From Microbacterium sp. CBA3102 (GTDB taxonomy: Bacteria > Actinomycetota > Actinomycetes > Actinomycetales > Microbacteriaceae), in contig NZ_CP042412.1 in NCBI RefSeq assembly GCF_007954505.1, positions 3,658,001 through 3,722,000 of the forward strand: a stretch of 64,000 nucleotides of DNA, given 5' to 3'. The position numbers were made by a program, and so were the translations under genes. Under the pieces are notes generated by a model. That model did not search any database. It worked only from the letters and a program-made list of their open reading frames with translations, and was not told the DNA's origin. This document shows positions 1 to 64,000 of the stretch, piece after piece; within the stretch, counting starts at the first letter, position 1; the number at the start of each line of letters is the position of its first letter.

Positions 1-1169
1 GTGCGGATGTCGTACTCGGTGATGCGCGCACGGGCGAACTCGTCGAGCGCGGCGCGGCGGAGTGTGCCCGCGCGACTGAACGCCGGATCGTCCGAGCGGT
101 CCAGGATGAGGTTCTCGGCGACGGAGAAGCCGGCGACCAGGCCGTCCTCCGTGCGGTCCTCCGGCACGAACCCGACCCCCGCGTCGAGGATCGCACGCAC
201 GCTCCGGCCGACGAGTTCCTTGCCGTCGAGGGAGATGCTGCCTTCCACGCGGGCGGCGAGGCCGACGATGGCCTCCACCAGTTCCGTCTGGCCGTTGCCC
301 TGGACACCCGCGATCGCGAGGACCTCGCCCGGGCGGACGGAGAAATCGATGCCGTCGACGACGATCGCGCCGGTGGGCGTGAGGATGCGCAGTCCCGAGA
401 CCTCGAGACCTCCTTCGCCGAGGCGCGGCGGATCCTTCTGGACCGTGAGCTCGACGGCCCTGCCCACCATGAGGGAGGCGAGTTCGGCGTTCGTCGCGGT
501 GGGCGATGCCTCACCCACGACGCGTCCGAGCCGGACGATGGTGATCTTGTCGGCGACCTCGCGCACCTCGCGCAGCTTGTGCGTGATGAACACGATCGCC
601 GTGCCCTCGTCGCGCAGCTGACGCATGATGTTCATCAGCTCGTCGGTCTCCTGCGGCGTCAGCACGGCGGTCGGCTCGTCGAACACGAGCACCTTCGCAT
701 CGCGCGAGAGCGCCTTGATGATCTCGACGCGCTGCTGCACTCCGACGGGGAGGTCACCCACGAGCGCATCCGGGTCGATGTCGAATCCGAAGCGGGCCGC
801 GACCGACCGCACGTGCTCTCGCGCCTTCGCGATGTCGAGCGTGCCGAGGGCTTTGGTCTGCTCGTGGCCGAGCATGACGTTCTCGGCGACCGTGAAGACG
901 GGAACGAGCATGAAGTGCTGGTGGACCATGCCGATCCCCGCCGCCATCGCGTCACCGGGTCCTCGGAAGCGCTGCACCTCGTCATCGAGGAGGATCTCGC
1001 CCTCATCCGCCTGATACAGGCCGTAGAGGACGTTCATGAGCGTGGACTTGCCCGCGCCGTTCTCGCCGAGCAGCGCGTGGATCTCGCCCGGTTCGACCAC
1101 CAGGTCGATGTGGTCGTTCGCCACGAGGCTGCCGAATCGCTTGGTGATGCCGCGAAGTTCGAGCTTCAT
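1..1169 (-). CDS. ABC transporter ATP-binding protein, nucleoside/simple-sugar type (3' end outside window)
   Basis: Cytoplasmic ATPase of an importer that works with the BMP-family lipoprotein encoded just upstream. The start is the ATG at 1169; the frame stays open to the window edge, so the C-terminus is missing. Visible: Walker [10 protein letters not shown] at about residues 35-43, a Q-loop in a VHQHF context, a Walker B region ending FDEPTAVLTP, and the start of a second ABC half with a degenerate loop GVQGNGQTE. Two fused ABC halves are typical of RbsA/NupO-like ATPases (established). Substrate is inferred from the BMP partner: nucleosides are likely, sugars possible. A strong hairpin separates it from the binding-protein gene. 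Confidence 0.9.
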   Translation of the reverse strand, partial: MKLELRGITKRFGSLVANDHIDLVVEPGEIHALLGENGAGKSTLMNVLYGLYQADEGEILLDDEVQRFRGPGDAMAAGIGMVHQHFMLVPVFTVAENVMLGHEQTKALGTLDIAKAREHVRSVAARFGFDIDPDALVGDLPVGVQQRVEIIKALSRDAKVLVFDEPTAVLTPQETDELMNIMRQLRDEGTAIVFITHKLREVREVADKITIVRLGRVVGEASPTATNAELASLMVGRAVELTVQKDPPRLGEGGLEVSGLRILTPTGAIVVDGIDFSVRPGEVLAIAGVQGNGQTELVEAIVGLAARVEGSISLDGKELVGRSVRAILDAGVGFVPEDRTEDGLVAGFSVAENLILDRSDDPAFSRAGTLRRAALDEFARARITEYDIR

Positions 1170-1220
1170 ATCTGCACCTTATCCAGAAGAGTCATCCAGG
1201 AGAATCATCGTCCGTCCACG

Positions 1221-1261
1221 GCACGGGGCGAGTGGCAGCCTGCTCACCACTCGCCCCGTGC
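1221..1261 (-). terminator. Intercistronic hairpin between BMP gene and ABC ATPase gene
   Basis: Perfect 15-bp inverted repeat (1221-1235 with 1247-1261) around an 11-nt loop, inside the 107-nt gap between the binding-protein and ATPase genes. There is no U-tract. It may be a partial terminator or an mRNA-stabilising hairpin that makes the binding protein more abundant than the transporter subunits. Confidence 0.65.
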
Positions 1262-1276
1262 TGGACCTGCGACGAC

Positions 1277-2389
1277 TTACGGGGAGTTCTCGGACTCCAC
1301 CGTGATGTCGCCCGCGATGATCTGCTTCTGCAGCTCGGCGAGCTCGTCGAGGAGCCCGTCGGGCAGCTGGGACTCGAAGTCACCGAAGCCGGAGAGCTTC
1401 ACGCCCTCGTTCTCGAGCGTTCCCACGTACGGGGCCGGGTCGAAGTCGCCGGCGGCGGCCGCGATGGTCGCGTCCTTCACGGCGACGTCGATCGCCTTCA
1501 TGATCGAGACCAGCGTGATGTCGGCGACGCTCGGGTCAGCCACGGCCAGGTCGCTGTCGACACCGAGCATCAGCGTGTCCTTGCCGCTGTCGGCGATCGC
1601 CGCTGCCGCGCTCTGGTAGACCGGGCCACCGACGGGCAGGATCACGTCGACGCCCTGGTCGAGCACGCCCTGCGCGGTCTGCTTGGCCGTGTCGTTCGCG
1701 TCGAAGCCGCCCGTGAACGAGCCCTTCTGCGTCGCGGCGTCCCAACCGAAGACCTGGACCGAAGCGGACTTGTCCTCGTTGTACTTCTCGACACCGAGCT
1801 GGTAGCCGTCCATGAACACGGCGACGGACGGGATCTGCATCCCGCCGAAGGTGCCGACCTTGTTCACGCCGCTCTGCGCCGACCAGGCGGCCGAGGCGTA
1901 GCCACCGAGGTAGGCGGCCTGAGCCGTGTCGAAGACCAGCGGCTTGATGTTCGGGGCGTCGACGTTGCCGTCGAAGTCGTTGTCGGCCCAGTCGTCGATG
2001 ATCGCGTAGTCGATCTCGGGGTTCGCGAGGGCGGACTCGACGGTCGCAGCCGACAGCTTGAAGCCGACCGAGACGATGAGCGAGCAGCCCTCGGAGACCG
2101 CGGTCTCGAGGTTGGGCGCGTAGTCGTTGTCGTTCGCCGACTCGAACTCGAGCGGCTTGATGTCCAGCTCTTCGGCGGCGGCGTCCATGCCTTCCTTCGC
2201 GGACTGGTTGAACGACTTGTCGTTCCATCCGCCGGCGTCGGAGATGAGGCACGGGAGGAAGTCGGAGTCAACCGGCTTCTCGGAACCCGACCCGCTGTCG
2301 GTCGGGGCCTGGCCGCAGCCGGCGAGTGCGAAGATGACGCCCGCGGCGACCGTCGCGCCGAGCAGCTTCTTGGTGGTGGAGATGGTCAA
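1277..2389 (-). CDS. BMP family ABC transporter substrate-binding lipoprotein
   Basis: 370-aa solute receptor of the BMP/PnrA family, anchored outside the membrane. The N-terminus is a lipoprotein signal with lipobox LAGC and the lipidated cysteine at residue 25, followed by a Ser/Gly-rich linker and the BMP fold (DAGGWNDKSFNQ near the mature start is the usual family signature). Family members bind purine nucleosides or related ligands (established); the ligand here is not determined. It is the first gene of an operon running into the ATPase downstream. A GGGAGG ribosome-binding site precedes the ATG at 2389. Permeases would be expected beyond the window edge. Confidence 0.93.
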   Translation of the reverse strand: MTISTTKKLLGATVAAGVIFALAGCGQAPTDSGSGSEKPVDSDFLPCLISDAGGWNDKSFNQSAKEGMDAAAEELDIKPLEFESANDNDYAPNLETAVSEGCSLIVSVGFKLSAATVESALANPEIDYAIIDDWADNDFDGNVDAPNIKPLVFDTAQAAYLGGYASAAWSAQSGVNKVGTFGGMQIPSVAVFMDGYQLGVEKYNEDKSASVQVFGWDAATQKGSFTGGFDANDTAKQTAQGVLDQGVDVILPVGGPVYQSAAAAIADSGKDTLMLGVDSDLAVADPSVADITLVSIMKAIDVAVKDATIAAAAGDFDPAPYVGTLENEGVKLSGFGDFESQLPDGLLDELAELQKQIIAGDITVESENSP

Positions 2390-2432
2390 CTGATGCCTCC
2401 CTCAACGAACCCGCGGCCATCGCGGATCGATC

Positions 2433-2504
2433 AAAGTTACCTACTGTTTCAGCTTTTGCACACGCTCGCCCCGCATGTGCTGGCCAAAGGTTACAAAGCT
2501 GAAA
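2433..2504 (-). promoter_or_regulatory. Upstream region of BMP operon with 10-bp inverted repeat
   Basis: The 160-nt space between the BMP gene and manC is locally AT-richer. It contains TTTCAGCTTT (2447-2456) and its exact complement AAAGCTGAAA (2495-2504), plus near-repeats AAAGTTAC (2433) and AAAGGTTAC (2486). The layout suggests an operator or looping sites for a regulator of the nucleoside transporter. No confident -35/-10 pair was assigned. Confidence 0.4.
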
Positions 2505-2549
2505 TCAACCCACCGGATGAGCGTGGGATCGTGCTCATCGGCGCACGCC

Positions 2550-3665
2550 TCAGAGCACGTCCCCCCGGCCGGTGAGCTTGAGTGACTCGACGACGCCCTT
2601 CACCCGCTGGGCATGCTCGACCGTGGTGACGAGCAAGGCGTCGGGGGTGTCGACCACGACGATGTCCTGGACACCCACCAGGCTGATCACCCGCGACGTC
2701 TGACTGACCAGGATCCCGCTCGCCCCGTCCGTGAGCACACGTGCGTTCGGCCCCAGGACGGCGAGGTCGTTCTTGCGTCCGTTGTTGATGAGCTTGGTCA
2801 GCGAGGCGAAGTCGCCGACGTCGTCCCAGTCGAAGTGCCCGGGGACGACCGCGAGGTGTCCTCGGCGAGCGGCCGGCTCGGCGACGGCGTAATCGATCGC
2901 GATCTTCTTGAGGCGCGGCCAGATTCGATCCACCGCGGGTCCGCGCCGATCGCGATCGTCCCAGGCTTCGGCGAGTTCGAGCAGGCCGGCATGCAGTTCC
3001 GGCTCGTTCGCCGCGATCTCGTCGAGCAGCACGCTCGCCTTCGCGATGAACATGCCGGCGTTCCAGAGGTAGCCCCTGTCCGCGAGGTACGCCTTCGCCG
3101 TGTCCAGGTCGGGCTTCTCGACGAAGCTCTCCACGAGCGCGGCCTCCCTGGCACCCTCGACCACGAGTTCCGGGCCCTTCTTGATGTAGCCGAAGCCGAT
3201 CGCGGGTTCCGTCGGGGTGATGCCGATCGTGCAGATGTAGCCTTCGCGGGCGACCTCGACGGCGTCGCGGACGGCGAACTCGAACACCCGGGTGCTGCGG
3301 ATCACATGATCCGCGCTGAACGACCCGACGATCACGTCGGGCTCGCGGCGATGCAGGATCGCGGCAGCCAGTCCGATCGCCGCCGCCGACTCCCGCGGCT
3401 CCGACTCCAGGAACACGTTCAGATCGGCGATGCCCGGCAGCTCCGCCTCGACCGCGGCGCGATGGGCGCGTCCGGTGACGACGGCGATCCGGTCCGGCCC
3501 GGTGAGCGGCTCCAGGCGATCCCAGGTGTCGCGGAGCAGGGAGTGCCCGGATCCTGTCAGGTCGTGCAGGAACTTCGGCGCATCCGCGCGGGAAAGCGGC
3601 CACAGCCGACTGCCGATGCCGCCGGCGGGAATGACCGCATAGAAATCCTCGATGGTCTCGCTCAC
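2550..3665 (-). CDS. manC: Mannose-1-phosphate guanylyltransferase
   Basis: Makes GDP-mannose from mannose-1-phosphate and GTP, the mannosyl donor for glycolipids and for the polyprenol-mannose used in protein O-mannosylation. The 371-aa protein opens with the nucleotidyltransferase signature AVIPAGGIGSRLWPLSR and carries FVEKP and WNAGMF family motifs. Length matches single-domain bacterial enzymes. The GTG at 3665 is chosen over upstream in-frame ATGs because homology begins there and a TACCCT -10 box ends exactly 6 nt upstream (leaderless). It is divergent from the sdh operon. A mannosyltransferase gene at 52.8 kb would be a downstream user. Confidence 0.93.
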   Translation of the reverse strand: MSETIEDFYAVIPAGGIGSRLWPLSRADAPKFLHDLTGSGHSLLRDTWDRLEPLTGPDRIAVVTGRAHRAAVEAELPGIADLNVFLESEPRESAAAIGLAAAILHRREPDVIVGSFSADHVIRSTRVFEFAVRDAVEVAREGYICTIGITPTEPAIGFGYIKKGPELVVEGAREAALVESFVEKPDLDTAKAYLADRGYLWNAGMFIAKASVLLDEIAANEPELHAGLLELAEAWDDRDRRGPAVDRIWPRLKKIAIDYAVAEPAARRGHLAVVPGHFDWDDVGDFASLTKLINNGRKNDLAVLGPNARVLTDGASGILVSQTSRVISLVGVQDIVVVDTPDALLVTTVEHAQRVKGVVESLKLTGRGDVL

Positions 3666-3671
3666 CCTGCC

Positions 3672-3677
3672 AGGGTA
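3672..3677 (-). promoter_or_regulatory. -10 box of manC (leaderless)
   Basis: TACCCT on the minus strand, 6 nt upstream of the manC GTG. This spacing places the transcript start at the start codon. Confidence 0.5.
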
Positions 3678-3706
3678 CCCGCGGCCTCCTGAGCCGTTGC
3701 GGACAC

Positions 3707-3723
3707 TTAGGCTCGCCTTCGTC
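3707..3723 (+). promoter_or_regulatory. Possible DtxR/IdeR-like iron box upstream of sdhC
   Basis: TTAGGCTCGCCTTCGTC matches the left part of the actinobacterial iron-box pattern (TTAGG..AGCCT) in most positions but lacks a good right half. It lies about 125 nt upstream of sdhC. Iron control of the Fe-S- and haem-containing succinate dehydrogenase is known in actinobacteria, but this site is only a candidate. Confidence 0.2.
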
Positions 3724-3845
3724 GCTCCCCGTGTTCGGACAGGAATAGGATGGACAGCGATCGGGCGTGCCTGCCACTTCGACGAGCACACACTTGAACG
3801 AGAGCAGCGCACGCGACCGACGCACATCGATCAGGGAGGACGACC

Positions 3846-4280
3846 GTGTCCACGAGCGCGCGCTTGACACCGTCGATTTCGGAAACCACGTCAAAGACCC
3901 CCCGCGGCACCCTCTATCGGGGACGCGAAGGCATGTGGTCGTGGGTGCTTCACCGCATCACCGGAGTCGCCATCTTCTTCTTCCTTTTGGTGCACGTGCT
4001 CGACACGGCACTCATCAGGGTGTCGCCGGAGGCGTACAACGCCGTCATCGGCACGTACAAGAACCCCATCATGGCGCTCGGTGAGGTCGTGCTCGTCGCG
4101 GGCATCGTCTTCCACGCCATGAACGGGCTGCGCATCATCGCCGTCGACTTCTGGTCGAAGGGTGCGAAGTACCAGCGCCAGCTCTTCTGGGGCGTGCTGC
4201 TGGTGTGGGGCATCATCATGGCCGGCTTCGTGCCCCGCCACCTGATGCTCGCATTCGCCGGGTTCGGAGGAGGACACTGA
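3846..4280 (+). CDS. sdhC: Succinate dehydrogenase cytochrome b556 subunit
   Basis: 144-aa membrane anchor of complex II that helps bind haem b and passes electrons to the quinone. Three hydrophobic segments are visible (about residues 37-58, 77-97, 112-135). SWVLHRITGV holds the SdhC His/Arg region and GIVFHAMNGLR the probable haem-ligand histidine. The GTG at 3846 has a GGGAGGA ribosome-binding site about 5 nt upstream, so unlike many genes here it has a leader. It is the first gene of sdhCDAB, and its TGA overlaps the sdhD ATG (TGATG), implying translational coupling. Confidence 0.95.
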   Translation: MSTSARLTPSISETTSKTPRGTLYRGREGMWSWVLHRITGVAIFFFLLVHVLDTALIRVSPEAYNAVIGTYKNPIMALGEVVLVAGIVFHAMNGLRIIAVDFWSKGAKYQRQLFWGVLLVWGIIMAGFVPRHLMLAFAGFGGGH

Positions 4281-4726
4281 TGTCTGCACAGACCGTCGCC
4301 GCCCCGGTGCGCCGTCGCCGCGGAGTGAACCTCGAGAAGTGGGGCTGGGTCTTCATGCGCGCGTCGGGCATCGTGCTCGTCGTCCTGATCTTCGGCCACC
4401 TCTTCGTCAACCTCATGCTCGGCGAGGGCATCCACGCCCTCGATTTCGCGTTCATCGCCGGCAAGTTCGCCACGCCGTTCTGGCAGTGGTGGGACGTCCT
4501 GATGCTGTGGCTCGCGCTCATCCACGGCGCGAACGGCATGCGCACGATCGTGAACGACTACGTCACGAACACCACCGCTCGTAAGGCGCTCACCTGGGCG
4601 CTCGGCCTCGCCGCCGGTCTGCTCATCATCCTCGGCACGCTCGTGGTCTTCACGTTCGACCCGTGCCTGGGAGTGACCGAGGACAGCGTCCTGTGGTCCG
4701 AGTGCGCCGCACTGGTCGGGAACTGA
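4280..4726 (+). CDS. sdhD: Succinate dehydrogenase hydrophobic membrane anchor subunit
   Basis: 148-aa second membrane anchor of complex II. It has three transmembrane helices (about 30-50, 70-92, 107-130) and the haem-side motif ALIHGANGMR. The start is the ATG at 4280 that overlaps the sdhC stop. It runs 18 nt ahead of sdhA in the sdhCDAB operon. The basic N-terminal stretch (RRRRG) before helix 1 is consistent with a cytoplasmic N-terminus. Confidence 0.94.
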   Translation: MSAQTVAAPVRRRRGVNLEKWGWVFMRASGIVLVVLIFGHLFVNLMLGEGIHALDFAFIAGKFATPFWQWWDVLMLWLALIHGANGMRTIVNDYVTNTTARKALTWALGLAAGLLIILGTLVVFTFDPCLGVTEDSVLWSECAALVGN

Positions 4727-4744
4727 GAAGAAGGCTAAGAAGAA

Positions 4745-6571
4745 GTGACTACCGAGACGCAGGATTCCGTCGTCCGTGACGGCGTGCACTACCACCAGTT
4801 CGACATCGTGATCGTCGGCGCCGGCGGCGCCGGGATGCGTGCGGCCATCGAGGCCGGACCCGGCGCGAAGACCGCGGTGATCTCCAAGCTGTACCCCACG
4901 CGTTCGCACACCGGTGCGGCGCAGGGCGGTATGGCCGCGGCGCTCGCCAACGTCGAAGAGGACTCCTGGGAGTGGCACACCTTCGACACCGTCAAGGGCG
5001 GCGACTACCTCGTCGACCAGGATGCCGCGGAGATCCTCGCGAAGGAGGCCATCGACGCGGTCATCGACCTCGAGAACATGGGTCTCCCCTTCAACCGCAC
5101 GCCCGAGGGCAAGATCGACCAGCGACGCTTCGGCGGACACACGGCCGAGCACGGCAAGACCCCGGTCCGCCGCGCCTGCTACGCCGCAGACCGCACGGGC
5201 CACATGATCCTGCAGACGCTGTTCCAGAACTGCGTCAAGCTCGGCATCAACTTCTTCAACGAGTTCTATGTCCTCGACCTGCTGACGGTGAAGGACGCCG
5301 ACGGGAACACCCAGGTCGCGGGAGTCGTCTCCTACGACCTCGCGACCGGCGAACTGCACGTGTTCCAGGCCAAGGCCGTCATCTTCGCGACCGGCGGGTT
5401 CGGCAAGATCTTCAAGACGACGTCCAACGCGCACACCCTCACGGGCGACGGCGTCGGCATCGTCTGGCGCAAGGGCCTCCCCCTCGAGGACCTCGAGTTC
5501 TTCCAGTTCCACCCGACCGGTCTCGCCGGCCTCGGCATCCTCCTCACCGAGGGCGCACGAGGAGAGGGCGCGATCCTGCGCAACGCCTCGGGCGAGCGCT
5601 TCATGGAGCGCTACGCCCCCACCATCAAGGACCTCGCTCCTCGTGACATCGTCGCGCGCTGCATGGTGCAGGAGGTCCTCGACGGCCGTGGCGCCGGCCC
5701 CCACAAGGACTACGTGCTGCTCGACTGCACGCACCTGGGCGCCGAGGTCCTCGAGACCAAGCTGCCCGACATCACCGAGTTCGCGCGCACCTATCTGGGC
5801 GTCGACCCGGTCGTCGAGCCCGTGCCCGTCATGCCGACCGCGCACTACGCCATGGGCGGCATCCCGACGAACAACGACGGCGAGGTCCTCGCGGACAACA
5901 CCACCGTCGTCCCCGGTCTCTACGCGGCCGGCGAATGCGCGTGCGTCTCGGTGCACGGCGCCAACCGCCTCGGTACCAACTCGCTGCTCGACATCAACGT
6001 GTTCGGCAAGCGTGCGGGTCGCAACGCGGTCGAGTACGTCAAGACCGCCGAGTTCGTGCCGCTCCCCGAGAACCCCGCGGGATTCGTCTCGGGCATGCTC
6101 GAGGATCTGCGCAACAACCAGGGCACCGAGCGCATCGCCGTGCTCCGCAAGACGCTCCAGGACGAGATGGACAAGGGCGCGCAGGTCTTCCGCACGCACG
6201 AGTCCCTCCAGCACGTGCTCGGCGTCATCGCCGAGCTGCGCGAGCGGTACAAGAACGTGCACGTCGACGACAAGGGCAAGCGCTTCAACACCGACCTCCT
6301 CGAGGCCGTGGAGCTCGGCTTCCTGCTCGACATCGCCGAGGTCGTCGTCTACGCCGCGCAGAACCGCGAGGAGAGCCGCGGCGGCCACATGCGCGACGAC
6401 TTCCCGAAGCGCAACGACGACAAGTACATGAAGCACACCATGGCGTACCTGACCGGCGACCCGCACTCCTCCACGCCGAGCGATCACATCAAGCTCGACT
6501 GGAAGCCGGTGGTGTTCACGAAGAACGAGCAGGGCGAGTTCAACTACCCGCCGATGGAGAGGAAGTACTGA
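4745..6571 (+). CDS. sdhA: Succinate dehydrogenase flavoprotein subunit
   Basis: 608-aa catalytic subunit that oxidises succinate to fumarate in the TCA cycle and carries covalent FAD. The dinucleotide fold GAGGAG is at residues 25-30. The covalent-FAD histidine lies in [11 protein letters not shown] at residue 55. HPTG and the HYAMGGI active-site segments follow, with the C-terminal helical domain ([10 protein letters not shown]) intact. Length is normal. The GTG at 4745 has a short purine-rich leader (AGAAGAAG). It is 18 nt after sdhD and 2 nt before sdhB. Confidence 0.97.
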
Positions 6572-6573
6572 GC

Positions 6574-7341
6574 ATGTCGACTGCCATCGCAGAAGCACCT
6601 GCCGACACGACCGAAGAGACGGCCATCCAGTCCTTCATCGTCACCTTCAACATCCGCAGGTTCGACCCCGAGGTCGACGCCGAGCCGCACTGGGTCGACT
6701 ACGACGTGGAGCTGTACTCCACCGACCGCGTGCTCGACGCCCTGCACAAGATCAAGTGGGAGGTCGACGGCTCGCTGACCTTCCGCCGCTCCTGCGCGCA
6801 CGGCATCTGCGGCTCCGATGCCATGCGCATCAACGGCCGCAACCGCCTCGCCTGCAAGACGCTGATCAAGGACCTCGACATCTCGAAGCCGATCTACGTC
6901 GAGGCCATCAAGGGTCTGCCGCTGGAGAAGGACCTCGTCGTCGACATGGAGCCGTTCTTCGCGTCGTACCGCGAGGTCCAGCCGTTCCTGGTCGCCAGCT
7001 CGGTGCCGGAGAAGGGCAAGGAGCGCGTCCAGTCCATCGCCGATCGCGAGATCTTCGACGACACCACCAAGTGCATCCTGTGCGCCGCGTGCACCTCGTC
7101 GTGCCCCGTGTTCTGGACCGACGGACAGTACTTCGGCCCCGCAGCGATCGTGAACGCCCACCGGTTCATCTTCGACTCGCGCGATGACAACGCCGCTGTG
7201 CGCCTCGACATCCTCAACGACAAGGAGGGCGTCTGGCGCTGCCGCACGACCTTCAACTGCTCCGAGGCATGCCCCCGCGGCATCGAGGTCACCAAGGCGA
7301 TCGCCGAGGTCAAGCAGGCGATCCTCCGCGGGCAGCCCTGA
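6574..7341 (+). CDS. sdhB: Succinate dehydrogenase iron-sulfur subunit
   Basis: 255-aa subunit that carries electrons from FAD to quinone through three Fe-S clusters. The [2Fe-2S] site is Cys74, Cys79, Asp82, Cys94 (RRSCAHGICGSD), with the Asp in the third-ligand position as known in other SdhB proteins. CILCAACTSSCP supplies the [4Fe-4S] ligands and CSEACPRGI the last [3Fe-4S]/[4Fe-4S] cysteines. The ATG at 6574 has a GGAGAGGA ribosome-binding site inside the end of sdhA. It is the last gene of the operon, followed by a hairpin terminator. Confidence 0.97.
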   Translation: MSTAIAEAPADTTEETAIQSFIVTFNIRRFDPEVDAEPHWVDYDVELYSTDRVLDALHKIKWEVDGSLTFRRSCAHGICGSDAMRINGRNRLACKTLIKDLDISKPIYVEAIKGLPLEKDLVVDMEPFFASYREVQPFLVASSVPEKGKERVQSIADREIFDDTTKCILCAACTSSCPVFWTDGQYFGPAAIVNAHRFIFDSRDDNAAVRLDILNDKEGVWRCRTTFNCSEACPRGIEVTKAIAEVKQAILRGQP

Positions 7342-7362
7342 CGCGCTGATTCAGACTCCTTC

Positions 7363-7400
7363 GAGAACAGGCGGTTCCCTTCCGGGGACCGCCTGTTCTC
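7363..7400 (+). terminator. Terminator after sdhCDAB
   Basis: 17-bp stem with one G-T pair: 7363-7379 pairs with 7384-7400 around a 4-nt loop, 21 nt after the sdhB stop. It lacks a clear T-run, as is common in this GC-rich group. Confidence 0.75.
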
Positions 7401-7435
7401 GCGTCAGCGCCTCTCTCCCGCCCCACACGCTTGGA

Positions 7436-7441
7436 TAGGGT
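7436..7441 (+). promoter_or_regulatory. -10 box of BrkB-like gene (leaderless)
   Basis: TAGGGT ends 6 nt before the GTG at 7448; no ribosome-binding site is present. Confidence 0.5.
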
Positions 7442-7447
7442 GGGGAT

Positions 7448-8662
7448 GTGTCTGAACCCGTTGACGCCGCGTCCGAGCCCGGTCGCCTCGATGCGGCCGT
7501 CGAACGCGCCACTGCACTGACCCAGCGCACGCTCGCGCTGTTCCCCGTGCGGGTCTGGCGCCACTTCCTGCAGCACAACGGCTTCCTCCTCGCGGCGGGC
7601 GTGAGCTACCAGGCGCTGTTCGCCATCTTCGCGGCGATCTATCTCGCCTTCGCGATCGCCGGCCTCTGGCTCGGCGGCAGCGAGGACGCGGTCAACGGCC
7701 TGATCGCCATGATCAACAGCTACATCCCGAACCTGATCCTCCCCGAGGGACAGGGCGGTGTCGTCACCCCCGAGCAGGTGCAGGAGATCGCGGCGAGCAC
7801 CACCGGAGTGCTGAGCATCACGGGTCTGATCGCCCTCGGCACCGTGATCTGGACGGCGATCGGCTGGGTGACCTTCTCCCGCCGCGCGACCAGGGACATC
7901 TTCGGGCTACCACCGGACCGCCGCAGCTACGTGATCCTGAAGGCGCGCGACCTGCTGGCTGCGCTGATCTTCGGCATCTCCCTGATCGTCGGCTCGCTCC
8001 TCAGCTCGGCCAGCGCCGCGGTGCTGAGCTGGCTGCTCAGCCTCCTCGGCTGGGACTCCGGATCGGACGGCCTCAACCTCGGCATCCGCATCGGCACGGT
8101 CATCGTGTCCTTCGCGCTCATGTCATCCGCGCTGGCGGCGATGGTGCGTTTCCTGACCGGAACGTCGCTGCGCTGGCGCACGATCTGGCCGGGCGCGCTC
8201 CTCGGCGGTGGCGCGATGACCATCCTCCAGTACGGGGCGGGATTCCTGCTGAGCTACACGCCCTCCAATCCGCTGCTGGCCACGTTCGCCATCTTCATCG
8301 GTCTGCTGCTGTGGTTCCGCGTGAACGGGGTCGTCATGCTGGTGGCCTCCTCCTGGATCGCGGTCTCCGCGCAGGACCACGATCTCCCGCTCCTGCAGGA
8401 GACCGAGGCCGAACGTCGGATCGCGGAGTATCAGACCCTGCTGACGGCGGCGCGCATCCGGGTGCGGGAAGCGCACGCGGCCCGCACCCAGGCGCCCTGG
8501 TACCGCGCCTGGGTGGCGAATCGGGCCGTGCGCGACGCCGAGGAGGAACTCGCCGACCTCGAAGCGTCCCCTCCCCCACCCGCGGCAGCGACGACGCCGC
8601 TCGCGCAGCGTCTGCTGGCGGAGCTGAACCGGTCGGGAAGGGATGTCGGCGGCTCTCGTTAG
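7448..8662 (+). CDS. YihY/virulence factor BrkB family membrane protein
   Basis: 404-aa integral membrane protein of the YihY/BrkB family, whose function is poorly defined (once misannotated as ribonuclease BN). Family landmarks are LLAAGVSYQALFA in the first helix and a total of six or so hydrophobic segments between about residues 45 and 305. The C-terminal 100 residues are charged, Ala/Arg-rich and probably cytoplasmic, with coiled-coil character. The GTG start at 7448 fits a leaderless transcript from the TAGGGT box. It stands alone between the sdh terminator and the exonuclease gene. Confidence 0.88.
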   Translation: MSEPVDAASEPGRLDAAVERATALTQRTLALFPVRVWRHFLQHNGFLLAAGVSYQALFAIFAAIYLAFAIAGLWLGGSEDAVNGLIAMINSYIPNLILPEGQGGVVTPEQVQEIAASTTGVLSITGLIALGTVIWTAIGWVTFSRRATRDIFGLPPDRRSYVILKARDLLAALIFGISLIVGSLLSSASAAVLSWLLSLLGWDSGSDGLNLGIRIGTVIVSFALMSSALAAMVRFLTGTSLRWRTIWPGALLGGGAMTILQYGAGFLLSYTPSNPLLATFAIFIGLLLWFRVNGVVMLVASSWIAVSAQDHDLPLLQETEAERRIAEYQTLLTAARIRVREAHAARTQAPWYRAWVANRAVRDAEEELADLEASPPPPAAATTPLAQRLLAELNRSGRDVGGSR

Positions 8663-8671
8663 GCTGGGAGC

Positions 8672-9511
8672 ATGCCTCATCTGCGTATCGCCACGGTCAA
8701 TGTCAACGGGATCCGAGCGGCGGCTCGCAACGGGATGAGCGGGTGGCTGGACGACGCCGGTGTCGACATCCTCACGCTCCAGGAGGTCCGCGGACAAGAC
8801 GAGCACATCGAAGCCGCTCTCCCCGGCTGGTCGTTCGTGCACGACGAGGCGACGGCGAAGGGCCGTGCCGGGGTCGCGATCGCGAGCCGCGTTCCGGCTG
8901 TGGCTTCGCGCACCGCGTTCGGCCCGGAGGATTTCGACTCCAAGGGCCGCTGGATCGAAGCCGACTTCCTGATCGGCGACCGTCCGCTCACGGTGGTCAG
9001 CGCGTACGTCCATTCGGGCGAGGCCGACACCCCCAAGCAGGAGGAGAAGTGGAAGTTCCTCGATGCCTTCGGCACCCGGCTCGGTGAGCTCGGCACCGAC
9101 GGAGCACTCGCGCTCGTGACGGGAGACCTCAACGTCGGACACCGTGAGCTCGACATCAAGAACTGGCGCGGCAACCGCAAGAAGGCCGGATTCCTCCCCC
9201 GGGAGCGCGCCTACTTCGACCGATTCCTCGGTGAGGCGGGAACCGAGGTCACCGGCGTCGACGGCACCGTGGGCACGGGTCTCGGCTGGGTCGACGTCGG
9301 ACGGAAGTTCCACGGCGAGGTCGACGGCCCGTACACCTGGTGGTCCATGCGCGGACAGGCGTTCGACAACGACTCCGGGTGGCGCATCGACTACCACCTG
9401 GCGACGCCGGCGCTCGCGGAGCGGGTCGAGACCTACCATGTCGCGCGCGCCGCAGCCTACGACCAGCGGTGGAGCGACCATGCGCCCGTCGTGGTCGACT
9501 ACCGCTACTGA
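8672..9511 (+). CDS. xth: Exodeoxyribonuclease III
   Basis: 279-aa Mg2+-dependent AP endonuclease/3'-5' exonuclease of base-excision repair. EEP-fold motifs are complete: N-terminal RIATVNVNGIRAA, catalytic Glu in LQEVRG, GDLNVGHRELD, and the C-terminal SDHAPVVVDY with the catalytic Asp-His. Length is normal. A TAGGCT -10 box sits 6 nt before the ATG, so a leaderless mRNA is likely. Its stop overlaps the stop of the convergent DUF4166 gene by 7 nt. Confidence 0.95.
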   Translation: MPHLRIATVNVNGIRAAARNGMSGWLDDAGVDILTLQEVRGQDEHIEAALPGWSFVHDEATAKGRAGVAIASRVPAVASRTAFGPEDFDSKGRWIEADFLIGDRPLTVVSAYVHSGEADTPKQEEKWKFLDAFGTRLGELGTDGALALVTGDLNVGHRELDIKNWRGNRKKAGFLPRERAYFDRFLGEAGTEVTGVDGTVGTGLGWVDVGRKFHGEVDGPYTWWSMRGQAFDNDSGWRIDYHLATPALAERVETYHVARAAAYDQRWSDHAPVVVDYRY

Positions 9512-10206
9512 TCCGAGCCTGACGCGGTACCGCCTGCGTAGCGGTACCACCCGTGATACTCCAGGACCGTACCGAGAACGGGGCTCGTCGCGCGCATGTC
9601 GATCGTGCGTCGACGGTGAATCTCGTCCCACCCGTCGACGAGTTCGACATCGATCCGCAGGATTCCACGAAGTGCGATCCGGTGTCCTCCCACCCGCAGT
9701 GCGACGGCGCGCGTGTTCATGCGCAGTGCGCCATCGCCCGTGACCGAGCACTGCTCGAGCATCTGCACGCGGCCGCGGTCCCCCAAGGCGTTCTGCACGA
9801 TGCCGGGACGCCCGGTCGCGAAGAGCCGATCCACAACGTGCTGTGTCGCGCCGGGGAAACGGAACTCGCGGACGGTGTCGAGCGTTGCGCGTCCGCCGTG
9901 CGACCGCCCTGACACCGTCTCGATGCGGAACGGCACGTCGCGGGCGAACCGTGTCACGAGCAACCCCGGCCCGACCACCGGAGAGGCGAGACCGGCAAGG
10001 CGTCCGATCCTGCTGCCGGCGACTTCGAACAGGCCCTCCGCGCTGTCGTGAGTCGCTTCGACCCTCATCTGCGCGAGGAGCTCGGGATGGAGCCGCTGCG
10101 CGTCCTCCCCCAACGCCTCGAGAAACGCCGCGCCTCGCGCGTTCGCCCCTGCGAAGGGCACGGCACCTCTTCCTGTCGACCGCGCGGGAGGAGAAGGAGA
10201 GGCCAT
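9505..10206 (-). CDS. DUF4166 domain-containing protein
   Basis: 233-aa protein resembling the DUF4166 family; function unknown. The N-terminal 20 residues are Pro/Arg/Gly-rich, then a single soluble domain follows. There are no signal peptide or membrane segments. The ATG at 10206 is supported by a TACGAT -10 box exactly 6 nt upstream. It is divergent from trpS across only 45 nt and convergent with xth. Family assignment rests on recognition of the fold pattern ([29 protein letters not shown]) and is moderate. Confidence 0.7.
9526..9548. terminator. Small hairpin at the xth / DUF4166 convergent junction
   Basis: Perfect 8-bp stem GGTACCGC / GCGGTACC with a 7-nt loop, located inside the 3' end of the DUF4166 gene and 15 nt past the xth stop. 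It may act as a terminator for xth. Confidence 0.4.
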
Positions 10207-10212
10207 GCGGCC

Positions 10213-10244
10213 ATCGTAGGCGCAGGGCACGCACCCCATAGGAT
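10213..10244. promoter_or_regulatory. Overlapping divergent leaderless promoters, DUF4166 gene / trpS
   Basis: The 45-nt gap holds a minus-strand TACGAT (10213-10218, 6 nt before the DUF4166 ATG) and a plus-strand TAGGAT (10239-10244, 7 nt before the trpS GTG). With a 17-nt spacer the trpS -35 would overlap the other gene's -10, so the two promoters probably interfere. Confidence 0.45.
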
Positions 10245-10251
10245 TGATCCT

Positions 10252-11256
10252 GTGACGAAACCTCGCCTTTACTCCGGAATGCAGCCCTCCGCCGACTCCC
10301 TCCAGATCGGCAACTACATCGGCGCGCTGCTCCAGTGGCGAGATCTGCAGAACTCCTACGACGCCTACTTCTCGGTGGTCGACCTGCACGCCCTCACGGT
10401 CGCCCAGGACCCGGCCGAGCTCCGCGAGAAGACGCGCCGCACCGCTGCGCAGTACATCGCGGCAGGCATCGAGCCCTCGCTGTCCACCCTGTATGTGCAG
10501 TCGCACGTGCGCGCCCACGCCGAGCTCGCCTGGATCCTCAGCACGATCACCGGTTTCGGCGAGGCCGGCCGGATGACCCAGTTCAAGGACAAGTCGACCC
10601 GCTACGGCGCCGATGCGACGAGCGTCGGGCTCTTCACCTACCCGGTGCTGATGGCAGCCGACATCCTGCTCTACCAGACCGACGTCGTTCCGGTCGGCGA
10701 CGACCAGAAGCAGCACGTCGAGCTCACGCGCGATCTGGCCGAGCGCTTCAACTCCCGCTTCGGCGCGACGTTCACCGTGCCGATGCCGGTCATCCAGAAG
10801 GAGACCGCCCGCATCTACGATCTGCAGAATCCGACGGCGAAGATGTCGAAGTCGGCGGAGAGCGATGCCGGTGTGCTGTGGATGCTCGACGACCCCGCGA
10901 AATCGGCGAAGAAGATCATGCGTGCGGTCACCGACAACGAGGGCTCCGTGCGCTTCGACCGGGAGAACAAGCCGGGCGTCTCGAACCTGCTCACGATCTA
11001 TGCCGCACTCAGCGGGCGTCAGGTCGCATCGATCGAAGACGAGTACGCCGGTCGCGGCTACGGAGACTTCAAGAAGGGCCTCGCCGACGTCGTCGTCGAG
11101 GAGTTCGAGCCGGTGCGCGCGCGTGCACTCGAGCTGCTCGACGATCCGGCGGAACTCGACCGCATCCTGGCGGAGAACGCCAGCCGCGCCGATGCCGTCG
11201 CCGATGCCACCCTGTCGGACGTCTACGACCGCGTGGGGCTGCTCCGCCGCGTCTGA
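10252..11256 (+). CDS. trpS: Tryptophan--tRNA ligase
   Basis: 334-aa class I aminoacyl-tRNA synthetase that charges tRNA-Trp. The start is GTG 10252, giving [15 protein letters not shown] as the N-terminus; upstream in-frame starts add only basic low-complexity sequence. The HIGH-type motif reads QIGN ([11 protein letters not shown]) with Gln for His; the KMSKS motif [10 protein letters not shown] is canonical. MTQFKDKS and [10 protein letters not shown] are typical TrpS segments. Predicted leaderless from TAGGAT 7 nt upstream. It is followed at 20 nt by an unrelated small membrane protein gene. Confidence 0.95.
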
Positions 11257-11276
11257 GCCGCGCCTAGGATGGGGTC

Positions 11277-11861
11277 GTGACTGATCCACAGCTGCCACCT
11301 CCGGTACCGCCCGCGTACCCGGCTCCCGCCGCGTCCCCGGCACCGTCCGCATATCCGGCGCCTTCCGGGTATCCGGCGCCTTCCGGGTATCCGGCAGCGC
11401 CTCCTGGGGCCTACCAGGTGCCCGTCGGAGGCTATGCCGCACCCGCGGGGACGTACGCCGTCCCCGCGACCGCGCCGCGCCCGTCCGCCGTCCTCGGCGT
11501 CGTCGCCCTGGTCCTCTCGCTCGTCGCCGCGGTCGTGCCCGCGATCCTGGTGGGGATCAGCGCCTTCGAGATCGGACGCGTCCTTCCGCAAGGCGTCACG
11601 ACCACGACGTCCGACGATCTCAGCCTGCTGTCCCCCGCCCGGGATCAGGTGCTGTGGGCCGAGCTGTCCTTCTGGCTCGGAACGATCCTGGGCATCGCCG
11701 CGATCGTGCTCGGCATCATCGCGATCGCCAAGAAGAAGGGCAGGGGCGCCGGAATCGCGGCCCTCGTGGTCGCCGTGGTGGGCGTGGTCCTGTTCTTCAT
11801 CGTGCTGGTCACGGCCCTCGCGGCCGGGAGCGCTGCAGGCTTCACCACGTATACGTCCTGA
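11277..11861 (+). CDS. Proline-rich membrane protein, DUF4190-like
   Basis: 194-aa protein of unknown function. Residues 1-62 are Pro/Ala/Tyr-rich with imperfect YPAPSG repeats. Three transmembrane helices follow (about 66-90, 125-148, 160-184), the second followed by the basic loop KKKGRGAG. This layout is common for DUF4190-type actinobacterial envelope proteins. The GTG at 11277 sits 6 nt after a TAGGAT box, implying a leaderless mRNA. The stop is 28 nt before the end of the convergent pth gene. Confidence 0.78.
   Translation: MTDPQLPPPVPPAYPAPAASPAPSAYPAPSGYPAPSGYPAAPPGAYQVPVGGYAAPAGTYAVPATAPRPSAVLGVVALVLSLVAAVVPAILVGISAFEIGRVLPQGVTTTTSDDLSLLSPARDQVLWAELSFWLGTILGIAAIVLGIIAIAKKKGRGAGIAALVVAVVGVVLFFIVLVTALAAGSAAGFTTYTS
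11353..11388 (+). repeat. Two exact 18-nt tandem repeats (YPAPSG codons)
   Basis: Identical 18-nt units at 11353-11370 and 11371-11388 code for repeated YPAPSG in the proline-rich domain; copy-number change would keep the frame. Confidence 0.85.
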
Positions 11862-11888
11862 CCCGGACCTCCGCGCGGTCTGAAGGTG

Positions 11889-12470
11889 TCAGCGCGGCGC
11901 GTGGTGCTTCTGCTGCGCCGCGAGCAGACCTTCGCCCACGAGCAGTTCGACCGCGTCAGCGGCGTCCGCGATGAGGATCGGCAGGTTCGGCCGCTCGTCC
12001 TTCCCGAACGGCGCCAGCACCCAGTCCGCGGGATCCTGACGCCCGACCGGGCGCCCGATGCCCACTCGCACGCGCGGGAAGTCGGCGGTGCCCAGAGCGC
12101 GCGCCACATCGCGAACGCCGTTGTGTCCGCCATGCCCGCCCCCGGTCTTGAGCTTCACCGTGTCGAAGGGGATGTCGAGTTCATCGTGCACCACGACGAC
12201 CTGCTCGGGGGGAACGGAGTAGAACCGCACCAACGCGGCCACGGGCGTGCCCGAGACGTTCATGAAGGTGTTCGGCTTGGCGAGCACCAGCTTGTCCGCA
12301 CCGGGGCGCAGCCAGGTCTCGACGACCCGCGCTCCGCCCTTGTGCTCGCGGAAGGTCTCGCCGCGCCGCGCCGCGAGCTCGTCCACGACCATCTGGCCGA
12401 TGTTGTGCCGGGTCGTCTCGTATCGCGGCCCGGGATTGCCGAGTCCGACCACGAGCCAGGTGGATGCCAT
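11889..12470 (-). CDS. pth: Peptidyl-tRNA hydrolase
   Basis: 193-aa cytoplasmic esterase that releases peptides from prematurely dissociated peptidyl-tRNA. Motifs: WLVVGLGNPGPRYE at the N-terminus, the catalytic His in TRHNIGQMVVDEL, KPNTFMNVSG, and GGGHGGHNGVRD. Length is normal. The ATG at 12470 has a GAGGACGAGGAC ribosome-binding region. It follows rplY (100 nt gap), the usual actinobacterial pairing, but a strong hairpin lies in that gap, so pth may be reached by read-through or have its own promoter. Confidence 0.95.
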   Translation of the reverse strand: MASTWLVVGLGNPGPRYETTRHNIGQMVVDELAARRGETFREHKGGARVVETWLRPGADKLVLAKPNTFMNVSGTPVAALVRFYSVPPEQVVVVHDELDIPFDTVKLKTGGGHGGHNGVRDVARALGTADFPRVRVGIGRPVGRQDPADWVLAPFGKDERPNLPILIADAADAVELLVGEGLLAAQQKHHAPR

Positions 12471-12517
12471 GTCCTCGTCCTCTCGATACCCGGGTGCGGG
12501 CCCCGGGTCAGGATACG

Positions 12518-12552
12518 ACAGAGGGGACGCGATCGGATCGCGTCCCCTCTGT
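12518..12552 (-). terminator. Strong hairpin after rplY
   Basis: Perfect 16-bp stem (12518-12533 with 12537-12552) and a 3-nt loop, 17 nt past the rplY stop and 48 nt before the pth start. It is probably a terminator or attenuator between rplY and pth. Confidence 0.8.
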
Positions 12553-12569
12553 GATGAATCAGTCGGAGA

Positions 12570-13178
12570 TCACTCCGCGGCGGCCTCTTCGGTCTCCTCG
12601 GCAGCGTCGGTCTCCTCCGCGGACTCGTCCTCGGACGGAGCCGCGGGAACGGAGACGGCGACCACGAGGACCTCGGGGTCGGAGAGCAGCGTGGAGCCCT
12701 TGGGGAGCTTCACGTCGGCGGCGGTGATGTGCGCGCCCTCTTCCAGGCCCTCGACCGAGACCTCGATGTTCTGCGGGATGTGCGTGGCCTCGGCCTCGAT
12801 CGACAGCGTGGTCGCGTCGAGGTTGACGATGGTGCCGGCAGCCGACTCACCCGTGACGATGATCGGAACGTCGATCGCGACCTTCTCGCCCTTCTTCACG
12901 ACGAGCAGGTCGATGTGCTCGATGATCTGGTGCACCGGGTCGCGCTGGACGTCCTTGACCAAGGTGAGCTGGCTCTTGCCCTCGATGTCGAGCTCCAGCA
13001 GCGCGTTGGCGCGACGGATGATGAGCGAGACCTGGTGGCCGGGAAGGGCGACGTGCACGGGCTCGGTGCCGTGACCGTAGATGACGGCGGGGATCTTGCC
13101 GGCGGCGCGGAGGCGGCGGGCGAAGCCCTTGCCGAAGCTCTCGCGGAGCTCGGCCTGGACCTTGGTGTCTTCAGACAT
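12570..13178 (-). CDS. rplY: 50S ribosomal protein L25/general stress protein Ctc
   Basis: 202-aa 5S-rRNA-binding protein of the long CTC/TL5 type. The N-terminal L25 domain (about residues 5-95, with FGKGFARRLRAAGKIPAVIYG) is followed by a beta-rich C-terminal domain and an acidic Glu/Ala tail (ESAEETDAAEETEEAAAE). Start ATG 13178 has an AAGGAG ribosome-binding site. It heads the rplY-pth pair. The acidic tail is common in actinobacterial L25 proteins. Confidence 0.96.
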   Translation of the reverse strand: MSEDTKVQAELRESFGKGFARRLRAAGKIPAVIYGHGTEPVHVALPGHQVSLIIRRANALLELDIEGKSQLTLVKDVQRDPVHQIIEHIDLLVVKKGEKVAIDVPIIVTGESAAGTIVNLDATTLSIEAEATHIPQNIEVSVEGLEEGAHITAADVKLPKGSTLLSDPEVLVVAVSVPAAPSEDESAEETDAAEETEEAAAE

Positions 13179-13399
13179 GGGGTTCTCCTTCGGGACACGC
13201 AGCGAAGGCGCCGCGCGGTGGTCTTGGATATTCGAACTCGCTGACGCAGGAGGAAAGCCACCGGGCTTGCTTCGCCGCGTCGATAACGGATGATCGCGCA
13301 CGCGCAGAAGCATCCCTCGCCGAGGTACAGCCTCAATGGTACCGGATGACCCGATAGGCTGAGGACACCGGTCCTTTTCTGCAGAACACGGAGAACCCC

Positions 13400-13525
13400 A
13401 TGCTCGACGGCGCCTTCCTTTCGCACGCACTCCTCTGGCTGATCGGCGCCATGACCGTGTGCGCCGTCGTGGGCAGCTTCGGCGCCCTCTTCGCCATGGG
13501 ACGTTCGAGCTACCGCAAGGACTGA
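13400..13525 (+). CDS. Small single-pass membrane protein (41 aa)
   Basis: A 41-codon gene, ATG 13400 to TGA 13525. The translation has one clear hydrophobic helix (LLWLIGAMTVCAVVGSFGAL) and a positively charged C-terminal end (MGRSSYRKD). A GGAG ribosome-binding site lies 7 nt upstream and a TAGGCT -10 box near 13355. Its last 16 nt overlap the convergent gntK 3' end. Function unknown; ribosome-binding site, promoter and membrane topology support a real gene. Confidence 0.6.
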   Translation: MLDGAFLSHALLWLIGAMTVCAVVGSFGALFAMGRSSYRKD

Positions 13526-14040
13526 TCGCGGGGCGCAGGCCCTTCTTCCCTCTGCACGGCTGCGGCGATGGCGGCGGAAGCCGTACGCACATCCGCAGAC
13601 TCATCGACGCGGATGCCACCCTCATCGGCTTCAAGGGATTCGAGCGCCTCGAGCTGGGAGTCCAGGAGCGCCGCGGGCATGAAGTGGTCGGTACGCAGGC
13701 GCATGCGCTCCTCGAGCACCGCGCGTGCGATCGTGAGCTCCGCGAAGAAAGCATCGGGCGCCTCGTCTCTGATGAGGTCTCGATAGGTGCGCCGGAGGGC
13801 CGAGCACGCGACGACGATCCGCTCCTCGCCACGCAGTGTCTCGCCGACGAGGCGAAGCCACGGCAGACGGTCATTGTCATCCAGCGCGATTCCCGCCGCC
13901 ATCTTGCGGACGTTCGCCTCCGGATGCAGATCGTCGCCATCGACGAACCGTGCGCCGACCGTCTGAGCGAGGAACGCGCCCACCGTCGACTTCCCCGAGC
14001 CACTGGGGCCCATCACGACGATGCGCAGGCTCCCGCTCAA
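13510..14040 (-). CDS. gntK: Gluconokinase
   Basis: 176-aa kinase that phosphorylates D-gluconate to 6-phosphogluconate. The P-loop GPSGSGKST lies near the N-terminus, followed by GARFVDGDDLHPEANVRKM and VVACSALRRTYRD, all diagnostic of GntK. Length is typical. The start is a TTG at 14040 overlapping the stop of the upstream dehydrogenase (TTGA), with a GGAGGAG ribosome-binding site 6-7 nt upstream; this indicates translational coupling. Its product is the substrate of Gnd encoded 1.2 kb away. Confidence 0.93.
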   Translation of the reverse strand: MSGSLRIVVMGPSGSGKSTVGAFLAQTVGARFVDGDDLHPEANVRKMAAGIALDDNDRLPWLRLVGETLRGEERIVVACSALRRTYRDLIRDEAPDAFFAELTIARAVLEERMRLRTDHFMPAALLDSQLEALESLEADEGGIRVDESADVRTASAAIAAAVQREEGPAPRDQSLR

Positions 14041-15095
14041 TAGAACTCCTCCGTGTCGACCACCGACCTCAGCGGTCGGCCGTCGAGCAGGCGCCCGGCG
14101 TTCTCCGCGAAGCGTCGCGCGATCCGCTCCTCTTCTTTCGCGCTGAGGGCCGCGGTGTGCGGGCTCACGAGCACGTTCGGGTGCGTCCACAGCGCAGACG
14201 TCTGGTCCAGCGGCTCCTGCTCGAAGACGTCGAGGGCGGCGAAGGCGATGCGACCGTCGTCGAGGGCTCCGAGCAGTGCGTCCTCGTCGATGACGGAGCC
14301 GCGCCCGACGTTGGCGATGATCGCCCCCGGCTTCACGGCGGCGAGCACCTCGGCACCGATCAGATGGTGGGTCTGAGCGGTTCCCGGGAGCGTGACGACG
14401 ATCGCGTCCACCTGGGCCACCGCTTCGGTCAGTTCCTCCATCCGCACCAGGCGATCCACGCCCGCCACCGGCTCACCGGACCGTGTCGTCCCCCAGACCC
14501 GCGCACCGAGCCCGTGGAAGCGCCGCGCGCACTCCGTACCGATGCCGCCGAGCCCGACCACCAGCACGATCATCTCGTCGAGCTGACGCATCTCCCAGCG
14601 GTCCGGCCAGGTGCGCGTCCCCTGGTCGGCGAGAAGGCGCGGGAGATTCTTCGCTCCGGCCATCACGCCGAACACCGCGAACTCCGCGAGCGGGCCACCG
14701 TGCACGCCGGCGCTCGTGGTGAAGACGACGCGATCGAGCGCGTCCCGGTCGAGACCGGCGGCCTTCACGGTGGCACCGCCGCCCGCGGCAGTCGTCATGA
14801 CCCAGCGCAGGCGCGTGTTCGCCGTCACGGTCCTCGCCAGTGCCTCCGCGTCGACGTCGGGGATTCCGAAGAGCGCATCGGCGGAATCGACCAGCTCGTC
14901 GAACGCCTGCTGCTGGCTCGGCGTGCGCGTGTACTCCGGATCTCCGGACCAGTCGGCGGGACCGCGCATCGGCGGCAGGAGTGCGTGATCGCTGATCACT
15001 TCGACGCGGGGCTCGATCTCCTCGATCAGTCGGCACAGGTCCTCCGGCAGCGGCACCGCCACGACCGCGCGCAGCTCTTTCTCGATCCCCGTCAC
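14037..15095 (-). CDS. D-2-hydroxyacid dehydrogenase family protein
   Basis: 352-aa NAD(P)-dependent dehydrogenase. The Rossmann motif VVGLGGIGTECARR is central, NVGRGSVIDEDALLGAL and ALDVFEQEPL are family signatures, and the catalytic His is in SPHTAALS. GTG 15095 is chosen because it has an AAAGGA ribosome-binding site and homology starts just after it; longer in-frame N-termini look non-coding. It is coupled to gntK, which suggests (inference) a 2-ketogluconate or related keto-acid reductase feeding gluconate to the kinase. Exact substrate is unknown. Confidence 0.88.
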   Translation of the reverse strand: MTGIEKELRAVVAVPLPEDLCRLIEEIEPRVEVISDHALLPPMRGPADWSGDPEYTRTPSQQQAFDELVDSADALFGIPDVDAEALARTVTANTRLRWVMTTAAGGGATVKAAGLDRDALDRVVFTTSAGVHGGPLAEFAVFGVMAGAKNLPRLLADQGTRTWPDRWEMRQLDEMIVLVVGLGGIGTECARRFHGLGARVWGTTRSGEPVAGVDRLVRMEELTEAVAQVDAIVVTLPGTAQTHHLIGAEVLAAVKPGAIIANVGRGSVIDEDALLGALDDGRIAFAALDVFEQEPLDQTSALWTHPNVLVSPHTAALSAKEEERIARRFAENAGRLLDGRPLRSVVDTEEFY

Positions 15096-15261
15096 GCTGG
15101 TCCTTTCCTCGGCGGCGTCGGCGGCCAGGTGAGAGCCTCCCGCGCACGCACCACGATCTCGCCTCCAGCGTAGACGTCTCGCACCGTGACACAGGTGAGC
15201 GCAGAGCGCCCGTACAGCGATACGCTGAATCCACCCCTTCTTCACGATCGAGGAGCCTTCT

Positions 15262-16716
15262 GTGCCCGAAGCATCAGCGAACATCGGAGTCGTCGGACTC
15301 GCCGTCATGGGATCGAACCTCGCCCGCAACCTCGCCAGTCGCGAGGGCAACACCGTGGCGATCTTCAACCGCAGCTACGAGAAGACCCAGACCCTCCTCG
15401 ACGAGCACCCGGAGGCCGGCTTCGTCCCGGCCCGCACCTACCAGGAGTTCGCCGATTCACTGCAGAAGCCGCGCACCGCGATCATCATGGTCAAGGCCGG
15501 TGGCCCCACCGATGCCGTGATCGACGCGCTGGTCGAGGTCTTCGAGCCCGGCGACATCATCGTCGACGGCGGCAACGCCTACTTCCCCGACACCATCCGC
15601 CGGGAGAAGGCGGTCCGCGAGACCGGCATCAACTTCGTCGGCGCCGGCATCTCCGGTGGCGAGGAAGGGGCACTCACCGGCCCCTCGATCATGCCCGGCG
15701 GCTCGGACGAGTCCTGGGTCACGCTCGGACCGATCCTGAAGTCGATCGCCGCGATCGCCGAGGGTGAGCCCTGCGTCACGCACATCGGACACGACGGTGC
15801 CGGCCACTTCGTCAAGATGGTGCACAACGGCATCGAGTACGCCGATATGCAGCTCATCGCCGAGGCCTACGACCTCATCCGTCGCGGCACCGGCAAGTCG
15901 CCCGCCGAGATCGCCGAGATCTTCGCCGAATGGAACAAGGGCGAGCTGGAGTCGTACCTGATCGAGATCACCGCCGAGGTGCTCCGTCAGGTCGACGCTT
16001 CCACCGGCAAGCCGCTCGTCGACGTGATCCTCGACCAGGCCGGGGCCAAGGGCACCGGAGCCTGGACCGTGCAGACCGCACTGTCCCTGGGCGTTCCCGT
16101 GTCGGGCATCGCCGAAGCGACGTTCGCCCGCTCCCTCTCCTCACACCCCGAGCAGCGCGCCGTCGCCGGTGGACTCCCCGGCCCCGACGAGGAGTTCACG
16201 GTCTCGGATGAGGACACCGAGCAGTTCATCGAAGACGTGCGCCTGGCGCTCTACGCGTCGAAGATCGTCGCCTACTCGCAGGGCTTCGACGAGATCCGCG
16301 CAGGTGCGGCCGAGTACGGCTGGAACATCGACCTCGGCGCGATCTCGAAGATCTGGCGTGGCGGCTGCATCATCCGCGCCCAGTTCCTCAACCGCATCGC
16401 CGATGCCTACGCCGCGACTCCCGATCTGCCGGTGCTGATGACCGCACCGTACTTCGCCGAGGCGCTCGCGCGCGGCCAGGCGTCATGGCGCCGTGTCGTC
16501 GTGACCGCTGCCCAGGCGGGCATCCCCGCACCGGCCTTCTCGTCGTCGCTGTCGTACTACGACGGCATCCGCGCCGACCGCCTCCCCGCGGCCCTCGTGC
16601 AGGGCCAGCGCGACTTCTTCGGCGCGCACACCTACAAGCGCATCGACAAGCCGGGCACCTTCCACACCCTGTGGTCGGGCGACCGCACCGAGATCGAAGC
16701 CGAAGACACGCACTGA
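15262..16716 (+). CDS. gnd: 6-phosphogluconate dehydrogenase, decarboxylating
   Basis: 484-aa enzyme converting 6-phosphogluconate to ribulose-5-phosphate with NADP+ reduction in the oxidative pentose phosphate pathway. The N-terminal cofactor motif is GVVGLAVMGSNLARN, GAGISGGEEGA is the substrate-binding signature, and the catalytic lysine is in HFVKMVHNGIEY. C-terminal SLSYYDGIRADRLPAAL completes the full-length enzyme. GTG 15262 has a GAGGAG ribosome-binding site. It is divergent from the dehydrogenase-gntK pair, forming a gluconate/pentose-phosphate neighbourhood. Confidence 0.97.
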   Translation: MPEASANIGVVGLAVMGSNLARNLASREGNTVAIFNRSYEKTQTLLDEHPEAGFVPARTYQEFADSLQKPRTAIIMVKAGGPTDAVIDALVEVFEPGDIIVDGGNAYFPDTIRREKAVRETGINFVGAGISGGEEGALTGPSIMPGGSDESWVTLGPILKSIAAIAEGEPCVTHIGHDGAGHFVKMVHNGIEYADMQLIAEAYDLIRRGTGKSPAEIAEIFAEWNKGELESYLIEITAEVLRQVDASTGKPLVDVILDQAGAKGTGAWTVQTALSLGVPVSGIAEATFARSLSSHPEQRAVAGGLPGPDEEFTVSDEDTEQFIEDVRLALYASKIVAYSQGFDEIRAGAAEYGWNIDLGAISKIWRGGCIIRAQFLNRIADAYAATPDLPVLMTAPYFAEALARGQASWRRVVVTAAQAGIPAPAFSSSLSYYDGIRADRLPAALVQGQRDFFGAHTYKRIDKPGTFHTLWSGDRTEIEAEDTH

Positions 16717-16726
16717 GGCTCGCCGT

Positions 16727-16762
16727 CGAAGGGCCGGGTACCGCAAGGTATCCGGCCCTTCG
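16727..16762. terminator. Bidirectional terminator between gnd and FAD oxidase gene
   Basis: 16-bp stem with one G-T wobble (16727-16742 with 16747-16762) closed by a GCAA tetraloop, between two convergent genes and 4 nt before the end of the FAD oxidase gene. Confidence 0.8.
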
Positions 16763-16766
16763 TGCG

Positions 16767-18017
16767 TCACACCGTGATGTTGTGGTTGCGGTGGAACAGG
16801 TTCTGCGGGTCCCACGCGGCCTTCGTGGCCCGCAACCGAGCGAGGGCGTCTTCCGAGAACATGCCGGAGACGGCCTGCGGCCTCTCGGTGTCGGCGAAGT
16901 TGCCGTACTCGGCCAGACGCCCCCGCTCGATCACGCTCCAGTCCGCGTCGATCGCGGCACGGGTCTCGTCATCGATCAGGCCGGGGATGTCGAAAGCGCC
17001 GGCGAGGACGAACCAGTTCGCCGCGCGGGCGGGGAACGCCGTGTCTTCCTGCGCGACGTCGCGGATGGCCCCACCCAGGGACCGCAGGAACAGGACCGAT
17101 GCCGGATACGAACGGCGGAAGGCCACCAGCTGCGCGATGAGCGCGTCGTCGAGTTCGGCGTAGAGACCGTTGCCCCCGATGAATCCGGGAGGCGAGGCGG
17201 GCTCCTCGCCCTCGGGGGCCGGCATCTCCAGCAGCACCTCCCGATATGCCGGCGTCGTGACTTCGGTCTGCACTCCGTCGAGGGCGGAGATCGGTTCCAT
17301 CACGGCGCGCAGCCGGTCGGGCTCCGGCGCGGCCCACACCGCGCTCAGACGAGCACCCGCCGGCGCGCTCGGATCCATCGGCGGGACGTCCATGTACGTG
17401 ACCGTGAGTTCTCGAGGCGCGTCACGGAGCAGGTCTCGGGTGGCCTTCAGCACGGCGGCCTCGTCGCCATCGATGCGACTCTCCGAGAAGGCGATGCCGG
17501 GCAGCGGGTGGGCTGCGAAATCGAAGCGGGTGACGATGCCGAAGTTCCCTCCGCCGCCGCGCAGAGCCCAGAACAGATCGGGGTGCGCATCCGCCGAAGC
17601 CTCGACGACCTCCCCCGTCGCCGTGACGACCTGAGCCCCGATGAGCTGATCGACCGCGAGGCCCCAGGCGCGCGCCATCCATCCGATGCCTCCGCCGAGC
17701 GTGAGTCCGCCGACTCCCACCGACGCGGTGTCGCCGGAGCTGAGGGCGAGACCGTGCGCGGCCAGAGCCGTCGCGACGTCACCCCAGACCGCGCCGCCAC
17801 CGATGCGGACGGTGGAGCCGTCGACCTCGACCTGTGACAGTTCGCCGAGCTCGAGACGGACACCCGCGGCAGGGCCGTGCGACCACGGGCCGTGCCCGCC
17901 CGAGACGACGGTCAAAGGTACGGCCTCGCGGGACGCCAGGCGCACGACCTCGGCGACCTCGGTGACGGTACGGGGGCGGTGGACGGAAGGGACAGGAGCA
18001 ACAGAGTCGTCGGCCAT
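16767..18017 (-). CDS. FAD-binding oxidoreductase, berberine-bridge/VAO type
   Basis: 416-aa flavoprotein oxidase/dehydrogenase. The PP-loop FAD region contains VVSGGHGPWSHG, whose His is at the position of covalent flavin attachment in many BBE-like enzymes, then GVGGLTLGGGIGWMARAWG and a BBE C-terminal end (DPQNLFHRNHNI). The usual cysteine for a second flavin bond is not evident. ATG 18017 is supported by TACAGT 6 nt upstream (leaderless). It is a single gene divergent from the two-component system. Substrate unknown; sugar or secondary-metabolite oxidation is possible. Confidence 0.88.
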   Translation of the reverse strand: MADDSVAPVPSVHRPRTVTEVAEVVRLASREAVPLTVVSGGHGPWSHGPAAGVRLELGELSQVEVDGSTVRIGGGAVWGDVATALAAHGLALSSGDTASVGVGGLTLGGGIGWMARAWGLAVDQLIGAQVVTATGEVVEASADAHPDLFWALRGGGGNFGIVTRFDFAAHPLPGIAFSESRIDGDEAAVLKATRDLLRDAPRELTVTYMDVPPMDPSAPAGARLSAVWAAPEPDRLRAVMEPISALDGVQTEVTTPAYREVLLEMPAPEGEEPASPPGFIGGNGLYAELDDALIAQLVAFRRSYPASVLFLRSLGGAIRDVAQEDTAFPARAANWFVLAGAFDIPGLIDDETRAAIDADWSVIERGRLAEYGNFADTERPQAVSGMFSEDALARLRATKAAWDPQNLFHRNHNITV

Positions 18018-18119
18018 GCCGACACTGTAGTCAGCGCCGCCGACATCGCATCTCCCGCTCTCAGGCAACACATAGCTCTCTCCATAGAAATCACATAGGA
18101 GATTCCGCAGAATAGGGAT

Positions 18120-18848
18120 ATGACCAGCGACCTGCCCGAACTGCGCCGTCCCGACGGCTCCCCCCTGCGGATCCTCGCCGTCGACGACGAGCAGATGCTC
18201 ACCGACCTGCTCGCGATGGCCCTGCGGATGGAGGGGTGGGAGGTGCGCACCGCGTCCTCCGGCATGGAGGCGCTGCAGGTGGCCAGGGAGTTCGAGCCCG
18301 ACGCGCTCGTGCTCGACATCATGATGCCGGATCTCGACGGCATGTCCGTGCTGAGACGGCTCCGCGAATCCGGGAACCTCGTCCCCGTCCTGTTCCTCAC
18401 CGCGAAGGATGCCGTGGGCGACCGCGTCGCGGGGCTCACCGCGGGCGGCGACGACTACGTCACCAAGCCGTTCAGCCTCGAGGAGGTCATCGCGCGTCTC
18501 CGCGCGATCATCCGCCGCACCGGTCACGCCACCGCCGATGACGGGCAGTCGATCCTGCGCGTCGCAGACCTCACCCTCAACGAGGACAGCCATGAGGTCG
18601 TCCGCGACGGCACCGAGATCGAGCTCACCGCGACCGAGTTCGAGCTGCTGCGGTACCTGATGCGCAACGAGCGCCGTGTGCTGTCGAAGGCCCAGATCCT
18701 CGACCGGGTCTGGAGCTACGACTTCGGGGGCAAGTCCTCCGTGGTGGAGCTGTACATCTCGTACCTGCGCAAGAAGATCGACGCCGGACGCACGCCCCTG
18801 CTGCACACCGTCCGCGGCGTGGGGTACATGATCAAGGCTCCGCAGTGA
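18120..18848 (+). CDS. Response regulator transcription factor, OmpR/PhoB type
   Basis: 242-aa DNA-binding response regulator. The receiver domain has the acidic pair VDDEQ near residue 22, phospho-acceptor Asp66 in VLDIMMPDLDG, conserved Thr in FLTAKD and Lys in YVTKPF. The C-terminal winged helix (ELTATEFELLRYLMRN to TVRGVGYMI) is complete. Its TGA overlaps the sensor kinase GTG by 4 nt (GTGA), so the two are co-translated. The sequence most resembles TrcR/TcrX-type actinobacterial regulators; the signal is unknown. Confidence 0.93.
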   Translation: MTSDLPELRRPDGSPLRILAVDDEQMLTDLLAMALRMEGWEVRTASSGMEALQVAREFEPDALVLDIMMPDLDGMSVLRRLRESGNLVPVLFLTAKDAVGDRVAGLTAGGDDYVTKPFSLEEVIARLRAIIRRTGHATADDGQSILRVADLTLNEDSHEVVRDGTEIELTATEFELLRYLMRNERRVLSKAQILDRVWSYDFGGKSSVVELYISYLRKKIDAGRTPLLHTVRGVGYMIKAPQ

Positions 18849-20365
18849 GCTCTGCGGCGGTGCGGAGGAGGCCGATGAGCCTGCAGACACGGCTGATGAC
18901 GGCCGTGATCGGGTTCGTGTCGCTGATCCTCATCATCGTCGCCATCATCACGAGCGCGACCCTGGGGAAGACCATGGAGGATCAGCTCGATCAGAAGCTG
19001 AGCACCTCCGCGCGCCAGGTCGCGGGATGGGCGCAGAATTTCTCCCCGAGCGACGCGACCGCGTCCAACATCCTGTCGGGGCAGAACGTGCGGTATTCGG
19101 GGCTCCTGCTGGCCGTGGTCAGCCCCCTCACCGGCGCCTCCGGAGTCGTCGTGACGAACACTCCCGGCGACGAGCTCACGGGCACACTGCAGCCGCTCGA
19201 CGCGACGCAGATAGCCGAGATCGCCGCGGCGCTGCACGGCACCTCGGTGGCCACGGTCTCGATCTCCGATCTCGGCTCCTACCGGGTCATGGCACTGAAC
19301 ACCGCGAGCGGCGTCGGCGTCGTCACGGGTCTCCCCCGCGACGAGATCCAGAATCAGCTCGCCCAGCTGCTCACCGTCATCGCCCTCGCGACGATCGGCG
19401 GTCTCATCCTGCTCGCGTTGACCACAGCGGTCACCATCCGCGTGGGACTGAGACCACTCCGTGCCGTCGCGATGACGGCGACCCGGGTCGCGAACCAGCA
19501 GCTCGATCGCGGTGAGGTGACCATCACGGAACGTGTTCCTTCATACGAGGCCGATCCGCGCACCGAGACCGGACTCGTCGGGGCATCGCTGAACAAGCTC
19601 CTCGATCATGTGAACAGCTCGCTCGCCTCGAGGCAGAAGAACGAAGAGCGGATGCGACGCTTCGTCGCCGACGCCAGTCATGAGCTGCGCACCCCGCTCG
19701 CCTCCATCCGCGGCTACTCGGAGCTGTCGCTGCGCGCGCTGCATCAGTCCGATCGGAGCGCTGAGCGCCCCGAGGTGATCGAGAGCACCACGACCTCCCT
19801 CGAGCGCATCCAGGCGCAGTCGCTGCGGATGACACGACTCGTCGAGGACCTGCTCCTGCTGGCGCGCCTCGATGAGGGACGCGAGCTCGTCTACAGCACG
19901 GTGGACCTCACGCAGCTGGCCCTCGAAGGCCTCTCCGATGCGCGTCCCACGGCCGTGGACCACCACTGGCAGATCGAGGTCCCCGAAGAGCCCGTCACCA
20001 TCGTGGGCGACGCGGGGCGGATGCACCAGGTGGTCGCCAACCTCCTGGCGAATGCGCGCACGCATACCCCCGCAGGGACGACCGTCACGCTCAGCGTCAT
20101 GCAGGACGGCGAGGACGCGGTGCTGCGGGTCCACGACGACGGCCCCGGCATCGACCCCGCCATCCGCGACGAGCTGTTCGCTCGCTTCGCCCGCGGTGAC
20201 AGCTCACGAGCCCGTCAGACCGGCGGGACCGGGCTCGGCCTCGCGATCGTCAAGGCCATCGTCGAAGGCCACCACGGCACCATCGACGTCACCAGCGAAC
20301 CGGGCGACACGACCTTCACGGTCCGCATCCCGGCCACGCCGGCGAGCGCGGCCTCCGAGGCCTGA
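18845..20365 (+). CDS. Sensor histidine kinase
   Basis: 506-aa membrane kinase partner of the adjacent regulator. TM1 (about residues 17-40) and TM2 (about 177-198) enclose a roughly 135-residue extracytoplasmic sensor domain. A HAMP domain follows, then the H-box FVADASHELRTPLASIRGY with His279, N-box NLLANARTHTP, G1 HDDGPGID, and G2 GGTGLGLAIVKAIV. All catalytic boxes are intact. GTG 18845 overlaps the regulator stop. It ends in convergent orientation to the AbiEi-like gene with a palindromic repeat between. Confidence 0.94.
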   Translation: MSSAAVRRRPMSLQTRLMTAVIGFVSLILIIVAIITSATLGKTMEDQLDQKLSTSARQVAGWAQNFSPSDATASNILSGQNVRYSGLLLAVVSPLTGASGVVVTNTPGDELTGTLQPLDATQIAEIAAALHGTSVATVSISDLGSYRVMALNTASGVGVVTGLPRDEIQNQLAQLLTVIALATIGGLILLALTTAVTIRVGLRPLRAVAMTATRVANQQLDRGEVTITERVPSYEADPRTETGLVGASLNKLLDHVNSSLASRQKNEERMRRFVADASHELRTPLASIRGYSELSLRALHQSDRSAERPEVIESTTTSLERIQAQSLRMTRLVEDLLLLARLDEGRELVYSTVDLTQLALEGLSDARPTAVDHHWQIEVPEEPVTIVGDAGRMHQVVANLLANARTHTPAGTTVTLSVMQDGEDAVLRVHDDGPGIDPAIRDELFARFARGDSSRARQTGGTGLGLAIVKAIVEGHHGTIDVTSEPGDTTFTVRIPATPASAASEA

Positions 20366-20408
20366 GGCGCATCGGACCGCGCGGCTCCCGTCCCGTCCCG
20401 TCCTGCCC

Positions 20409-20493
20409 GTGCGTTTGTCGGGAGATCGAACGGTTGCAGGTCGGGGCGGACCGTTCCTCCCGACATCCGTCCGATCTCCCGACGAACACGCAC
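20409..20493. repeat. Palindromic GTCGGGAG repeat, copy A
   Basis: Intergenic inverted repeat: arm 20409-20433 is nearly complementary to 20467-20493. The core box GTCGGGAG (20417) has its complement CTCCCGAC at 20476, and another CTCCCGAC at 20457 exactly 19 nt away. It lies between the convergent kinase and AbiEi-like genes, 16 nt past the latter's stop. Related copies are at 21451 and 47701. Confidence 0.85.
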
Positions 20494-20509
20494 AAGGATG
20501 GTCCGCAGG

Positions 20510-21343
20510 TCAGTCACGCGCCCGGAGACGGAGGATGGCCGCGATCACCGCTGCTTCGACGGTCGGCCACGCGTGCACGATCTGCGCGTAGTCGAACCGC
20601 AGTGTCTCGTAGCCGAGGACCGAGGCGGCAGCATCCCTCACCAGATCCCGATGCCGGTGCCCGGGGGCCTCATGATTGCCCTTCCCATCCGCCTCGAGGA
20701 TCAGAAGGCCGTCGAGGACGAAGTCGACCTTGCCGACGGTGGGGATGCACACCTGGCACTCCAGCGTGATGCCGCTCAGATGCAGTCGGAGCCTCAGGAG
20801 CGACTCGAGGCCGCTGTCGGCGTCGGACCGCGCCAGATCGACGAGCCAGTGGGCGCGAGCGGGCAGGCGGCGGCGGATGCGGTGACGCGCGGCGGAAGAG
20901 ATCTTGCGCTGCGTCAACGCGGACTCGAGCGCGGCGAAGAACACCTCATCGCCAGCGCAGCGGTACACGTGGATGAGCACCTCCTCCAACGGTGCGAGGC
21001 CGACTCCCGCCCGCCCGGCGTCGTAGTGCCCGACGCACTCGCAGTCCGCGTGATGAACACGCCCGTTCCCTCCGAGCCACACGTGCGGGGGACCGTCCGC
21101 GGACAGCACCCAGATGCCGTGCAACCGCAGGGCGTGCGTGCAGGTCAGCGCCCCGCCGTGAGCCGCGGCCTCCTGCAGACTCAGGTCAGCGGTCGGCACG
21201 GCGAACACGCCCGGTCTCACCCGCACGAGCGCGCCCGCCCGCACCTCGTCGGCCCGCATCCGACGGGTGATCCCGTAGCGCTGAAGAAGGGTTCCCCGGA
21301 CGACTCCGCCGTGCTGGGCGGTCACTGCTGCGGCTCTGAGCAT
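20510..21343 (-). CDS. AbiEi-like antitoxin-domain protein with Vsr/DUF559-like endonuclease domain
   Basis: 277-aa two-part protein. Residues 1-60 resemble the winged-helix AbiEi_4 domain (RGTLLQRYGI..., VRVRPGVFAVP). Residues 195-277 resemble a Vsr/DUF559-type PD-(D/E)XK nuclease: ESLLRLRL, KVDFVLDG, ILEADGKGNHE, RDLVRDAAASVLGYETLRF. No AbiEii-type toxin gene lies next to it, so a standard type IV toxin-antitoxin pair is not supported. ATG 21343 follows CAGGAT by 6 nt. Palindromic repeats lie on both sides. Such proteins are common in this family of bacteria and their job is unknown. Confidence 0.75.
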   Translation of the reverse strand: MLRAAAVTAQHGGVVRGTLLQRYGITRRMRADEVRAGALVRVRPGVFAVPTADLSLQEAAAHGGALTCTHALRLHGIWVLSADGPPHVWLGGNGRVHHADCECVGHYDAGRAGVGLAPLEEVLIHVYRCAGDEVFFAALESALTQRKISSAARHRIRRRLPARAHWLVDLARSDADSGLESLLRLRLHLSGITLECQVCIPTVGKVDFVLDGLLILEADGKGNHEAPGHRHRDLVRDAAASVLGYETLRFDYAQIVHAWPTVEAAVIAAILRLRARD

Positions 21344-21450
21344 TCGACGATCCTGCCTTCGCTGCGGCCGCCTCCGACGCCCGGAATGCCCGTTTGTGGA
21401 CACACGGCGACCACGTTCGCGTTCTGCAGGAAGACACGCCTCGCACGCCT

Positions 21451-21519
21451 GCCGGGAGGTTTCACGGACGTCGGGTCGAAACCGGGAGATTGCCCGACAT
21501 CCGTTCAAACTCCCGACGG
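21451..21519. repeat. Palindromic GTCGGGAG repeat, copy B
   Basis: Inverted repeat with arms 21451-21475 and 21493-21519. Boxes: GCCGGGAG (21451) and GTCGGG (21470), 19 nt apart; TGCCCGAC (21491) and CTCCCGAC (21510), again 19 nt apart. It lies upstream of the AbiEi-like gene and 44 nt past the stop of the redox operon's neighbour on the other side. The right arm matches copy A over about 26 nt (GTCGGGAG..GACGGATGTCGGG pattern). Confidence 0.85.
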
Positions 21520-21562
21520 ATGCACCACGCGGGGGCGGGGCGGGCCGGGGCGGGGCCGGGGG

Positions 21563-23146
21563 TCAGTAGCCCGCGAAGGCGTCGGTCGTGAGGCTGCGAG
21601 CCTTCTGCAACGCGGGGGCGAGGTCGGCGATCAGCCGCGGCGGGCCCGAGATGAAGGCGTGGCGCGTGCCGAGGTCGGCGACCGTGCGCTCCAGGATCTC
21701 CGCATCCAGGCGCGCTCCCTGCGCCCAGGCCCAATGCGCGGGCAGATCCGTGGGCTCGTCGCGGGTGAACACGACCGTGCGCACGCCGGTCGCGGCGAGC
21801 TCGTCGCGGAACGCGAGTTCGGAGGCCTGGGACGCCACGTAGACGAGCACCACATCGCGTTGCTGCCCCGTGGCCCGCAGCTGACGCAACTGCGACACGA
21901 ACGGCGTCACCCCGATGCCCGCCGCCACCATCAGCACCGGACTGTCTCCGCGCGGCAGGATGAAGTCGCCCCAGGTGCCGGTGACCGCGAAGGTCGCTCC
22001 GGGCTCTGCCTCGGCCAAGGCGCGCTTGTAGCTCGAGGGATGCTTCTGGTCACCGTTCTTGTACGCGATGCGCAGCGTCGGCAGATCAGCCGGGGCGGAC
22101 ACGATGCTGAACTCCCGCCGGGTTCCGCGGGCATCGGGACGGCGGTGCGGGACGTCGAGCTCGAGATACTGGCCGGGGAGGAACCGCACGCGCCCCTTCG
22201 CCCGGAAGGTGAGCTCCTGAGCGGTCGGGGTGACGAACGCACGACGCTCGAGCACCAGCCGCACCGAACCGCGGAGGGCGAAGACGAACGCCACGAGGTT
22301 GCCGATGAGCAGCGCGCGCTCCTGCCCGAGCGTGAAGAGACCAGCCACCGAGATCGGCCAGCCGGCGAGCACGCCCACGACGACGGCCACGACGAGCTGC
22401 TGGCGACGCCGAGGCGGGAGGGTCAGCGGCTCGGAGAGCATGAACGCACCGAGGAACAGGAAGGGCGACTGCAGCACGGCGAACTGCAGTGCGGTCGACA
22501 GTTCGAATCCGATGTCGAACTGCGTGGCTTGCACCGCCTGGCGCACCACCGAGGTCGCCACCGCGACGAACAGGAAGACCAGCACCACACGCACCTTCTC
22601 GGTGCGCCACAGCACCGCGAGGCCCAGCACCGCCACGGGGATGGTCAGCACCGGCGTCCCCACCCACCACGACGAGGAGGTGCCCAACCACTCGAAGGCT
22701 CCGAAGGCTCCCAGGATCGAGACCACGGCCGCACCGAAGGCAGCGGGGTTGAAGATGTGTCGGCCGCGCCACGCGATGAGGTACTTCGACACGCTCGCCA
22801 CGGCGCCGGCGAGGGCGAGCCCCAGCAGGGCGCCCGGCGCGAGGCCGGGGCGGAGCACGAACAGCAGGATCAGGGCGGTGACGAGCGACGATTCGATACG
22901 CCACGGGAGGCGGAGGATGCGCTGAGCTACGGCGTCGACCGCGGAGATGACGACCGCCAGCACCAGGAAGGACGCCACCATCTCCCCCGGTGTCGGTGAG
23001 ACGATGACCCCGAGCAGCGACAGCACGAAGGCCGTGACCGCGAGCGCGATGAGCGCGAAGAGCACGAGGCGGTACATCGACAGGGAACCCAGCACCGCGA
23101 GGACCCGTTGGCGTGCGGCGGCGAATGACGTGATCACGGTGTCCAC
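21563..23146 (-). CDS. RnfD/NqrB-like membrane domain fused to ferredoxin-NADP reductase-type domain
   Basis: 527-aa fusion. Residues about 20-290 hold eight to ten membrane helices with an RnfD/NqrB-like signature (SKYLIAWRGRHIFNPAAFG). Residues about 300-527 form an FNR-type domain with FAD motif REFSIVS and NAD(P) motif AAGIGVTPF. It probably moves electrons from cytosolic NAD(P)H through the membrane to the FMN lipoprotein of the same operon (inference). The covalent-FMN threonine motif of true RnfD was not found. GTG 23146 has a GGGAAG site; it starts 6 nt after apbE. Confidence 0.88.
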   Translation of the reverse strand: MDTVITSFAAARQRVLAVLGSLSMYRLVLFALIALAVTAFVLSLLGVIVSPTPGEMVASFLVLAVVISAVDAVAQRILRLPWRIESSLVTALILLFVLRPGLAPGALLGLALAGAVASVSKYLIAWRGRHIFNPAAFGAAVVSILGAFGAFEWLGTSSSWWVGTPVLTIPVAVLGLAVLWRTEKVRVVLVFLFVAVATSVVRQAVQATQFDIGFELSTALQFAVLQSPFLFLGAFMLSEPLTLPPRRRQQLVVAVVVGVLAGWPISVAGLFTLGQERALLIGNLVAFVFALRGSVRLVLERRAFVTPTAQELTFRAKGRVRFLPGQYLELDVPHRRPDARGTRREFSIVSAPADLPTLRIAYKNGDQKHPSSYKRALAEAEPGATFAVTGTWGDFILPRGDSPVLMVAAGIGVTPFVSQLRQLRATGQQRDVVLVYVASQASELAFRDELAATGVRTVVFTRDEPTDLPAHWAWAQGARLDAEILERTVADLGTRHAFISGPPRLIADLAPALQKARSLTTDAFAGY

Positions 23147-23152
23147 TCTTCC

Positions 23153-24034
23153 CTAATTCGTCGCCGCAGGGCGCTTCTTCGCGGTGACGAGGAACAGCTC
23201 CGCCGGGCATCCGGGCGAGCGCTGCACCGTGCCGTCGGTGCTCATGCGGACCCATTCCACACCCCAGCCCGCGGCGAGTTCCGGGCCGCCGTCGAAGAAG
23301 AGCGCGGTGGCGACCGCATCCGCCGTCATCGCTTCCGCAGCCAGCGCCCAGGTCGCCGCCCAGGTGCGCACCGGGAGGCCCGTCCGGGCATCGAGGACAT
23401 GGTGCAGCCCGCTCCCCCACGCCCGCCGGTTCACGGCCGAGGCACACAGCGCCTGGTCCTTCACCTCGACGACCCCGATCGCCTTCCGTGCGTCGTAGGG
23501 ATGCTCCAGACCGATCCGCACCCCCGCACCGCGGACCCGGATGTCGCCGCCGGCGTCGACCACCACATCGCCGGGCACGGTCGACAGGGTGCCCATCACG
23601 AGATCGACCAGGCGCCCCTTGCCGAGTGCCCCGACGTCGAGGAGGGCGGGGACGGATGCGGTGGCCGCGCCTGGCGTCCAGGTCACGTGTCGCTGCCAGT
23701 CACCCGGAGCGCGCACCGGATCGCCGGCCACGAGCGAATACCCGGCGTCGTACCCGAGCGCGCTGAGGCTGTCGGCCACGAGCGGGTTCACCGCTCCCCC
23801 GGTCGCCCGGGAGAGCTCCCCGTACGCCTCGAGCATCGGACCGGCATCGGCCGAGACGAGCGTTCCCCCCTCGCGCCCCAGCCGCATGACCTCCGAGTCG
23901 TCGCGGAAGCGGGACCACTCGCGGTCGAATCGTGCGATCACGGCCGAGACCTCGACGCGCTCGGCGTCCGGGAGCGGATCGCCGGTCTCGATCTCCCAGT
24001 GCGTTCCGATCGCCTCGAAGCGCCAGGTCGCCAT
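23153..24034 (-). CDS. apbE: FAD:protein FMN transferase
   Basis: 293-aa flavin transferase that attaches FMN from FAD to Ser/Thr of target proteins. Family motifs: LLDVGALGKGRLVDLV, VVVDAGGDIRVRG, HHVLDARTGLP, and metal-site MTADAVATALF. ATG 24034 gives MATWRFEAIGTHWEIE; neither this nor the longer in-frame N-terminus shows a signal peptide, which is odd because its likely substrate is an extracytoplasmic lipoprotein. It sits between the FMN-binding lipoprotein (13 nt) and the RnfD/FNR gene (6 nt), so its partner is almost certainly local. Confidence 0.93.
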   Translation of the reverse strand: MATWRFEAIGTHWEIETGDPLPDAERVEVSAVIARFDREWSRFRDDSEVMRLGREGGTLVSADAGPMLEAYGELSRATGGAVNPLVADSLSALGYDAGYSLVAGDPVRAPGDWQRHVTWTPGAATASVPALLDVGALGKGRLVDLVMGTLSTVPGDVVVDAGGDIRVRGAGVRIGLEHPYDARKAIGVVEVKDQALCASAVNRRAWGSGLHHVLDARTGLPVRTWAATWALAAEAMTADAVATALFFDGGPELAAGWGVEWVRMSTDGTVQRSPGCPAELFLVTAKKRPAATN

Positions 24035-24047
24035 GGGCGTCAGGCGC

Positions 24048-24518
24048 CTAGGCGGCCGCCTGCTCCTTGATCGACGCGACGGCCTCGTTGAACCCGCCAC
24101 TGGTGAGCGAGGAACCGGCGACGCGACTCACGTTCAACTCGTCGAGCGCGACGCCCTCGACCTCGTCCGCGATTCCGGCGATGAACTGGCCCTGATACTG
24201 CTCGGTCTCGGGTGCCTTCGGGTCACCCGTGACCTCGACGTCGGTCACGACGCCGTCCGCGAGGGTCAGGGTGACGGAGATCTGCTCGACCGTCTCGGGG
24301 GTCTGGTACGAACCGTCGGCCGTGTAGGTGCCATCGGCGTAGTCCCCCGTGGAATCGCCGCCGGAGGACGATGACGAACCGGTGTCGGCCGTCGCCCCAC
24401 CGTCTGCCGGCGGCTCGGCGTCGGCAGTGCCGGAGCATCCGGCGAGGACGAAGAGCCCCGCGATCCCGAGGATCGCGGATCCCTTGCGGACAGAGGTCGG
24501 TACGGTCGTGCGGATCAT
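24048..24518 (-). CDS. FMN-binding domain lipoprotein
   Basis: 156-aa secreted lipoprotein: signal peptide with lipobox LAGC (Cys28), a Ser/Gly/Asp-rich linker (residues 29-60), then one FMN_bind domain (about 62-156). The flavinylation segment reads RVAGSSLTSGGF, placing the predicted modified residue at Ser137 where the family usually has SGAT/S. It would be the external electron carrier of the operon. ATG 24518 has a GGAGG-like site (GGGAGGACC). First gene of the three-gene redox operon. Confidence 0.9.
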   Translation of the reverse strand: MIRTTVPTSVRKGSAILGIAGLFVLAGCSGTADAEPPADGGATADTGSSSSSGGDSTGDYADGTYTADGSYQTPETVEQISVTLTLADGVVTDVEVTGDPKAPETEQYQGQFIAGIADEVEGVALDELNVSRVAGSSLTSGGFNEAVASIKEQAAA

Positions 24519-24543
24519 GGTGTGGTCCTCCCGGCTCGGCGTC

Positions 24544-24564
24544 GGTCGACCCCGGTGGTCGACC
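24544..24564. promoter_or_regulatory. GGTCGACC direct/inverted palindrome between prs and FMN lipoprotein gene
   Basis: Two copies of the self-complementary 8-mer GGTCGACC (24544-24551 and 24557-24564) separated by 5 nt can form an 8-bp hairpin. It could terminate prs or serve as an operator for the redox operon whose ATG is 26 nt away. Confidence 0.4.
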
Positions 24565-24614
24565 CTTCGACCGTAAGCACCGTGGCTATGCGCGGGCTGT
24601 GCCACGACGATGCG

Positions 24615-25649
24615 TTACGCGTCGCCGCCGAACATGCTCGTCACCGAGCCGTCTTCGAAGACCTCGTGGATCGCGCGGGCGAGCAGCGGCGCGATCGGGA
24701 GGATCGTCAGCTTCTCCCACCGGCGCGACTCCGTGAGCGGGATCGTGTCGGTGATGACGACCTCGTCGATGGACGAGTCCTGCAAGCGCTCGGATGCCGG
24801 GTCGCTGAAGATCGCGTGGGTCGCAGCGACGATGACGCGGTGAGCGCCGTTCGCCTTGAGCGCCTGTGCGGCCTTGACGATCGTGCCGCCGGTGTCGATC
24901 ATGTCGTCGACCAGGAGGCACGTGCGCCCCTCGACGGCACCGACGATCTCATGCACCGAGACCTGGTTGGCGACCTTGGGGTCACGACGCTTGTGGATGA
25001 TCGCGAGCGGGGCACCGAGACTGTCGGACCAGGTGTCTGCCACGCGCACGCGCCCCATGTCCGGGGAGACGACGGTGAGGATCTCACGGTCCGCCGGCGA
25101 CAGCGTGCGCTCGAAGTAGTCGAGGAGCACGGGCTTGGCGAACAGGTGGTCGACGGGACCGTCGAAGAAGCCCTGGATCTGCGCCGCGTGCAGGTCGACG
25201 CTCATGACACGGTCAGCGCCCGCGGTCTTCAGCAGGTCGGCGACGAGTCGGGCGCTGATCGGCTCGCGGCCGCGGCCCTTCTTGTCCTGACGCGAATACG
25301 GATAGTACGGAGCGACGACGGTGATGCGCTTGGCCGACGCACGCTTGGCCGCGTCGATCATGATCAGCGTCTCCATGAGCCACTCGTTGACCGGCTCGCC
25401 GAACGTCTGGATGAGGAAGAGATCCACTCCACGGATCGACACCTCGAAGCGGGCGTAGATCTCACCCGATGCGAACGTGCGGTGCTCGACCGGCGCGATC
25501 TCGGTGCCGAGCGCCTCGGCGACGGCTGCGGTGAGCTCGGGGTGCGAGCGGCCACCGGCGACGACGAGCCGCTTCTTGGTCTTGGCGATGATCCCCGGTG
25601 CCACGCCGTTGTCGCGATCCAGATCGACCGTCTTCTTCTTGCGCGCCAT
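24615..25649 (-). CDS. prs: Ribose-phosphate pyrophosphokinase
   Basis: 344-aa enzyme making PRPP from ribose-5-phosphate and ATP for nucleotide, His and Trp synthesis. Motifs: RTFASGEIYARFEVS, the flexible-loop region YYPYSRQDKKGRGREPISARLV, and the PRPP-binding motif LLVDDMIDTGGTIVKAA. The N-terminal 25 residues form a basic extension relative to shorter homologues. ATG 25649 lies 6 nt after glmU, a conserved actinobacterial arrangement, so it is co-transcribed with tRNA-Gln and glmU. Confidence 0.96.
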   Translation of the reverse strand: MARKKKTVDLDRDNGVAPGIIAKTKKRLVVAGGRSHPELTAAVAEALGTEIAPVEHRTFASGEIYARFEVSIRGVDLFLIQTFGEPVNEWLMETLIMIDAAKRASAKRITVVAPYYPYSRQDKKGRGREPISARLVADLLKTAGADRVMSVDLHAAQIQGFFDGPVDHLFAKPVLLDYFERTLSPADREILTVVSPDMGRVRVADTWSDSLGAPLAIIHKRRDPKVANQVSVHEIVGAVEGRTCLLVDDMIDTGGTIVKAAQALKANGAHRVIVAATHAIFSDPASERLQDSSIDEVVITDTIPLTESRRWEKLTILPIAPLLARAIHEVFEDGSVTSMFGGDA

Positions 25650-25655
25650 GTCCGC

Positions 25656-27086
25656 CTATTCCGCTGAATTCTCGCGGGACGCAGCATCCGCCGCGCCCGT
25701 GCCTGCTCTGTTCTTCTCGACCCAGCCCTCGATGTTGCGCTGGGGGGCGACGCTCATGGCCAGAGCGCCGGCGGGGACGTCCTTGCGGACGACGGCGCCT
25801 GCACCGGTCTTCGCACCGGCTCCCAGCCTAACGGGCGCCACGAGCACCGTGTGCGACCCGGTGTGCACCTCGTCGCCGATCTCGGTCCGGTGCTTGTTGA
25901 CGTCGTCGTAGTTGGCGGTGATCGTGCTCGCACCGAGGTTCACGCCGCGTCCGATCGTGGCGTCGCCCACGTAGGAGAGATGGGGCACCTTGCTGCCTTC
26001 GCCGATCTCGGCGTTCTTGGTCTCGACGTACGCGCCGATCTTGCCCTTGGCGCCCAGGACCGTGCCGGGGCGGAGGAAGGAGAACGGGCCCACCGTCGCT
26101 TCGGCGCCGATCACCGCGAGCGTGGCGTCCGTGCGGCGGACGACCGCATCCTCGCCGACCTCGCAGTCGACCAGAGTCGTGTCTGGACCGATGACCGCGC
26201 CGGAGGCGATCGCCGTAGCCCGCAGGATCTGGGTGTTGGGGAGGATCGTGACCTCGGGCGAGAGCGTCGCATCGTCATCGATCCAGGTCGTGGCCGGGTC
26301 GATCACGGTGACGCCTTCGAGCTGCCAGCGGCGCACGATGCGCTGATTGAGCAGACGGCCGACCTCCGCGAGCTGAGCACGATCGTTGACCCCGAAGGTG
26401 ACGGAGATGTCGGAGACGACCGAGGCCGCCACCCGATCGCCGTCGCGGCGGAGCAGTCCGGGGACATCGGTCAGGTACATCTCGCCCTGGGCGTTGTCGA
26501 CCCCGACCCGAGGGAGGTAGTCCCGCAGCGTCGCAGCGCGGAACACGTACATCCCGGCGTTGATCTCGCGGACGGCGGCCTCTTCGGCGTTCGCGTCCTT
26601 CTGCTCCACGATGCGGTCGACTCCCCCGTCGGCATCGCGCACGACGCGGCCGTAGCCGGTCGGGTCGTCGACCAGTGCGGTCATCAGCGTGGCCGGCGCA
26701 CCGGAGGCCCGGTGCTCCGCCAGGAAGGCGGAGAGCGTCTCCGCATCCGCCAGCGGGCAGTCGCCGGAGAGGACGAGCACATCGCCGTCGAAGTCGGCGG
26801 GGAGAGCGTCGACGGCCACCTGCACAGCGCGTCCGGTACCGGGGATGTCGTCCTGGTCGACGAACACCACACCGGGGTAGTCCTCGGTCAAGGCGGCGAC
26901 GACCTGGTCGCGCTCGTGCCGCACGACGACCTCGACGTGCGCGGCCTGCAGCCGTCCGGCGGTGGTGAGCACGTGCCCGACGAGCGGGCGTCCGCTGATC
27001 GGATGCAACACCTTCGGGAGGCGCGACTTCATTCGGGTGCCCTGGCCCGCGGCCAGGACGATGATGGCGAGGTTGTTCCCAGTCAT
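25656..27086 (-). CDS. glmU: Bifunctional UDP-N-acetylglucosamine pyrophosphorylase/glucosamine-1-phosphate N-acetyltransferase
   Basis: 476-aa enzyme doing the last two steps to UDP-GlcNAc for peptidoglycan. N-terminal uridyltransferase: IIVLAAGQGTRMKS, with GDCPL further on. C-terminal left-handed beta helix acetyltransferase: GPFSFLRPGTVLG, KNAEIGEGSKVPHLSYVGDA, and a Pro/Ala/Gly-rich hexapeptide run. ATG 27086 starts one base after the 3' end of tRNA-Gln, so the only possible ribosome-binding site (GGAG) is inside the tRNA acceptor stem. Longer in-frame starts would run through the tRNA and are rejected. Confidence 0.96.
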   Translation of the reverse strand: MTGNNLAIIVLAAGQGTRMKSRLPKVLHPISGRPLVGHVLTTAGRLQAAHVEVVVRHERDQVVAALTEDYPGVVFVDQDDIPGTGRAVQVAVDALPADFDGDVLVLSGDCPLADAETLSAFLAEHRASGAPATLMTALVDDPTGYGRVVRDADGGVDRIVEQKDANAEEAAVREINAGMYVFRAATLRDYLPRVGVDNAQGEMYLTDVPGLLRRDGDRVAASVVSDISVTFGVNDRAQLAEVGRLLNQRIVRRWQLEGVTVIDPATTWIDDDATLSPEVTILPNTQILRATAIASGAVIGPDTTLVDCEVGEDAVVRRTDATLAVIGAEATVGPFSFLRPGTVLGAKGKIGAYVETKNAEIGEGSKVPHLSYVGDATIGRGVNLGASTITANYDDVNKHRTEIGDEVHTGSHTVLVAPVRLGAGAKTGAGAVVRKDVPAGALAMSVAPQRNIEGWVEKNRAGTGAADAASRENSAE

Positions 27087-27087
27087 G

Positions 27088-27159
27088 CTCCGCCGCCAGG
27101 ACTCGAACCTAGACCTCACAGCTCCAAAGGCTGTCGTGCTGCCATTACACCACGGCGGA
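27088..27159 (-). tRNA. tRNA-Gln (TTG)
   Basis: 72-nt tRNA on the minus strand. Acceptor TCCGCCG pairs with 3' CGGCGGA, discriminator G; D-arm GTGGTGTAATGGCAGCAC region; anticodon stem ACAGC/GCTGT with loop CTTTGGA, anticodon TTG (reads CAA); T-loop GGTTCGAGTCC. CCA is not encoded. It is immediately upstream of glmU, a synteny also seen in other actinobacteria. Confidence 0.96.
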
Positions 27160-27268
27160 CCGCGCCGTCCCGAGGACGCCACCGGTCAAGTCTGCCATGC
27201 TCCGGCCCCGGATCCGCTGACACGCCCCCCGTCATCCGTCCGAAACACCGCTCTGGGATGCTGGCATC

Positions 27269-27766
27269 ATGAGCATGTCGATCGAACGGGTGGTGGGTGC
27301 ACGCCCCGACCTCGCCGAATTCCTGGTCGCCCATCACGCAGAACTGGAGCACACCGCACCGGCGGAGAGCCGCCATGCACTGGCGTTCGAGCGTCTGCTC
27401 GCCCCGGGCGTGCGCTTGTTCGCCGGGCGCCTCGACGGCCGCCCTGTCGCCACCGGTGCTCTGGCGTCCGTCGACGACGGGCATGAGGAGATCAAGTCGA
27501 TGCGCACCGACCCCGCTCTGCGCGGACGCGGTCTCGGTCGCACCATGCTCGCGTTCCTCCTGGCTGACGCCGAGGCCCGCGGCATCCGCCGGGTCTCGCT
27601 CGAAACCGGGAGTGCGGAGTTCTTCGTGCCGGCGCGCGCGCTGTACGCCGCGGCCGGCTTCCGCGTGTGCGGGCCGTTCGGAACCTACGTGCTCGACCCG
27701 CACAGCACCTTCATGGCGGTCGACCTGACCGCAGCGTCCGGGCTCACCTCTCCGCACGCGCGATAA
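27269..27766 (+). CDS. GNAT family N-acetyltransferase
   Basis: 165-aa acetyltransferase. The acetyl-CoA loop is DPALRGRGLGRTMLAFLL (RGRGLG), followed by the usual ARALYAAAGFRVCGPF segment. Substrate unknown; the family acetylates amines on proteins, antibiotics or metabolites. Start ATG 27269 has GATGCT 6 nt upstream as a possible leaderless -10; an ATG two codons later is an alternative. Followed 7 nt later by a MarR gene in the same direction, which may regulate it. Confidence 0.88.
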   Translation: MSMSIERVVGARPDLAEFLVAHHAELEHTAPAESRHALAFERLLAPGVRLFAGRLDGRPVATGALASVDDGHEEIKSMRTDPALRGRGLGRTMLAFLLADAEARGIRRVSLETGSAEFFVPARALYAAAGFRVCGPFGTYVLDPHSTFMAVDLTAASGLTSPHAR

Positions 27767-27773
27767 TGGGCGG

Positions 27774-28268
27774 ATGAGCGAGGTGGATGAGGTCGACCGG
27801 ATCGTCGGCGCGTGGAACACGCAACGGCCGGACCTCGACTTCTCCCCCCTCGAGGTCCTGTCGCGGATGGACCGGCTGTCGAAGCACCTGGACCGCGCGC
27901 GGCGTGAGGTCTTCCGCCGCAGCGACCTCGAGCACTGGGAATGGGACGTGCTGTCCGCACTGCGCCGGGCTGGTGCCCCGTTCCAGCTCTCCCCCAAGCA
28001 GCTCCTGCAGCAGACGCTGGTGTCGAGCGGCACGATGACGAACCGGATCGACCGCCTGGTCGGGCGTCGCTTCGTTCGCCGGGAGGCCGACCCCGGGGAC
28101 GGACGCAGCGTGCTGGTGACCCTCACCGACGACGGCCGGATCCGCGTGGATGCCGCCATCACGCGTCTCGTCGATGTGGAGGCCGATCTCCTGCAGGCTC
28201 TCTCCCGGTCGGACCGCGAGCGCCTCGCCGGACTCCTGCGCAAACTGAGCCTGAGCTTCGACTCGTGA
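27774..28268 (+). CDS. MarR family transcriptional regulator
   Basis: 164-aa dimeric winged-helix regulator. Helix-turn-helix region SPKQLLQQTLVSSGTMTNRIDRLVGRRFVRR and wing DPGDGRSVLVTLTDDGR are canonical. ATG 27774 follows GATAAT by 6 nt, inside the end of the acetyltransferase gene, so it may have its own leaderless promoter as well as read-through. Ligand unknown. Confidence 0.92.
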   Translation: MSEVDEVDRIVGAWNTQRPDLDFSPLEVLSRMDRLSKHLDRARREVFRRSDLEHWEWDVLSALRRAGAPFQLSPKQLLQQTLVSSGTMTNRIDRLVGRRFVRREADPGDGRSVLVTLTDDGRIRVDAAITRLVDVEADLLQALSRSDRERLAGLLRKLSLSFDS

Positions 28269-28316
28269 CCGGAGGCCGCTGATGGGCATGCCCTCTCCCC
28301 TCCCGTCCGCGACGGC

Positions 28317-29225
28317 GTGGGCGCGACGCGGCTGCACGTGCCGCGCACCGGCCCGTGGCCGACGGCTGCCGCCTATATGGTCGAGCGCTTCTTCCACCTC
28401 GACCCGGAGCGACTGCTCGAGCGTTTCGACCGCGGCGACATCGTGCGTGCCGACGGCTCTCCCGTCCCGCGTGATGCGCCGCTGGGCAGCGTCGAGTTCG
28501 TCTGGTACTACCGCGAGCCCGCCGTCGAGACACGGATCCCGTTCGAGATCGAGATCCTGCATCAGGACGACCATCTCGTCGTCGTCGACAAGCCGCATTT
28601 CCTGCCCACGACCCCCGGCGGGAAGTTCCTGCAGAATTCCGCGCTGGTCCGACTGCGCAACCTGCTCGACAACCCCGACCTGGCCCCCATCCATCGACTC
28701 GATCGGGCCACAGCCGGGCTGCTGATGTTCGCGACACGTCCGGCGACGCGCGGCGCGTACCAGCTGCTGTTCGAGAACCGGCAGGTGCAGAAGGTGTACG
28801 AAGCCGTGTCCGCACGCCCCGCGAGCGGGACGCTCCCCTCATTCCCCGTGGTCTACCGCAACAACATCGTGAAGGCGCGCGGTCAGGTGCGCGTGCAGGT
28901 CGACGACACGAAGGAGCCGAACTCCGAAACGCTCGTCGAGCTCATCGACAGCGACGAGCGCGTCGTGCACACCCTCCTCCGCCCGCACAGCGGCAAGATG
29001 CACCAACTGCGTGTGCATCTCGCCGCCCTCGGCATCGGCATCCTGAACGATCGGTTCTACCCCGACCTTCTCGACGATCTGCCGGACGACTTCGAGCGTC
29101 CGCTGCAGCTGCTCGCGCGCGAACTGCGCTTCGTCGATCCGCTCACCGGCACGGAGCGGGTCTTCCGCACACGCCGCACGCTGCAGCACGCGCCTCGCAC
29201 CGGCGCTCCCGTCAGCGACGCATGA
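28317..29225 (+). CDS. RluA-family pseudouridine synthase (5' end uncertain, apparent frameshift)
   Basis: 302 aa from the GTG at 28317. RNA pseudouridine synthase with catalytic motif APIHRLDRATAGLL (Asp in HRLDR), preceded by EILHQDDHLVVVDKPHFLPTTPGG, and KMHQLRVHLAALG near the end. In-frame codons upstream of 28317 read PVRDG, which looks like the lost N-terminus, but contain no start. The ATG at 28282 has a good GGAGG site 6 nt upstream yet is in another frame; MGMPSPLP from it joins PVRDGVGATRL if one base is added in the C-rich run near 28297-28304. Either a real frameshift, a sequencing error, or a GTG start. Confidence 0.85.
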   Translation: MGATRLHVPRTGPWPTAAAYMVERFFHLDPERLLERFDRGDIVRADGSPVPRDAPLGSVEFVWYYREPAVETRIPFEIEILHQDDHLVVVDKPHFLPTTPGGKFLQNSALVRLRNLLDNPDLAPIHRLDRATAGLLMFATRPATRGAYQLLFENRQVQKVYEAVSARPASGTLPSFPVVYRNNIVKARGQVRVQVDDTKEPNSETLVELIDSDERVVHTLLRPHSGKMHQLRVHLAALGIGILNDRFYPDLLDDLPDDFERPLQLLARELRFVDPLTGTERVFRTRRTLQHAPRTGAPVSDA

Positions 29226-29871
29226 CCTTGCGCGCGAGCCGCGTGCCGAGCATCTGCACGAGGTGCACGAACACCACGATCAGGACGATCGCCACCCACA
29301 TCACGACCGGTTCGAACTGCCGGAACCCGTAGATCTGGGCGAACGCGCCGAGACCGCCGCCGCCGATCAGTCCAGCCATCGCCGTCATGTCGATGAGCGC
29401 GACCACGATGAACGTGTAGCCGAGGATCAGCGGGCCGAGCGACTCGGGGATCGCCACGGTGAAGAGGATGCGCCAGGGACCGGCGCCCATCGAGCGGGCG
29501 GCTTCGATCACGCCGGGCGAGACCGAGACGAGGTGCTGCTCGACGATGCGGCCGATCGCGAAGGCGGCGGCGAGAGCGATCATGAACGCGCCGGCGGTGG
29601 TGCCGATCCCCGTGCCGACGACCGCACGCGCGAACGGCTGGGCGACGGCCACGAAGAGGACGAACGGGATCGGGCGGAAGAAGTTCACCCCGAGGTTGGC
29701 GATGAGCGCGACCGGCTTGTTCTGCGCGAGTCCGCCGGGGCGGGTGACGTAGAGGATGACGCCGATCGCCAGGCCGAGGATGCCACCGAGGACGAGCGCG
29801 AACGTCGTCATGTAGAGCGTTTCGAGCGCGGCCTTCCACAGCTCGGGCCACAGTTCGTTCAAGCGATCCAT
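29212..29871 (-). CDS. metI: D-methionine ABC transporter permease
   Basis: 219-aa permease with five membrane helices. The EAA loop is EAARSMGAGPWRILFTVAIPESLGPL, split around residues 137-160. It overlaps the metN stop by 1 nt (start ATG 29871) and ends convergent with the RluA gene, overlapping 14 nt. Part of metQ-metN-metI, which imports methionine (family knowledge). Confidence 0.94.
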   Translation of the reverse strand: MDRLNELWPELWKAALETLYMTTFALVLGGILGLAIGVILYVTRPGGLAQNKPVALIANLGVNFFRPIPFVLFVAVAQPFARAVVGTGIGTTAGAFMIALAAAFAIGRIVEQHLVSVSPGVIEAARSMGAGPWRILFTVAIPESLGPLILGYTFIVVALIDMTAMAGLIGGGGLGAFAQIYGFRQFEPVVMWVAIVLIVVFVHLVQMLGTRLARKVMRR

Positions 29872-30914
29872 CAGCGGGTCTCCTCTCCGGCGATCTCGGT
29901 GACTTCGACGCGCTGCGCGATCTCGGCGAGCGTGCGATCGATCACGGCGTCGTCGCCGCGGATCGCGAGCGTGAGGTGTCCGAACGCGCGCCCGCGGATG
30001 TCGTTGATCCCTCCGTACACGAGCTCGAAGTCGAGCCCGGCACCGGCGAGATCGAGGAAGACCTGAGCCTGTGAGGAGTCGCCGTCACGGAACGAGAACG
30101 TGACCAGGCGCCCCTGATGCCGCTCGCGCAGGACGGCGCGCTCGGACGGCGAGGGCACGCCCTTCACCACCGTCCCGACGAACCGTTGCGACGCCGGGTT
30201 CTGCGGCGAGGAGAAGACGTCGAACACGTCGCCCTGTTCGATCACGCGGCCGTTCTCCATCACGGCCACCTTCGTCGCGATCGTCTGGATCACATCCATC
30301 TCGTGCGTGATGACGATGATCGTGACGCCCTGCTCCCTGTTGACCCGTTGGAGCAGGTCGAGCACCTCGTGAGTGGTCTGGGGGTCGAGGGCGCTGGTGG
30401 CCTCGTCGGCGAGCAGGATCGCGGGGCCCGTGGCGAGAGCGCGGGCGATGCCGACGCGCTGCTTCTGCCCGCCGGAGAGCTGCTCGGGGTAGGCCTTGGC
30501 CTTGTCGGCGAGGCCCACGAAGCGGAGCAGTTCGGCGACGCGCTTCTCGATGTCGGGCTTCGACCACCCGGCGAGCGTGAGCGGGTAGGCGATGTTGGCC
30601 TTGACCGTGCGCGAGGAGAACAGGTTGAACTGCTGGAAGATCATGCCGATCCCGCCGCGGACCGTGCGCAGCTGGCGCTCGGTGAGCGCGGTGATGTCGA
30701 CGCCGTCCACCGTGATGGTGCCACTCGTGGCCGGCTCGAGCGCGTTGATCAGACGCACGAGCGTGGACTTGCCCGCCCCGGAATAGCCGATGATGCCGAA
30801 GACGTCGCCCTTCTCGATGGAGAGGGAGACGTCGTCCACGGCGACCACTTCGGCGCCCTCACGGCTGCGCGGCGGATAGGTCTTGGAGACGTTCGTCAGA
30901 GTGACGATCGACAT
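29871..30914 (-). CDS. metN: Methionine ABC transporter ATP-binding protein
   Basis: 347-aa ATPase of the MetNIQ importer. Walker A GYSGAGKST (about residues 43-51), Q-loop IFQQFNLF, signature LSGGQKQRVGIARAL, Walker B ILLADEATSALDP, H-loop VITHEMDV. The C-terminal 80 residues form the NIL/ACT-like domain that in MetN binds methionine for trans-inhibition. ATG 30914 is 20 nt after metQ; metI follows with a 1-nt overlap. Confidence 0.96.
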   Translation of the reverse strand: MSIVTLTNVSKTYPPRSREGAEVVAVDDVSLSIEKGDVFGIIGYSGAGKSTLVRLINALEPATSGTITVDGVDITALTERQLRTVRGGIGMIFQQFNLFSSRTVKANIAYPLTLAGWSKPDIEKRVAELLRFVGLADKAKAYPEQLSGGQKQRVGIARALATGPAILLADEATSALDPQTTHEVLDLLQRVNREQGVTIIVITHEMDVIQTIATKVAVMENGRVIEQGDVFDVFSSPQNPASQRFVGTVVKGVPSPSERAVLRERHQGRLVTFSFRDGDSSQAQVFLDLAGAGLDFELVYGGINDIRGRAFGHLTLAIRGDDAVIDRTLAEIAQRVEVTEIAGEETR

Positions 30915-30934
30915 GTGCTGCTCCGGTCCCGGTC

Positions 30935-31846
30935 CTACTTCTTGTCCGCGGCGTCCTGCTGAACCTTCTTCAGTGAGGCGACCAGATCCTCCACCGGCGT
31001 CTGCAGCGCCACCGCGGTGCCACCGGAGGAGTCGAGCAGACCCTTCTGCACGGCCTCGTTCGTCTGGAAGATCTCGACCAGCGTGCGGTACGTCTCGTTG
31101 TCGGCGTCTTCGGCGCGGGCCGCGAAGACGTTCACGTACGGAAGGGCGCTGGCGTCTTCGGGGTCATCCTGCGCGATCGCGTCATCGAACGTGAGACCCG
31201 CGTCCTGCACGAAGTCGTTGTTGATGATCGCGGCGGCCACGTCCGGGAGCGAGGTCGGGATGAGCGCGGCCTCGAGCGCCGTGACCTCGACCTTGGACTT
31301 GCCGGTGTCGACGTCGGCGAGGTCCGAGTACGGTGTTCCACCGCTCTTGAGCTCGACGAGGCCGGCTTGCTGCAGCACGTTCAGCGCACGGGCCTGGTTG
31401 GAGGCGTCGTTCGGAACCGCGACCGTCTCCCCCTCGGGGATGCTGTCGACGTCGTCGTACTTCGTTGAGTACAGGCCGAGCGGGTAGATCGCGGTCGAGC
31501 CGATCGGGGTGAGGTCGGAGCCCGAGGCGTTGTTGTACTCGGCGAGGTAGACGATGTGCTGGAACTGGTTGAGGTCGATCTCCCCCTCGGTCAGCGCGGG
31601 GTTCGGCTGCTCGTAGGAACCGAAGTCGACCAGCTCGACTGTGATCCCCTCTTCAGCCGCGGCGTCGACGAACGCCGGCCACTGCTCGTCGCTCTTGCCG
31701 ACGACACCGATCTTGACGACCTCGTTCCCGGACGATCCCTCGCCCCCGGAACCGGCGTCGGAAGACGCCGTGGCGCAGCCGGAGAGCGCGACGAAGAGCG
31801 GAACGGCGGCGAGCGCGGCGAGGATGGTGGTGGTGCGGCGAGACAT
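30935..31846 (-). CDS. metQ: MetQ/NlpA family methionine-binding lipoprotein
   Basis: 303-aa receptor of the methionine importer. Lipoprotein signal with lipobox ALSGC, Gly/Ser-rich linker (SGGEGSSGNE), then the NlpA domain (IGVVGKSDEQ, LVDFGSYEQPNPALTEGEIDLNQFQH, PNDASNQARALNVLQQAGL). ATG 31846 has GAAGGAA upstream. First gene of metQNI. The 104-nt upstream gap was inspected for a SAM riboswitch and none was recognised. Confidence 0.95.
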   Translation of the reverse strand: MSRRTTTILAALAAVPLFVALSGCATASSDAGSGGEGSSGNEVVKIGVVGKSDEQWPAFVDAAAEEGITVELVDFGSYEQPNPALTEGEIDLNQFQHIVYLAEYNNASGSDLTPIGSTAIYPLGLYSTKYDDVDSIPEGETVAVPNDASNQARALNVLQQAGLVELKSGGTPYSDLADVDTGKSKVEVTALEAALIPTSLPDVAAAIINNDFVQDAGLTFDDAIAQDDPEDASALPYVNVFAARAEDADNETYRTLVEIFQTNEAVQKGLLDSSGGTAVALQTPVEDLVASLKKVQQDAADKK

Positions 31847-31950
31847 GCGAGAGGAGTTCCTTCCTGGTGGGACTCGCCTACGTTAGACAGGCCTCCCGCC
31901 GCGCGCGGAATCGGTCTGTCACACGGCGTCACGAGCGGGTGCCGCCCGGC

Positions 31951-33702
31951 TCAGTCGAACTCCTCGATGCCCTGCAGCCGCACCTGCTCGAGGTCGAGGC
32001 GGGCGGAGATCCGGCGCACCACGACGTCATCGACGGTGCCGGCACCGCGAAGCCCCAGCAGCACCTCCCGCTTCCGGTCGAGGAGGGCGAGCTTGAGCCG
32101 CGTGTGCTCCTCGTGCCGGACCAGCGGCGAGCGCTGTGCGATGTCGACGTCGGTCGAGGTCGCGATCATCTGCAGGACCGTGCCGTCGGGCGGGTCGGCC
32201 TGATCCACCCCGGTATCGGTGACGCTCGGAGGTGTGGCGGTGCCGGCACCCAGCGGGTCCGGCTCCCCCAGCATCTCGTCGAGGGCGTCGGCTTCCGCAT
32301 CCACCAGCGCCTGTTCTCGTGCCAGGGCGCGCGCATTCGCGAACTCGAGCATCTGATACCCCTCGGAGCGCACGCGGTCGCGCACCTCCTGCCCCACGCC
32401 GTGTTCGGCGGCGAGGTCGTCGAGAGCGGCCAGGGCGGCCCCGGAGATCGCGCGCTCGGCGAGCTCGTACTCCTCGTCCTCGACGTGGTCGGCCGGGAAG
32501 CGGGCCCAGCGCACGATCGCGGGCAGGAACGGGCCCTGGACGAGAAGGCTCAGCAGGATGACACCAGCGGTGACGAACACGATCTCATCGCGTCCGTTCA
32601 GAGCGCCGCCTTCGGTGATGCTCGCCGGCACGGACAAGGCGATGGCGAGAGACACCGCCCCGCGCATCCCCGCCAGAGTGGACACGACCCGCGCCCGAGA
32701 TCGTGCGCCCCTCGCGGGTCGAGGATCGGTCCGCCGCTGGAACGGCACGTTCAGCAGCTGGAAGAGGTATCGCACGACCAGGAGCGTCGCCCAGACCGCG
32801 AGCGTGATGAGCACGAGGCGGCCGATCGCCGCAGCCGAGATCTCATGCACGACGTATTGCACCTCGAGTCCGATCAGGACGAACAGCGCACCGTTGAGCA
32901 GGAAGACTCCGAACGGCCAGGCCGCATCAGCCTGGCGGCGGGAGGAGGCGGTCGTCACCCGCGGCGACACGTAGGCGACGATGAGTCCGGCGACGACGAC
33001 CGCGAGCACACCCGAGGCGTGCACCGTCTCGGCGAGGAGGAACGCCGTGAAAGGGATAAGCAGCAGCGCGACGTTGATCACGATCGTCGAGGCTGTGCGG
33101 CGCAGCAACAGGTAGCCGAGAGCGGCGACCACGGCACCGGCCGCGATCCCCCCGACATACGAGATGAGCAGATCGACGGTCACCGACAGCGGCGTGATCT
33201 GACCGCCGAGAGCGAGCGACACCGCGATCGCGTAGAGCACCAGAGCCGTGCCGTCATTGGTCAGGCTCTCGGCCTTGAGCTTCATGAACATGCGTCGCGG
33301 GAGGAGGCGCCCGAGGGCGGCGACGGCCGTGGCGTCGGGCGGCGCGACGGCGGCACCCAGGATGAGCGCGATCTCCCACGGCATCCCGAACAGCACACCG
33401 ATGCCGGCCACGGCGAAGGCCGAGGCGACGACCAGCACGGTGCTCATCGGCAGGATGTAGCGGAAGTCGCGGCGGATCGACCGCAATGAGGTCGTCAGAC
33501 TCTCCCAGAACAGCATCACCGGGAGGAACAGCAGGAGCACCGTCTCCGGCGGCAGCTGGACCTCGCGCAGCGGTGGCACGAAGCCGAGGAGCAGCCCGAA
33601 GATGACCAGGACGAGGGGCAGCGCGAGACGCACGCGCGGGGCGATCAGGGTTCCGACGAGAATCGTGAGTCCGAGCAGGACCGTTACTTCGAGGCCTTCC
33701 AT
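31951..33702 (-). CDS. Na+/H+ antiporter, CPA1 family
   Basis: 583-aa membrane exchanger. About 12 helices in residues 1-410 with the CPA1 signature APPDATAVAALGR and KAESLTNDGTALVLY (ND pair for cation/proton exchange). The C-terminal 150 residues are a charged cytoplasmic tail, partly coiled coil, typical of NhaP/NhaG-like bacterial proteins. ATG 33702 has a GGGAGGTAGGG site. It is followed by metQ in the same direction. Role: pH and sodium homeostasis (family knowledge). Confidence 0.9.
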   Translation of the reverse strand: MEGLEVTVLLGLTILVGTLIAPRVRLALPLVLVIFGLLLGFVPPLREVQLPPETVLLLFLPVMLFWESLTTSLRSIRRDFRYILPMSTVLVVASAFAVAGIGVLFGMPWEIALILGAAVAPPDATAVAALGRLLPRRMFMKLKAESLTNDGTALVLYAIAVSLALGGQITPLSVTVDLLISYVGGIAAGAVVAALGYLLLRRTASTIVINVALLLIPFTAFLLAETVHASGVLAVVVAGLIVAYVSPRVTTASSRRQADAAWPFGVFLLNGALFVLIGLEVQYVVHEISAAAIGRLVLITLAVWATLLVVRYLFQLLNVPFQRRTDPRPARGARSRARVVSTLAGMRGAVSLAIALSVPASITEGGALNGRDEIVFVTAGVILLSLLVQGPFLPAIVRWARFPADHVEDEEYELAERAISGAALAALDDLAAEHGVGQEVRDRVRSEGYQMLEFANARALAREQALVDAEADALDEMLGEPDPLGAGTATPPSVTDTGVDQADPPDGTVLQMIATSTDVDIAQRSPLVRHEEHTRLKLALLDRKREVLLGLRGAGTVDDVVVRRISARLDLEQVRLQGIEEFD

Positions 33703-33742
33703 CCCTACCTCCCAACAGCGGTGAGAGAAGGATATTCCTCCG

Positions 33743-35566
33743 TCAGCCGATCTCCTCGGTGAGTTCGAACCAGCGCAGCTCCAGCTCCTCGATCTCGGCC
33801 TGCTGCTCGCTGATCTTCTTCATCCGCTCGCCGAGGCCCTCGTAGTCGGACTGGTCGTGGTCGGCCAGCGCGGTCTTGGCGGCGTTGACCTGCTGCGTGA
33901 GCTTCTGGATGCGCCGCTCGAGGGCCGACACCTCCTTCTGCGCCGTGCGCAGGGCCGCGCCGTCGAGACCTTTGGAGGTGGCGGCGGCCGTCGCGGTCGT
34001 CGCGGCCGTGGCGGTCTGCTTCGGTCCGGTCGAAGACTGCAGGTGGCGCAGCCGCAGGTACTCGTCGACCCCGCCGGGCAGGTGCCGCAGATGCCCGTCC
34101 AGGATCGCGTACTGCTGGTCGGTGACGCGTTCCAGGAAGTAGCGGTCGTGGCTGACGACCAGGAGCGTTCCCGACCAGGAGTCGAGGAGGTCCTCGATCG
34201 CGGCGAGCATGTCGGTGTCGAGGTCGTTGGTCGGCTCGTCGAGGATCAGCACGTTCGGCTGGTCGAGCAGCACGAGCAGGAGCTGCAGGCGACGCTGCTG
34301 CCCACCCGAGAGGTCTTTGACCGGAGTGGAGAGCTGGGCCGAATCGAAGCCGAGCCGCTCGAGCAGCTGACCGGGAGTGAGGTCCTGCGCCTTGGAGCCC
34401 GCTCCCATCGTGTAGGAGGTGCGCAGCCCGGAGATGATCACGCGCACCGGGTCGTTCCAGTGCTGGGTGAGCTCGTCGAGGCGCTGGGTGAGCGTCTGCA
34501 CCTTCACGGTCTTGCCGCGCTTGACCCGACCGACGGTCGGTTCGACCGTGCCGGAGATGAGCCCGAGGAGCGTCGACTTGCCGGCGCCGTTGACACCGAG
34601 GATGCCCGTGCGCTCCCCCGGTGCGATGCGCCACTCGACGTCGCGCAGCACGACCTTCTCGCCGCCGTCCGCCGTCGGGTAGGTCACCCCGACGTCCAGC
34701 AGGTCGACCACGTCCTTGCCGAGGCGCGAGACCGCGAGCGACTGCAGCGACACCTTGTCGCGGATCTCGGGCACATCGGCGATCAGCTCGTTGGCCGCGT
34801 CGATGCGGAACTTCGGCTTGGCCGTGCGGGCGGGAGCGCCGCGACGGAGCCAGGCGAGCTCCTTCTTGGCGAGGTTCTGGCGCTTCGCCTCGGTTGCCGC
34901 CGCCATGCGGTCGCGTTCGACGCGCTGCAGAATGTATGCCGCGTAGCCGCCCTCGAAGGGCTCGACGATCCGGTCGTGCACTTCCCAGGTCTCGGTGCTG
35001 ATCTCGTCGAGGAACCACCGGTCGTGCGTCACGACCATGAGGGCCCCGGCGTTCGGCGACCAGCGCTTCTTGAGATGCCCCGCGAGCCAGGTGATGGCCT
35101 CGACGTCGAGGTGGTTGGTCGGCTCATCCAGCGCGATGACGTCCCAGTCTCCGGTGAGGAGCTTGGCGAGCGACACCCGGCGCCGCTGACCACCGCTGAG
35201 GGAGCCGATCTCCGCATCCCAGGGCAGGTCGGTGAGCAGTCCTTCGATGACGTCGCGGATCCGCGCGTCGCCGGCCCACTCGTACTCCGGGGTGTCCCCG
35301 ACCACTGCGGCGCTGATGGTCAGGTCGTCGGGGAGGGTGTCCGCCTGATCGAGCACACCGATGCGCGTGCCGCCGCGCACGGTGACGCGGCCCGAGTTCG
35401 GTTCCTTGATCCCCGCGAGCATGCCGAGAAGACTCGACTTGCCGTCGCCGTTGCGGCCGACGATGCCGATGCGATCACCCTCTTCGATGCCGAGGGTCAC
35501 GGAGTCGAAGACGACCCTGGTCGGGTATTCGAGATGCAGGGCTTCAGCCCCGAGAAGATGTGCCAT
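33743..35566 (-). CDS. ABC-F family ATP-binding cassette protein (Uup-like)
   Basis: 607-aa soluble protein with two ABC domains and no membrane segments. First Walker A GRNGDGKSS (37-45), signature LSGGQRRRVSLAKLL; second Walker A GVNGAGKST, signature LSGGQQRRLQLLLVL and ILDEPTNDLDTDMLAAIEDLL. An Ala/Thr-rich linker leads to a C-terminal coiled coil (EVSALERRIQKLTQQV onwards) typical of Uup, which acts on ribosomes or DNA structures. ATG 35566 has AAGGAA and a TACCCT box 9 nt upstream, giving a very short leader. Confidence 0.93.
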   Translation of the reverse strand: MAHLLGAEALHLEYPTRVVFDSVTLGIEEGDRIGIVGRNGDGKSSLLGMLAGIKEPNSGRVTVRGGTRIGVLDQADTLPDDLTISAAVVGDTPEYEWAGDARIRDVIEGLLTDLPWDAEIGSLSGGQRRRVSLAKLLTGDWDVIALDEPTNHLDVEAITWLAGHLKKRWSPNAGALMVVTHDRWFLDEISTETWEVHDRIVEPFEGGYAAYILQRVERDRMAAATEAKRQNLAKKELAWLRRGAPARTAKPKFRIDAANELIADVPEIRDKVSLQSLAVSRLGKDVVDLLDVGVTYPTADGGEKVVLRDVEWRIAPGERTGILGVNGAGKSTLLGLISGTVEPTVGRVKRGKTVKVQTLTQRLDELTQHWNDPVRVIISGLRTSYTMGAGSKAQDLTPGQLLERLGFDSAQLSTPVKDLSGGQQRRLQLLLVLLDQPNVLILDEPTNDLDTDMLAAIEDLLDSWSGTLLVVSHDRYFLERVTDQQYAILDGHLRHLPGGVDEYLRLRHLQSSTGPKQTATAATTATAAATSKGLDGAALRTAQKEVSALERRIQKLTQQVNAAKTALADHDQSDYEGLGERMKKISEQQAEIEELELRWFELTEEIG

Positions 35567-35636
35567 GTTCCTTCCAGGGTAGTCGCGCGCGGTCGGCGTG
35601 TTCTCCGACCGGCTCCCCGCGCTCTAAGATCGACGG

Positions 35637-36485
35637 GTGCCGAAGAGTCGCCGGGTGTTCTCCCTTCTGCTCGAGGATCGCAAGGCGAAGCTGGTGCAGT
35701 CGAGAAGGCGGCCCGGTCGCTACGAACTCAGCGTCGACGGAATCCCGCAGTCCGTCGTCTCGATGACCGACCCCACCGATCTCGAATACGACTACACGCA
35801 GCACATCGCCAGAGTGATGGATGCTGCCGCTGAGCCCGGTGCGCCGCTGTTCACCGTGCACCTGGGAGCCGGTGCCCTCACGCTGGCACGCTACGTCGAG
35901 GCCACGCGCGCCGGATCGCCGCAGCTCGTGGTCGAGTTCGAGCCCACCCTCTACGAGGCGGTGATCGCCGCGCTGCCGCTGTCTCCGGGCACCGATCTGC
36001 GCGTCATCTTCGGTGATGCGCGCGCGGTCGCGGACGCGAAGCTTGCCGGCGAGTGGATGGGTGCGCGGTTCACGGTCGTCGATCTCTGGGATGCCGCCGT
36101 CATCCGGCATCGCGTGGCCAGCCAGGAGTTCTATCGCCGCGTCGCCGCGCGCTCCGCCGCGGAGGGAGTCGTGGCGGTCAACCTGCTCGACGGACATCCC
36201 TTCGAGTACTCACGGCGACAGTCAGCCACCCTGCGCACGGTGTTCGACCATGTCGCCGTCGTCCTCGACGCAGAACCGAACGATGACGAAGGCCCGCTCG
36301 GCAACGTCGTCGTCTTCGCAAGCGATGAGCCGCTCGCCGTCGCGACGAACCCCGACCTCCTCGGCGTGCCGCACCCTCATACGCTCCACGGCGACGCACT
36401 GACCTCGTGGATCGCCGGCGCGCGCATCATGACCGATGCGGACGGCACCGACTCCCCCGATCCCGACGATCCGATCTGGGACTAG
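35637..36485 (+). CDS. Spermidine synthase-like methyltransferase-fold protein
   Basis: 282-aa Rossmann-fold protein of the spermidine-synthase-like group found in actinobacteria. Visible: FTVHLGAGALTLARY (SAM/dcSAM-type glycine loop), VVEFEPTLYEAV (acidic residue ending strand 2), VIFGDARAV. No membrane part. The usual catalytic Asp of true spermidine synthases is not clear, so polyamine synthesis is not claimed. GTG 35637 lies 6 nt after TAAGAT (leaderless), divergent from the ABC-F gene. Confidence 0.8.
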   Translation: MPKSRRVFSLLLEDRKAKLVQSRRRPGRYELSVDGIPQSVVSMTDPTDLEYDYTQHIARVMDAAAEPGAPLFTVHLGAGALTLARYVEATRAGSPQLVVEFEPTLYEAVIAALPLSPGTDLRVIFGDARAVADAKLAGEWMGARFTVVDLWDAAVIRHRVASQEFYRRVAARSAAEGVVAVNLLDGHPFEYSRRQSATLRTVFDHVAVVLDAEPNDDEGPLGNVVVFASDEPLAVATNPDLLGVPHPHTLHGDALTSWIAGARIMTDADGTDSPDPDDPIWD

Positions 36486-36587
36486 CGCCACCCGTTGATC
36501 GCGTTCGTCACCGTTTCGTGACCCCGGAGACGTGAATTTCGATCGAGTCCATCTTCGAATGTCGGTGGTCGGTGATGGACTGAAGTC

Positions 36588-37901
36588 ATGACCGCACTGC
36601 TCGACGCGACCGATTCCCAGATGGCGATGCTCGCCGATCTGGTGGCCTCGTTGGAAGCGGCCGAGTCGACCCTGAGCAGCATGCAGGCGGCCCGCGACGG
36701 CATGCTCGCGATGGCCGGACGCCTGGCCGTCGACATCGCCCGCGGCGCCGCCCACCCCGATCACGGCGACATGGCGATCCGCACGGTCGCTGCCGAGATC
36801 GGCGCGGCGCAGCACCTGGGCGACCGCACGATCGAGCGCAAGATGGCCGAGGCCTCGTGGCTCGTCGACCGATTCCCGGCGGTATGGGAGGCGCAGGGCG
36901 AAGGGCGCATCAGTGCCGCGCACTCCCGGGTCATCGTCGAGGCGGGCGCGCATCTCGACGAGGCTGCGGATCGCGCCGCCTACGCCGCGGAGGCCGTGGA
37001 GGTCGCCGTGACGGAATCCCCGAATCGGCTTCGGCGCATCGTGCGGCGTCTTGCCGAGCGGTTCCAGGAGCGCAGTCTCACCGAGCGGCATCGCGATGCC
37101 CACGAGCTGCGCCGCGTGTGGGTGAAGGACCTTGACGACGGGATGGCCGAGCTGGGGGCGCGCGGACCCGCGGTCCTCCTGCACGGCATGCTCGACCGGC
37201 TGTCGCAGATGGCGCATGCGGTGAAAGAGGAGAACGCGCGAGCGGCACAGGACGCTTCGGCCGCCGGACTCCCCGCCGACGACCGCACGGTCGATCAGTT
37301 GCGCGCCGATCTGCTCGCCGACCTCGTTCTCACAGGATCCCCCGCGGGCCATGACACGGCGGACAGCCTGCTGGGCGAGGTCCGCGCCCGCGTCGAGGTC
37401 ACGGTGCCGGTGCTCACTCTGATGGACGATGACGCTCCGACGACCTCATCACCGGCCGAGCTCGACGGAACGATCCCCATCGACGTCACGACCGCTCGCA
37501 CGCTGGCAGGTTCCGCGACCGGCTGGGACCGCGTGCTGACGCATCCGATCTCTGGCGAAATGCTCGCTGTCGACCGCTACCGCCCGAGTGAGCATCTCCG
37601 GCGGCATCTCCGCGCGCGGGACCAGCGGTGCCGGTTTCCCGGATGCGGGATCACGGCGCGCAAGTGCGACCTCGACCACAATCATGCGGCCTCGACCGGA
37701 GGGGCGACCGCCCACGGAAACCTTGCCGCCTTCTGCCGACGACATCACATGCTCACACACCACTCCCCCTGGCACGTCGACCAGACCTCGGGCGGCGTGC
37801 TGGAGTGGACGAGCCCGACCGGTCGCACGTACATCGACCGGCCGCCTCCGCAGAACACGGTGACCTTCACGAGTGCCGATCCGGTGACCGCACCGTTCTG
37901 A
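36588..37901 (+). CDS. DUF222/HNH endonuclease domain protein (13E12-like family)
   Basis: 437-aa protein. The N-terminal 330 residues are the helical DUF222 domain. The C-terminal HNH motif is RDQRCRFPGCG, CDLDHNHAASTGG, NLAAFCRRHHMLTH, with two Cys/His pairs and the catalytic His of DHNH intact. These genes occur in multiple copies in many actinobacteria and their function is unknown. ATG 36588 follows TGGACT by 6 nt. A single gene bounded downstream by a terminator hairpin. No flanking repeats were seen here. Confidence 0.9.
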   Translation: MTALLDATDSQMAMLADLVASLEAAESTLSSMQAARDGMLAMAGRLAVDIARGAAHPDHGDMAIRTVAAEIGAAQHLGDRTIERKMAEASWLVDRFPAVWEAQGEGRISAAHSRVIVEAGAHLDEAADRAAYAAEAVEVAVTESPNRLRRIVRRLAERFQERSLTERHRDAHELRRVWVKDLDDGMAELGARGPAVLLHGMLDRLSQMAHAVKEENARAAQDASAAGLPADDRTVDQLRADLLADLVLTGSPAGHDTADSLLGEVRARVEVTVPVLTLMDDDAPTTSSPAELDGTIPIDVTTARTLAGSATGWDRVLTHPISGEMLAVDRYRPSEHLRRHLRARDQRCRFPGCGITARKCDLDHNHAASTGGATAHGNLAAFCRRHHMLTHHSPWHVDQTSGGVLEWTSPTGRTYIDRPPPQNTVTFTSADPVTAPF

Positions 37902-37933
37902 GCGCCTCCCGGGCATGTGCACCGGTTGAACGA

Positions 37934-37967
37934 CGAACCGCCCGGACCCGAGGGCCCGGACGGTTCG
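37934..37967. terminator. Bidirectional terminator between DUF222/HNH gene and chvE
   Basis: Near-perfect stem (CGAACCG-CCCGG against CCGGACGGTTCG, one mismatch) between two convergent genes. Confidence 0.7.
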
Positions 37968-37996
37968 CGTATCCGTGAGGATGTGTGCCGTGCGAG

Positions 37997-39112
37997 TTAC
38001 TGGTACGACTTCACGATCTCGAGGAGGCTCGGGACGTTGGCGTATGCCTCTGCCGCGTTCTCCTTGGTCACGATGATCGGGTCGAGCAGGTAAGCCGGAA
38101 CGACCTTCACGCCGTTGTCGTACTGCTCGGTGTCGTTGACGTCGACCTCTTCACCCTTCTGGAGCTGGCCGACCATCTTGATCGACTGCTCGACGAGGAG
38201 CGTGGTGTCCTTGTTGATCGTGGAGTACTGGATGCCCTCCATGATCGACTTCACCGACTCGACCTCGGAGTCCTGACCCGTGACCACCGGGACCGGCTTT
38301 CCGGCTTGCTGCACCGAGGTGATGATGGCGCGAGCGAGCGTGTCGTTCGGCGAGAGGACGCCGTCGAGCGTCTCGGAGCTGTACGTCGAGGTGAGGATCG
38401 AGTCCATGCGACGCTGGGCGTTCTCGGCCTTCCAGCCCTCGGTCGCCGTCTGGGCGATCTCGGTCTGGCCGGAGACGACGTTGAGCGTGCCGTCGTCGAT
38501 CTTCGGCTGGAGCACGTCCATCGCGCCGTTGAAGAACACAGCGGAGTTCGCGTCATCCGGCGAGCCCGAGAACAGCTCGATGTTGTACGGAGCCTCGTGT
38601 CCCGCACGCTCGGCGAGTCCATCGAGCAGAGCCTGGCCCTGCAGCTGACCGACCTTGAAGTTGTCGAACGCGACGTAGTAGTCGACGGCCTCCGTGTTCT
38701 CGATCAGACGGTCATAGGCGATGACGGTCACGCCCGCGTCACGAGCGGCCTCGACCTGCGTGGCGAGCTGCTTGCCGTCCTTCGCACCGATGATGATGAC
38801 CTTGGCGCCACCGGTGACCATCGCCTGGATCTGGTTCTGCTGCTCCGCGACCGTGTTGCTGGCGGGCGCGTACTGCACGTCCGCCTTGAAGCCGGCCTTC
38901 TTGAGACCGTCCGTGAACAGCTGACCGGCGAGGACCCAGTTCTCCGAGGTCTTGTCCGGAAGGGCGACACCGATCGTGGCGTCAGCGGCGAAACCCTTGG
39001 CCTCGTCCCCCGATCCCGAGTCCGTGCCACCGCCGCGCTCCGAGGAGCAGCCGGTGAGGGCGAAGGCGCCCGCGACGACAAGCGCTGTCGCCGACAGAAG
39101 AATCTTCTTCAT
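37997..39112 (-). CDS. chvE: Multiple-sugar ABC transporter substrate-binding lipoprotein
   Basis: 371-aa periplasmic-binding-protein-like receptor of the ChvE type. Signal peptide with lipobox LTGC (Cys22 in MKKILLSATALVVAGAFALTGC), then the type I sugar-binding fold (IGVALPDKTSENWVLAGQLF, VIIIGAKDGKQLATQVEAARDAG, VIAYDRLI, VTGQDSEVESVKSI). ChvE-type receptors bind aldoses such as galactose, xylose, glucose or arabinose; ligand not determined. ATG 39112 with a weak AGAGA site. Last gene of the mmsA-mmsB-chvE operon, 61 nt after the permease. Confidence 0.93.
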   Translation of the reverse strand: MKKILLSATALVVAGAFALTGCSSERGGGTDSGSGDEAKGFAADATIGVALPDKTSENWVLAGQLFTDGLKKAGFKADVQYAPASNTVAEQQNQIQAMVTGGAKVIIIGAKDGKQLATQVEAARDAGVTVIAYDRLIENTEAVDYYVAFDNFKVGQLQGQALLDGLAERAGHEAPYNIELFSGSPDDANSAVFFNGAMDVLQPKIDDGTLNVVSGQTEIAQTATEGWKAENAQRRMDSILTSTYSSETLDGVLSPNDTLARAIITSVQQAGKPVPVVTGQDSEVESVKSIMEGIQYSTINKDTTLLVEQSIKMVGQLQKGEEVDVNDTEQYDNGVKVVPAYLLDPIIVTKENAAEAYANVPSLLEIVKSYQ

Positions 39113-39173
39113 GTGATCTCTTTCTCTGGTGTGTGAAGGTCGTGTCACGCGAGCGCGCGCGAAGCGACCTCTC

Positions 39174-40544
39174 CTAACCGCGCGTCTCGTCGACGGCGGG
39201 GGCTTCGTACTTCTGGCTGGTGGGATAGTTCGTCTTGGTCGGATCGAACGTGTCGGTGGCCGGATCCTGCTTGCGTCCGAATCGACGCGTCAGGAAGCCG
39301 ATGATCGACGGGCGACCCTGCTGCTTGTTCCACACGTCGACACCGACGGCGAACAGGAGCACCAGACCCTTGATCATCGACACCACGTCGGCGCCGGCGC
39401 CGAGCAGGGCGAGGCCGTTGTTCAGGAACGCCATGACGAGACCACCGATGATCGACCCGATCACGGTTCCGATACCGCCCGAGACGGCCGCGCCACCGAT
39501 GAAGACCGAGGCGATCGCATCCAGCTCCCAGCCGTTGCCGTCCTGCGGGCCGGAGGCCGTCGCCCTGGCGACGTAGATCATGCCGGCCAGCGACGCGAGC
39601 ACCGACATGTTCATCATCACGAAGAAGTCGACCCAGCGGTCCTTCACACCCGACAGGCGCGCGGCCTGCCGGTTGCCACCGACCGCGTAGATGTGACGAC
39701 CGAAGACCGTGTTGTTCGTGATGAACGAGTAGAGGATCACCAGGGCGAGCAGGATGATGCCCGAGATCGGGAAGCTGGTCCCCTCACGCCCGGTGGCGAA
39801 CAGCCAGCCCGCGATCAGGATCACGGCCGAGATGAGCACGACCTTGGTGACACTCACCCACAGCGGCGCCGTCTCGGCCCCCATCTTGTGCTGCACGCGC
39901 CGGGTGCGGATCTCCCAGAACACGATCCATGCGACGCCCAGCAGCGCGAGCAGCATGGTGAACACGTTGAACGGCACGGGGATGAACGGCAGCTCGGGGA
40001 GGTACCCGGCACCGATGACCTTGAAGCCCTGCGGCACGGGAACGGACTGCGAGTCACCGACCCACTGGTTCGCACCGCGGAAGAACAGCATGCCCGCCAG
40101 CGTCACGATGAACGCCGGCACCCCGACATAGGCGACCCAGAACCCCTGCCACGCACCGACCAGCACGCCGACCCCGAGGCCCAGCAGCACACCGAGCGGC
40201 CAGGGGAGGTTCCAGTCGGCCATGGCCTTCGCGACCACGATGCCGGTGAACGCGGCCACCGACCCCACCGAGAGGTCGATGTGGCCCATGATGATGACCA
40301 TCACCATGCCGATCGCGAGGATCAGGATGTACGAGTACTGGTTGACGACGTTGATCAGGTTGCCCGAGGACAGCGTGAGACCCGTGCCCTTGACGATCCA
40401 GGTCAGCACCTGGAAGACGACGAGGATGACGACGAGGCTGCCGAGGATGCCGAACTGGCGGAGGGTCGACTGACCGCCTCCGAACATCTTCGTGATGTCC
40501 TTGAAGTGGAAGCCGCGCTTCGTTGCGGTGGTGTCGGTGGTCAT
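39174..40544 (-). CDS. mmsB: Multiple monosaccharide ABC transporter permease
   Basis: 456-aa permease of the BPD_transp_2 (RbsC-like) family with about 11 to 12 helices. Family motifs: [71 protein letters not shown]. The long form with the extra helices near residues 200-280 is typical of GguB/MmsB. Start ATG 40544 overlaps the ATPase stop by 4 nt. The C-terminal 40 residues are a hydrophilic cytoplasmic tail. Confidence 0.95.
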
Positions 40545-42109
40545 GCGGTTGCTTTCTGGGTCGCGGAGGTCATGCTGCGCATGAGGTCCTCAGGTGTCGC
40601 CTGATCGGCCGGGATGCAGTCGGTGACCCGACCTTCGAAGACGGTGTAGATGCGGTCGGAGATGCCCAGGAGCTCAGGAAGCTCGCTCGAGATGACGATG
40701 ACGCCCTTGCCCTGCGCCGCGAGCTCGTTGATGATCGCGTAGATCTCGTACTTCGCACCGACGTCGATACCGCGGGTGGGCTCGTCGAGGATCAGCAGGT
40801 CGGGGTCGGTGAACATCCACTTCGCCAGGACGACCTTCTGCTGATTGCCGCCGGAGAGTTTGCCGACGCCCTCTTCGACCGACGGGGTCTTGATGCGAAG
40901 GGCCTTGCGATAGTCCTCGGCCACGGCGAACTCGGCGCGCGCATCGACGACGCCGCGCTTGGCGATCTTCGAGAGCTTCGCGGCGACCACCGACCTCTTG
41001 ATCGTGTCGAGCAGGTTGAGCCCGAGCACCTTGCGGTCCTCGCTCACGTAGGCGAGGCCGTGCTTGATCGCCGACGCCACGTCGGGCAGCACGACTTCCT
41101 GGCCGTCCTTGATCAGTGTGCCCGAGAGGAACGTGCCGTAGGAGCGGCCGAACAGGCTCATCGCGAACTCGGTGCGCCCCGCGCCCATGAGTCCCGCGAT
41201 GCCGACGACCTCGCCGCGCCGGACGGTGATGTTCGACCCCTTCACGACCATGCGCTCCGGGACGGTCGGGTGCTGCACCCACCAGTCCTTGACCTCGAAG
41301 AACACCTCGCCGATCTCGGGCGTGCGATCCGGGTAGCGGCTCTCCAACGACCGACCGACCATGCCGCGGATGATCCGGTCCTCGTTGATCTCGCCACGGG
41401 AGATGTCGAGCGTCTCGACCGTGCGACCGTCGCGGATGATCGTGATCTCGTCGGCGATCTGCTCGATCTCATTGAGCTTGTGGCTGATCATGATCGACGC
41501 GATGCCCTTGGCCTTGAGCCCGAGGATCAGGTCGAGCAGGTGCTGCGAGTCGTTCTCGTTCAGGGCGGCGGTCGGCTCGTCGAGGATCAGCAGCTTGACG
41601 TCCTTGTTGAGCGCCTTCGCGATCTCGATCAGCTGCTGCTTGCCGACACCGAGCGTCTTGATCTGCGCATCCGGGTCCTCATTCAGGCCCACGCGGGCGA
41701 GCAGCTCGATCGTGCGCTCTTTCTGGGCCTGCCAGTCGATGCGTCCGCCGCGCTGGATCTCGTTGCCGAGGAAGATGTTCTCGGTGACGGACAGCTCGGG
41801 GATCAGCGCGAGTTCCTGGTGGATGATCGCGATGCCCGCCTGCTCGCTGGCGACGATGTCCTTGAACCTCTGCTCCTGGCCGTAGAGCAGGATCTCCCCC
41901 TCGTAGGTCCCGTAGGGGTAGACCCCGGAGAGGACCTTCATCAGAGTCGACTTCCCCGCGCCGTTCTCGCCGCAGATGGCGTGGATCTCGCCGGCGCGGA
42001 CGGTGATCGAGACGTCGGCGAGCGCCTTGACGCCCGGGAACTCCTTGGTGATGCTGCGCATCTCCAGGATGGGGCCTGACACGGTAGGCAACGTTGCTGT
42101 GGTGCTCAC
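40541..42109 (-). CDS. mmsA: Multiple monosaccharide ABC transporter ATP-binding protein
   Basis: 522-aa double ABC ATPase of the sugar importer. First domain Walker [10 protein letters not shown], then [27 protein letters not shown]. Second half carries the degenerate loop GLMGAGRTE and signature [16 protein letters not shown] with [22 protein letters not shown] 42109 is preceded by AAGGAAG, and homology starts at [13 protein letters not shown]; longer in-frame starts run through the promoter and operator. First gene of the operon. Confidence 0.95.
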
Positions 42110-42140
42110 GGATCTTCCTTGCGACGTGCGGTCACCTTCG

Positions 42141-42156
42141 ATGTGACCGTTCACAT
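42141..42156 (-). promoter_or_regulatory. LacI-type operator at the mmsA promoter
   Basis: ATGTGA-CCGT-TCACAT: perfect 6-bp inverted arms with a 4-bp centre. It lies just downstream of the -10 box (about +2 to +17). An almost identical site precedes the lacI-family gene. Confidence 0.7.
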
Positions 42157-42164
42157 TGAAATAC

Positions 42165-42193
42165 ATCGTCCACTCACGACGAAGCGCTGTCAA
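42165..42193 (-). promoter_or_regulatory. Promoter of mmsA-mmsB-chvE
   Basis: Minus-strand -35 TTGACA (42188-42193) and -10 GACGAT (42165-42170) with a 17-nt spacer. The expected start near 42158 puts the operator at the start of the transcript. Confidence 0.65.
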
Positions 42194-42323
42194 GTCCGCT
42201 CCGGCATTTCGGATACCGACCGTGACCCCACCGCGACCCACGCGATCCCACGTCTCCAGGCGAGGCCAGGGATCGAAAGGATTCGATGATCTCGAACGTC
42301 GCGCGGAGCGCGGTACGAACCCG

Positions 42324-43337
42324 TCAGCGAGCGGCGGCGGACTCGCGCGCGCGCAGGACCGTCTGCAAGGGGCCGAACGCCGGGGCTTCCTCGCCGCGGA
42401 TCTGTGCGAGGAGGATCCGCACGGCGCGCCGGCCCAGCTCGGGGAAGTCCTGATGAACCGTGCTCAGTGTGGGAGCCACATGCGCGGCGACCGGGATGTC
42501 GTCGAACCCGATCACGCTCACGTCGTGCGGCACACGGAGTCCGGCGTCGCGGAAGCCGTGCATGAGCCCGATCGCCATCAGGTCGTTGGCAGCGAACACC
42601 GCCGTGAAGTCCCGCCGTCGCGAGAGCTCCTTGCCCGCGAAGTACCCGAAGTCGGCGGTCCAGTCCCCACGGATCGGCGGGAACGTCGGCAGATCCGCCT
42701 CACGCAGACCGTCGAGGTAGCCGCGCATGCGCGACTCCGCCTCGATCCAGTCCTGCGGGCCCGCGAGGTGCAGGATGTCGCTGTGGCCGAGGGAGATCAG
42801 ATGCTCCGTGGCCGCCCGGGCCCCCGCCACCTGATCCGCCGACAGGCTCACCCCGTCGGATCCCGACGCGGTCTGCAGCGTGACGAAAGGCATGTCCACC
42901 GACATACCGCGGAGGACATGGAACACACGCACCTGCGGGGCGAGCACCACGATGCCGTCCACCTGCTCGCGCGCCAGCTGGCGCACCGCATTGCCGATCG
43001 CCTCCGGCGTCGTCGCCGGGAGGTTGAGGGTCGAGACCGCGTAGCCTTCCTCGCGCGCCGCATCCTCGATGCCCGCGATCGAGGAGGTCGGCCCGAACTC
43101 CCCGATCGTCGCGGACAGGATCCCGAGCACATTCGACTTGCTGGTCACCAAAGCGCGGGCGGCGAGGTTCGGCCGATAGTCGAGCACGGAGATCGCGTCG
43201 AGGACCTTGGCCTTCGTCTCGGGGCGGATGCTCGGGTGGTCGTTCAGGACGCGGGAGACCGTCTGATGAGACACCCCGGCGAGGCGGGCGACATCGCGGA
43301 TGCTCGGCTGCCGCGCACGCTCGGCTGCACTGGACAT
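42324..43337 (-). CDS. LacI family transcriptional regulator
   Basis: 337-aa repressor. N-terminal helix-turn-helix [21 protein letters not shown] and hinge [14 protein letters not shown], followed by the type I periplasmic-binding-like sugar-sensing domain ([44 protein letters not shown]). ATG 43337 has a GAGGAGG site. It lies directly upstream of the sugar importer in the same direction, and matching palindromes occur at both promoters, so it probably represses the importer and itself. Effector sugar unknown. Confidence 0.94.
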
Positions 43338-43352
43338 CAGGTGCCTCCTCGC

Positions 43353-43368
43353 GTGTGCACGGTCACAT
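43353..43368 (-). promoter_or_regulatory. LacI-type operator at the regulator's own promoter
   Basis: GTGTGC-ACGG-TCACAT matches the reverse complement of the mmsA operator (ATGTGA-ACGG-TCACAT) in 14 of 16 positions and lies about +3 to +18 from the predicted start. Confidence 0.6.
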
Positions 43369-43377
43369 CGTCACTTC

Positions 43378-43383
43378 ATTATG
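43378..43383 (-). promoter_or_regulatory. -10 box of the lacI-family gene
   Basis: CATAAT on the minus strand, 41 nt before the ribosome-binding site-start region, one mismatch from TATAAT. No strong -35 was seen. Confidence 0.5.
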
Positions 43384-43455
43384 TCTGCCGGGGCGCGCAG
43401 GTGCATCTTTCGAGCACGGTCGCTGCGCAGGACGGTCGTCCGCGGGCACCGTCGG

Positions 43456-44388
43456 TCAGCCGATGATGCGGGCGCCCGGAACCGGGCCGTGCACGTGCAG
43501 GGGATCGAATCCGGACGCCCGCAGAGCGGACTGCACGTCTTGGGCCGTCTCCGGATCGGGGCACAGGAGCGCCACGGTCGGCCCCGAGCCGGACACGATG
43601 CCTTGCAATGCTCCGGCGGCGACCCCCTGCGCGATCGTGTCGGCGAGATCGGGACGCTCGGAGAGGGCTGCGGGCTGCAGATCGTTCTCGAGACAGGCGG
43701 CGAGCTGCCCCGGGTCGCCCGACCGGAGCGCCTGCAGGACCGGGATCGGCACGTCGAGCGACAGCGGCGGATCATCGGCGAGCGCGCCCTCCTCCTCGCG
43801 CAACTGGTCGAGGCGCCCGTAGACGACGGGCGTCGACAAGCCCTCCTCACTGGGCACCAGGATCCAGTCGAAGCGTCCGCGGGCGAGTGCCGGGTTCAAC
43901 TGGTCGCCGCGCCCGGTTCCGACCGCGGTGCCGCCGTGCAGGGCGAACGGCACATCCGCGCCGAGACGGGCGGCGAGGTCGTGCAGCCGTGCCTGTGACA
44001 ACCCCGTTCCCCACAGCGCATCGCAGGCGACTAGGGCGGCAGCGGCATCCGCCGAGCCTCCGCCCATGCCGCCGGCGACCGGCACGCTCTTGCGGATCTC
44101 GAGGGCGACGCCGCCTCGATGATCCACGGCGACGGCGAGGAGCTTGGCCGCGCGCATCGCCAAGTTGCGGTCGTCCAGCGGAACCGAGTCGACATCCTCC
44201 ACCCCGGAGACGGTGACCGAGAACTCGTCAGCGGGGCGCGCGATGACGTCTTCGTAGAGGGACACCGCCTGGAAGACCGTCGCCAGCGCGTGATACCCGT
44301 CGTCGTGCCGACCGCCGACCCCGAGGAAGACATTGATCTTGCCCGGTGCGCGTACGTGCACGGAGTCGGTGGACGCGGCGAGGCTCAT
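43456..44388 (-). CDS. ispE: 4-diphosphocytidyl-2-C-methyl-D-erythritol kinase
   Basis: 310-aa GHMP kinase of the MEP isoprenoid pathway. Motifs: VRAPGKINVFLGVGGRHDDGYH at the N-terminus with the catalytic Lys, ATP loop PVAGGMGGGSADAAAAL, and the C-terminal GIVSGSGPTVALL. ATG 44388 lies 7 nt after an aldo/keto reductase gene; in most actinobacteria ispE directly follows rsmA, so that gene is an insertion into the block. The C-terminus is full length. Confidence 0.95.
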   Translation of the reverse strand: MSLAASTDSVHVRAPGKINVFLGVGGRHDDGYHALATVFQAVSLYEDVIARPADEFSVTVSGVEDVDSVPLDDRNLAMRAAKLLAVAVDHRGGVALEIRKSVPVAGGMGGGSADAAAALVACDALWGTGLSQARLHDLAARLGADVPFALHGGTAVGTGRGDQLNPALARGRFDWILVPSEEGLSTPVVYGRLDQLREEEGALADDPPLSLDVPIPVLQALRSGDPGQLAACLENDLQPAALSERPDLADTIAQGVAAGALQGIVSGSGPTVALLCPDPETAQDVQSALRASGFDPLHVHGPVPGARIIG

Positions 44389-44395
44389 GAGCGGA

Positions 44396-45463
44396 TCACA
44401 GTTCCGAGGACTTCGCCCACAGATTCACGTCGATCGCGCCGGCCAGCTCGTCGATGCGGGCGAGCTCCTCCGTCTGGAAGGCGGGTCCGTTCACCGCGGC
44501 GATGTTCTCGTCGAGCTGTTCGGGACGCGAGGCGCCGATCAGGGCGGAAGCCACGACGGGGTTGCGCAGCGTCCACTGCAGCGCGAGCTGGGCGAGGGAC
44601 TGACCACGCCCCTGCGCGACCTCGTTCAGCGCTCGCAGCGTCTGCACGGCCTCGTCGGTGAGGTGCCCGTCCGGCAGCGAACCGCGCTTCTGCGCACGCT
44701 CCGCCGTGCCGTCCCCCAGGTACTTGTCGGTCAACAGCCCCTGTGCCAGCGGCGTGAAGGCGATCGCACCCAGGCCCGACTGCTCGAGGGTGTCGGTCAG
44801 GCCGTCTTCCACCCAGCGGTTGAGGATCGAGTACGCGGGCTGGTGGATGACCAGCGGCGTGCCGAGGTCCTTCGCGACCGCGACGGCCTCGGCCGTGCGC
44901 TCAGCACTGTAGGACGAAATGCCCACGTAGAGCGCCTTGCCCTGACGCACGAGGGTGTCGAGCGCCCCGATCGTCTCGGCGATCGGGGTGACCGGGTCGA
45001 CCCGGTGCGAGTAGAAGATGTCGACGTAGTCGAGGCCCATGCGGGTCAGCGACTGCTCGGCGCTGGCGAGGATGTACTTGCGGCTCGCGAAGTCGCCGTA
45101 GGGGCCGGGCCACATATCCCAGCCGGCCTTCGACGAGATGATCAGCTCGTCGCGGTACGGACGGAAGTCCTCCGCGAAGATGCGACCGAAGTTCTTCTCG
45201 GCCGAGCCGTAGGGCGGGCCGTAGTTGTTCGCCAGATCGAAGTGCGTGATGCCGCGGTCGAACGCGTGGCGCAGCAGTGCGCGTTGGTTGTCGAGCGGGA
45301 TGTTGTCACCGAAGTTCCACCACAGCCCGAGCGAGATCGGGGGCAGATACAGGCCGGACGTGCCGACCTGGCGGTAGGCGAACTGCTGATAGCGGCTCTC
45401 GTCCGCGGCATACGGACGGTGCAGCTCGGGGACATCGGGGCGGAAGCGGGGGGAGTCGGTCAC
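44396..45463 (-). CDS. Aldo/keto reductase, YghZ/glyceraldehyde-3-phosphate reductase type
   Basis: 355-aa NADPH-dependent reductase. Opening YRQVGTSGLYLPPISLGLWWNFG, catalytic Asp/Tyr in HFDLANNYGPPYGSAE, Lys in IISSKAGWDMWPGPYGD, His in DIFYSHRVDP. The WPGPYGD segment is characteristic of the YghZ/GPR branch (detoxifies aldehydes such as methylglyoxal or L-glyceraldehyde-3-phosphate). GTG 45463 overlaps the rsmA stop by 4 nt. It is translationally inserted between rsmA and ispE. Confidence 0.9.
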   Translation of the reverse strand: MTDSPRFRPDVPELHRPYAADESRYQQFAYRQVGTSGLYLPPISLGLWWNFGDNIPLDNQRALLRHAFDRGITHFDLANNYGPPYGSAEKNFGRIFAEDFRPYRDELIISSKAGWDMWPGPYGDFASRKYILASAEQSLTRMGLDYVDIFYSHRVDPVTPIAETIGALDTLVRQGKALYVGISSYSAERTAEAVAVAKDLGTPLVIHQPAYSILNRWVEDGLTDTLEQSGLGAIAFTPLAQGLLTDKYLGDGTAERAQKRGSLPDGHLTDEAVQTLRALNEVAQGRGQSLAQLALQWTLRNPVVASALIGASRPEQLDENIAAVNGPAFQTEELARIDELAGAIDVNLWAKSSEL

Positions 45464-46350
45464 GGTGCCAGATTACTGGGTGAGGCGACGTCGTCGTCGA
45501 GGACATCGGACGCCGCCTGCTGCGCGATCCGGTGGTAGTCCTCGACGGTGAGGTCTTCGCCCCGCGCCGTCGGTGCGACACCGGCGGCGATCAACACGTC
45601 GGACGCCGCTGCGGAGCTGCCGAAGATCCCCGACAGAGCCTGGCGGAGCATCTTGCGGCGCTGATTGAATGCCGCATCGACGATCCGGAACGTGCGGCGA
45701 CGCTCCTCCTCGGTCCCCCGCTCCCCTTCGGAACGGTCGAAGCCGACGAGCAGACTGTCGACGTTCGGCACCGGCCAGAACACCTGGCGGGAGACGGTGC
45801 CGGAGAGCTTCCACTCGCCGTACCAGGCGGCCTTGACGCTGGGCGACCCGTAGATCTTGGAGCCCGGCTCGGCGGCGAGCCTCTCGGCGACCTCGGCCTG
45901 GACCATCACCACGCCGCGTTGCAGGTAGGGGAAACTCTCGAGGAAGTGCAGCAGCACCGGCACCGACACGTTGTACGGGAGGTTCGCGACCAGCACGGTC
46001 GGCTCTCCGGGCAGTTCGGTGATGCGCAGGGCGTCGGCGTCCACGACCGTGAGCCGCTCGGCCTCCACGCCGTGCGCGGCGGCGGTCTCGGCGAGTCGCG
46101 CGGCGAGGCGATGATCGATCTCGACTGCGGTGACCGAAGCCCCGGTCTCCAGGATCGCCAGCGTGAGCGAGCCGAGTCCGGGGCCGACCTCGACCACGCG
46201 CTCGCTCGGCTGCACGCGGGCCGCCTGCACGATCTTGCGGACGGTGTTGGCGTCCGTGACGAAGTTCTGGCCGAGCTTCTTCGTCGGAGTGACATCGAGC
46301 TCAGCGGCGAGGCGGCGGATCTCGGTGGCGCCGAGCAGGGTGACGGTCAT
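45460..46350 (-). CDS. rsmA: 16S rRNA (adenine(1518)-N(6)/adenine(1519)-N(6))-dimethyltransferase
   Basis: 296-aa KsgA-type methyltransferase that dimethylates two adenines near the 3' end of 16S rRNA in late 30S assembly. Motifs: KKLGQNFVTDANTVRKI, SAM site VEVGPGLGSLTLAIL, VEIDHRLA, DALRI, and catalytic VANLPYNVSVPVLLH. ATG 46350 follows GACAAT by 6 nt (leaderless). Co-translated with the aldo/keto reductase and then ispE. Divergent from an MFS transporter across 54 nt. Confidence 0.96.
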   Translation of the reverse strand: MTVTLLGATEIRRLAAELDVTPTKKLGQNFVTDANTVRKIVQAARVQPSERVVEVGPGLGSLTLAILETGASVTAVEIDHRLAARLAETAAAHGVEAERLTVVDADALRITELPGEPTVLVANLPYNVSVPVLLHFLESFPYLQRGVVMVQAEVAERLAAEPGSKIYGSPSVKAAWYGEWKLSGTVSRQVFWPVPNVDSLLVGFDRSEGERGTEEERRRTFRIVDAAFNQRRKMLRQALSGIFGSSAAASDVLIAAGVAPTARGEDLTVEDYHRIAQQAASDVLDDDVASPSNLAP

Positions 46351-46356
46351 CCTCCC

Positions 46357-46398
46357 ATTGTCCCCCACGCGGCAGATGTCCCCCGCCGTCAGTAGTCT
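46357..46398. promoter_or_regulatory. Overlapping divergent leaderless promoters, rsmA / MFS gene
   Basis: Minus-strand GACAAT (46357-46362) for rsmA and plus-strand TAGTCT (46393-46398) for the MFS gene, each exactly 6 nt from its start codon, in a 54-nt gap. Confidence 0.45.
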
Positions 46399-46404
46399 TC
46401 TCTG

Positions 46405-47664
46405 GTGCCATCACTCGGAGAGATCGTCGCCCCACGTCGCATGGGCCGGGATTTCCGCTGGCTGCTCGCGTCGTCGTGGACCAGCAACGTCGGTGACGGA
46501 GTGGCCCTCGCCGCCGCTCCCCTGCTGATCGCATCCATGACGTCATCGCCCATGCTGGTGGCGACGGGGGCGATCCTGCAGTTCCTCCCGTGGCTGCTCT
46601 TCGGCCTGCACGCGGGGGCGATCGCCGACCGCTTCGACCGTCGCCGCCTGGTCATGCTCGCGAACGCCGCACGCGCGGTGGTCCTCGTCGCGCTGTGCGT
46701 GTTCCTCGTCACGGGCGTCGCGAACATCTGGATCGTGCTCGCCGTCGCCTTCCTGTACGGCACCGCCGAGGTGTTCGTCGACACGACGGGGAGCACCCTC
46801 CTGCCGATGCTCGTGAAGCCCGCCGACCTCGGCATCGGCAATGCCCGCCTGCAGGCCGGCTATCTGGTCGCGAATCAGTTCGCCGGTCCCCCGCTGGGCG
46901 CGTTCCTGTTCGCCGCGGGCATGGCCTGGCCGTTCCTGCTCGAAGCGGTGTGCGTGGCACTCGCGGTCGTCCTCATCTCCCGCATGGCGAAGACGCCCGT
47001 GCCGCCCCGAGACGCCGAGGCCCACTCGCCCGTGCACACCGACATCGCCGAGGGGCTGCGGTGGCTGTGGCGCAATCCCCCGGTGCGGATGCTCGTGCTG
47101 ATCATCCTCGTTTTCAACATCACGTGGGCAGCCCCCTGGGGTGTGCTCGTGCTCTACGCGACGGAACACCTGCAGATGGGCGCGGTCGGGTACGGGGCAC
47201 TCACGACCGCATCGGCGGCGGGCGGGATCCTCGCGACCCTCAGCTTCGGGTGGCTCGAACGGCACGTGTCCTTCGCCACCCTGATGCGCATCGTGCTCTC
47301 GCTCGAAGTGCTCATGCATCTGTCGTTCGCGCTGACCACCACCGGCTGGGTCGCGCTGGTCATCATGTTCTTCTTCGGCGCGTACGCGTTCGTGTGGGCG
47401 ACGATCTCGACCACCGTCCGGCAGCGGCTGGTCCCGGCTGAGCTTCAGGGTCGCGTGGCCTCCGTGAACATGGTCGGAGTCTTCGGCGGCATGATCGTCG
47501 GGCAGGCGCTCGGCGGCGTGATCGCCCAGGTCTGGGGCCTGACCGCCCCGTGGTGGTTCGCGTTCGGCGGCGCGGCACTCACACTGCTGCTGGTGTGGAA
47601 GCCGATCTCGCACATCGTGAGCGCGAAGCCGGTTGCCGATCCCGATCCGATCGACGCCGCCTGA
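46405..47664 (+). CDS. MFS transporter, DHA3-type
   Basis: 419-aa transporter with about 11 to 12 helices. Opening DFRWLLASSWTSNVGDGVALAAAPLL and LHAGAIADRFDRRRLVML (loop 2-3 motif) match the enterobactin-exporter/macrolide-efflux group. GTG 46405 has TAGTCT 6 nt upstream. It is the only plus-strand gene between tatD and rsmA, which are normally adjacent in actinobacteria, so it looks inserted; a palindromic repeat lies right after it. Substrate unknown. Confidence 0.9.
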   Translation: MPSLGEIVAPRRMGRDFRWLLASSWTSNVGDGVALAAAPLLIASMTSSPMLVATGAILQFLPWLLFGLHAGAIADRFDRRRLVMLANAARAVVLVALCVFLVTGVANIWIVLAVAFLYGTAEVFVDTTGSTLLPMLVKPADLGIGNARLQAGYLVANQFAGPPLGAFLFAAGMAWPFLLEAVCVALAVVLISRMAKTPVPPRDAEAHSPVHTDIAEGLRWLWRNPPVRMLVLIILVFNITWAAPWGVLVLYATEHLQMGAVGYGALTTASAAGGILATLSFGWLERHVSFATLMRIVLSLEVLMHLSFALTTTGWVALVIMFFFGAYAFVWATISTTVRQRLVPAELQGRVASVNMVGVFGGMIVGQALGGVIAQVWGLTAPWWFAFGGAALTLLLVWKPISHIVSAKPVADPDPIDAA

Positions 47665-47700
47665 TCCTTCCGCCCCTCGCCGACCGGGTATCCGCTGCGC

Positions 47701-47776
47701 ACTTGTCGGGAGGATGGGCGCTTGTCGGGAGGAATCGCCCTTTTGCTCCGACATATGAGCAAACTCCCGACACGTG
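47701..47776. repeat. Palindromic GTCGGGAG repeat, copy C
   Basis: Boxes GTCGGGAG at 47705 and 47724 (19 nt apart) face CTCCGAC at 47746 and CTCCCGAC at 47764. Same design as copies A and B, with different spacer sequence. It lies between the convergent MFS and tatD genes, 25 nt before the tatD stop, and may also act as a terminator. Confidence 0.85.
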
Positions 47777-47800
47777 TACTGCGAAGCCGGTGGAACAGCT

Positions 47801-48676
47801 TCAGACGAACGAACCGTAGATCCTGAGCGTGTTCTCGGCGAGCTGGGCACACAGCTCATCCACGTCCACACCGAGCTCGGCCGCCATGAAACGCACCGTG
47901 ATCGGGACGAGGTAGGGCGCGTTCGGTCGGCCCCGCAGTGGCACGGGGGTGAGGAACGGCGCATCCGTCTCGACCAGGAGGCGATCGAGGGGCGTGACCT
48001 TCAGCGCGTCGCGCAGGTTCTGGGCGTTCTTGAACGTGACGTTGCCCGCGAACGACAGGTGGTAGCCGGCGTCCGCGCAGATGCGCGCCATCGCGTCATC
48101 TCCCGAGAAGCAGTGGAAGACCGTCCGCTCCGGAGCACCGACACGGGCGAGGGTCTCCAGCACCGCGTCGTGCGCATCCCGATCGTGGATCTGCATGGCG
48201 ATGCCGTGCTTCTTCGCGAGATCGATGTGCGCCTCGAACGACTCGAACTGCGGAGCCCGTCGCTCCGGCTCCGTGCGGAAGAAATCGAGCCCGGTCTCGC
48301 CGATCGCGCGGGTGCGCGGATGCGCGGCGAGTTCGTCGATCACCGCGATCGCCTCGTCGAGACGCCCCTCCTCCGCATACGTCGGCGCGTCGTTCGGATG
48401 GATCGCGACCGCAGCCAGGACTCGCGGATCGGCGGCCGCGGCCTCGACGGCCCACCGCGAGGACTCGATGTCGCCGGAGGCCTGCACGACACCGGCGATG
48501 CCCACCGCCGCCGCCCGATCGAGCTGCTCGGTCAGCGACAGCGGCTCGTCGCCGTCGACAATCTCCAGGTGCGCATGGTTGTCGTACACCGGAACCGTCA
48601 GCGGCTCGGGGGCGGCCGGGTACTTCAGATCCTTGCGTCCGTCGCCCGAGCGCTCGCGCACATAGGTGTCCGCCAT
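47801..48676 (-). CDS. TatD family hydrolase
   Basis: 291-aa metal-dependent DNase-type hydrolase. Metal ligands: VYDNHAHLEI, GETGLDFFRTE, MQIHDRDAH, VFHCFSG, VETDAPFLTPVPLRGRPN. A 25-residue N-terminal extension precedes the TIM barrel. ATG 48676 is 14 nt after metG, a classic operon pair. It carries no twin-arginine signal; despite the name, family members are cytoplasmic nucleases. Confidence 0.94.
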   Translation of the reverse strand: MADTYVRERSGDGRKDLKYPAAPEPLTVPVYDNHAHLEIVDGDEPLSLTEQLDRAAAVGIAGVVQASGDIESSRWAVEAAAADPRVLAAVAIHPNDAPTYAEEGRLDEAIAVIDELAAHPRTRAIGETGLDFFRTEPERRAPQFESFEAHIDLAKKHGIAMQIHDRDAHDAVLETLARVGAPERTVFHCFSGDDAMARICADAGYHLSFAGNVTFKNAQNLRDALKVTPLDRLLVETDAPFLTPVPLRGRPNAPYLVPITVRFMAAELGVDVDELCAQLAENTLRIYGSFV

Positions 48677-48690
48677 CTCGTCCGACCGGC

Positions 48691-50268
48691 TCAGGCCGTG
48701 GACTCCACCCGCGGGAACAGCGGTGCGAGGCCGTTGACGCTGGTCCCGGGGCGCAGCACGCCCCAGGCTCCGGCCTCGCGGATCGGCTGATCCTGCAGAC
48801 GGCCCAGGGTCTCCGCAGCACCGAGCGCGATCCAGAGCTTCTCGGTCGACTGCGGCATCACGGGCGACAGCAGCACGGCGAGTGCGCGCAGCCCCTCCGC
48901 GCAGGTGTAGAGCACCGTGCCCAGGCGCGCGCGCTGGTCCTCGTCGCGGGCCAGCGCCCACGGCTCGTTCTCGGTGATGTAGCCGTTGAGGGCGTCGACG
49001 ATCGTCCAGATCGCGGCGATGGCCTCGTCGATGCGGAACTGCGTGACCGCCGCATCCGCGTTCGCCGCCGCCTCCGCGACGATCTTCTGGATGGCGAGGT
49101 CCTTCTCGGTGTAGTCGGCCGCCGGCGGCACGATGCCCTCGAAGTACTTCTCGATCATCGCCGTCGTACGCGAAGCCAGGTTGCCGAAGCCGTTGGCGAG
49201 CTCAGCCTGGTAGCGGGCGGACAGGTCTTCCCACGAGAAGGACCCGTCCTGTCCGAAGGCGATCGCGGAGAGGAAGTAGAAGCGGTAGGCGTCGGACCCG
49301 AAGACATCGGTGATCTCGGTCGGCGCGATGCCGGTCAGCTTCGACTTCGACATCTTCTCGCCGCCGACCAGCAGCCAGCCGTGCGCGAAGACGCCCTGCG
49401 GCACCTCGAGACCGGCCGCCATCAGCAGAGCCGGCCAGATGACGGCGTGGAAGCGCAGGATGTCCTTGCCGACCACGTGGTAGGCGGGCCAGCGACGCTC
49501 GAAGGTCTCTTCATCGGAGCCGTAGCCGACGGCCGTGGCGTAGTTCAGGAGCGCATCGACCCACACGTAGATGACGTGCGACTCGTCCCACGGGAGCGGG
49601 ATGCCCCAGTCGAAGGTCGACCGCGAGATCGACAGGTCTTTGAGGCCCTGGCTCACGAACGACACCACCTCGTTGCGCGCCGAGTCCGGGCGCACGAAGT
49701 CGGGTCGCGTCTTGTAGAGCTCGAGCAGCCGGTCCTGGAACTCGCTGAGCTTGAAGAAGTAGTTCTTCTCCTGCAGCAGCTCCAGCGGCTTCGAGTGGAT
49801 GGCGCACACCTTCAGGCCCTCGAAGGGACCGGTGCCGTCGACGATCTCCGACTCGGGCTTGAACTCCTCGCAGCCCACGCAGTAGAGAGCCTCGTACTCG
49901 CCCGCATAGATGTAGCCGCGGTCGTACAGGCGCTGGAAGAACGTCTGCACGTTCGTCTCGTGGCGCTCCTGGGTGGTGCGGATGAAGTCGTCGTTGGCGA
50001 CGTCGAGCGTCGTCAGCAGCGGGAACCAGCTCTCGCTGACGAGCTTGTCGACCCACTCCTGCGGCGTGACGTTGTTCGCCGCGGCCGCCCGCAGCATCTT
50101 CTGGCCGTGCTCGTCGGTGCCCGTGAGCATCCAGGTGTCGTCGCCCGCCTGGCGGTGCCACCGTGCGAGCGTGTCGACGGCCACCGTCGTGTACCCGTGG
50201 CCGATGTGGGGCACGTCGGACGGGTAGTAGATGGGTGTGGTGATGTAGAACGATTCGCCTGCGGGCAT
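48691..50268 (-). CDS. metG: Methionine--tRNA ligase
   Basis: 525-aa class I synthetase. HIGH motif in YPSDVPHIGHGYTTVAVD, zinc-knuckle region YCVGCEEF, KMSKS motif EKMSKSKLTG, and an anticodon-binding helical domain; no C-terminal tRNA-binding extension. ATG 50268 follows TAGAAT by 6 nt, so it is probably leaderless. Heads the metG-tatD operon. Confidence 0.97.
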   Translation of the reverse strand: MPAGESFYITTPIYYPSDVPHIGHGYTTVAVDTLARWHRQAGDDTWMLTGTDEHGQKMLRAAAANNVTPQEWVDKLVSESWFPLLTTLDVANDDFIRTTQERHETNVQTFFQRLYDRGYIYAGEYEALYCVGCEEFKPESEIVDGTGPFEGLKVCAIHSKPLELLQEKNYFFKLSEFQDRLLELYKTRPDFVRPDSARNEVVSFVSQGLKDLSISRSTFDWGIPLPWDESHVIYVWVDALLNYATAVGYGSDEETFERRWPAYHVVGKDILRFHAVIWPALLMAAGLEVPQGVFAHGWLLVGGEKMSKSKLTGIAPTEITDVFGSDAYRFYFLSAIAFGQDGSFSWEDLSARYQAELANGFGNLASRTTAMIEKYFEGIVPPAADYTEKDLAIQKIVAEAAANADAAVTQFRIDEAIAAIWTIVDALNGYITENEPWALARDEDQRARLGTVLYTCAEGLRALAVLLSPVMPQSTEKLWIALGAAETLGRLQDQPIREAGAWGVLRPGTSVNGLAPLFPRVESTA

Positions 50269-50332
50269 GGAGCAATTCTAGGTGGGATGCGGGGCGTGGT
50301 TACGCCGTGTGGGCGGCGGTCGCATCCCGCGC

Positions 50333-51874
50333 TCAGGCCACCGAGACGTCGATGCGATGCCAACCCTGTGCGCCGTCGGGGGCGGGAGCCGCAGGATCGG
50401 ATGTCTGCGTCTCGCCGTCGACGTTGAGCGCCCGGCACTCGATGGTGTGCGTGCCGCTCTCCGCGACCCAGTCGAGGCTCCACTGCACCCACGTGTCGGC
50501 CGAGATCGCGGTCGCGAGCTCGGCCGCGCGCCACGGCCCGTCGTCGATACGCACCTCCACTCCCGCGATGCCGACGTGCTGCTGCCAGGCCATCCCCGCG
50601 ATGACCGCATCCCCCGCGGTGACCTGCTGCCCCCGGCGAGGGACGTCGATGCGCGACTGCAGCTTGATGGGTCCGCGCTCGGACCATCCGCGTGTCGTCC
50701 AATAGGCGGTGGCGCGGTCGAACCGCGTCACCTCCAGTTGCGTGACCCACTTCGTGGCGGACACGTAGCCGTAGAGCCCCGGCACCACCATCCGCACCGG
50801 GAAGCCGTGTTCGATCGGCAGCGGCTCGCCGTTCATCCCGATCGCGAGCAGCGCATCGCGGTCGTCGGTGAGGGCCTCGATCGGTGTGGACGCCGTGAAC
50901 CCGTCGGCCGAGGTCGAGAGCACCATGTCCGCATCGGCGTCGACGCCCGCGCGCGCGAGCAGATCCCGCACGGGGAGCCCGAGCCAGCGCGCATTGCCGA
51001 TCAGGGATCCGCCGACCTCGTTCGACACGCACGCGAGCGTGACGTCGGACTCCTGCATCGGCATCGCGAGCAACTCGCCCCAGGTGATCTCCATCTCGCG
51101 CTCGACCATCCCGTGGATGCGCAGCGACCAGTCGGCCGGGTCCACCCGCGGCACGATGAGCGCGGTGTCGATGCGGTAGAAGTCCGCGTTCGGAGTGACG
51201 ACAGGGGCGAGGCCGGGGATACCCAGCTCGGCACCGGCGGGAACCGCCGCTGCTGCGCGTGCCGCCGAGGGCAGCCGCAGCGCGTCGCGGACCGCTTCGA
51301 TCGATCGGCTCGCGCCGCGCGCGACGTTGCCGACGATGAGCGCGACGGCACCCGCCGCGGCGACACCCGCGGTCCACCGCAGGAATCGTCTCCGGTCCTC
51401 GTCGTCGGGTCCGAGCCCTGCGACCGGACGCAGTCGGGCGATCAGGAGGCGCAGGACGACCACGGCGACGAGACCGGCGACCAGCCCGGGCAGCCAGGCG
51501 AACGGCCCCGCGCCGGGGCGAACCATCGCCGCGACGACGGCGAGAGCGCCGAGCGCTCCCAGGACCACGGCACCGACACCGGACCGTCGTCGCTCCAGGA
51601 TTCCCGCGACAGCGGCGACGACCACGAGCACCACGGCGATGCCCCCGATCAGGGCCGCCTTGTCACCGGTGCCGAACAGCGCGATGGCGGTGTCCTTCGC
51701 CCAGCTCGGAGCGAGGTCGATGAGCCCGCTCCCGATCACGGCGAACGGGCTCGCGCTCGGCTCCACCACCGCGGCGACGAGTTCCGCCAGGCCGACGGCG
51801 AGGAACGATGCGCTCAACCCCGCTGCGGCGGCGCGGAACGTGTCCTCCCTCGTCGCACGCGTCGGGTTCGTCAT
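50333..51874 (-). CDS. Molybdopterin-dependent oxidoreductase, membrane-anchored sulfite-oxidase type
   Basis: 513-aa protein. Residues 1-150 hold four to five helices. RRRFLRW at 161-167, a twin-arginine motif, precedes a last helix (165-183). The remainder is an extracytoplasmic SUOX-fold domain with the Moco-ligand cysteine Cys282 in TLACVSNEVGG, and a C-terminal dimerisation domain (GIAGVEVRIDDGPWRAA). ATG 51874 follows TACCCT by 6 nt. Actinobacterial homologues are known to use Sec for the first helices and Tat for the last. Substrate unknown. Confidence 0.9.
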   Translation of the reverse strand: MTNPTRATREDTFRAAAAGLSASFLAVGLAELVAAVVEPSASPFAVIGSGLIDLAPSWAKDTAIALFGTGDKAALIGGIAVVLVVVAAVAGILERRRSGVGAVVLGALGALAVVAAMVRPGAGPFAWLPGLVAGLVAVVVLRLLIARLRPVAGLGPDDEDRRRFLRWTAGVAAAGAVALIVGNVARGASRSIEAVRDALRLPSAARAAAAVPAGAELGIPGLAPVVTPNADFYRIDTALIVPRVDPADWSLRIHGMVEREMEITWGELLAMPMQESDVTLACVSNEVGGSLIGNARWLGLPVRDLLARAGVDADADMVLSTSADGFTASTPIEALTDDRDALLAIGMNGEPLPIEHGFPVRMVVPGLYGYVSATKWVTQLEVTRFDRATAYWTTRGWSERGPIKLQSRIDVPRRGQQVTAGDAVIAGMAWQQHVGIAGVEVRIDDGPWRAAELATAISADTWVQWSLDWVAESGTHTIECRALNVDGETQTSDPAAPAPDGAQGWHRIDVSVA

Positions 51875-51943
51875 GACCTGAGGGTAACGCGGCGGACGTT
51901 CCCGGATTCCCCGCAATTCTTACGAACCGCAGTCGTGGCGATC

Positions 51944-52774
51944 TCAGGCACCGGCCCCGGAGCGGGCGGCGAGGGCGGCCTGGTAGAGGTCGCGGGAGGA
52001 GAGACCGGTCAGCGCGGCGACCTCGGAGGACGCGTCCTTCAAGCGGACGCCTTCCGCGACCAGCCTCTGCACCTGCGCCAGAGCATCTTTCGGGGAGGCA
52101 TCCCGGTGCGCGGCTCCTTCGACGACGACGACGATCTCGCCCTTCACGCCGTTCTCGGCCCACTCCTGGAGCTCGGCCGCGGTGCCACGGCGGACCTCCT
52201 CGTACAGCTTCGTGAGCTCACGGCACACCGCGATCCGCCGCTCGTCGCCGAACGCAGCGCCCATGTCGGCGAGAGCGCTCGCGAGCCGGGCCGGAGACTC
52301 GAAGAAGACCATGGTGCGCGGCTCGGCGGCCAGGGCGCGAAGGCTCGATCGCCGCTCCCCCGGCTTGCGCGGGAGAAACCCCTCGAACGTGAAGCGATCG
52401 GTCGGAAGTCCCGAGATCGCGAGCGCCATCAGCACAGCGCTCGGACCGGGGATCGCGGTGACGGTGACCCCCTGCGCCACGGCCTCCGCCACCAGCCCGT
52501 AGCCGGGGTCGCTGACGGTCGGCATTCCTGCGTCGCTCATCACCACGATGTCGGTCTCCGCCGCGAGCGCAGCCAGTTCGGCGGCCTTCTGCTTCTCGTT
52601 GTGGTCGTGCAGTGCGATCAGACGAGGACGGTTGTCGATCTGCAGTGCCTTGAGCAGACGCTGCGTGGTGCGGGTGTCTTCCGCGACGACGACCTCCGCG
52701 TTCTCCAGCACCTCCACGAGGCGTCGCGACGCGTCGCCCAGGTTTCCGATCGGGGTGGCGGCGAGGATGATCAC
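51944..52774 (-). CDS. rsmI: 16S rRNA (cytidine(1402)-2'-O)-methyltransferase
   Basis: 276-aa SAM-dependent methyltransferase of the tetrapyrrole-methylase fold. Motifs: ILAATPIGNLGDASRR, EDTRTTQRLL, HDHNE, VMSDAGMPTVSDPGY, TAIPGPSAVLMAL and FLPRKPGER. Modifies C1402 in the 30S P site. GTG 52774 is preceded by TAAGCT 6 nt upstream; divergent from the mannosyltransferase gene across 62 nt, a conserved actinobacterial arrangement. Confidence 0.95.
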   Translation of the reverse strand: MIILAATPIGNLGDASRRLVEVLENAEVVVAEDTRTTQRLLKALQIDNRPRLIALHDHNEKQKAAELAALAAETDIVVMSDAGMPTVSDPGYGLVAEAVAQGVTVTAIPGPSAVLMALAISGLPTDRFTFEGFLPRKPGERRSSLRALAAEPRTMVFFESPARLASALADMGAAFGDERRIAVCRELTKLYEEVRRGTAAELQEWAENGVKGEIVVVVEGAAHRDASPKDALAQVQRLVAEGVRLKDASSEVAALTGLSSRDLYQAALAARSGAGA

Positions 52775-52780
52775 CCGCCC

Positions 52781-52830
52781 AGCTTAGGCGCGCCGGATGC
52801 AGCTCCCCCGGAAGGGGCGTTGTCTAGGCT
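52781..52830. promoter_or_regulatory. Divergent leaderless promoters, rsmI / mannosyltransferase
   Basis: Minus-strand TAAGCT (52781-52786) and plus-strand TAGGCT (52825-52830), each exactly 6 nt from a GTG start in a 62-nt gap. Confidence 0.45.
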
Positions 52831-52836
52831 GGAGCG

Positions 52837-54390
52837 GTGACCGCGCCTGACCCGCTCCTGCCCGCCCCCGAGGCGCGGCTGACGCACTACGGACGGTTGC
52901 GGGACCGGCTGCTGCAGGACCCGGACTGGGGCCGCGCGATCCGGTGGCTCGCGCCGCTGGTGATCACCGCAGTGGCCGCGGTGCTGCGCCTGGTCGGCGT
53001 GTCCCACCCGCATGAGCTCGCCTTCGATGAGACCTACTACGTCAAGGACGCCTGGTCCCTGTGGACGCTCGGCTACGAGGGCACCTGGGGTGGCGAGGCG
53101 AACGAGGCGTTCGCGACCGGGCAGAGCCTCCCGCTCTCGGATGCGGGCTCGTTCATCGTGCATCCCCCGCTCGGCAAGTGGCTCATCGCGCTGGGCATGG
53201 CGGTCGGCGGGCCCGAGAACAGCGGCGGATGGCGTCTGGCCACCGCGATCCTCGGAGCGGGCTCGGTCCTCCTGGTGTATCTGATCGCCCGGCGTCTGAG
53301 CGGATCTGTGGTCGTGGCATCCGTCGCCGGAACGCTGCTGGCGATCGACGGCCTGAGCATCGTGATGAGCCGGATCGCGCTGCTCGACGGCATCCTGACG
53401 TTCTTCGTCCTGCTCGGCGTGCTGTTCGTCCTCATCGATCGGCAGCGCACGATCCCGCAGCTCGAGCGACGCGATCCCGAGGCGCCCGACCCGTTCTGGG
53501 GGCCGGTGCTGTGGCGCCGGCCGTGGCTGATCGCCGCCGGTGCCGCCCTGGGTGCGGCTTCTGCCGTGAAGTGGTCGGGCTTGTACGTCCTCGCCGGTTT
53601 CGGCCTCTACGTCGTGGTGACCGACGCGTTGGCGAGGCGTCGGGCCGGCGTGGTGCTGTGGCCGACCGCCGCCGCGTTCCGGCAGGGGCCGGTCTCGTTC
53701 GTCCTTTTCGTCTTCCCCGCGCTGGCCGTGTACCTGGTCAGCTGGACGGGGTGGCTCCTGACCTCGGGGGGCTACGACCGGCAGAGCGACCCGAACCCGC
53801 TGCTCGCGCTGTGGAAGTACCACGAGTCGATGCTCGGCTTCCACGTCGGCCTGAGCCGCGGACACCCCTACGCGAGTCCCGCCTGGGAGTGGCCGTTCCT
53901 GCTGCGCCCGACGGCGGTCTGGGTGGATTCCGATCCCACCGGCTGCGGCACGGACCATTGCATCGGCGTGATCTCCGCCGTCCCGAATCCGCTCATCTGG
54001 TACGGCGGGGTGGCGGCAGCGGTGTACCTGCTCTACCGGCTGGTGCGGAGCTGGATCACCCGGCAGCCGATCGCGCCCGCGCTGACCGTCCCCCTGGTCG
54101 GCTTGGCGGTGACCTACCTCCCGTGGCTGATGTTCCCCGAGCGCACGATCTTCCAGTTCTACACGGTGGTGATGATGCCGTTCCTCGTGCTCGCGCTCGC
54201 CATGACGCTGCGGATCATCGCCGGACGACGCGAAGACCCCTTGTACCGTCGGCAGTCCGGCGAGCGCACGGTGCTGATCTTCCTCGCGTTCGTCGTTCTC
54301 GTGTCGGTGTTCTTCCTGCCGCTGTGGACCGGGATGAGCGTGCCGTACCAGTTCTGGCTGCTGCACAACTGGCTGCCCGGCTGGGTGTGA
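52837..54390 (+). CDS. Dolichyl-phosphate-mannose--protein mannosyltransferase (PMT family)
   Basis: 517-aa GT-C glycosyltransferase with about 11 helices. The first loop holds the catalytic acidic pair in ELAFDETYYVKDAWSLW; HPPLGKWLIALGM and a conserved C-terminal WLMFPERTIFQFYTVV segment are actinobacterial Pmt signatures. Transfers mannose from polyprenol-phosphate-mannose to Ser/Thr of secreted proteins at the outer membrane face (family knowledge); ManC could supply the precursor. GTG 52837 has TAGGCT 6 nt upstream. Confidence 0.93.
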   Translation: MTAPDPLLPAPEARLTHYGRLRDRLLQDPDWGRAIRWLAPLVITAVAAVLRLVGVSHPHELAFDETYYVKDAWSLWTLGYEGTWGGEANEAFATGQSLPLSDAGSFIVHPPLGKWLIALGMAVGGPENSGGWRLATAILGAGSVLLVYLIARRLSGSVVVASVAGTLLAIDGLSIVMSRIALLDGILTFFVLLGVLFVLIDRQRTIPQLERRDPEAPDPFWGPVLWRRPWLIAAGAALGAASAVKWSGLYVLAGFGLYVVVTDALARRRAGVVLWPTAAAFRQGPVSFVLFVFPALAVYLVSWTGWLLTSGGYDRQSDPNPLLALWKYHESMLGFHVGLSRGHPYASPAWEWPFLLRPTAVWVDSDPTGCGTDHCIGVISAVPNPLIWYGGVAAAVYLLYRLVRSWITRQPIAPALTVPLVGLAVTYLPWLMFPERTIFQFYTVVMMPFLVLALAMTLRIIAGRREDPLYRRQSGERTVLIFLAFVVLVSVFFLPLWTGMSVPYQFWLLHNWLPGWV

Positions 54391-54437
54391 GCACCGCGCC
54401 GTCGAGCCACCGAATCACCGGGCGCTAGGCTCGCCGC

Positions 54438-54656
54438 ATGGGCAGCCCCTCCGGATTCGAGTTCGCGGTGCGCGGTGACGACGTCGTCATCCGCCATCGC
54501 GGCGTCACCGCGACCGTGCTGCGCGGCGCACGGGCCCAGGAGTTCCTCGCGCAGGCCGCGAGCGGCGACGCGCAGCTGCTGATGGCGCGCGTGACCGGGA
54601 ACTACCGCCGCGGCAACGAGCGCACCGCCCGCCGGCATCCGCGCAACCAGAACTGA
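54438..54656 (+). CDS. Hypothetical protein, 72 aa
   Basis: Small basic protein of unknown function with no signal or membrane segment. A beta-rich first part (FEFAVRGDDVVIRHRGVTATVLRG) leads to an Arg/His/Asn-rich tail (RRGNERTARRHPRNQN). ATG 54438 is exactly 6 nt after TAGGCT, which supports it being expressed. It stops 3 nt before the end of the convergent thioredoxin-domain gene. Confidence 0.65.
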   Translation: MGSPSGFEFAVRGDDVVIRHRGVTATVLRGARAQEFLAQAASGDAQLLMARVTGNYRRGNERTARRHPRNQN

Positions 54657-54659
54657 CCG

Positions 54660-56462
54660 TCACCGCCCGATCGACACCTCGGCCGGGTCACTCACGGGCA
54701 ACCGGCACACGAACGCGCGGCAGTCATAGGCGCGTTCCGCCACCGCGTCCTTGCCCTCGAACAGGCTGAATCCGGCATCCGTGAACGCCCGCGCCTGATC
54801 GGGCGCGACCACGGCGACGACTTCGGCATCCGCACCCCTGCCCGCGAGGCCGAGCGCACTGTCGCGCGCGCCGGTGACCACGACGAGTTGGCGCGGCGGG
54901 ATCGCGAGGCCCGCAGCCACCCGCAGCAGGGTGCCGTGGGCGAAGGGCTGCTCCAGCGCCCGCGCGGCCAGCATGCTCACCGTCGACACGGCAGCGGCGC
55001 GATACCGGTCCCCCGCTCCCAGCCACCAGGCAGTCAGTGCGGCGCCGGCGACGGCCGCGGCATCCGAGGGCAGGTCGCCGTCGGTCTGGTCGGGCGAGGT
55101 CGCGATCCCTTGGGCCGACAGCAACGGATCCTCACCCGCTGTGCCCTCCAGTGCGTCGTCGAGGATCCCGCGGGCCGCCACCGCCCAGGTCGCCTCGCCG
55201 GTGGCCAGGGCCAGAGCGAACAGACCGTCGGCGAGAAGGCCACGATCTGCCGCGGTCGCGACCGCGGCAGAGGCCCGCCCCTCGAAGGACGCGCGCACGA
55301 GAGCGCCGTCGGCATCGCGGTTGACCCGCAGCACCTCGTCGGCGGCGGACGCGGCGGCATCGATCCAGCTCCGCTCTCCGAAGGTCGCCCCGGCCCGGGC
55401 GAGCGCACCGATCGCGAGGCCGTTCCACCCGGTGATCACCTTGCCGTCGACAGCGGGCGGCGCAAGGCCCGCACGTTCGGGCAGCGCACGCCGGTAGTAC
55501 CCGCCCTCGCTGCGAGCGCCCTCGACCCACGACTCCGAATCCTGGGCGGCACCGAACCCGCCGCCGTCTCGCTGCAGGACCCCGGTCAGGAATGACACGA
55601 TCCCGCGGACGAGGTCCTCCTCCCCCGCGTCGCGCGCGACGTCGAGCATCTGCGCGTTGTCGGTCAGCATCCGCTCGTAGTGCGGCACCGTCCAGTCGCG
55701 CTGGGTGGCGTAGCGGAAGAACCCGCCGTCGGCATCGCGCAGGTCCGATCGGGTCATCGCGGCGAGCGCGCGCCCCGCTGACGCCCCCGCCTCCGGAGCA
55801 CCCTCCCGCACGAGCGGATGCTGCAGGAATCGCAAGGTGGTGGCGACGGGGAACTTCGGGGCGCCGCCGAAGCCACCGAACTGCTGATCTTCCCGCTGGG
55901 CGATCGACTCCGCAGCCGTCGCGATCGCGACCACGTCCGGGAGTTCGGACGGCGTGGCCTCCGCCGCACGGGTGAGCGCATCGGTCACGGCATCCGCCGA
56001 CTCCTCTGCCTGCACCCGCCGTAGCGTCCACGCCTCCCCGACCGCGGCGAGGACGTCACGGAACGCCGGCATCGGCGGCCGAGCCTCCGGCGGCCAGTAG
56101 GTGCCGGCGAAGAAGGTGCGCCCGCGCGGGGTGGCGAAGACCGTGAGCGGCCAACCGAGGTTCTGGGTGAACGCCGAAGCCGCGGCCATGTAGGCACCGT
56201 CGACCTGCGGATGCTCCTCGCGATCGACCTTGACCGCGACGAAGCCCTCGTTGATCCGCGCGGCGGTCTCCGGGTCCGCGAACGATTCGCGTGCCATCAC
56301 GTGACACCAGTGACAGGTCGAGTAGCCGATCGAGATCAACAGCGGCACATCGCGTCGCCTCGCCTCCGCGAACGCTTCCTCGCCCCACGGATACCAGTCG
56401 ACGGGGTTGTCGGCATGCGCACGGAGGTACGGACTGAGGGTGTCGGCGAGCCGGTTGGTCAT
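54660..56462 (-). CDS. Thioredoxin domain-containing protein (DUF255/YyaL family)
   Basis: 600-aa protein. The N-terminal thioredoxin-like domain has [13 protein letters not shown] and the active pair in STCHWCHVM (CxxC). The rest is an alpha/alpha-toroid similar to glycosyl hydrolases and epimerases ([22 protein letters not shown]). The family is widespread (human SPATA20 homologue) with no settled function. ATG 56462 follows TAGCGT by 6 nt. Length is slightly short of the 650-700 aa of many homologues. Confidence 0.9.
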
Positions 56463-56495
56463 GCCTTCACGCTACGCCGCGCGACGGTGACGCGC

Positions 56496-57065
56496 TCAGC
56501 CGACCAGCAGCTCCACCGGACGGGAGGCCGCGTAGCCGACCAGAGGCAGGGCACGATCCGCGGCCAGCGCGATGCGGGCGCGCAGCACGTCGGAAGCGAT
56601 CTCGTAGCCGTCGAAGTCCGTGTTGCTCGCGTACACCCCGAGCGGAAGGGTGAGCGCCTGGAAGAACGCGAACAACGGCCGCAGCTGGTGCTCGATGATC
56701 AGGGCGTGCTTCTCCCCGCCGCCGGTCGCGGCGAGCAGCACGGGCTTTCCCACGAGGTCGTATTGACCGACGAAGTCGAACAGGTGCTTGAAGAGCCCGG
56801 TGAACGAGGCTCGGTAGACGGGGCTGCCCACGATGAGCAGGTCGGCGGATTCGATCGCCTGCAACTGCGCTTCGACCTCCGGCGCCAGCTGGTCACGGTG
56901 CAGCGCACCCGCCAGCCCGGGACCGATCTGCGTCAGCTCGATGAGCTGCGCCTCGACGTCGGCGCGCTCGGCAACGGCGGCCGTGATCGCGCGGACCAGG
57001 GCGGTGGTCTTGCTGGGCTCGTGCAGGGATCCCGACACGGCGACGACGCGGAACGGAGCTGTCAT
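56496..57065 (-). CDS. NAD(P)H-dependent FMN reductase (MsuE/SsuE-like)
   Basis: 189-aa flavodoxin-like reductase. FMN loop VVAVSGSLHEPSKTTALVR, LIVGSPVYRASFTGLFKHLFDFV, and LLAATGGGEKHALIIEHQLRPLFAF match the MsuE branch that supplies FMNH2 to monooxygenases. No monooxygenase gene is adjacent. ATG 57065 is 6 nt after TACCGT. It lies between the thioredoxin-domain gene and an aldo/keto reductase, all on the same strand. Confidence 0.9.
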   Translation of the reverse strand: MTAPFRVVAVSGSLHEPSKTTALVRAITAAVAERADVEAQLIELTQIGPGLAGALHRDQLAPEVEAQLQAIESADLLIVGSPVYRASFTGLFKHLFDFVGQYDLVGKPVLLAATGGGEKHALIIEHQLRPLFAFFQALTLPLGVYASNTDFDGYEIASDVLRARIALAADRALPLVGYAASRPVELLVG

Positions 57066-57151
57066 GCCTCGACGGTACTCACGACGACGCCCCCTGTCGC
57101 GCACGGCGACACGGGGCGTCATCTGGGCCCGAGAGCCCCGGTATCACGGGG

Positions 57152-57997
<846 letters not shown>

Positions 57998-59170
57998 CTA
58001 GGACCGGTGTGGGACAGCCGCCATCGCCGCGGCGCCGCGCCCGACCAGGCGTTCCAGCGGACCGCGCCCGAAGAACATCGACCAGAGCGTCGTGAGCACC
58101 AGCAGCCCCAGCGTGGTCGCCGCCCAGAAATCGTTGCTCGAGAAGAACCCACCGGGTCCGCTCACCAGGACGATCGAGAGCACATGCGCGCTGTATGCCG
58201 TCAACGGCATGGATCCGAGTGCTCCCAACGGCAGCAGCACCCCCCGCAAGGGTCGACTCGCCAGCAGACACAGCGCGATCACGACGAGTGCGAAGCCCCC
58301 GGAGCCGAGTACCTCGGCCGTTCCCCCGCTGTGCGGATCGACCGAGAAGACGGCCAGGAGCACCGCTCCCCCGGGATCCGCTTCGGCGAGCGCCTGCGGG
58401 TACTCCGCCCACCCGGACGAGCTCCCCTCGAACGACGAGCTCCCGCTGAACGACGAGCTCCCGCTGACGGCGCCGGTGATCCCCGCGGCCTGTCCGAGGG
58501 CACCGAGGCCGTACCCGGCGACCGCCAATACGAAACCGACGCCGAGCGCGACCACGGCGGTGCGCACCTGCTCCACGTGCATCCGCCCCAGGGCCATACC
58601 GCCGAGGACGAGCGCCAGCCAGACCGTGATCGGATAGGTGCCGTACAGGACGAAGCCGATGCCCGACCCGAAGGGGTGCAGCATCACCGCGTTCAGGAAC
58701 GCGAGCAGCGCGGGCCCGAGCAGCGCGAGCACGGCGGCGGCGAGCAGCAACTGCCAGGGCCGCCAGCGCAGGAACGGGATCACCGCGACGTACAGGAGCC
58801 CGTAAAGGGTGAGGATGATCGCGATCGGGGTGTTCAGCATCTCGAGCGCCAGGCCGATCACGAAGATCACCGCACCACGGCCGATGAGATTCAGTCGGAG
58901 GCCGGGGATGCGCTCGCGCTCAGGCAGCGTGCTGCGCCCGGTCATCAGCGCGATCGAGACTCCGGCGAGCACCGCGAACAGGATCGACGAACGCCCGTTC
59001 ACCAGAGAGGTCCACGTCGACGGTTCGAACCAGTCGAACGACTCGGTCTCGCCGATGTGCGCTCCGACCATGCCGAGGATGGCCAGGGCCCGGGCGACAT
59101 CGAGGCCGAGGATGCGCGGAGGTCGCCCGAATTCGCGGAACCACCGGACGGGAGGCAGTGCGTTGATCAC
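57998..59170 (-). CDS. Membrane acyltransferase-like protein (HGSNAT/DUF418 family)
   Basis: 390-aa protein with about 10 helices. The start of the domain, ILGLDVARALAILGMVGAH, is typical of HGSNAT/DUF1624-type proteins; the C-terminal part resembles DUF418 (PLGALGSMPLTAYSAHVL). Acetylation of a cell-surface sugar is possible but unproven. GTG 59170 is preferred because TACGAT lies exactly 6 nt upstream; an ATG at 59200 would add 10 residues. A loop holds Ser/Gly repeats from an 18-nt tandem repeat. Confidence 0.82.
   Translation of the reverse strand: MINALPPVRWFREFGRPPRILGLDVARALAILGMVGAHIGETESFDWFEPSTWTSLVNGRSSILFAVLAGVSIALMTGRSTLPERERIPGLRLNLIGRGAVIFVIGLALEMLNTPIAIILTLYGLLYVAVIPFLRWRPWQLLLAAAVLALLGPALLAFLNAVMLHPFGSGIGFVLYGTYPITVWLALVLGGMALGRMHVEQVRTAVVALGVGFVLAVAGYGLGALGQAAGITGAVSGSSSFSGSSSFEGSSSGWAEYPQALAEADPGGAVLLAVFSVDPHSGGTAEVLGSGGFALVVIALCLLASRPLRGVLLPLGALGSMPLTAYSAHVLSIVLVSGPGGFFSSNDFWAATTLGLLVLTTLWSMFFGRGPLERLVGRGAAAMAAVPHRS
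58416..58469 (-). repeat. Three 18-nt tandem repeats in membrane acyltransferase gene
   Basis: Units at 58416, 58434 and 58452 (pattern GACGAGCTCCCGCTGAAC on the plus strand, first copy with changes) encode SGSSSF-like six-residue repeats in an extracytoplasmic loop. Unit number could vary between strains without breaking the frame. Confidence 0.85.
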
Positions 59171-59213
59171 CCGTTGATCGTAGGGGGCCGAACCCGTCAT
59201 ACGATGGAGGGCT

Positions 59214-62200
59214 ATGTCCTCCCCTGTGATCTCCTATCCGCCGGAGCTGCCCGTCAGCGCAGCCAGGGCCGAGATCGCCGACGCCATCCGCGACCACCAG
59301 GTCGTGATCGTCGCGGGGGCCACCGGATCCGGCAAGACGACACAGCTGCCGAAGATCGCCCTCGAACTCGGGCGGGAGCGCATCGCCCACACGCAGCCAC
59401 GCCGCCTCGCGGCCCGCACCATCGCAGAGCGTGTCGCCGAAGAGCTCCAGGTCGAGCTCGGCACCCTGGTCGGCTACAAGGTGCGTTTCACCGACAAGGT
59501 CTCCGATGCCACCCGCATCGCGCTGATGACCGACGGCATCCTCCTCAACGAGATCCACCGCGACCGACTGCTCACGCGCTACGACACGATCATCATCGAC
59601 GAGGCGCACGAGCGCTCCCTCAACGTCGATTTCCTCCTCGGCTACCTCTCACGCATCCTGCCCGAGCGCCCCGACCTCAAGGTCGTCATCACCTCGGCGA
59701 CGATCGATCCGGAGAGCTTCGCGAAGCACTTCGCGGCGGCCGACGGCACCCCGGCTCCGATCATCGAGGTGTCCGGGCGCACCTATCCCGTGGAGATCCG
59801 CTACCGCGGACCGTCGGAGGACCCCGAAGAGGACGATCAGGCCGGCGACCCGGAGGACGAGGTCTCGGCGATCGTCTCCGCGCTGCGCGAGCTCGACCGG
59901 GAGGCGCCGGGCGATGTGCTGGTGTTCCTGCCCGGCGAAGCCGAGATCCGCGACGCGGCCGACGCTGTGCGCGGCGCCTACGCGAACGACCGTGCCCCTA
60001 CCGAGGTGCTTCCGCTGTTCGGACGCCTCTCCGCCGCAGATCAGCACCGGGTGTTCGAGCGCAGTCGGGTGCCTGGCGTGCGCCGCCGGGTGATCCTCGC
60101 GACCAACGTCGCCGAGACGAGTCTCACCGTTCCCGGCATCAAGTACGTGATCGACACCGGTACCGCCCGGATCTCGCGCTACAGCAACCGATCCAAGGTG
60201 CAGCGCCTGCCGATCGAGGCGATCTCGCAGGCCTCGGCGAACCAGCGCTCGGGCCGCGCGGGCCGCACCAGCGACGGCATCGCGATCCGCCTCTACTCGG
60301 AGGAGGACTTCGACCGGAGGCCGGAATTCACCGAGCCCGAGATCCTGCGGACGTCACTCGCATCGGTCATCCTGCAGATGCTCTCGCTCGGCTTCGGCGA
60401 CATCAGCGCCTTCCCGTTCCTGACCCCGCCCGACTCCCGCGGCGTGAAGGCGGCATTCGACCTGCTCACCGAGCTCGGCGCGGTCGAGCCCTCCCGCCGT
60501 GACGGCTCCCCGCACCTCACGCGCACGGGGCGTGAGATCTCGCGCATGCCGATCGACCCGCGGTTCGCACGGATGCTCATCGAGGCGGGACGCACGGGAT
60601 CGGGCGGCTCGGTCACTCGCGACGTGCTCGCGATCGTCTCGGGAATGACGATCCAGGACGTGCGCGAGCGGCCGGAGGAGCGCCGCGAGGAGGCCGACCG
60701 GCAGCACGCACGCTTCGTCGACCCGACGAGCGACTTCCTGACCTTGCTGAACCTCTGGAATCACCTGCGCGAGCAGCAGCGCGAGCTCGGCTCGAGTGCG
60801 TTCCGCCGACTCTGCCGCTCCGAGCACCTCAACTACGTGCGGGTGCGGGAGTGGTTCGACGTGCACCGTCAACTCCGCACCCTCGTGAAGACCCCCGACC
60901 GCCCGCGCGACGAGACCGGGACGAGCGACCCCGACGCCATCCATCGCGCCCTGCTGTCCGGCCTGCTCTCGCAGATCGGCATCCTGGACGAACGCACGGC
61001 ACCCGCCGGCAAGTCGCACTCCCCCGCGAAGGAGCCGAAAGGCCGCCGCATCGCGGAGTATCGGGGCGCCCGCGGCATCCGCTTCTCGATCTTCCCCGGG
61101 TCAGGGCTGCGCAAGAAGAGTCCTCGCGCGGTGATCGCCGCCGAGATCGTCGAGACCTCGCGCACGTTCGCCCGCACGGTCGCCGCGATCGACCCGGCCT
61201 GGGCCGAACCCCTGGCGGGCGACCTCGCCAAGCGGCAGGTCACCGAGCCCCACTGGTCGAAGGATGCCGGGGCCGCGGTCGCCTTCGAGAAGGTGACGCT
61301 GTTCGGGCTCGAGATCATCCCGCGACGGCGCGTGCAGTTCGCGCGCATCGACCGGGCGGCGTCGCGCGAACTCTTCGTACGGCATGCGCTCGTCGAGGGC
61401 GAGTGGGATCCGGCGCGCATCGACAAGCGGGTGAGTGCGTTCTGGCGCAGCAACGCCGAACTGCGCAAACGCCTCGAGAAGCTCGAGGAGCGTGAGCGCC
61501 GTCGCGACATCCTCGCCGGCGACGAGGCCGTGTTCCGGTTCTACGACGAACGCATCCCCGCCGAGGTGTTCGATGTGCGCTCCTTCGAGAGCCGGTGGCG
61601 CGAAGCCATGGCCACCACGCCGAAGCTGCTCGTGATGCGCGAGAGCGACCTGATCGACGACGAGGAACGCGCGGATCAGCGCGAGTTCCCGACGCGGTGG
61701 ACGCAGGGCGACCAGGTGCTCGGTCTCGCGTACCGGTTCGAGCCCGGCGCCGACGACGACGGCGTCAGCGTGGTCGTGCCGCTGCCGCTGCTCGCGCAGA
61801 TCGAGGACCGCGGTTTCGACTGGCAGGTTCCGGGGCTGCGCGCCGAACTCGTGACGGGGCTGCTGCGCGCGCTCCCCAAGGCGATCCGGCGCCATGTCGT
61901 CCCCGCCGCCGACTGGGCCGAGAAGTTCGGCGCCGAGCTCATCGAGGAAGGCCCGGAGTCGCACGGCGGACTCCCTCCGCGCACGCTCAAGGAAGCGCTC
62001 GCCCGACGGATCCAGCCGCTCGCGAACCAGCTCGTGTCCGCGACCGACTTCGACGACGAGCGGGTCCCTCCGCACCTGCGCATGAACTTCCGCGCCGTGG
62101 ACGAGCGCGGCAGGATCGTCGGCTCCGGCCGCGATCTGCGGGCGCTGCAGACGCGACTCTCCGACCGTGCGCGCAGCAGCGTCGCCCGCTCGATCGCCGC

Positions 62201-63131
62201 CCCTCCCCGATCCGGGAGCTCCGGTGGAGGTCGCGGGCCCGAACGCGTCGCCGCGGCTCCGGTCGAGCAGACCGGCCTCACGGGGTGGACCTTCGGAGAC
62301 CTGCCCGAGGTGCTCGACACCCGGGTCGCCGGCGGTGTCGTGCGCGGCTATCCCGCCATCGTGGACCAGGGCAAGAGCGTGTCGGTGCGGGTCGAGTCGA
62401 CCCCGGAGGCCGCTGCCGCCTCCACCCGCGACGGCGTGCTGCGCCTGGTGCTGCTCGGTGTGCCCTCCCCCTCCTCGTATGTGCAGGAGCACCTCACGAG
62501 TCAGGAGAAGCTGGCACTCGCCGCCTCGCCGTACCCGTCCGCCGCCGCTCTCATCGAGGACTGCCGGGCGGCCGTCGCCCGCAAGGCCATCGAGCGTGTC
62601 GTGCCGGAAGGGATCGTGCGCAACGAGGCGGACTTCGCGACGGTGCGCGACGCGGTCTCGGCCACGCTCGTCGATGATCTCTTCGCGTGCGTCTCGCTGG
62701 TCGCACGCATCCTCACCCGATCCCGCGACGTCGAACGCGGCATCAAGTCCCAGAATTCGCTCGCGCTGCTCGGACCGCTCAACGACATCCGCACCCAGCT
62801 GAGCGGCCTTCTGCATGCCGGCTTCGTCTCCGCCGCCGGTGTCGACCGTCTCGCACAGTTCCCCCGCTACCTGGAGGGGATGCTCGACCGCCTGAAGACC
62901 CTCGCCAGCGAGCCGGGCAAGGACCGCGCCCGCATGACCGAGTACGAGCGCATGGCGAACGCGTTCGAGGACGCCGGGGGCACGATTCCCCTCCGCCGCG
63001 ACGCGACGCCTTCGCTCGTCGAGGTGCGCTGGCTGCTGGAGGAGTACCGCGTGAGTGTGTTCGCGCAGCGCCTGGGTACCGCCCAGCCGGTGTCGCCGCA
63101 GCGCATCATGAAGGCGCTCTCGGGTCGCTGA
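59214..63131 (+). CDS. hrpA: ATP-dependent RNA helicase HrpA
   Basis: 1305-aa DEAH-box helicase. Walker A GATGSGKTTQ (35-44), TQPRRLAARTIAERV, DEAH box IIIDEAHERSL near 127-137, TSATID, then ATNVAETSLTVPGI and QRSGRAGRTSDGIAIRLY (motif VI). Winged-helix/ratchet, OB-fold and the long DUF3418 C-terminal domain are present, as in full-length HrpA, which acts on stalled ribosome-mRNA complexes in E. coli. ATG 59214 is 8 nt after TACGAT. The 3' end overlaps the convergent surface-protein gene by 26 nt. Confidence 0.95.
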   Translation: MSSPVISYPPELPVSAARAEIADAIRDHQVVIVAGATGSGKTTQLPKIALELGRERIAHTQPRRLAARTIAERVAEELQVELGTLVGYKVRFTDKVSDATRIALMTDGILLNEIHRDRLLTRYDTIIIDEAHERSLNVDFLLGYLSRILPERPDLKVVITSATIDPESFAKHFAAADGTPAPIIEVSGRTYPVEIRYRGPSEDPEEDDQAGDPEDEVSAIVSALRELDREAPGDVLVFLPGEAEIRDAADAVRGAYANDRAPTEVLPLFGRLSAADQHRVFERSRVPGVRRRVILATNVAETSLTVPGIKYVIDTGTARISRYSNRSKVQRLPIEAISQASANQRSGRAGRTSDGIAIRLYSEEDFDRRPEFTEPEILRTSLASVILQMLSLGFGDISAFPFLTPPDSRGVKAAFDLLTELGAVEPSRRDGSPHLTRTGREISRMPIDPRFARMLIEAGRTGSGGSVTRDVLAIVSGMTIQDVRERPEERREEADRQHARFVDPTSDFLTLLNLWNHLREQQRELGSSAFRRLCRSEHLNYVRVREWFDVHRQLRTLVKTPDRPRDETGTSDPDAIHRALLSGLLSQIGILDERTAPAGKSHSPAKEPKGRRIAEYRGARGIRFSIFPGSGLRKKSPRAVIAAEIVETSRTFARTVAAIDPAWAEPLAGDLAKRQVTEPHWSKDAGAAVAFEKVTLFGLEIIPRRRVQFARIDRAASRELFVRHALVEGEWDPARIDKRVSAFWRSNAELRKRLEKLEERERRRDILAGDEAVFRFYDERIPAEVFDVRSFESRWREAMATTPKLLVMRESDLIDDEERADQREFPTRWTQGDQVLGLAYRFEPGADDDGVSVVVPLPLLAQIEDRGFDWQVPGLRAELVTGLLRALPKAIRRHVVPAADWAEKFGAELIEEGPESHGGLPPRTLKEALARRIQPLANQLVSATDFDDERVPPHLRMNFRAVDERGRIVGSGRDLRALQTRLSDRARSSVARSIAAPPRSGSSGGGRGPERVAAAPVEQTGLTGWTFGDLPEVLDTRVAGGVVRGYPAIVDQGKSVSVRVESTPEAAAASTRDGVLRLVLLGVPSPSSYVQEHLTSQEKLALAASPYPSAAALIEDCRAAVARKAIERVVPEGIVRNEADFATVRDAVSATLVDDLFACVSLVARILTRSRDVERGIKSQNSLALLGPLNDIRTQLSGLLHAGFVSAAGVDRLAQFPRYLEGMLDRLKTLASEPGKDRARMTEYERMANAFEDAGGTIPLRRDATPSLVEVRWLLEEYRVSVFAQRLGTAQPVSPQRIMKALSGR

Positions 63132-64000
63132 CCCGCGGCGAGAACCGGTCGGGTCCCGCAGGTCCTCTTCCCGCCACCAGCAGCAGGCCGACGAGCAACA
63201 GGACGACTCCCAGCGGAAGCAACGGCTGGACCGCGGTGCCGCCCGTCGTGGGAAGTGTGCCGCCACCGCCCGCTGCCGGTGGCCGTACCTCGAACGTCGC
63301 ACGCACGGCACCGCTGTCCTCGCCCTCGAGGATGACGCTGTGAGTTCCCGGTTCGAGGTCCAGCGGCACCGTGAACTCGAACGCGATGTCCCCGCCGACC
63401 GAAGCGGTGAAACGACCGAGCTCGATCGGCGTCGATTCCAGAGTCGCGATGATGCTCTCCCCGGGGAGGAACCCCAGCCCCACGACTCCTTGTATTTCGC
63501 CGGCGATGCGCGAGTCGAAGGCGAGAGAGACGCGAGCGCCGCCCACGCGAACGAGCGTCGCGTCGGAGACGTTCCCGAACTCATCGGCGGCGGTCGCCGA
63601 CACGAGCGCGCCCAGCGCGAGCGGTTCGTCCGGTACGCACTCGAATCGGGAGTCCGCGCCCACGGTGCTGACACAGATCACGGTCCCGCCACTGTCCCGC
63701 ACCGTCACGGTGAGACCGGGGAGAGAGGTGCCGGAAACACGGCTTCCGTTCGTGGGGTCGAGCACCGGCGCGGGCGGCGGCGAAGCCACGACCGTCACGG
63801 TGACGGGGTCGGAGTCCGGAGAGGTGTTCCCTCCCGCGTCCGTCTGCACGGCGACCAGTGTCACGGAGCCGGACTCGAATGGCGTCGCGGGGAAGCACTG
63901 CCACCGTCCGTCCGTACCGACGATGGTCGTGCAGGTGTCGGTACCGTTGGCAGCCACCGTCACGGTCGCACCCGGCTCTCCGTCACCCTCTATCGCCGGA
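63106..64000 (-). CDS. Cell-wall-anchored surface protein with Ig-like repeats (5' end outside window)
   Basis: C-terminal 298 residues of a larger protein; the frame is open to the window edge. Two bacterial Ig-like modules (GATVTVAANGTDTC..., GLTVTVRDSGGTVIC...), each with a Cys pair, precede another beta-rich domain. The end is a sorting signal: LPTTGG, a hydrophobic helix (LLPLGVVLLLVGLLLVA), and a charged tail (RFSPRVSDPRAPS). Sortase anchoring to peptidoglycan is inferred. It overlaps the 3' end of hrpA. Adhesion or matrix function is possible. Confidence 0.85.
   Translation of the reverse strand, partial: PAIEGDGEPGATVTVAANGTDTCTTIVGTDGRWQCFPATPFESGSVTLVAVQTDAGGNTSPDSDPVTVTVVASPPPAPVLDPTNGSRVSGTSLPGLTVTVRDSGGTVICVSTVGADSRFECVPDEPLALGALVSATAADEFGNVSDATLVRVGGARVSLAFDSRIAGEIQGVVGLGFLPGESIIATLESTPIELGRFTASVGGDIAFEFTVPLDLEPGTHSVILEGEDSGAVRATFEVRPPAAGGGGTLPTTGGTAVQPLLPLGVVLLLVGLLLVAGRGPAGPDRFSPRVSDPRAPS

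Follow-up and report, generated by a model that had tools for sequence, protein, structure and literature searches.

Palindromic repeats bracketing AbiEi-DUF559 nuclease genes in Microbacterium suggest a previously unrecognised nuclease-and-repeat system

REPtrons, in which REP or REPIN sequences are paired with a RAYT (TnpA-REP) enzyme, combine a nuclease gene bordered by palindromes, a dispersed family of cognate repeats, co-evolution of enzyme and repeat and a mainly vertically inherited chromosomal gene, according to the available portions of the papers that describe them (PMC8266576, PMC8049555, PMC3733652). In the accessible text of one of these sources, the only enzymes named as dedicated to dispersed bacterial palindromes are the RAYTs, and the CGTC-tagged REPs, which like the repeats studied here form palindromic families, are described as having no dedicated transposase of their own (PMC3733652).

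The locus analyzed here lies in a stretch of 64,000 nucleotides of the Microbacterium sp. CBA3102 chromosome (NZ_CP042412.1, positions 3,658,001 to 3,722,000), which we call the window. As in a REPtron, a nuclease gene is bordered by cognate palindromes of which other copies are dispersed in the genome. It differs from a REPtron in its enzyme, which is of the AbiEi-Vsr/EDxHD and not of the HUH/Y1 type, in its repeat, a four-box palindrome of ~70 nt where REPs are 20-40 bp long and GTAG-tagged, and in the occurrence of several paralogous nuclease-repeat pairs per genome. The RAYT domain Y1_Tnp (PF01797) was found in 0 of 14 genomes, including that of the window, with a control search that was positive in 5 of 14 well-known genomes, and the GTAG tag is absent from the consensus of the window's repeat family (the other families were checked by eye only). 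Given the failed HUH test and the missing tag in the window's repeat, the pair is not a REPtron, though by analogy it may function like one.

Three further systems resemble parts of the locus. The nearest named fold to the catalytic domain is that of the EDxHD homing endonuclease I-Bth0305I, whose own target is very long; the enzyme binds nearly 60 bp as a dimer, as far as the available part of the source goes (PMC3943268), which suits a four-box palindrome of ~70 nt. The window protein differs from it by an AbiEi-like DNA-binding part and a dispersed repeat family, and was not seen in an intron or intein. The nuclease fold is also that of the very-short-patch-repair endonuclease Vsr, to which the window protein adds the AbiEi region and a repeat-bracketed gene. 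Finally, its N-terminal 172 residues resemble the antitoxin of the AbiE type IV toxin-antitoxin systems, in contrast to which the window gene has a nuclease domain and no AbiEii toxin gene next door. No earlier description of this nuclease-repeat pairing was found in the literature searched, most subscription journals lying outside it; judged from titles and partial texts, none of its papers that mention DUF559 is about repeats by title, and none brings AbiEi and DUF559 together. The data presented below suggest a previously unrecognised nuclease-and-repeat system.

The window gene, its product and its repeats

The original prediction, made from the letters of the window, was of a nuclease gene bracketed by two palindromes, which our coordinates confirm (Table 1). 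Copy A had been placed 16 nt past the stop of the gene, a distance borne out by its symmetric arms, which span 20409-20493. Copy B is indeed upstream of the gene, at a computed distance from the start that is slightly shorter than the 108 nt first proposed. The ATG was retained as start codon because homologues align from there; the mechanical open reading frame opens upstream, at TTG 21508.

Table 1 Features of the locus and of the dispersed copy in the window (positions in the window)
Feature	Position	Strand	Remarks
Repeat copy A	20413-20488		Downstream of nuclease gene, between convergent genes
AbiEi-DUF559 (Vsr/EDxHD-type) nuclease gene	20510-21343	-	277 aa, ATG at 21343, stop at 20510
DUF559 nuclease domain, Vsr/EDxHD homing-endonuclease fold	20519-20821 (residues 175-275)	-	Structure comparison
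AbiEi-antitoxin-like winged-helix region	20828-21343 (residues 1-172)	-	Foldseek 6y8q E 1.3e-5
Repeat copy B	21447-21522		Upstream of nuclease gene, about 104 nt before ATG
Third repeat copy, dispersed, same family	47701-47776		Paired-box search and covariance model

DUF559 scores above the Pfam cut-off in the window protein (E 4.8e-5) and AbiEi_4 below it (E 0.011), and among 24 aligned homologues Pfam matches at E<=0.01 were obtained in 23 for DUF559 and in 14 for AbiEi_4. An AlphaFold2 (AF2) model of the protein (pLDDT 92.5) splits into residues 1-172 and 175-275. Structure comparison matched the first part to the AbiEi antitoxin 6y8q with a middling Z of 7.1 across 166 residues, and the second to 3hrl (Z 10.2), I-Bth0305I (Z 9.6) and Vsr (Z 7.7). 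These are the winged-helix antitoxin-like and Vsr/DUF559-like domains that had been proposed. Residues E180, D207, D219 and D233 are retained in 101-102 of 102 homologues. The window protein thus has an EDxHD/Vsr-type catalytic fold with conserved acidic residues, a match made on fold and residue conservation and not on superposed active-site residues, and because these residues are nearly invariant catalysis by the nuclease domain is probably under selection. In the AbiEi-like region C68, H87, H106 and C129, a possible metal site, are likewise kept in 101-102 of the 102 homologues.

The gene is flanked by a histidine kinase gene (HK/RR) and by a ferric-reductase-like (FNR)/ApbE operon, a location called HK-FNR below. 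As anticipated, it has no toxin partner there: no adjacent AbiEii nucleotidyltransferase was found among the neighbours examined in the window, nor was a methylase. The AbiEi profiles of PADLOC gave a weak match only (best E 6.3e-5), and the plasmid and phage collections contained no homologue of the window protein at E<=1e-5.

Both copies bracketing the gene fold better than shuffled sequences (z -4.7 for A and -2.5 for B). Lone GTCGGGAG boxes occur in the window at chance level (7 found, 8.25 expected) and the paired GTCGGGAG layout above it (6 matches, 0.19 expected); a search with a spacer of 6 instead of 5, whose matches count as no more than a chance control, gave at least 14, in 11 of 59 genomes. 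A covariance model built from six of the genome's own copies, R2, matched the 3.886-Mb chromosome at 13 distinct positions with E<=0.01, counting the copies used to build it. In the genus R2 matches 57 of 99 Microbacterium genomes, a count to which related palindromes with other boxes contribute, as the model is not fully specific and found such palindromes in G033, G036 and G096, among others. Rfam gave no match at E<=0.1 in 20300-21650. The position of the third copy of Table 1 is filled in G108 (by gap length) and in G186 (aligned), and the copy was not seen in G238, G249 and G029.

Bracketing, layout and lineage of the repeats in homologues

Matches to the window protein at E<=1e-30 occur in 234 of 366 Microbacterium genomes, and DUF559/AbiEi genes in 31 of the 137 actinobacterial genera sampled. 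Bracketing was tested by comparing the 320 nt upstream of each gene with the 320 nt downstream, a locus passing when its best match was above 99% of shuffles. Matching repeats bracket the gene at 59 of 70 loci whose products are 56-100% identical to the window protein, and in nine of the 11 failing loci one or both flanks hold a palindrome that scores higher than 99% of shuffles. Among 32 further loci, which were judged by a fixed score above 30 that is looser than the named-set and class-wide tests, 27 passed, at least one of them (L269) on simple-sequence DNA; they include 13 of 17 paralogues at only 30-36% identity, whose repeats have no obvious sequence in common with that of the window. 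With the stricter test, 61 of 76 loci from a named set of public assemblies passed, against 4 of 149 control ORFs in the same contigs (of 80 loci, 4 were left out because a flank was too short). This set overlaps the genomes of the 70- and 32-locus sets, so that neither its 61 of 76 nor its four-box counts given below are independent of them. Class-wide, 30 of 54 loci are bracketed after one of 55 was left out for its short flank, 19 of 39 being bracketed outside Microbacterium. Upstream of the gene, the repeat typically stops about 100 nt short of the start. In all, the nuclease gene usually lies between two palindrome copies in Microbacterium and in some related bacteria.

This recurrence across homologues supports the layout first proposed, like that of RAYTs and REPINs with an unrelated protein. 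The co-occurrence of gene and repeat across genomes, suggested as a check, was found in most of the Microbacterium homologues looked at and, in the proportion given above, outside the genus. As to the converse check, for genes that stand without repeats, most loci are bracketed, and 11 of 70, 5 of 32 and 15 of 76 have no detectable pair. L446 (G546), L441 (G418) and L425 (G655) are bracketed homologues from other families and orders within the class, and their repeats are long and differently designed. A paralogous clade at site 3 (L245, L253, L254 and L255), which adjoins a PstB-like ABC gene in L253, has by eye a different repeat type, AAAACCCAGACC ... GGCGTGTCG, and includes another nuclease of the window's own genome (G000:3847939-3848754).

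A layout recurs in Microbacterium in which each arm of the repeat has two direct boxes 19 nt apart, mirrored in the other arm, with a span of about 67-70 nt. Identical 6-mers 19 nt apart were found in 124 of 204 flank windows against 10.2 expected, and in 13 of 30 windows in the distant paralogues; the signal outside Microbacterium is weak, with 12 of 78 windows against 6 expected. In the named set, 79 of 155 gene-flank windows have the full four-box layout, versus 4 of 920 control windows, and 51 of 78 examples span 67-70 nt. By eye, several families have a core ACnnnTG followed by a family-specific TCGGGAG, CAGGACC, CACGACC or CATGACC. We dropped an argument for a duplex substrate, drawn from boxes conserved around free spacers, because the match of the boxes between arms is built into the four-box test and the bases between the boxes are themselves partly palindromic (49-77% match versus 25-41% by chance); the data are thus compatible with a duplex site and with a hairpin.

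The sequence of the repeat varies from one nuclease lineage to another. When 102 loci are compared two by two (5151 pairs), the flanks match in 90-100% of those at 70% protein identity or more and in 0-1% below 40%, and the flank-protein correlation (rho 0.36) was reached by 0 of 500 permutations. Since the flank windows hold some neighbouring DNA, we repeated the comparison on repeat segments alone, for 86 of the 102 loci. A repeat is then common to 73 of 79 same-site pairs at 70% protein identity or more, and to 157 of 468 at 60-70%. Of 1090 pairs from different sites that are below 40%, 23 have a repeat in common, with a weak trend across sites (rho 0.26). As every pair at 70% or more is from the same site and the trend across sites is weak, much of the match between repeat and protein is accounted for by descent of the cassette as a whole.

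Chromosomal sites and dispersed copies

The 102 homologues are for the most part concentrated at a small number of sites: 24 are at HK-FNR, 21 between fumC and phoH (further loci have one side in common with this site) and 14 between an alanine-racemase gene and a SIS-domain gene, and there are others. The name fumC is our assumption from a Pfam Lyase_1 match, and we likewise take the SIS-domain gene, from its Pfam match, to be glmS. Protein clades mostly stay at fixed sites, and the gene itself therefore moves rarely. At HK-FNR it is reversed in 6 of 24 cases. The search for an empty site, also suggested with the original prediction, was successful at this location, where G060 has neither gene nor repeat in a gap of 44 nt and G005 a single repeat and no gene. 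The gene was absent from all 31 HK-FNR loci of a non-random survey, made up mostly of genomes without a close homologue or with the homologue elsewhere; the HK gene was located on the far side in 28 of these loci and not found in 3. No unambiguous target-site duplication was found, the boundary in G060/G237 showing no more than a GC-rich 9-mer, which may just as well be the scar of a deletion.

At fumC-phoH the window's genome (G000) and G108, which are labelled as the same species, agree closely in their flanks (99.2% and 99.1% identity across about 1.28 kb to either side), and between these have cassettes that differ in nuclease lineage and in repeats and lie in opposite orientation. The G108 protein finds its four closest matches among the nucleases of another site (60% to L199). 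Both whole-cassette recombination and insertion after loss fit this difference.

We searched 13 gene-flank repeat families (F1-F13) in 11 genomes and, leaving out reverse-strand duplicates and nuclease-flanking copies, retained 82 dispersed rows among the matches listed (at least 150). Within these matches, 55 of the 82 copies are in the genome of the cognate nuclease (14 in G132, 10 in G116, 7 in G001, 6 each in G034 and G309, 5 in G021, 4 in G322 and 3 in G000, two of which had F13 as their best-matching query and are taken as cognate, F6 and F13 being one type by eye). The other 27 copies listed have no cognate nuclease among those examined and are, bar one, of types F4 and F13, in G309, G034, G083 and G118. 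F4 and F13 bracket fumC-phoH nucleases in their source genomes, and the hosts of these non-cognate copies now carry another nuclease at fumC-phoH; we infer that the copies are relics of residents that have been replaced. Five of the 13 families (F1, F5, F7, F8 and F10) have no dispersed copy among the matches listed, but F1 does have dispersed copies by covariance model R2. G083 and G034 each hold nine F13-type repeats among the matches listed, and their own fumC-phoH nucleases carry other repeat types.

Against crude ORF calls, 23 distinct copies comprise 7 between tandem, 7 between convergent and 0 between divergent genes, 5 inside an ORF and 4 unclear cases, dispersed copies being mostly intergenic. 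Joining the flanks of 13 dispersed copies showed that presence and absence differ among relatives. G000 and G186 have the copy at 1094085, which is absent from G238, G249, G029 and G108, its absence in the last of these looking like a secondary loss; the copy at 2186387 is present in G000 and G249 and absent from G238 and G029. At G000:1094085-1094149 (L087) a 65-nt CCGACACGCCAGATG-type repeat lies in frame and without a stop within an ORF of ~390 aa, lactonase-like by eye, and is absent from the orthologue in G238, G249 and G029. A copy at G000:1117595-1117750 (L005, L074) has tandem extra half-units, and the corresponding gap in G108 is shorter. Two candidates at the 2007789 site were rejected: the match, plausible by eye, of the G108 repeat there to the fumC-phoH nuclease of G108 scored 33 against a shuffle maximum of 36, and the insert of ~1 kb in G186 is, by eye, an unrelated methyltransferase-like gene.

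Explanations and significance

The explanation we favour, to which we give about an even chance, is that the locus is one cassette of a nuclease-repeat system in which the nuclease cuts its cognate repeat and so drives both the spread of the repeat and the exchange of cassettes, as an analogue of REP/RAYT without an HUH enzyme. An AbiEi-type winged-helix protein with a Vsr/EDxHD-type domain would recognise the four-box palindrome of ~70 bp, bind it as a dimer or higher oligomer, on duplex or hairpin, and nick or cut there. Repair of the break would copy the repeat to new, mostly intergenic places and would allow entire repeat-nuclease-repeat cassettes to be acquired, deleted, flipped or exchanged at a small number of fixed sites in the chromosome, every nuclease lineage having its own repeat sequence. 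The genomic associations, the presence/absence variation and the cassette swap are observed, and binding, cutting, the repair route and a causal part of the nuclease in the spread are proposed. Counting against this explanation are the lack of a clear target-site duplication, the descent of whole cassettes behind much of the repeat-protein match, the non-cognate copies of F4 and F13, the five families with no dispersed copy among the matches listed, the rare movement of the gene and the weak 19-nt signal outside Microbacterium. The three roles put forward originally, among them repeat mobility and a nuclease whose helix-turn-helix reads the boxes, are made likelier by the presence/absence variation, the cassette swap and the four-box layout, and are kept here as proposals. 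A wider proposal, which we would place marginally below an even chance, is that these are independently evolved actinobacterial counterparts of REP/RAYT of a non-HUH kind, that is, an AbiEi-EDxHD family with several members per genome and private box codes in a common four-box palindrome, whose repeats spread and which compete by cassette replacement at fixed sites, leaving the repeats of displaced nucleases behind as relics.

Several observations would also be expected of a free-standing cassette resembling a homing endonuclease, which cuts cassette-free alleles at a few sites and is copied in by recombination, the palindromes being its target or borders and the dispersed copies by-products. 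Its catalytic domain is near the EDxHD homing endonuclease fold, protein clades track fixed sites, HK-FNR exists in empty, single-repeat and filled states, and the fumC-phoH swap took place within near-identical flanks. However, multi-copy, lineage-specific dispersed families are unexpected from one-site homing, as are solo copies present or absent at unrelated sites, and we regard this explanation as rather unlikely while still giving it real weight. A chromosomal regulator, whose AbiEi-like domain uses the bracketing palindromes as operators and the dispersed copies as regulatory or terminator sites, with an incidental nuclease domain, seems to us distinctly unlikely. AbiEi autoregulates, and the AbiEi-like fold, the regular position of the upstream copy about 100 nt from the start and the mostly intergenic location of dispersed copies by crude ORF calls agree with such a role, but a matching copy is also found downstream of the stop, the residues of the active site hardly vary, the same crude calls put 5 of 23 distinct copies inside ORFs and presence differs between close relatives. 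We discounted a role as simple terminators or operators in view of the downstream copies, the lineage-specific repeats and the conserved catalytic residues.

The weak PADLOC AbiEi matches, and a swapping of alleles that recalls the turnover of restriction systems, would fit a defence or selfish-retention element in which the nuclease attacks incoming DNA or that of rival cassettes and the host-specific repeats are decoys, operators or self-markers. Against it, the neighbours examined include no toxin or methylase partner, and the lack of a homologue in the plasmid and phage collections is neutral at best; we hold it to be improbable. The repeats and the nuclease genes alike are found preferentially in gaps between gene ends, and much of the repeat-protein match is shared descent, as expected if both merely accumulated in permissive intergenic sites by coincidence, with no functional link. 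The control counts disfavour this explanation (4 of 149 ORFs and 4 of 920 windows in the same contigs), and distant paralogues at other sites have bracketing pairs of their own (13 of 17), which leaves coincidence a very small probability.

The cassette swap at the level of strains makes the favoured nuclease-repeat system directly testable. If that explanation is true, the lineages would offer a naturally occurring set of proteins, each paired with its own site, for the study of a DNA-recognition code, and possibly tools for site-specific nicking, and the DUF559/AbiEi genes of almost a quarter of the actinobacterial genera sampled would be given a function. The system would also be a second, unrelated pairing of an enzyme with a repeat, meaning that nuclease-linked palindrome families arose more than once.
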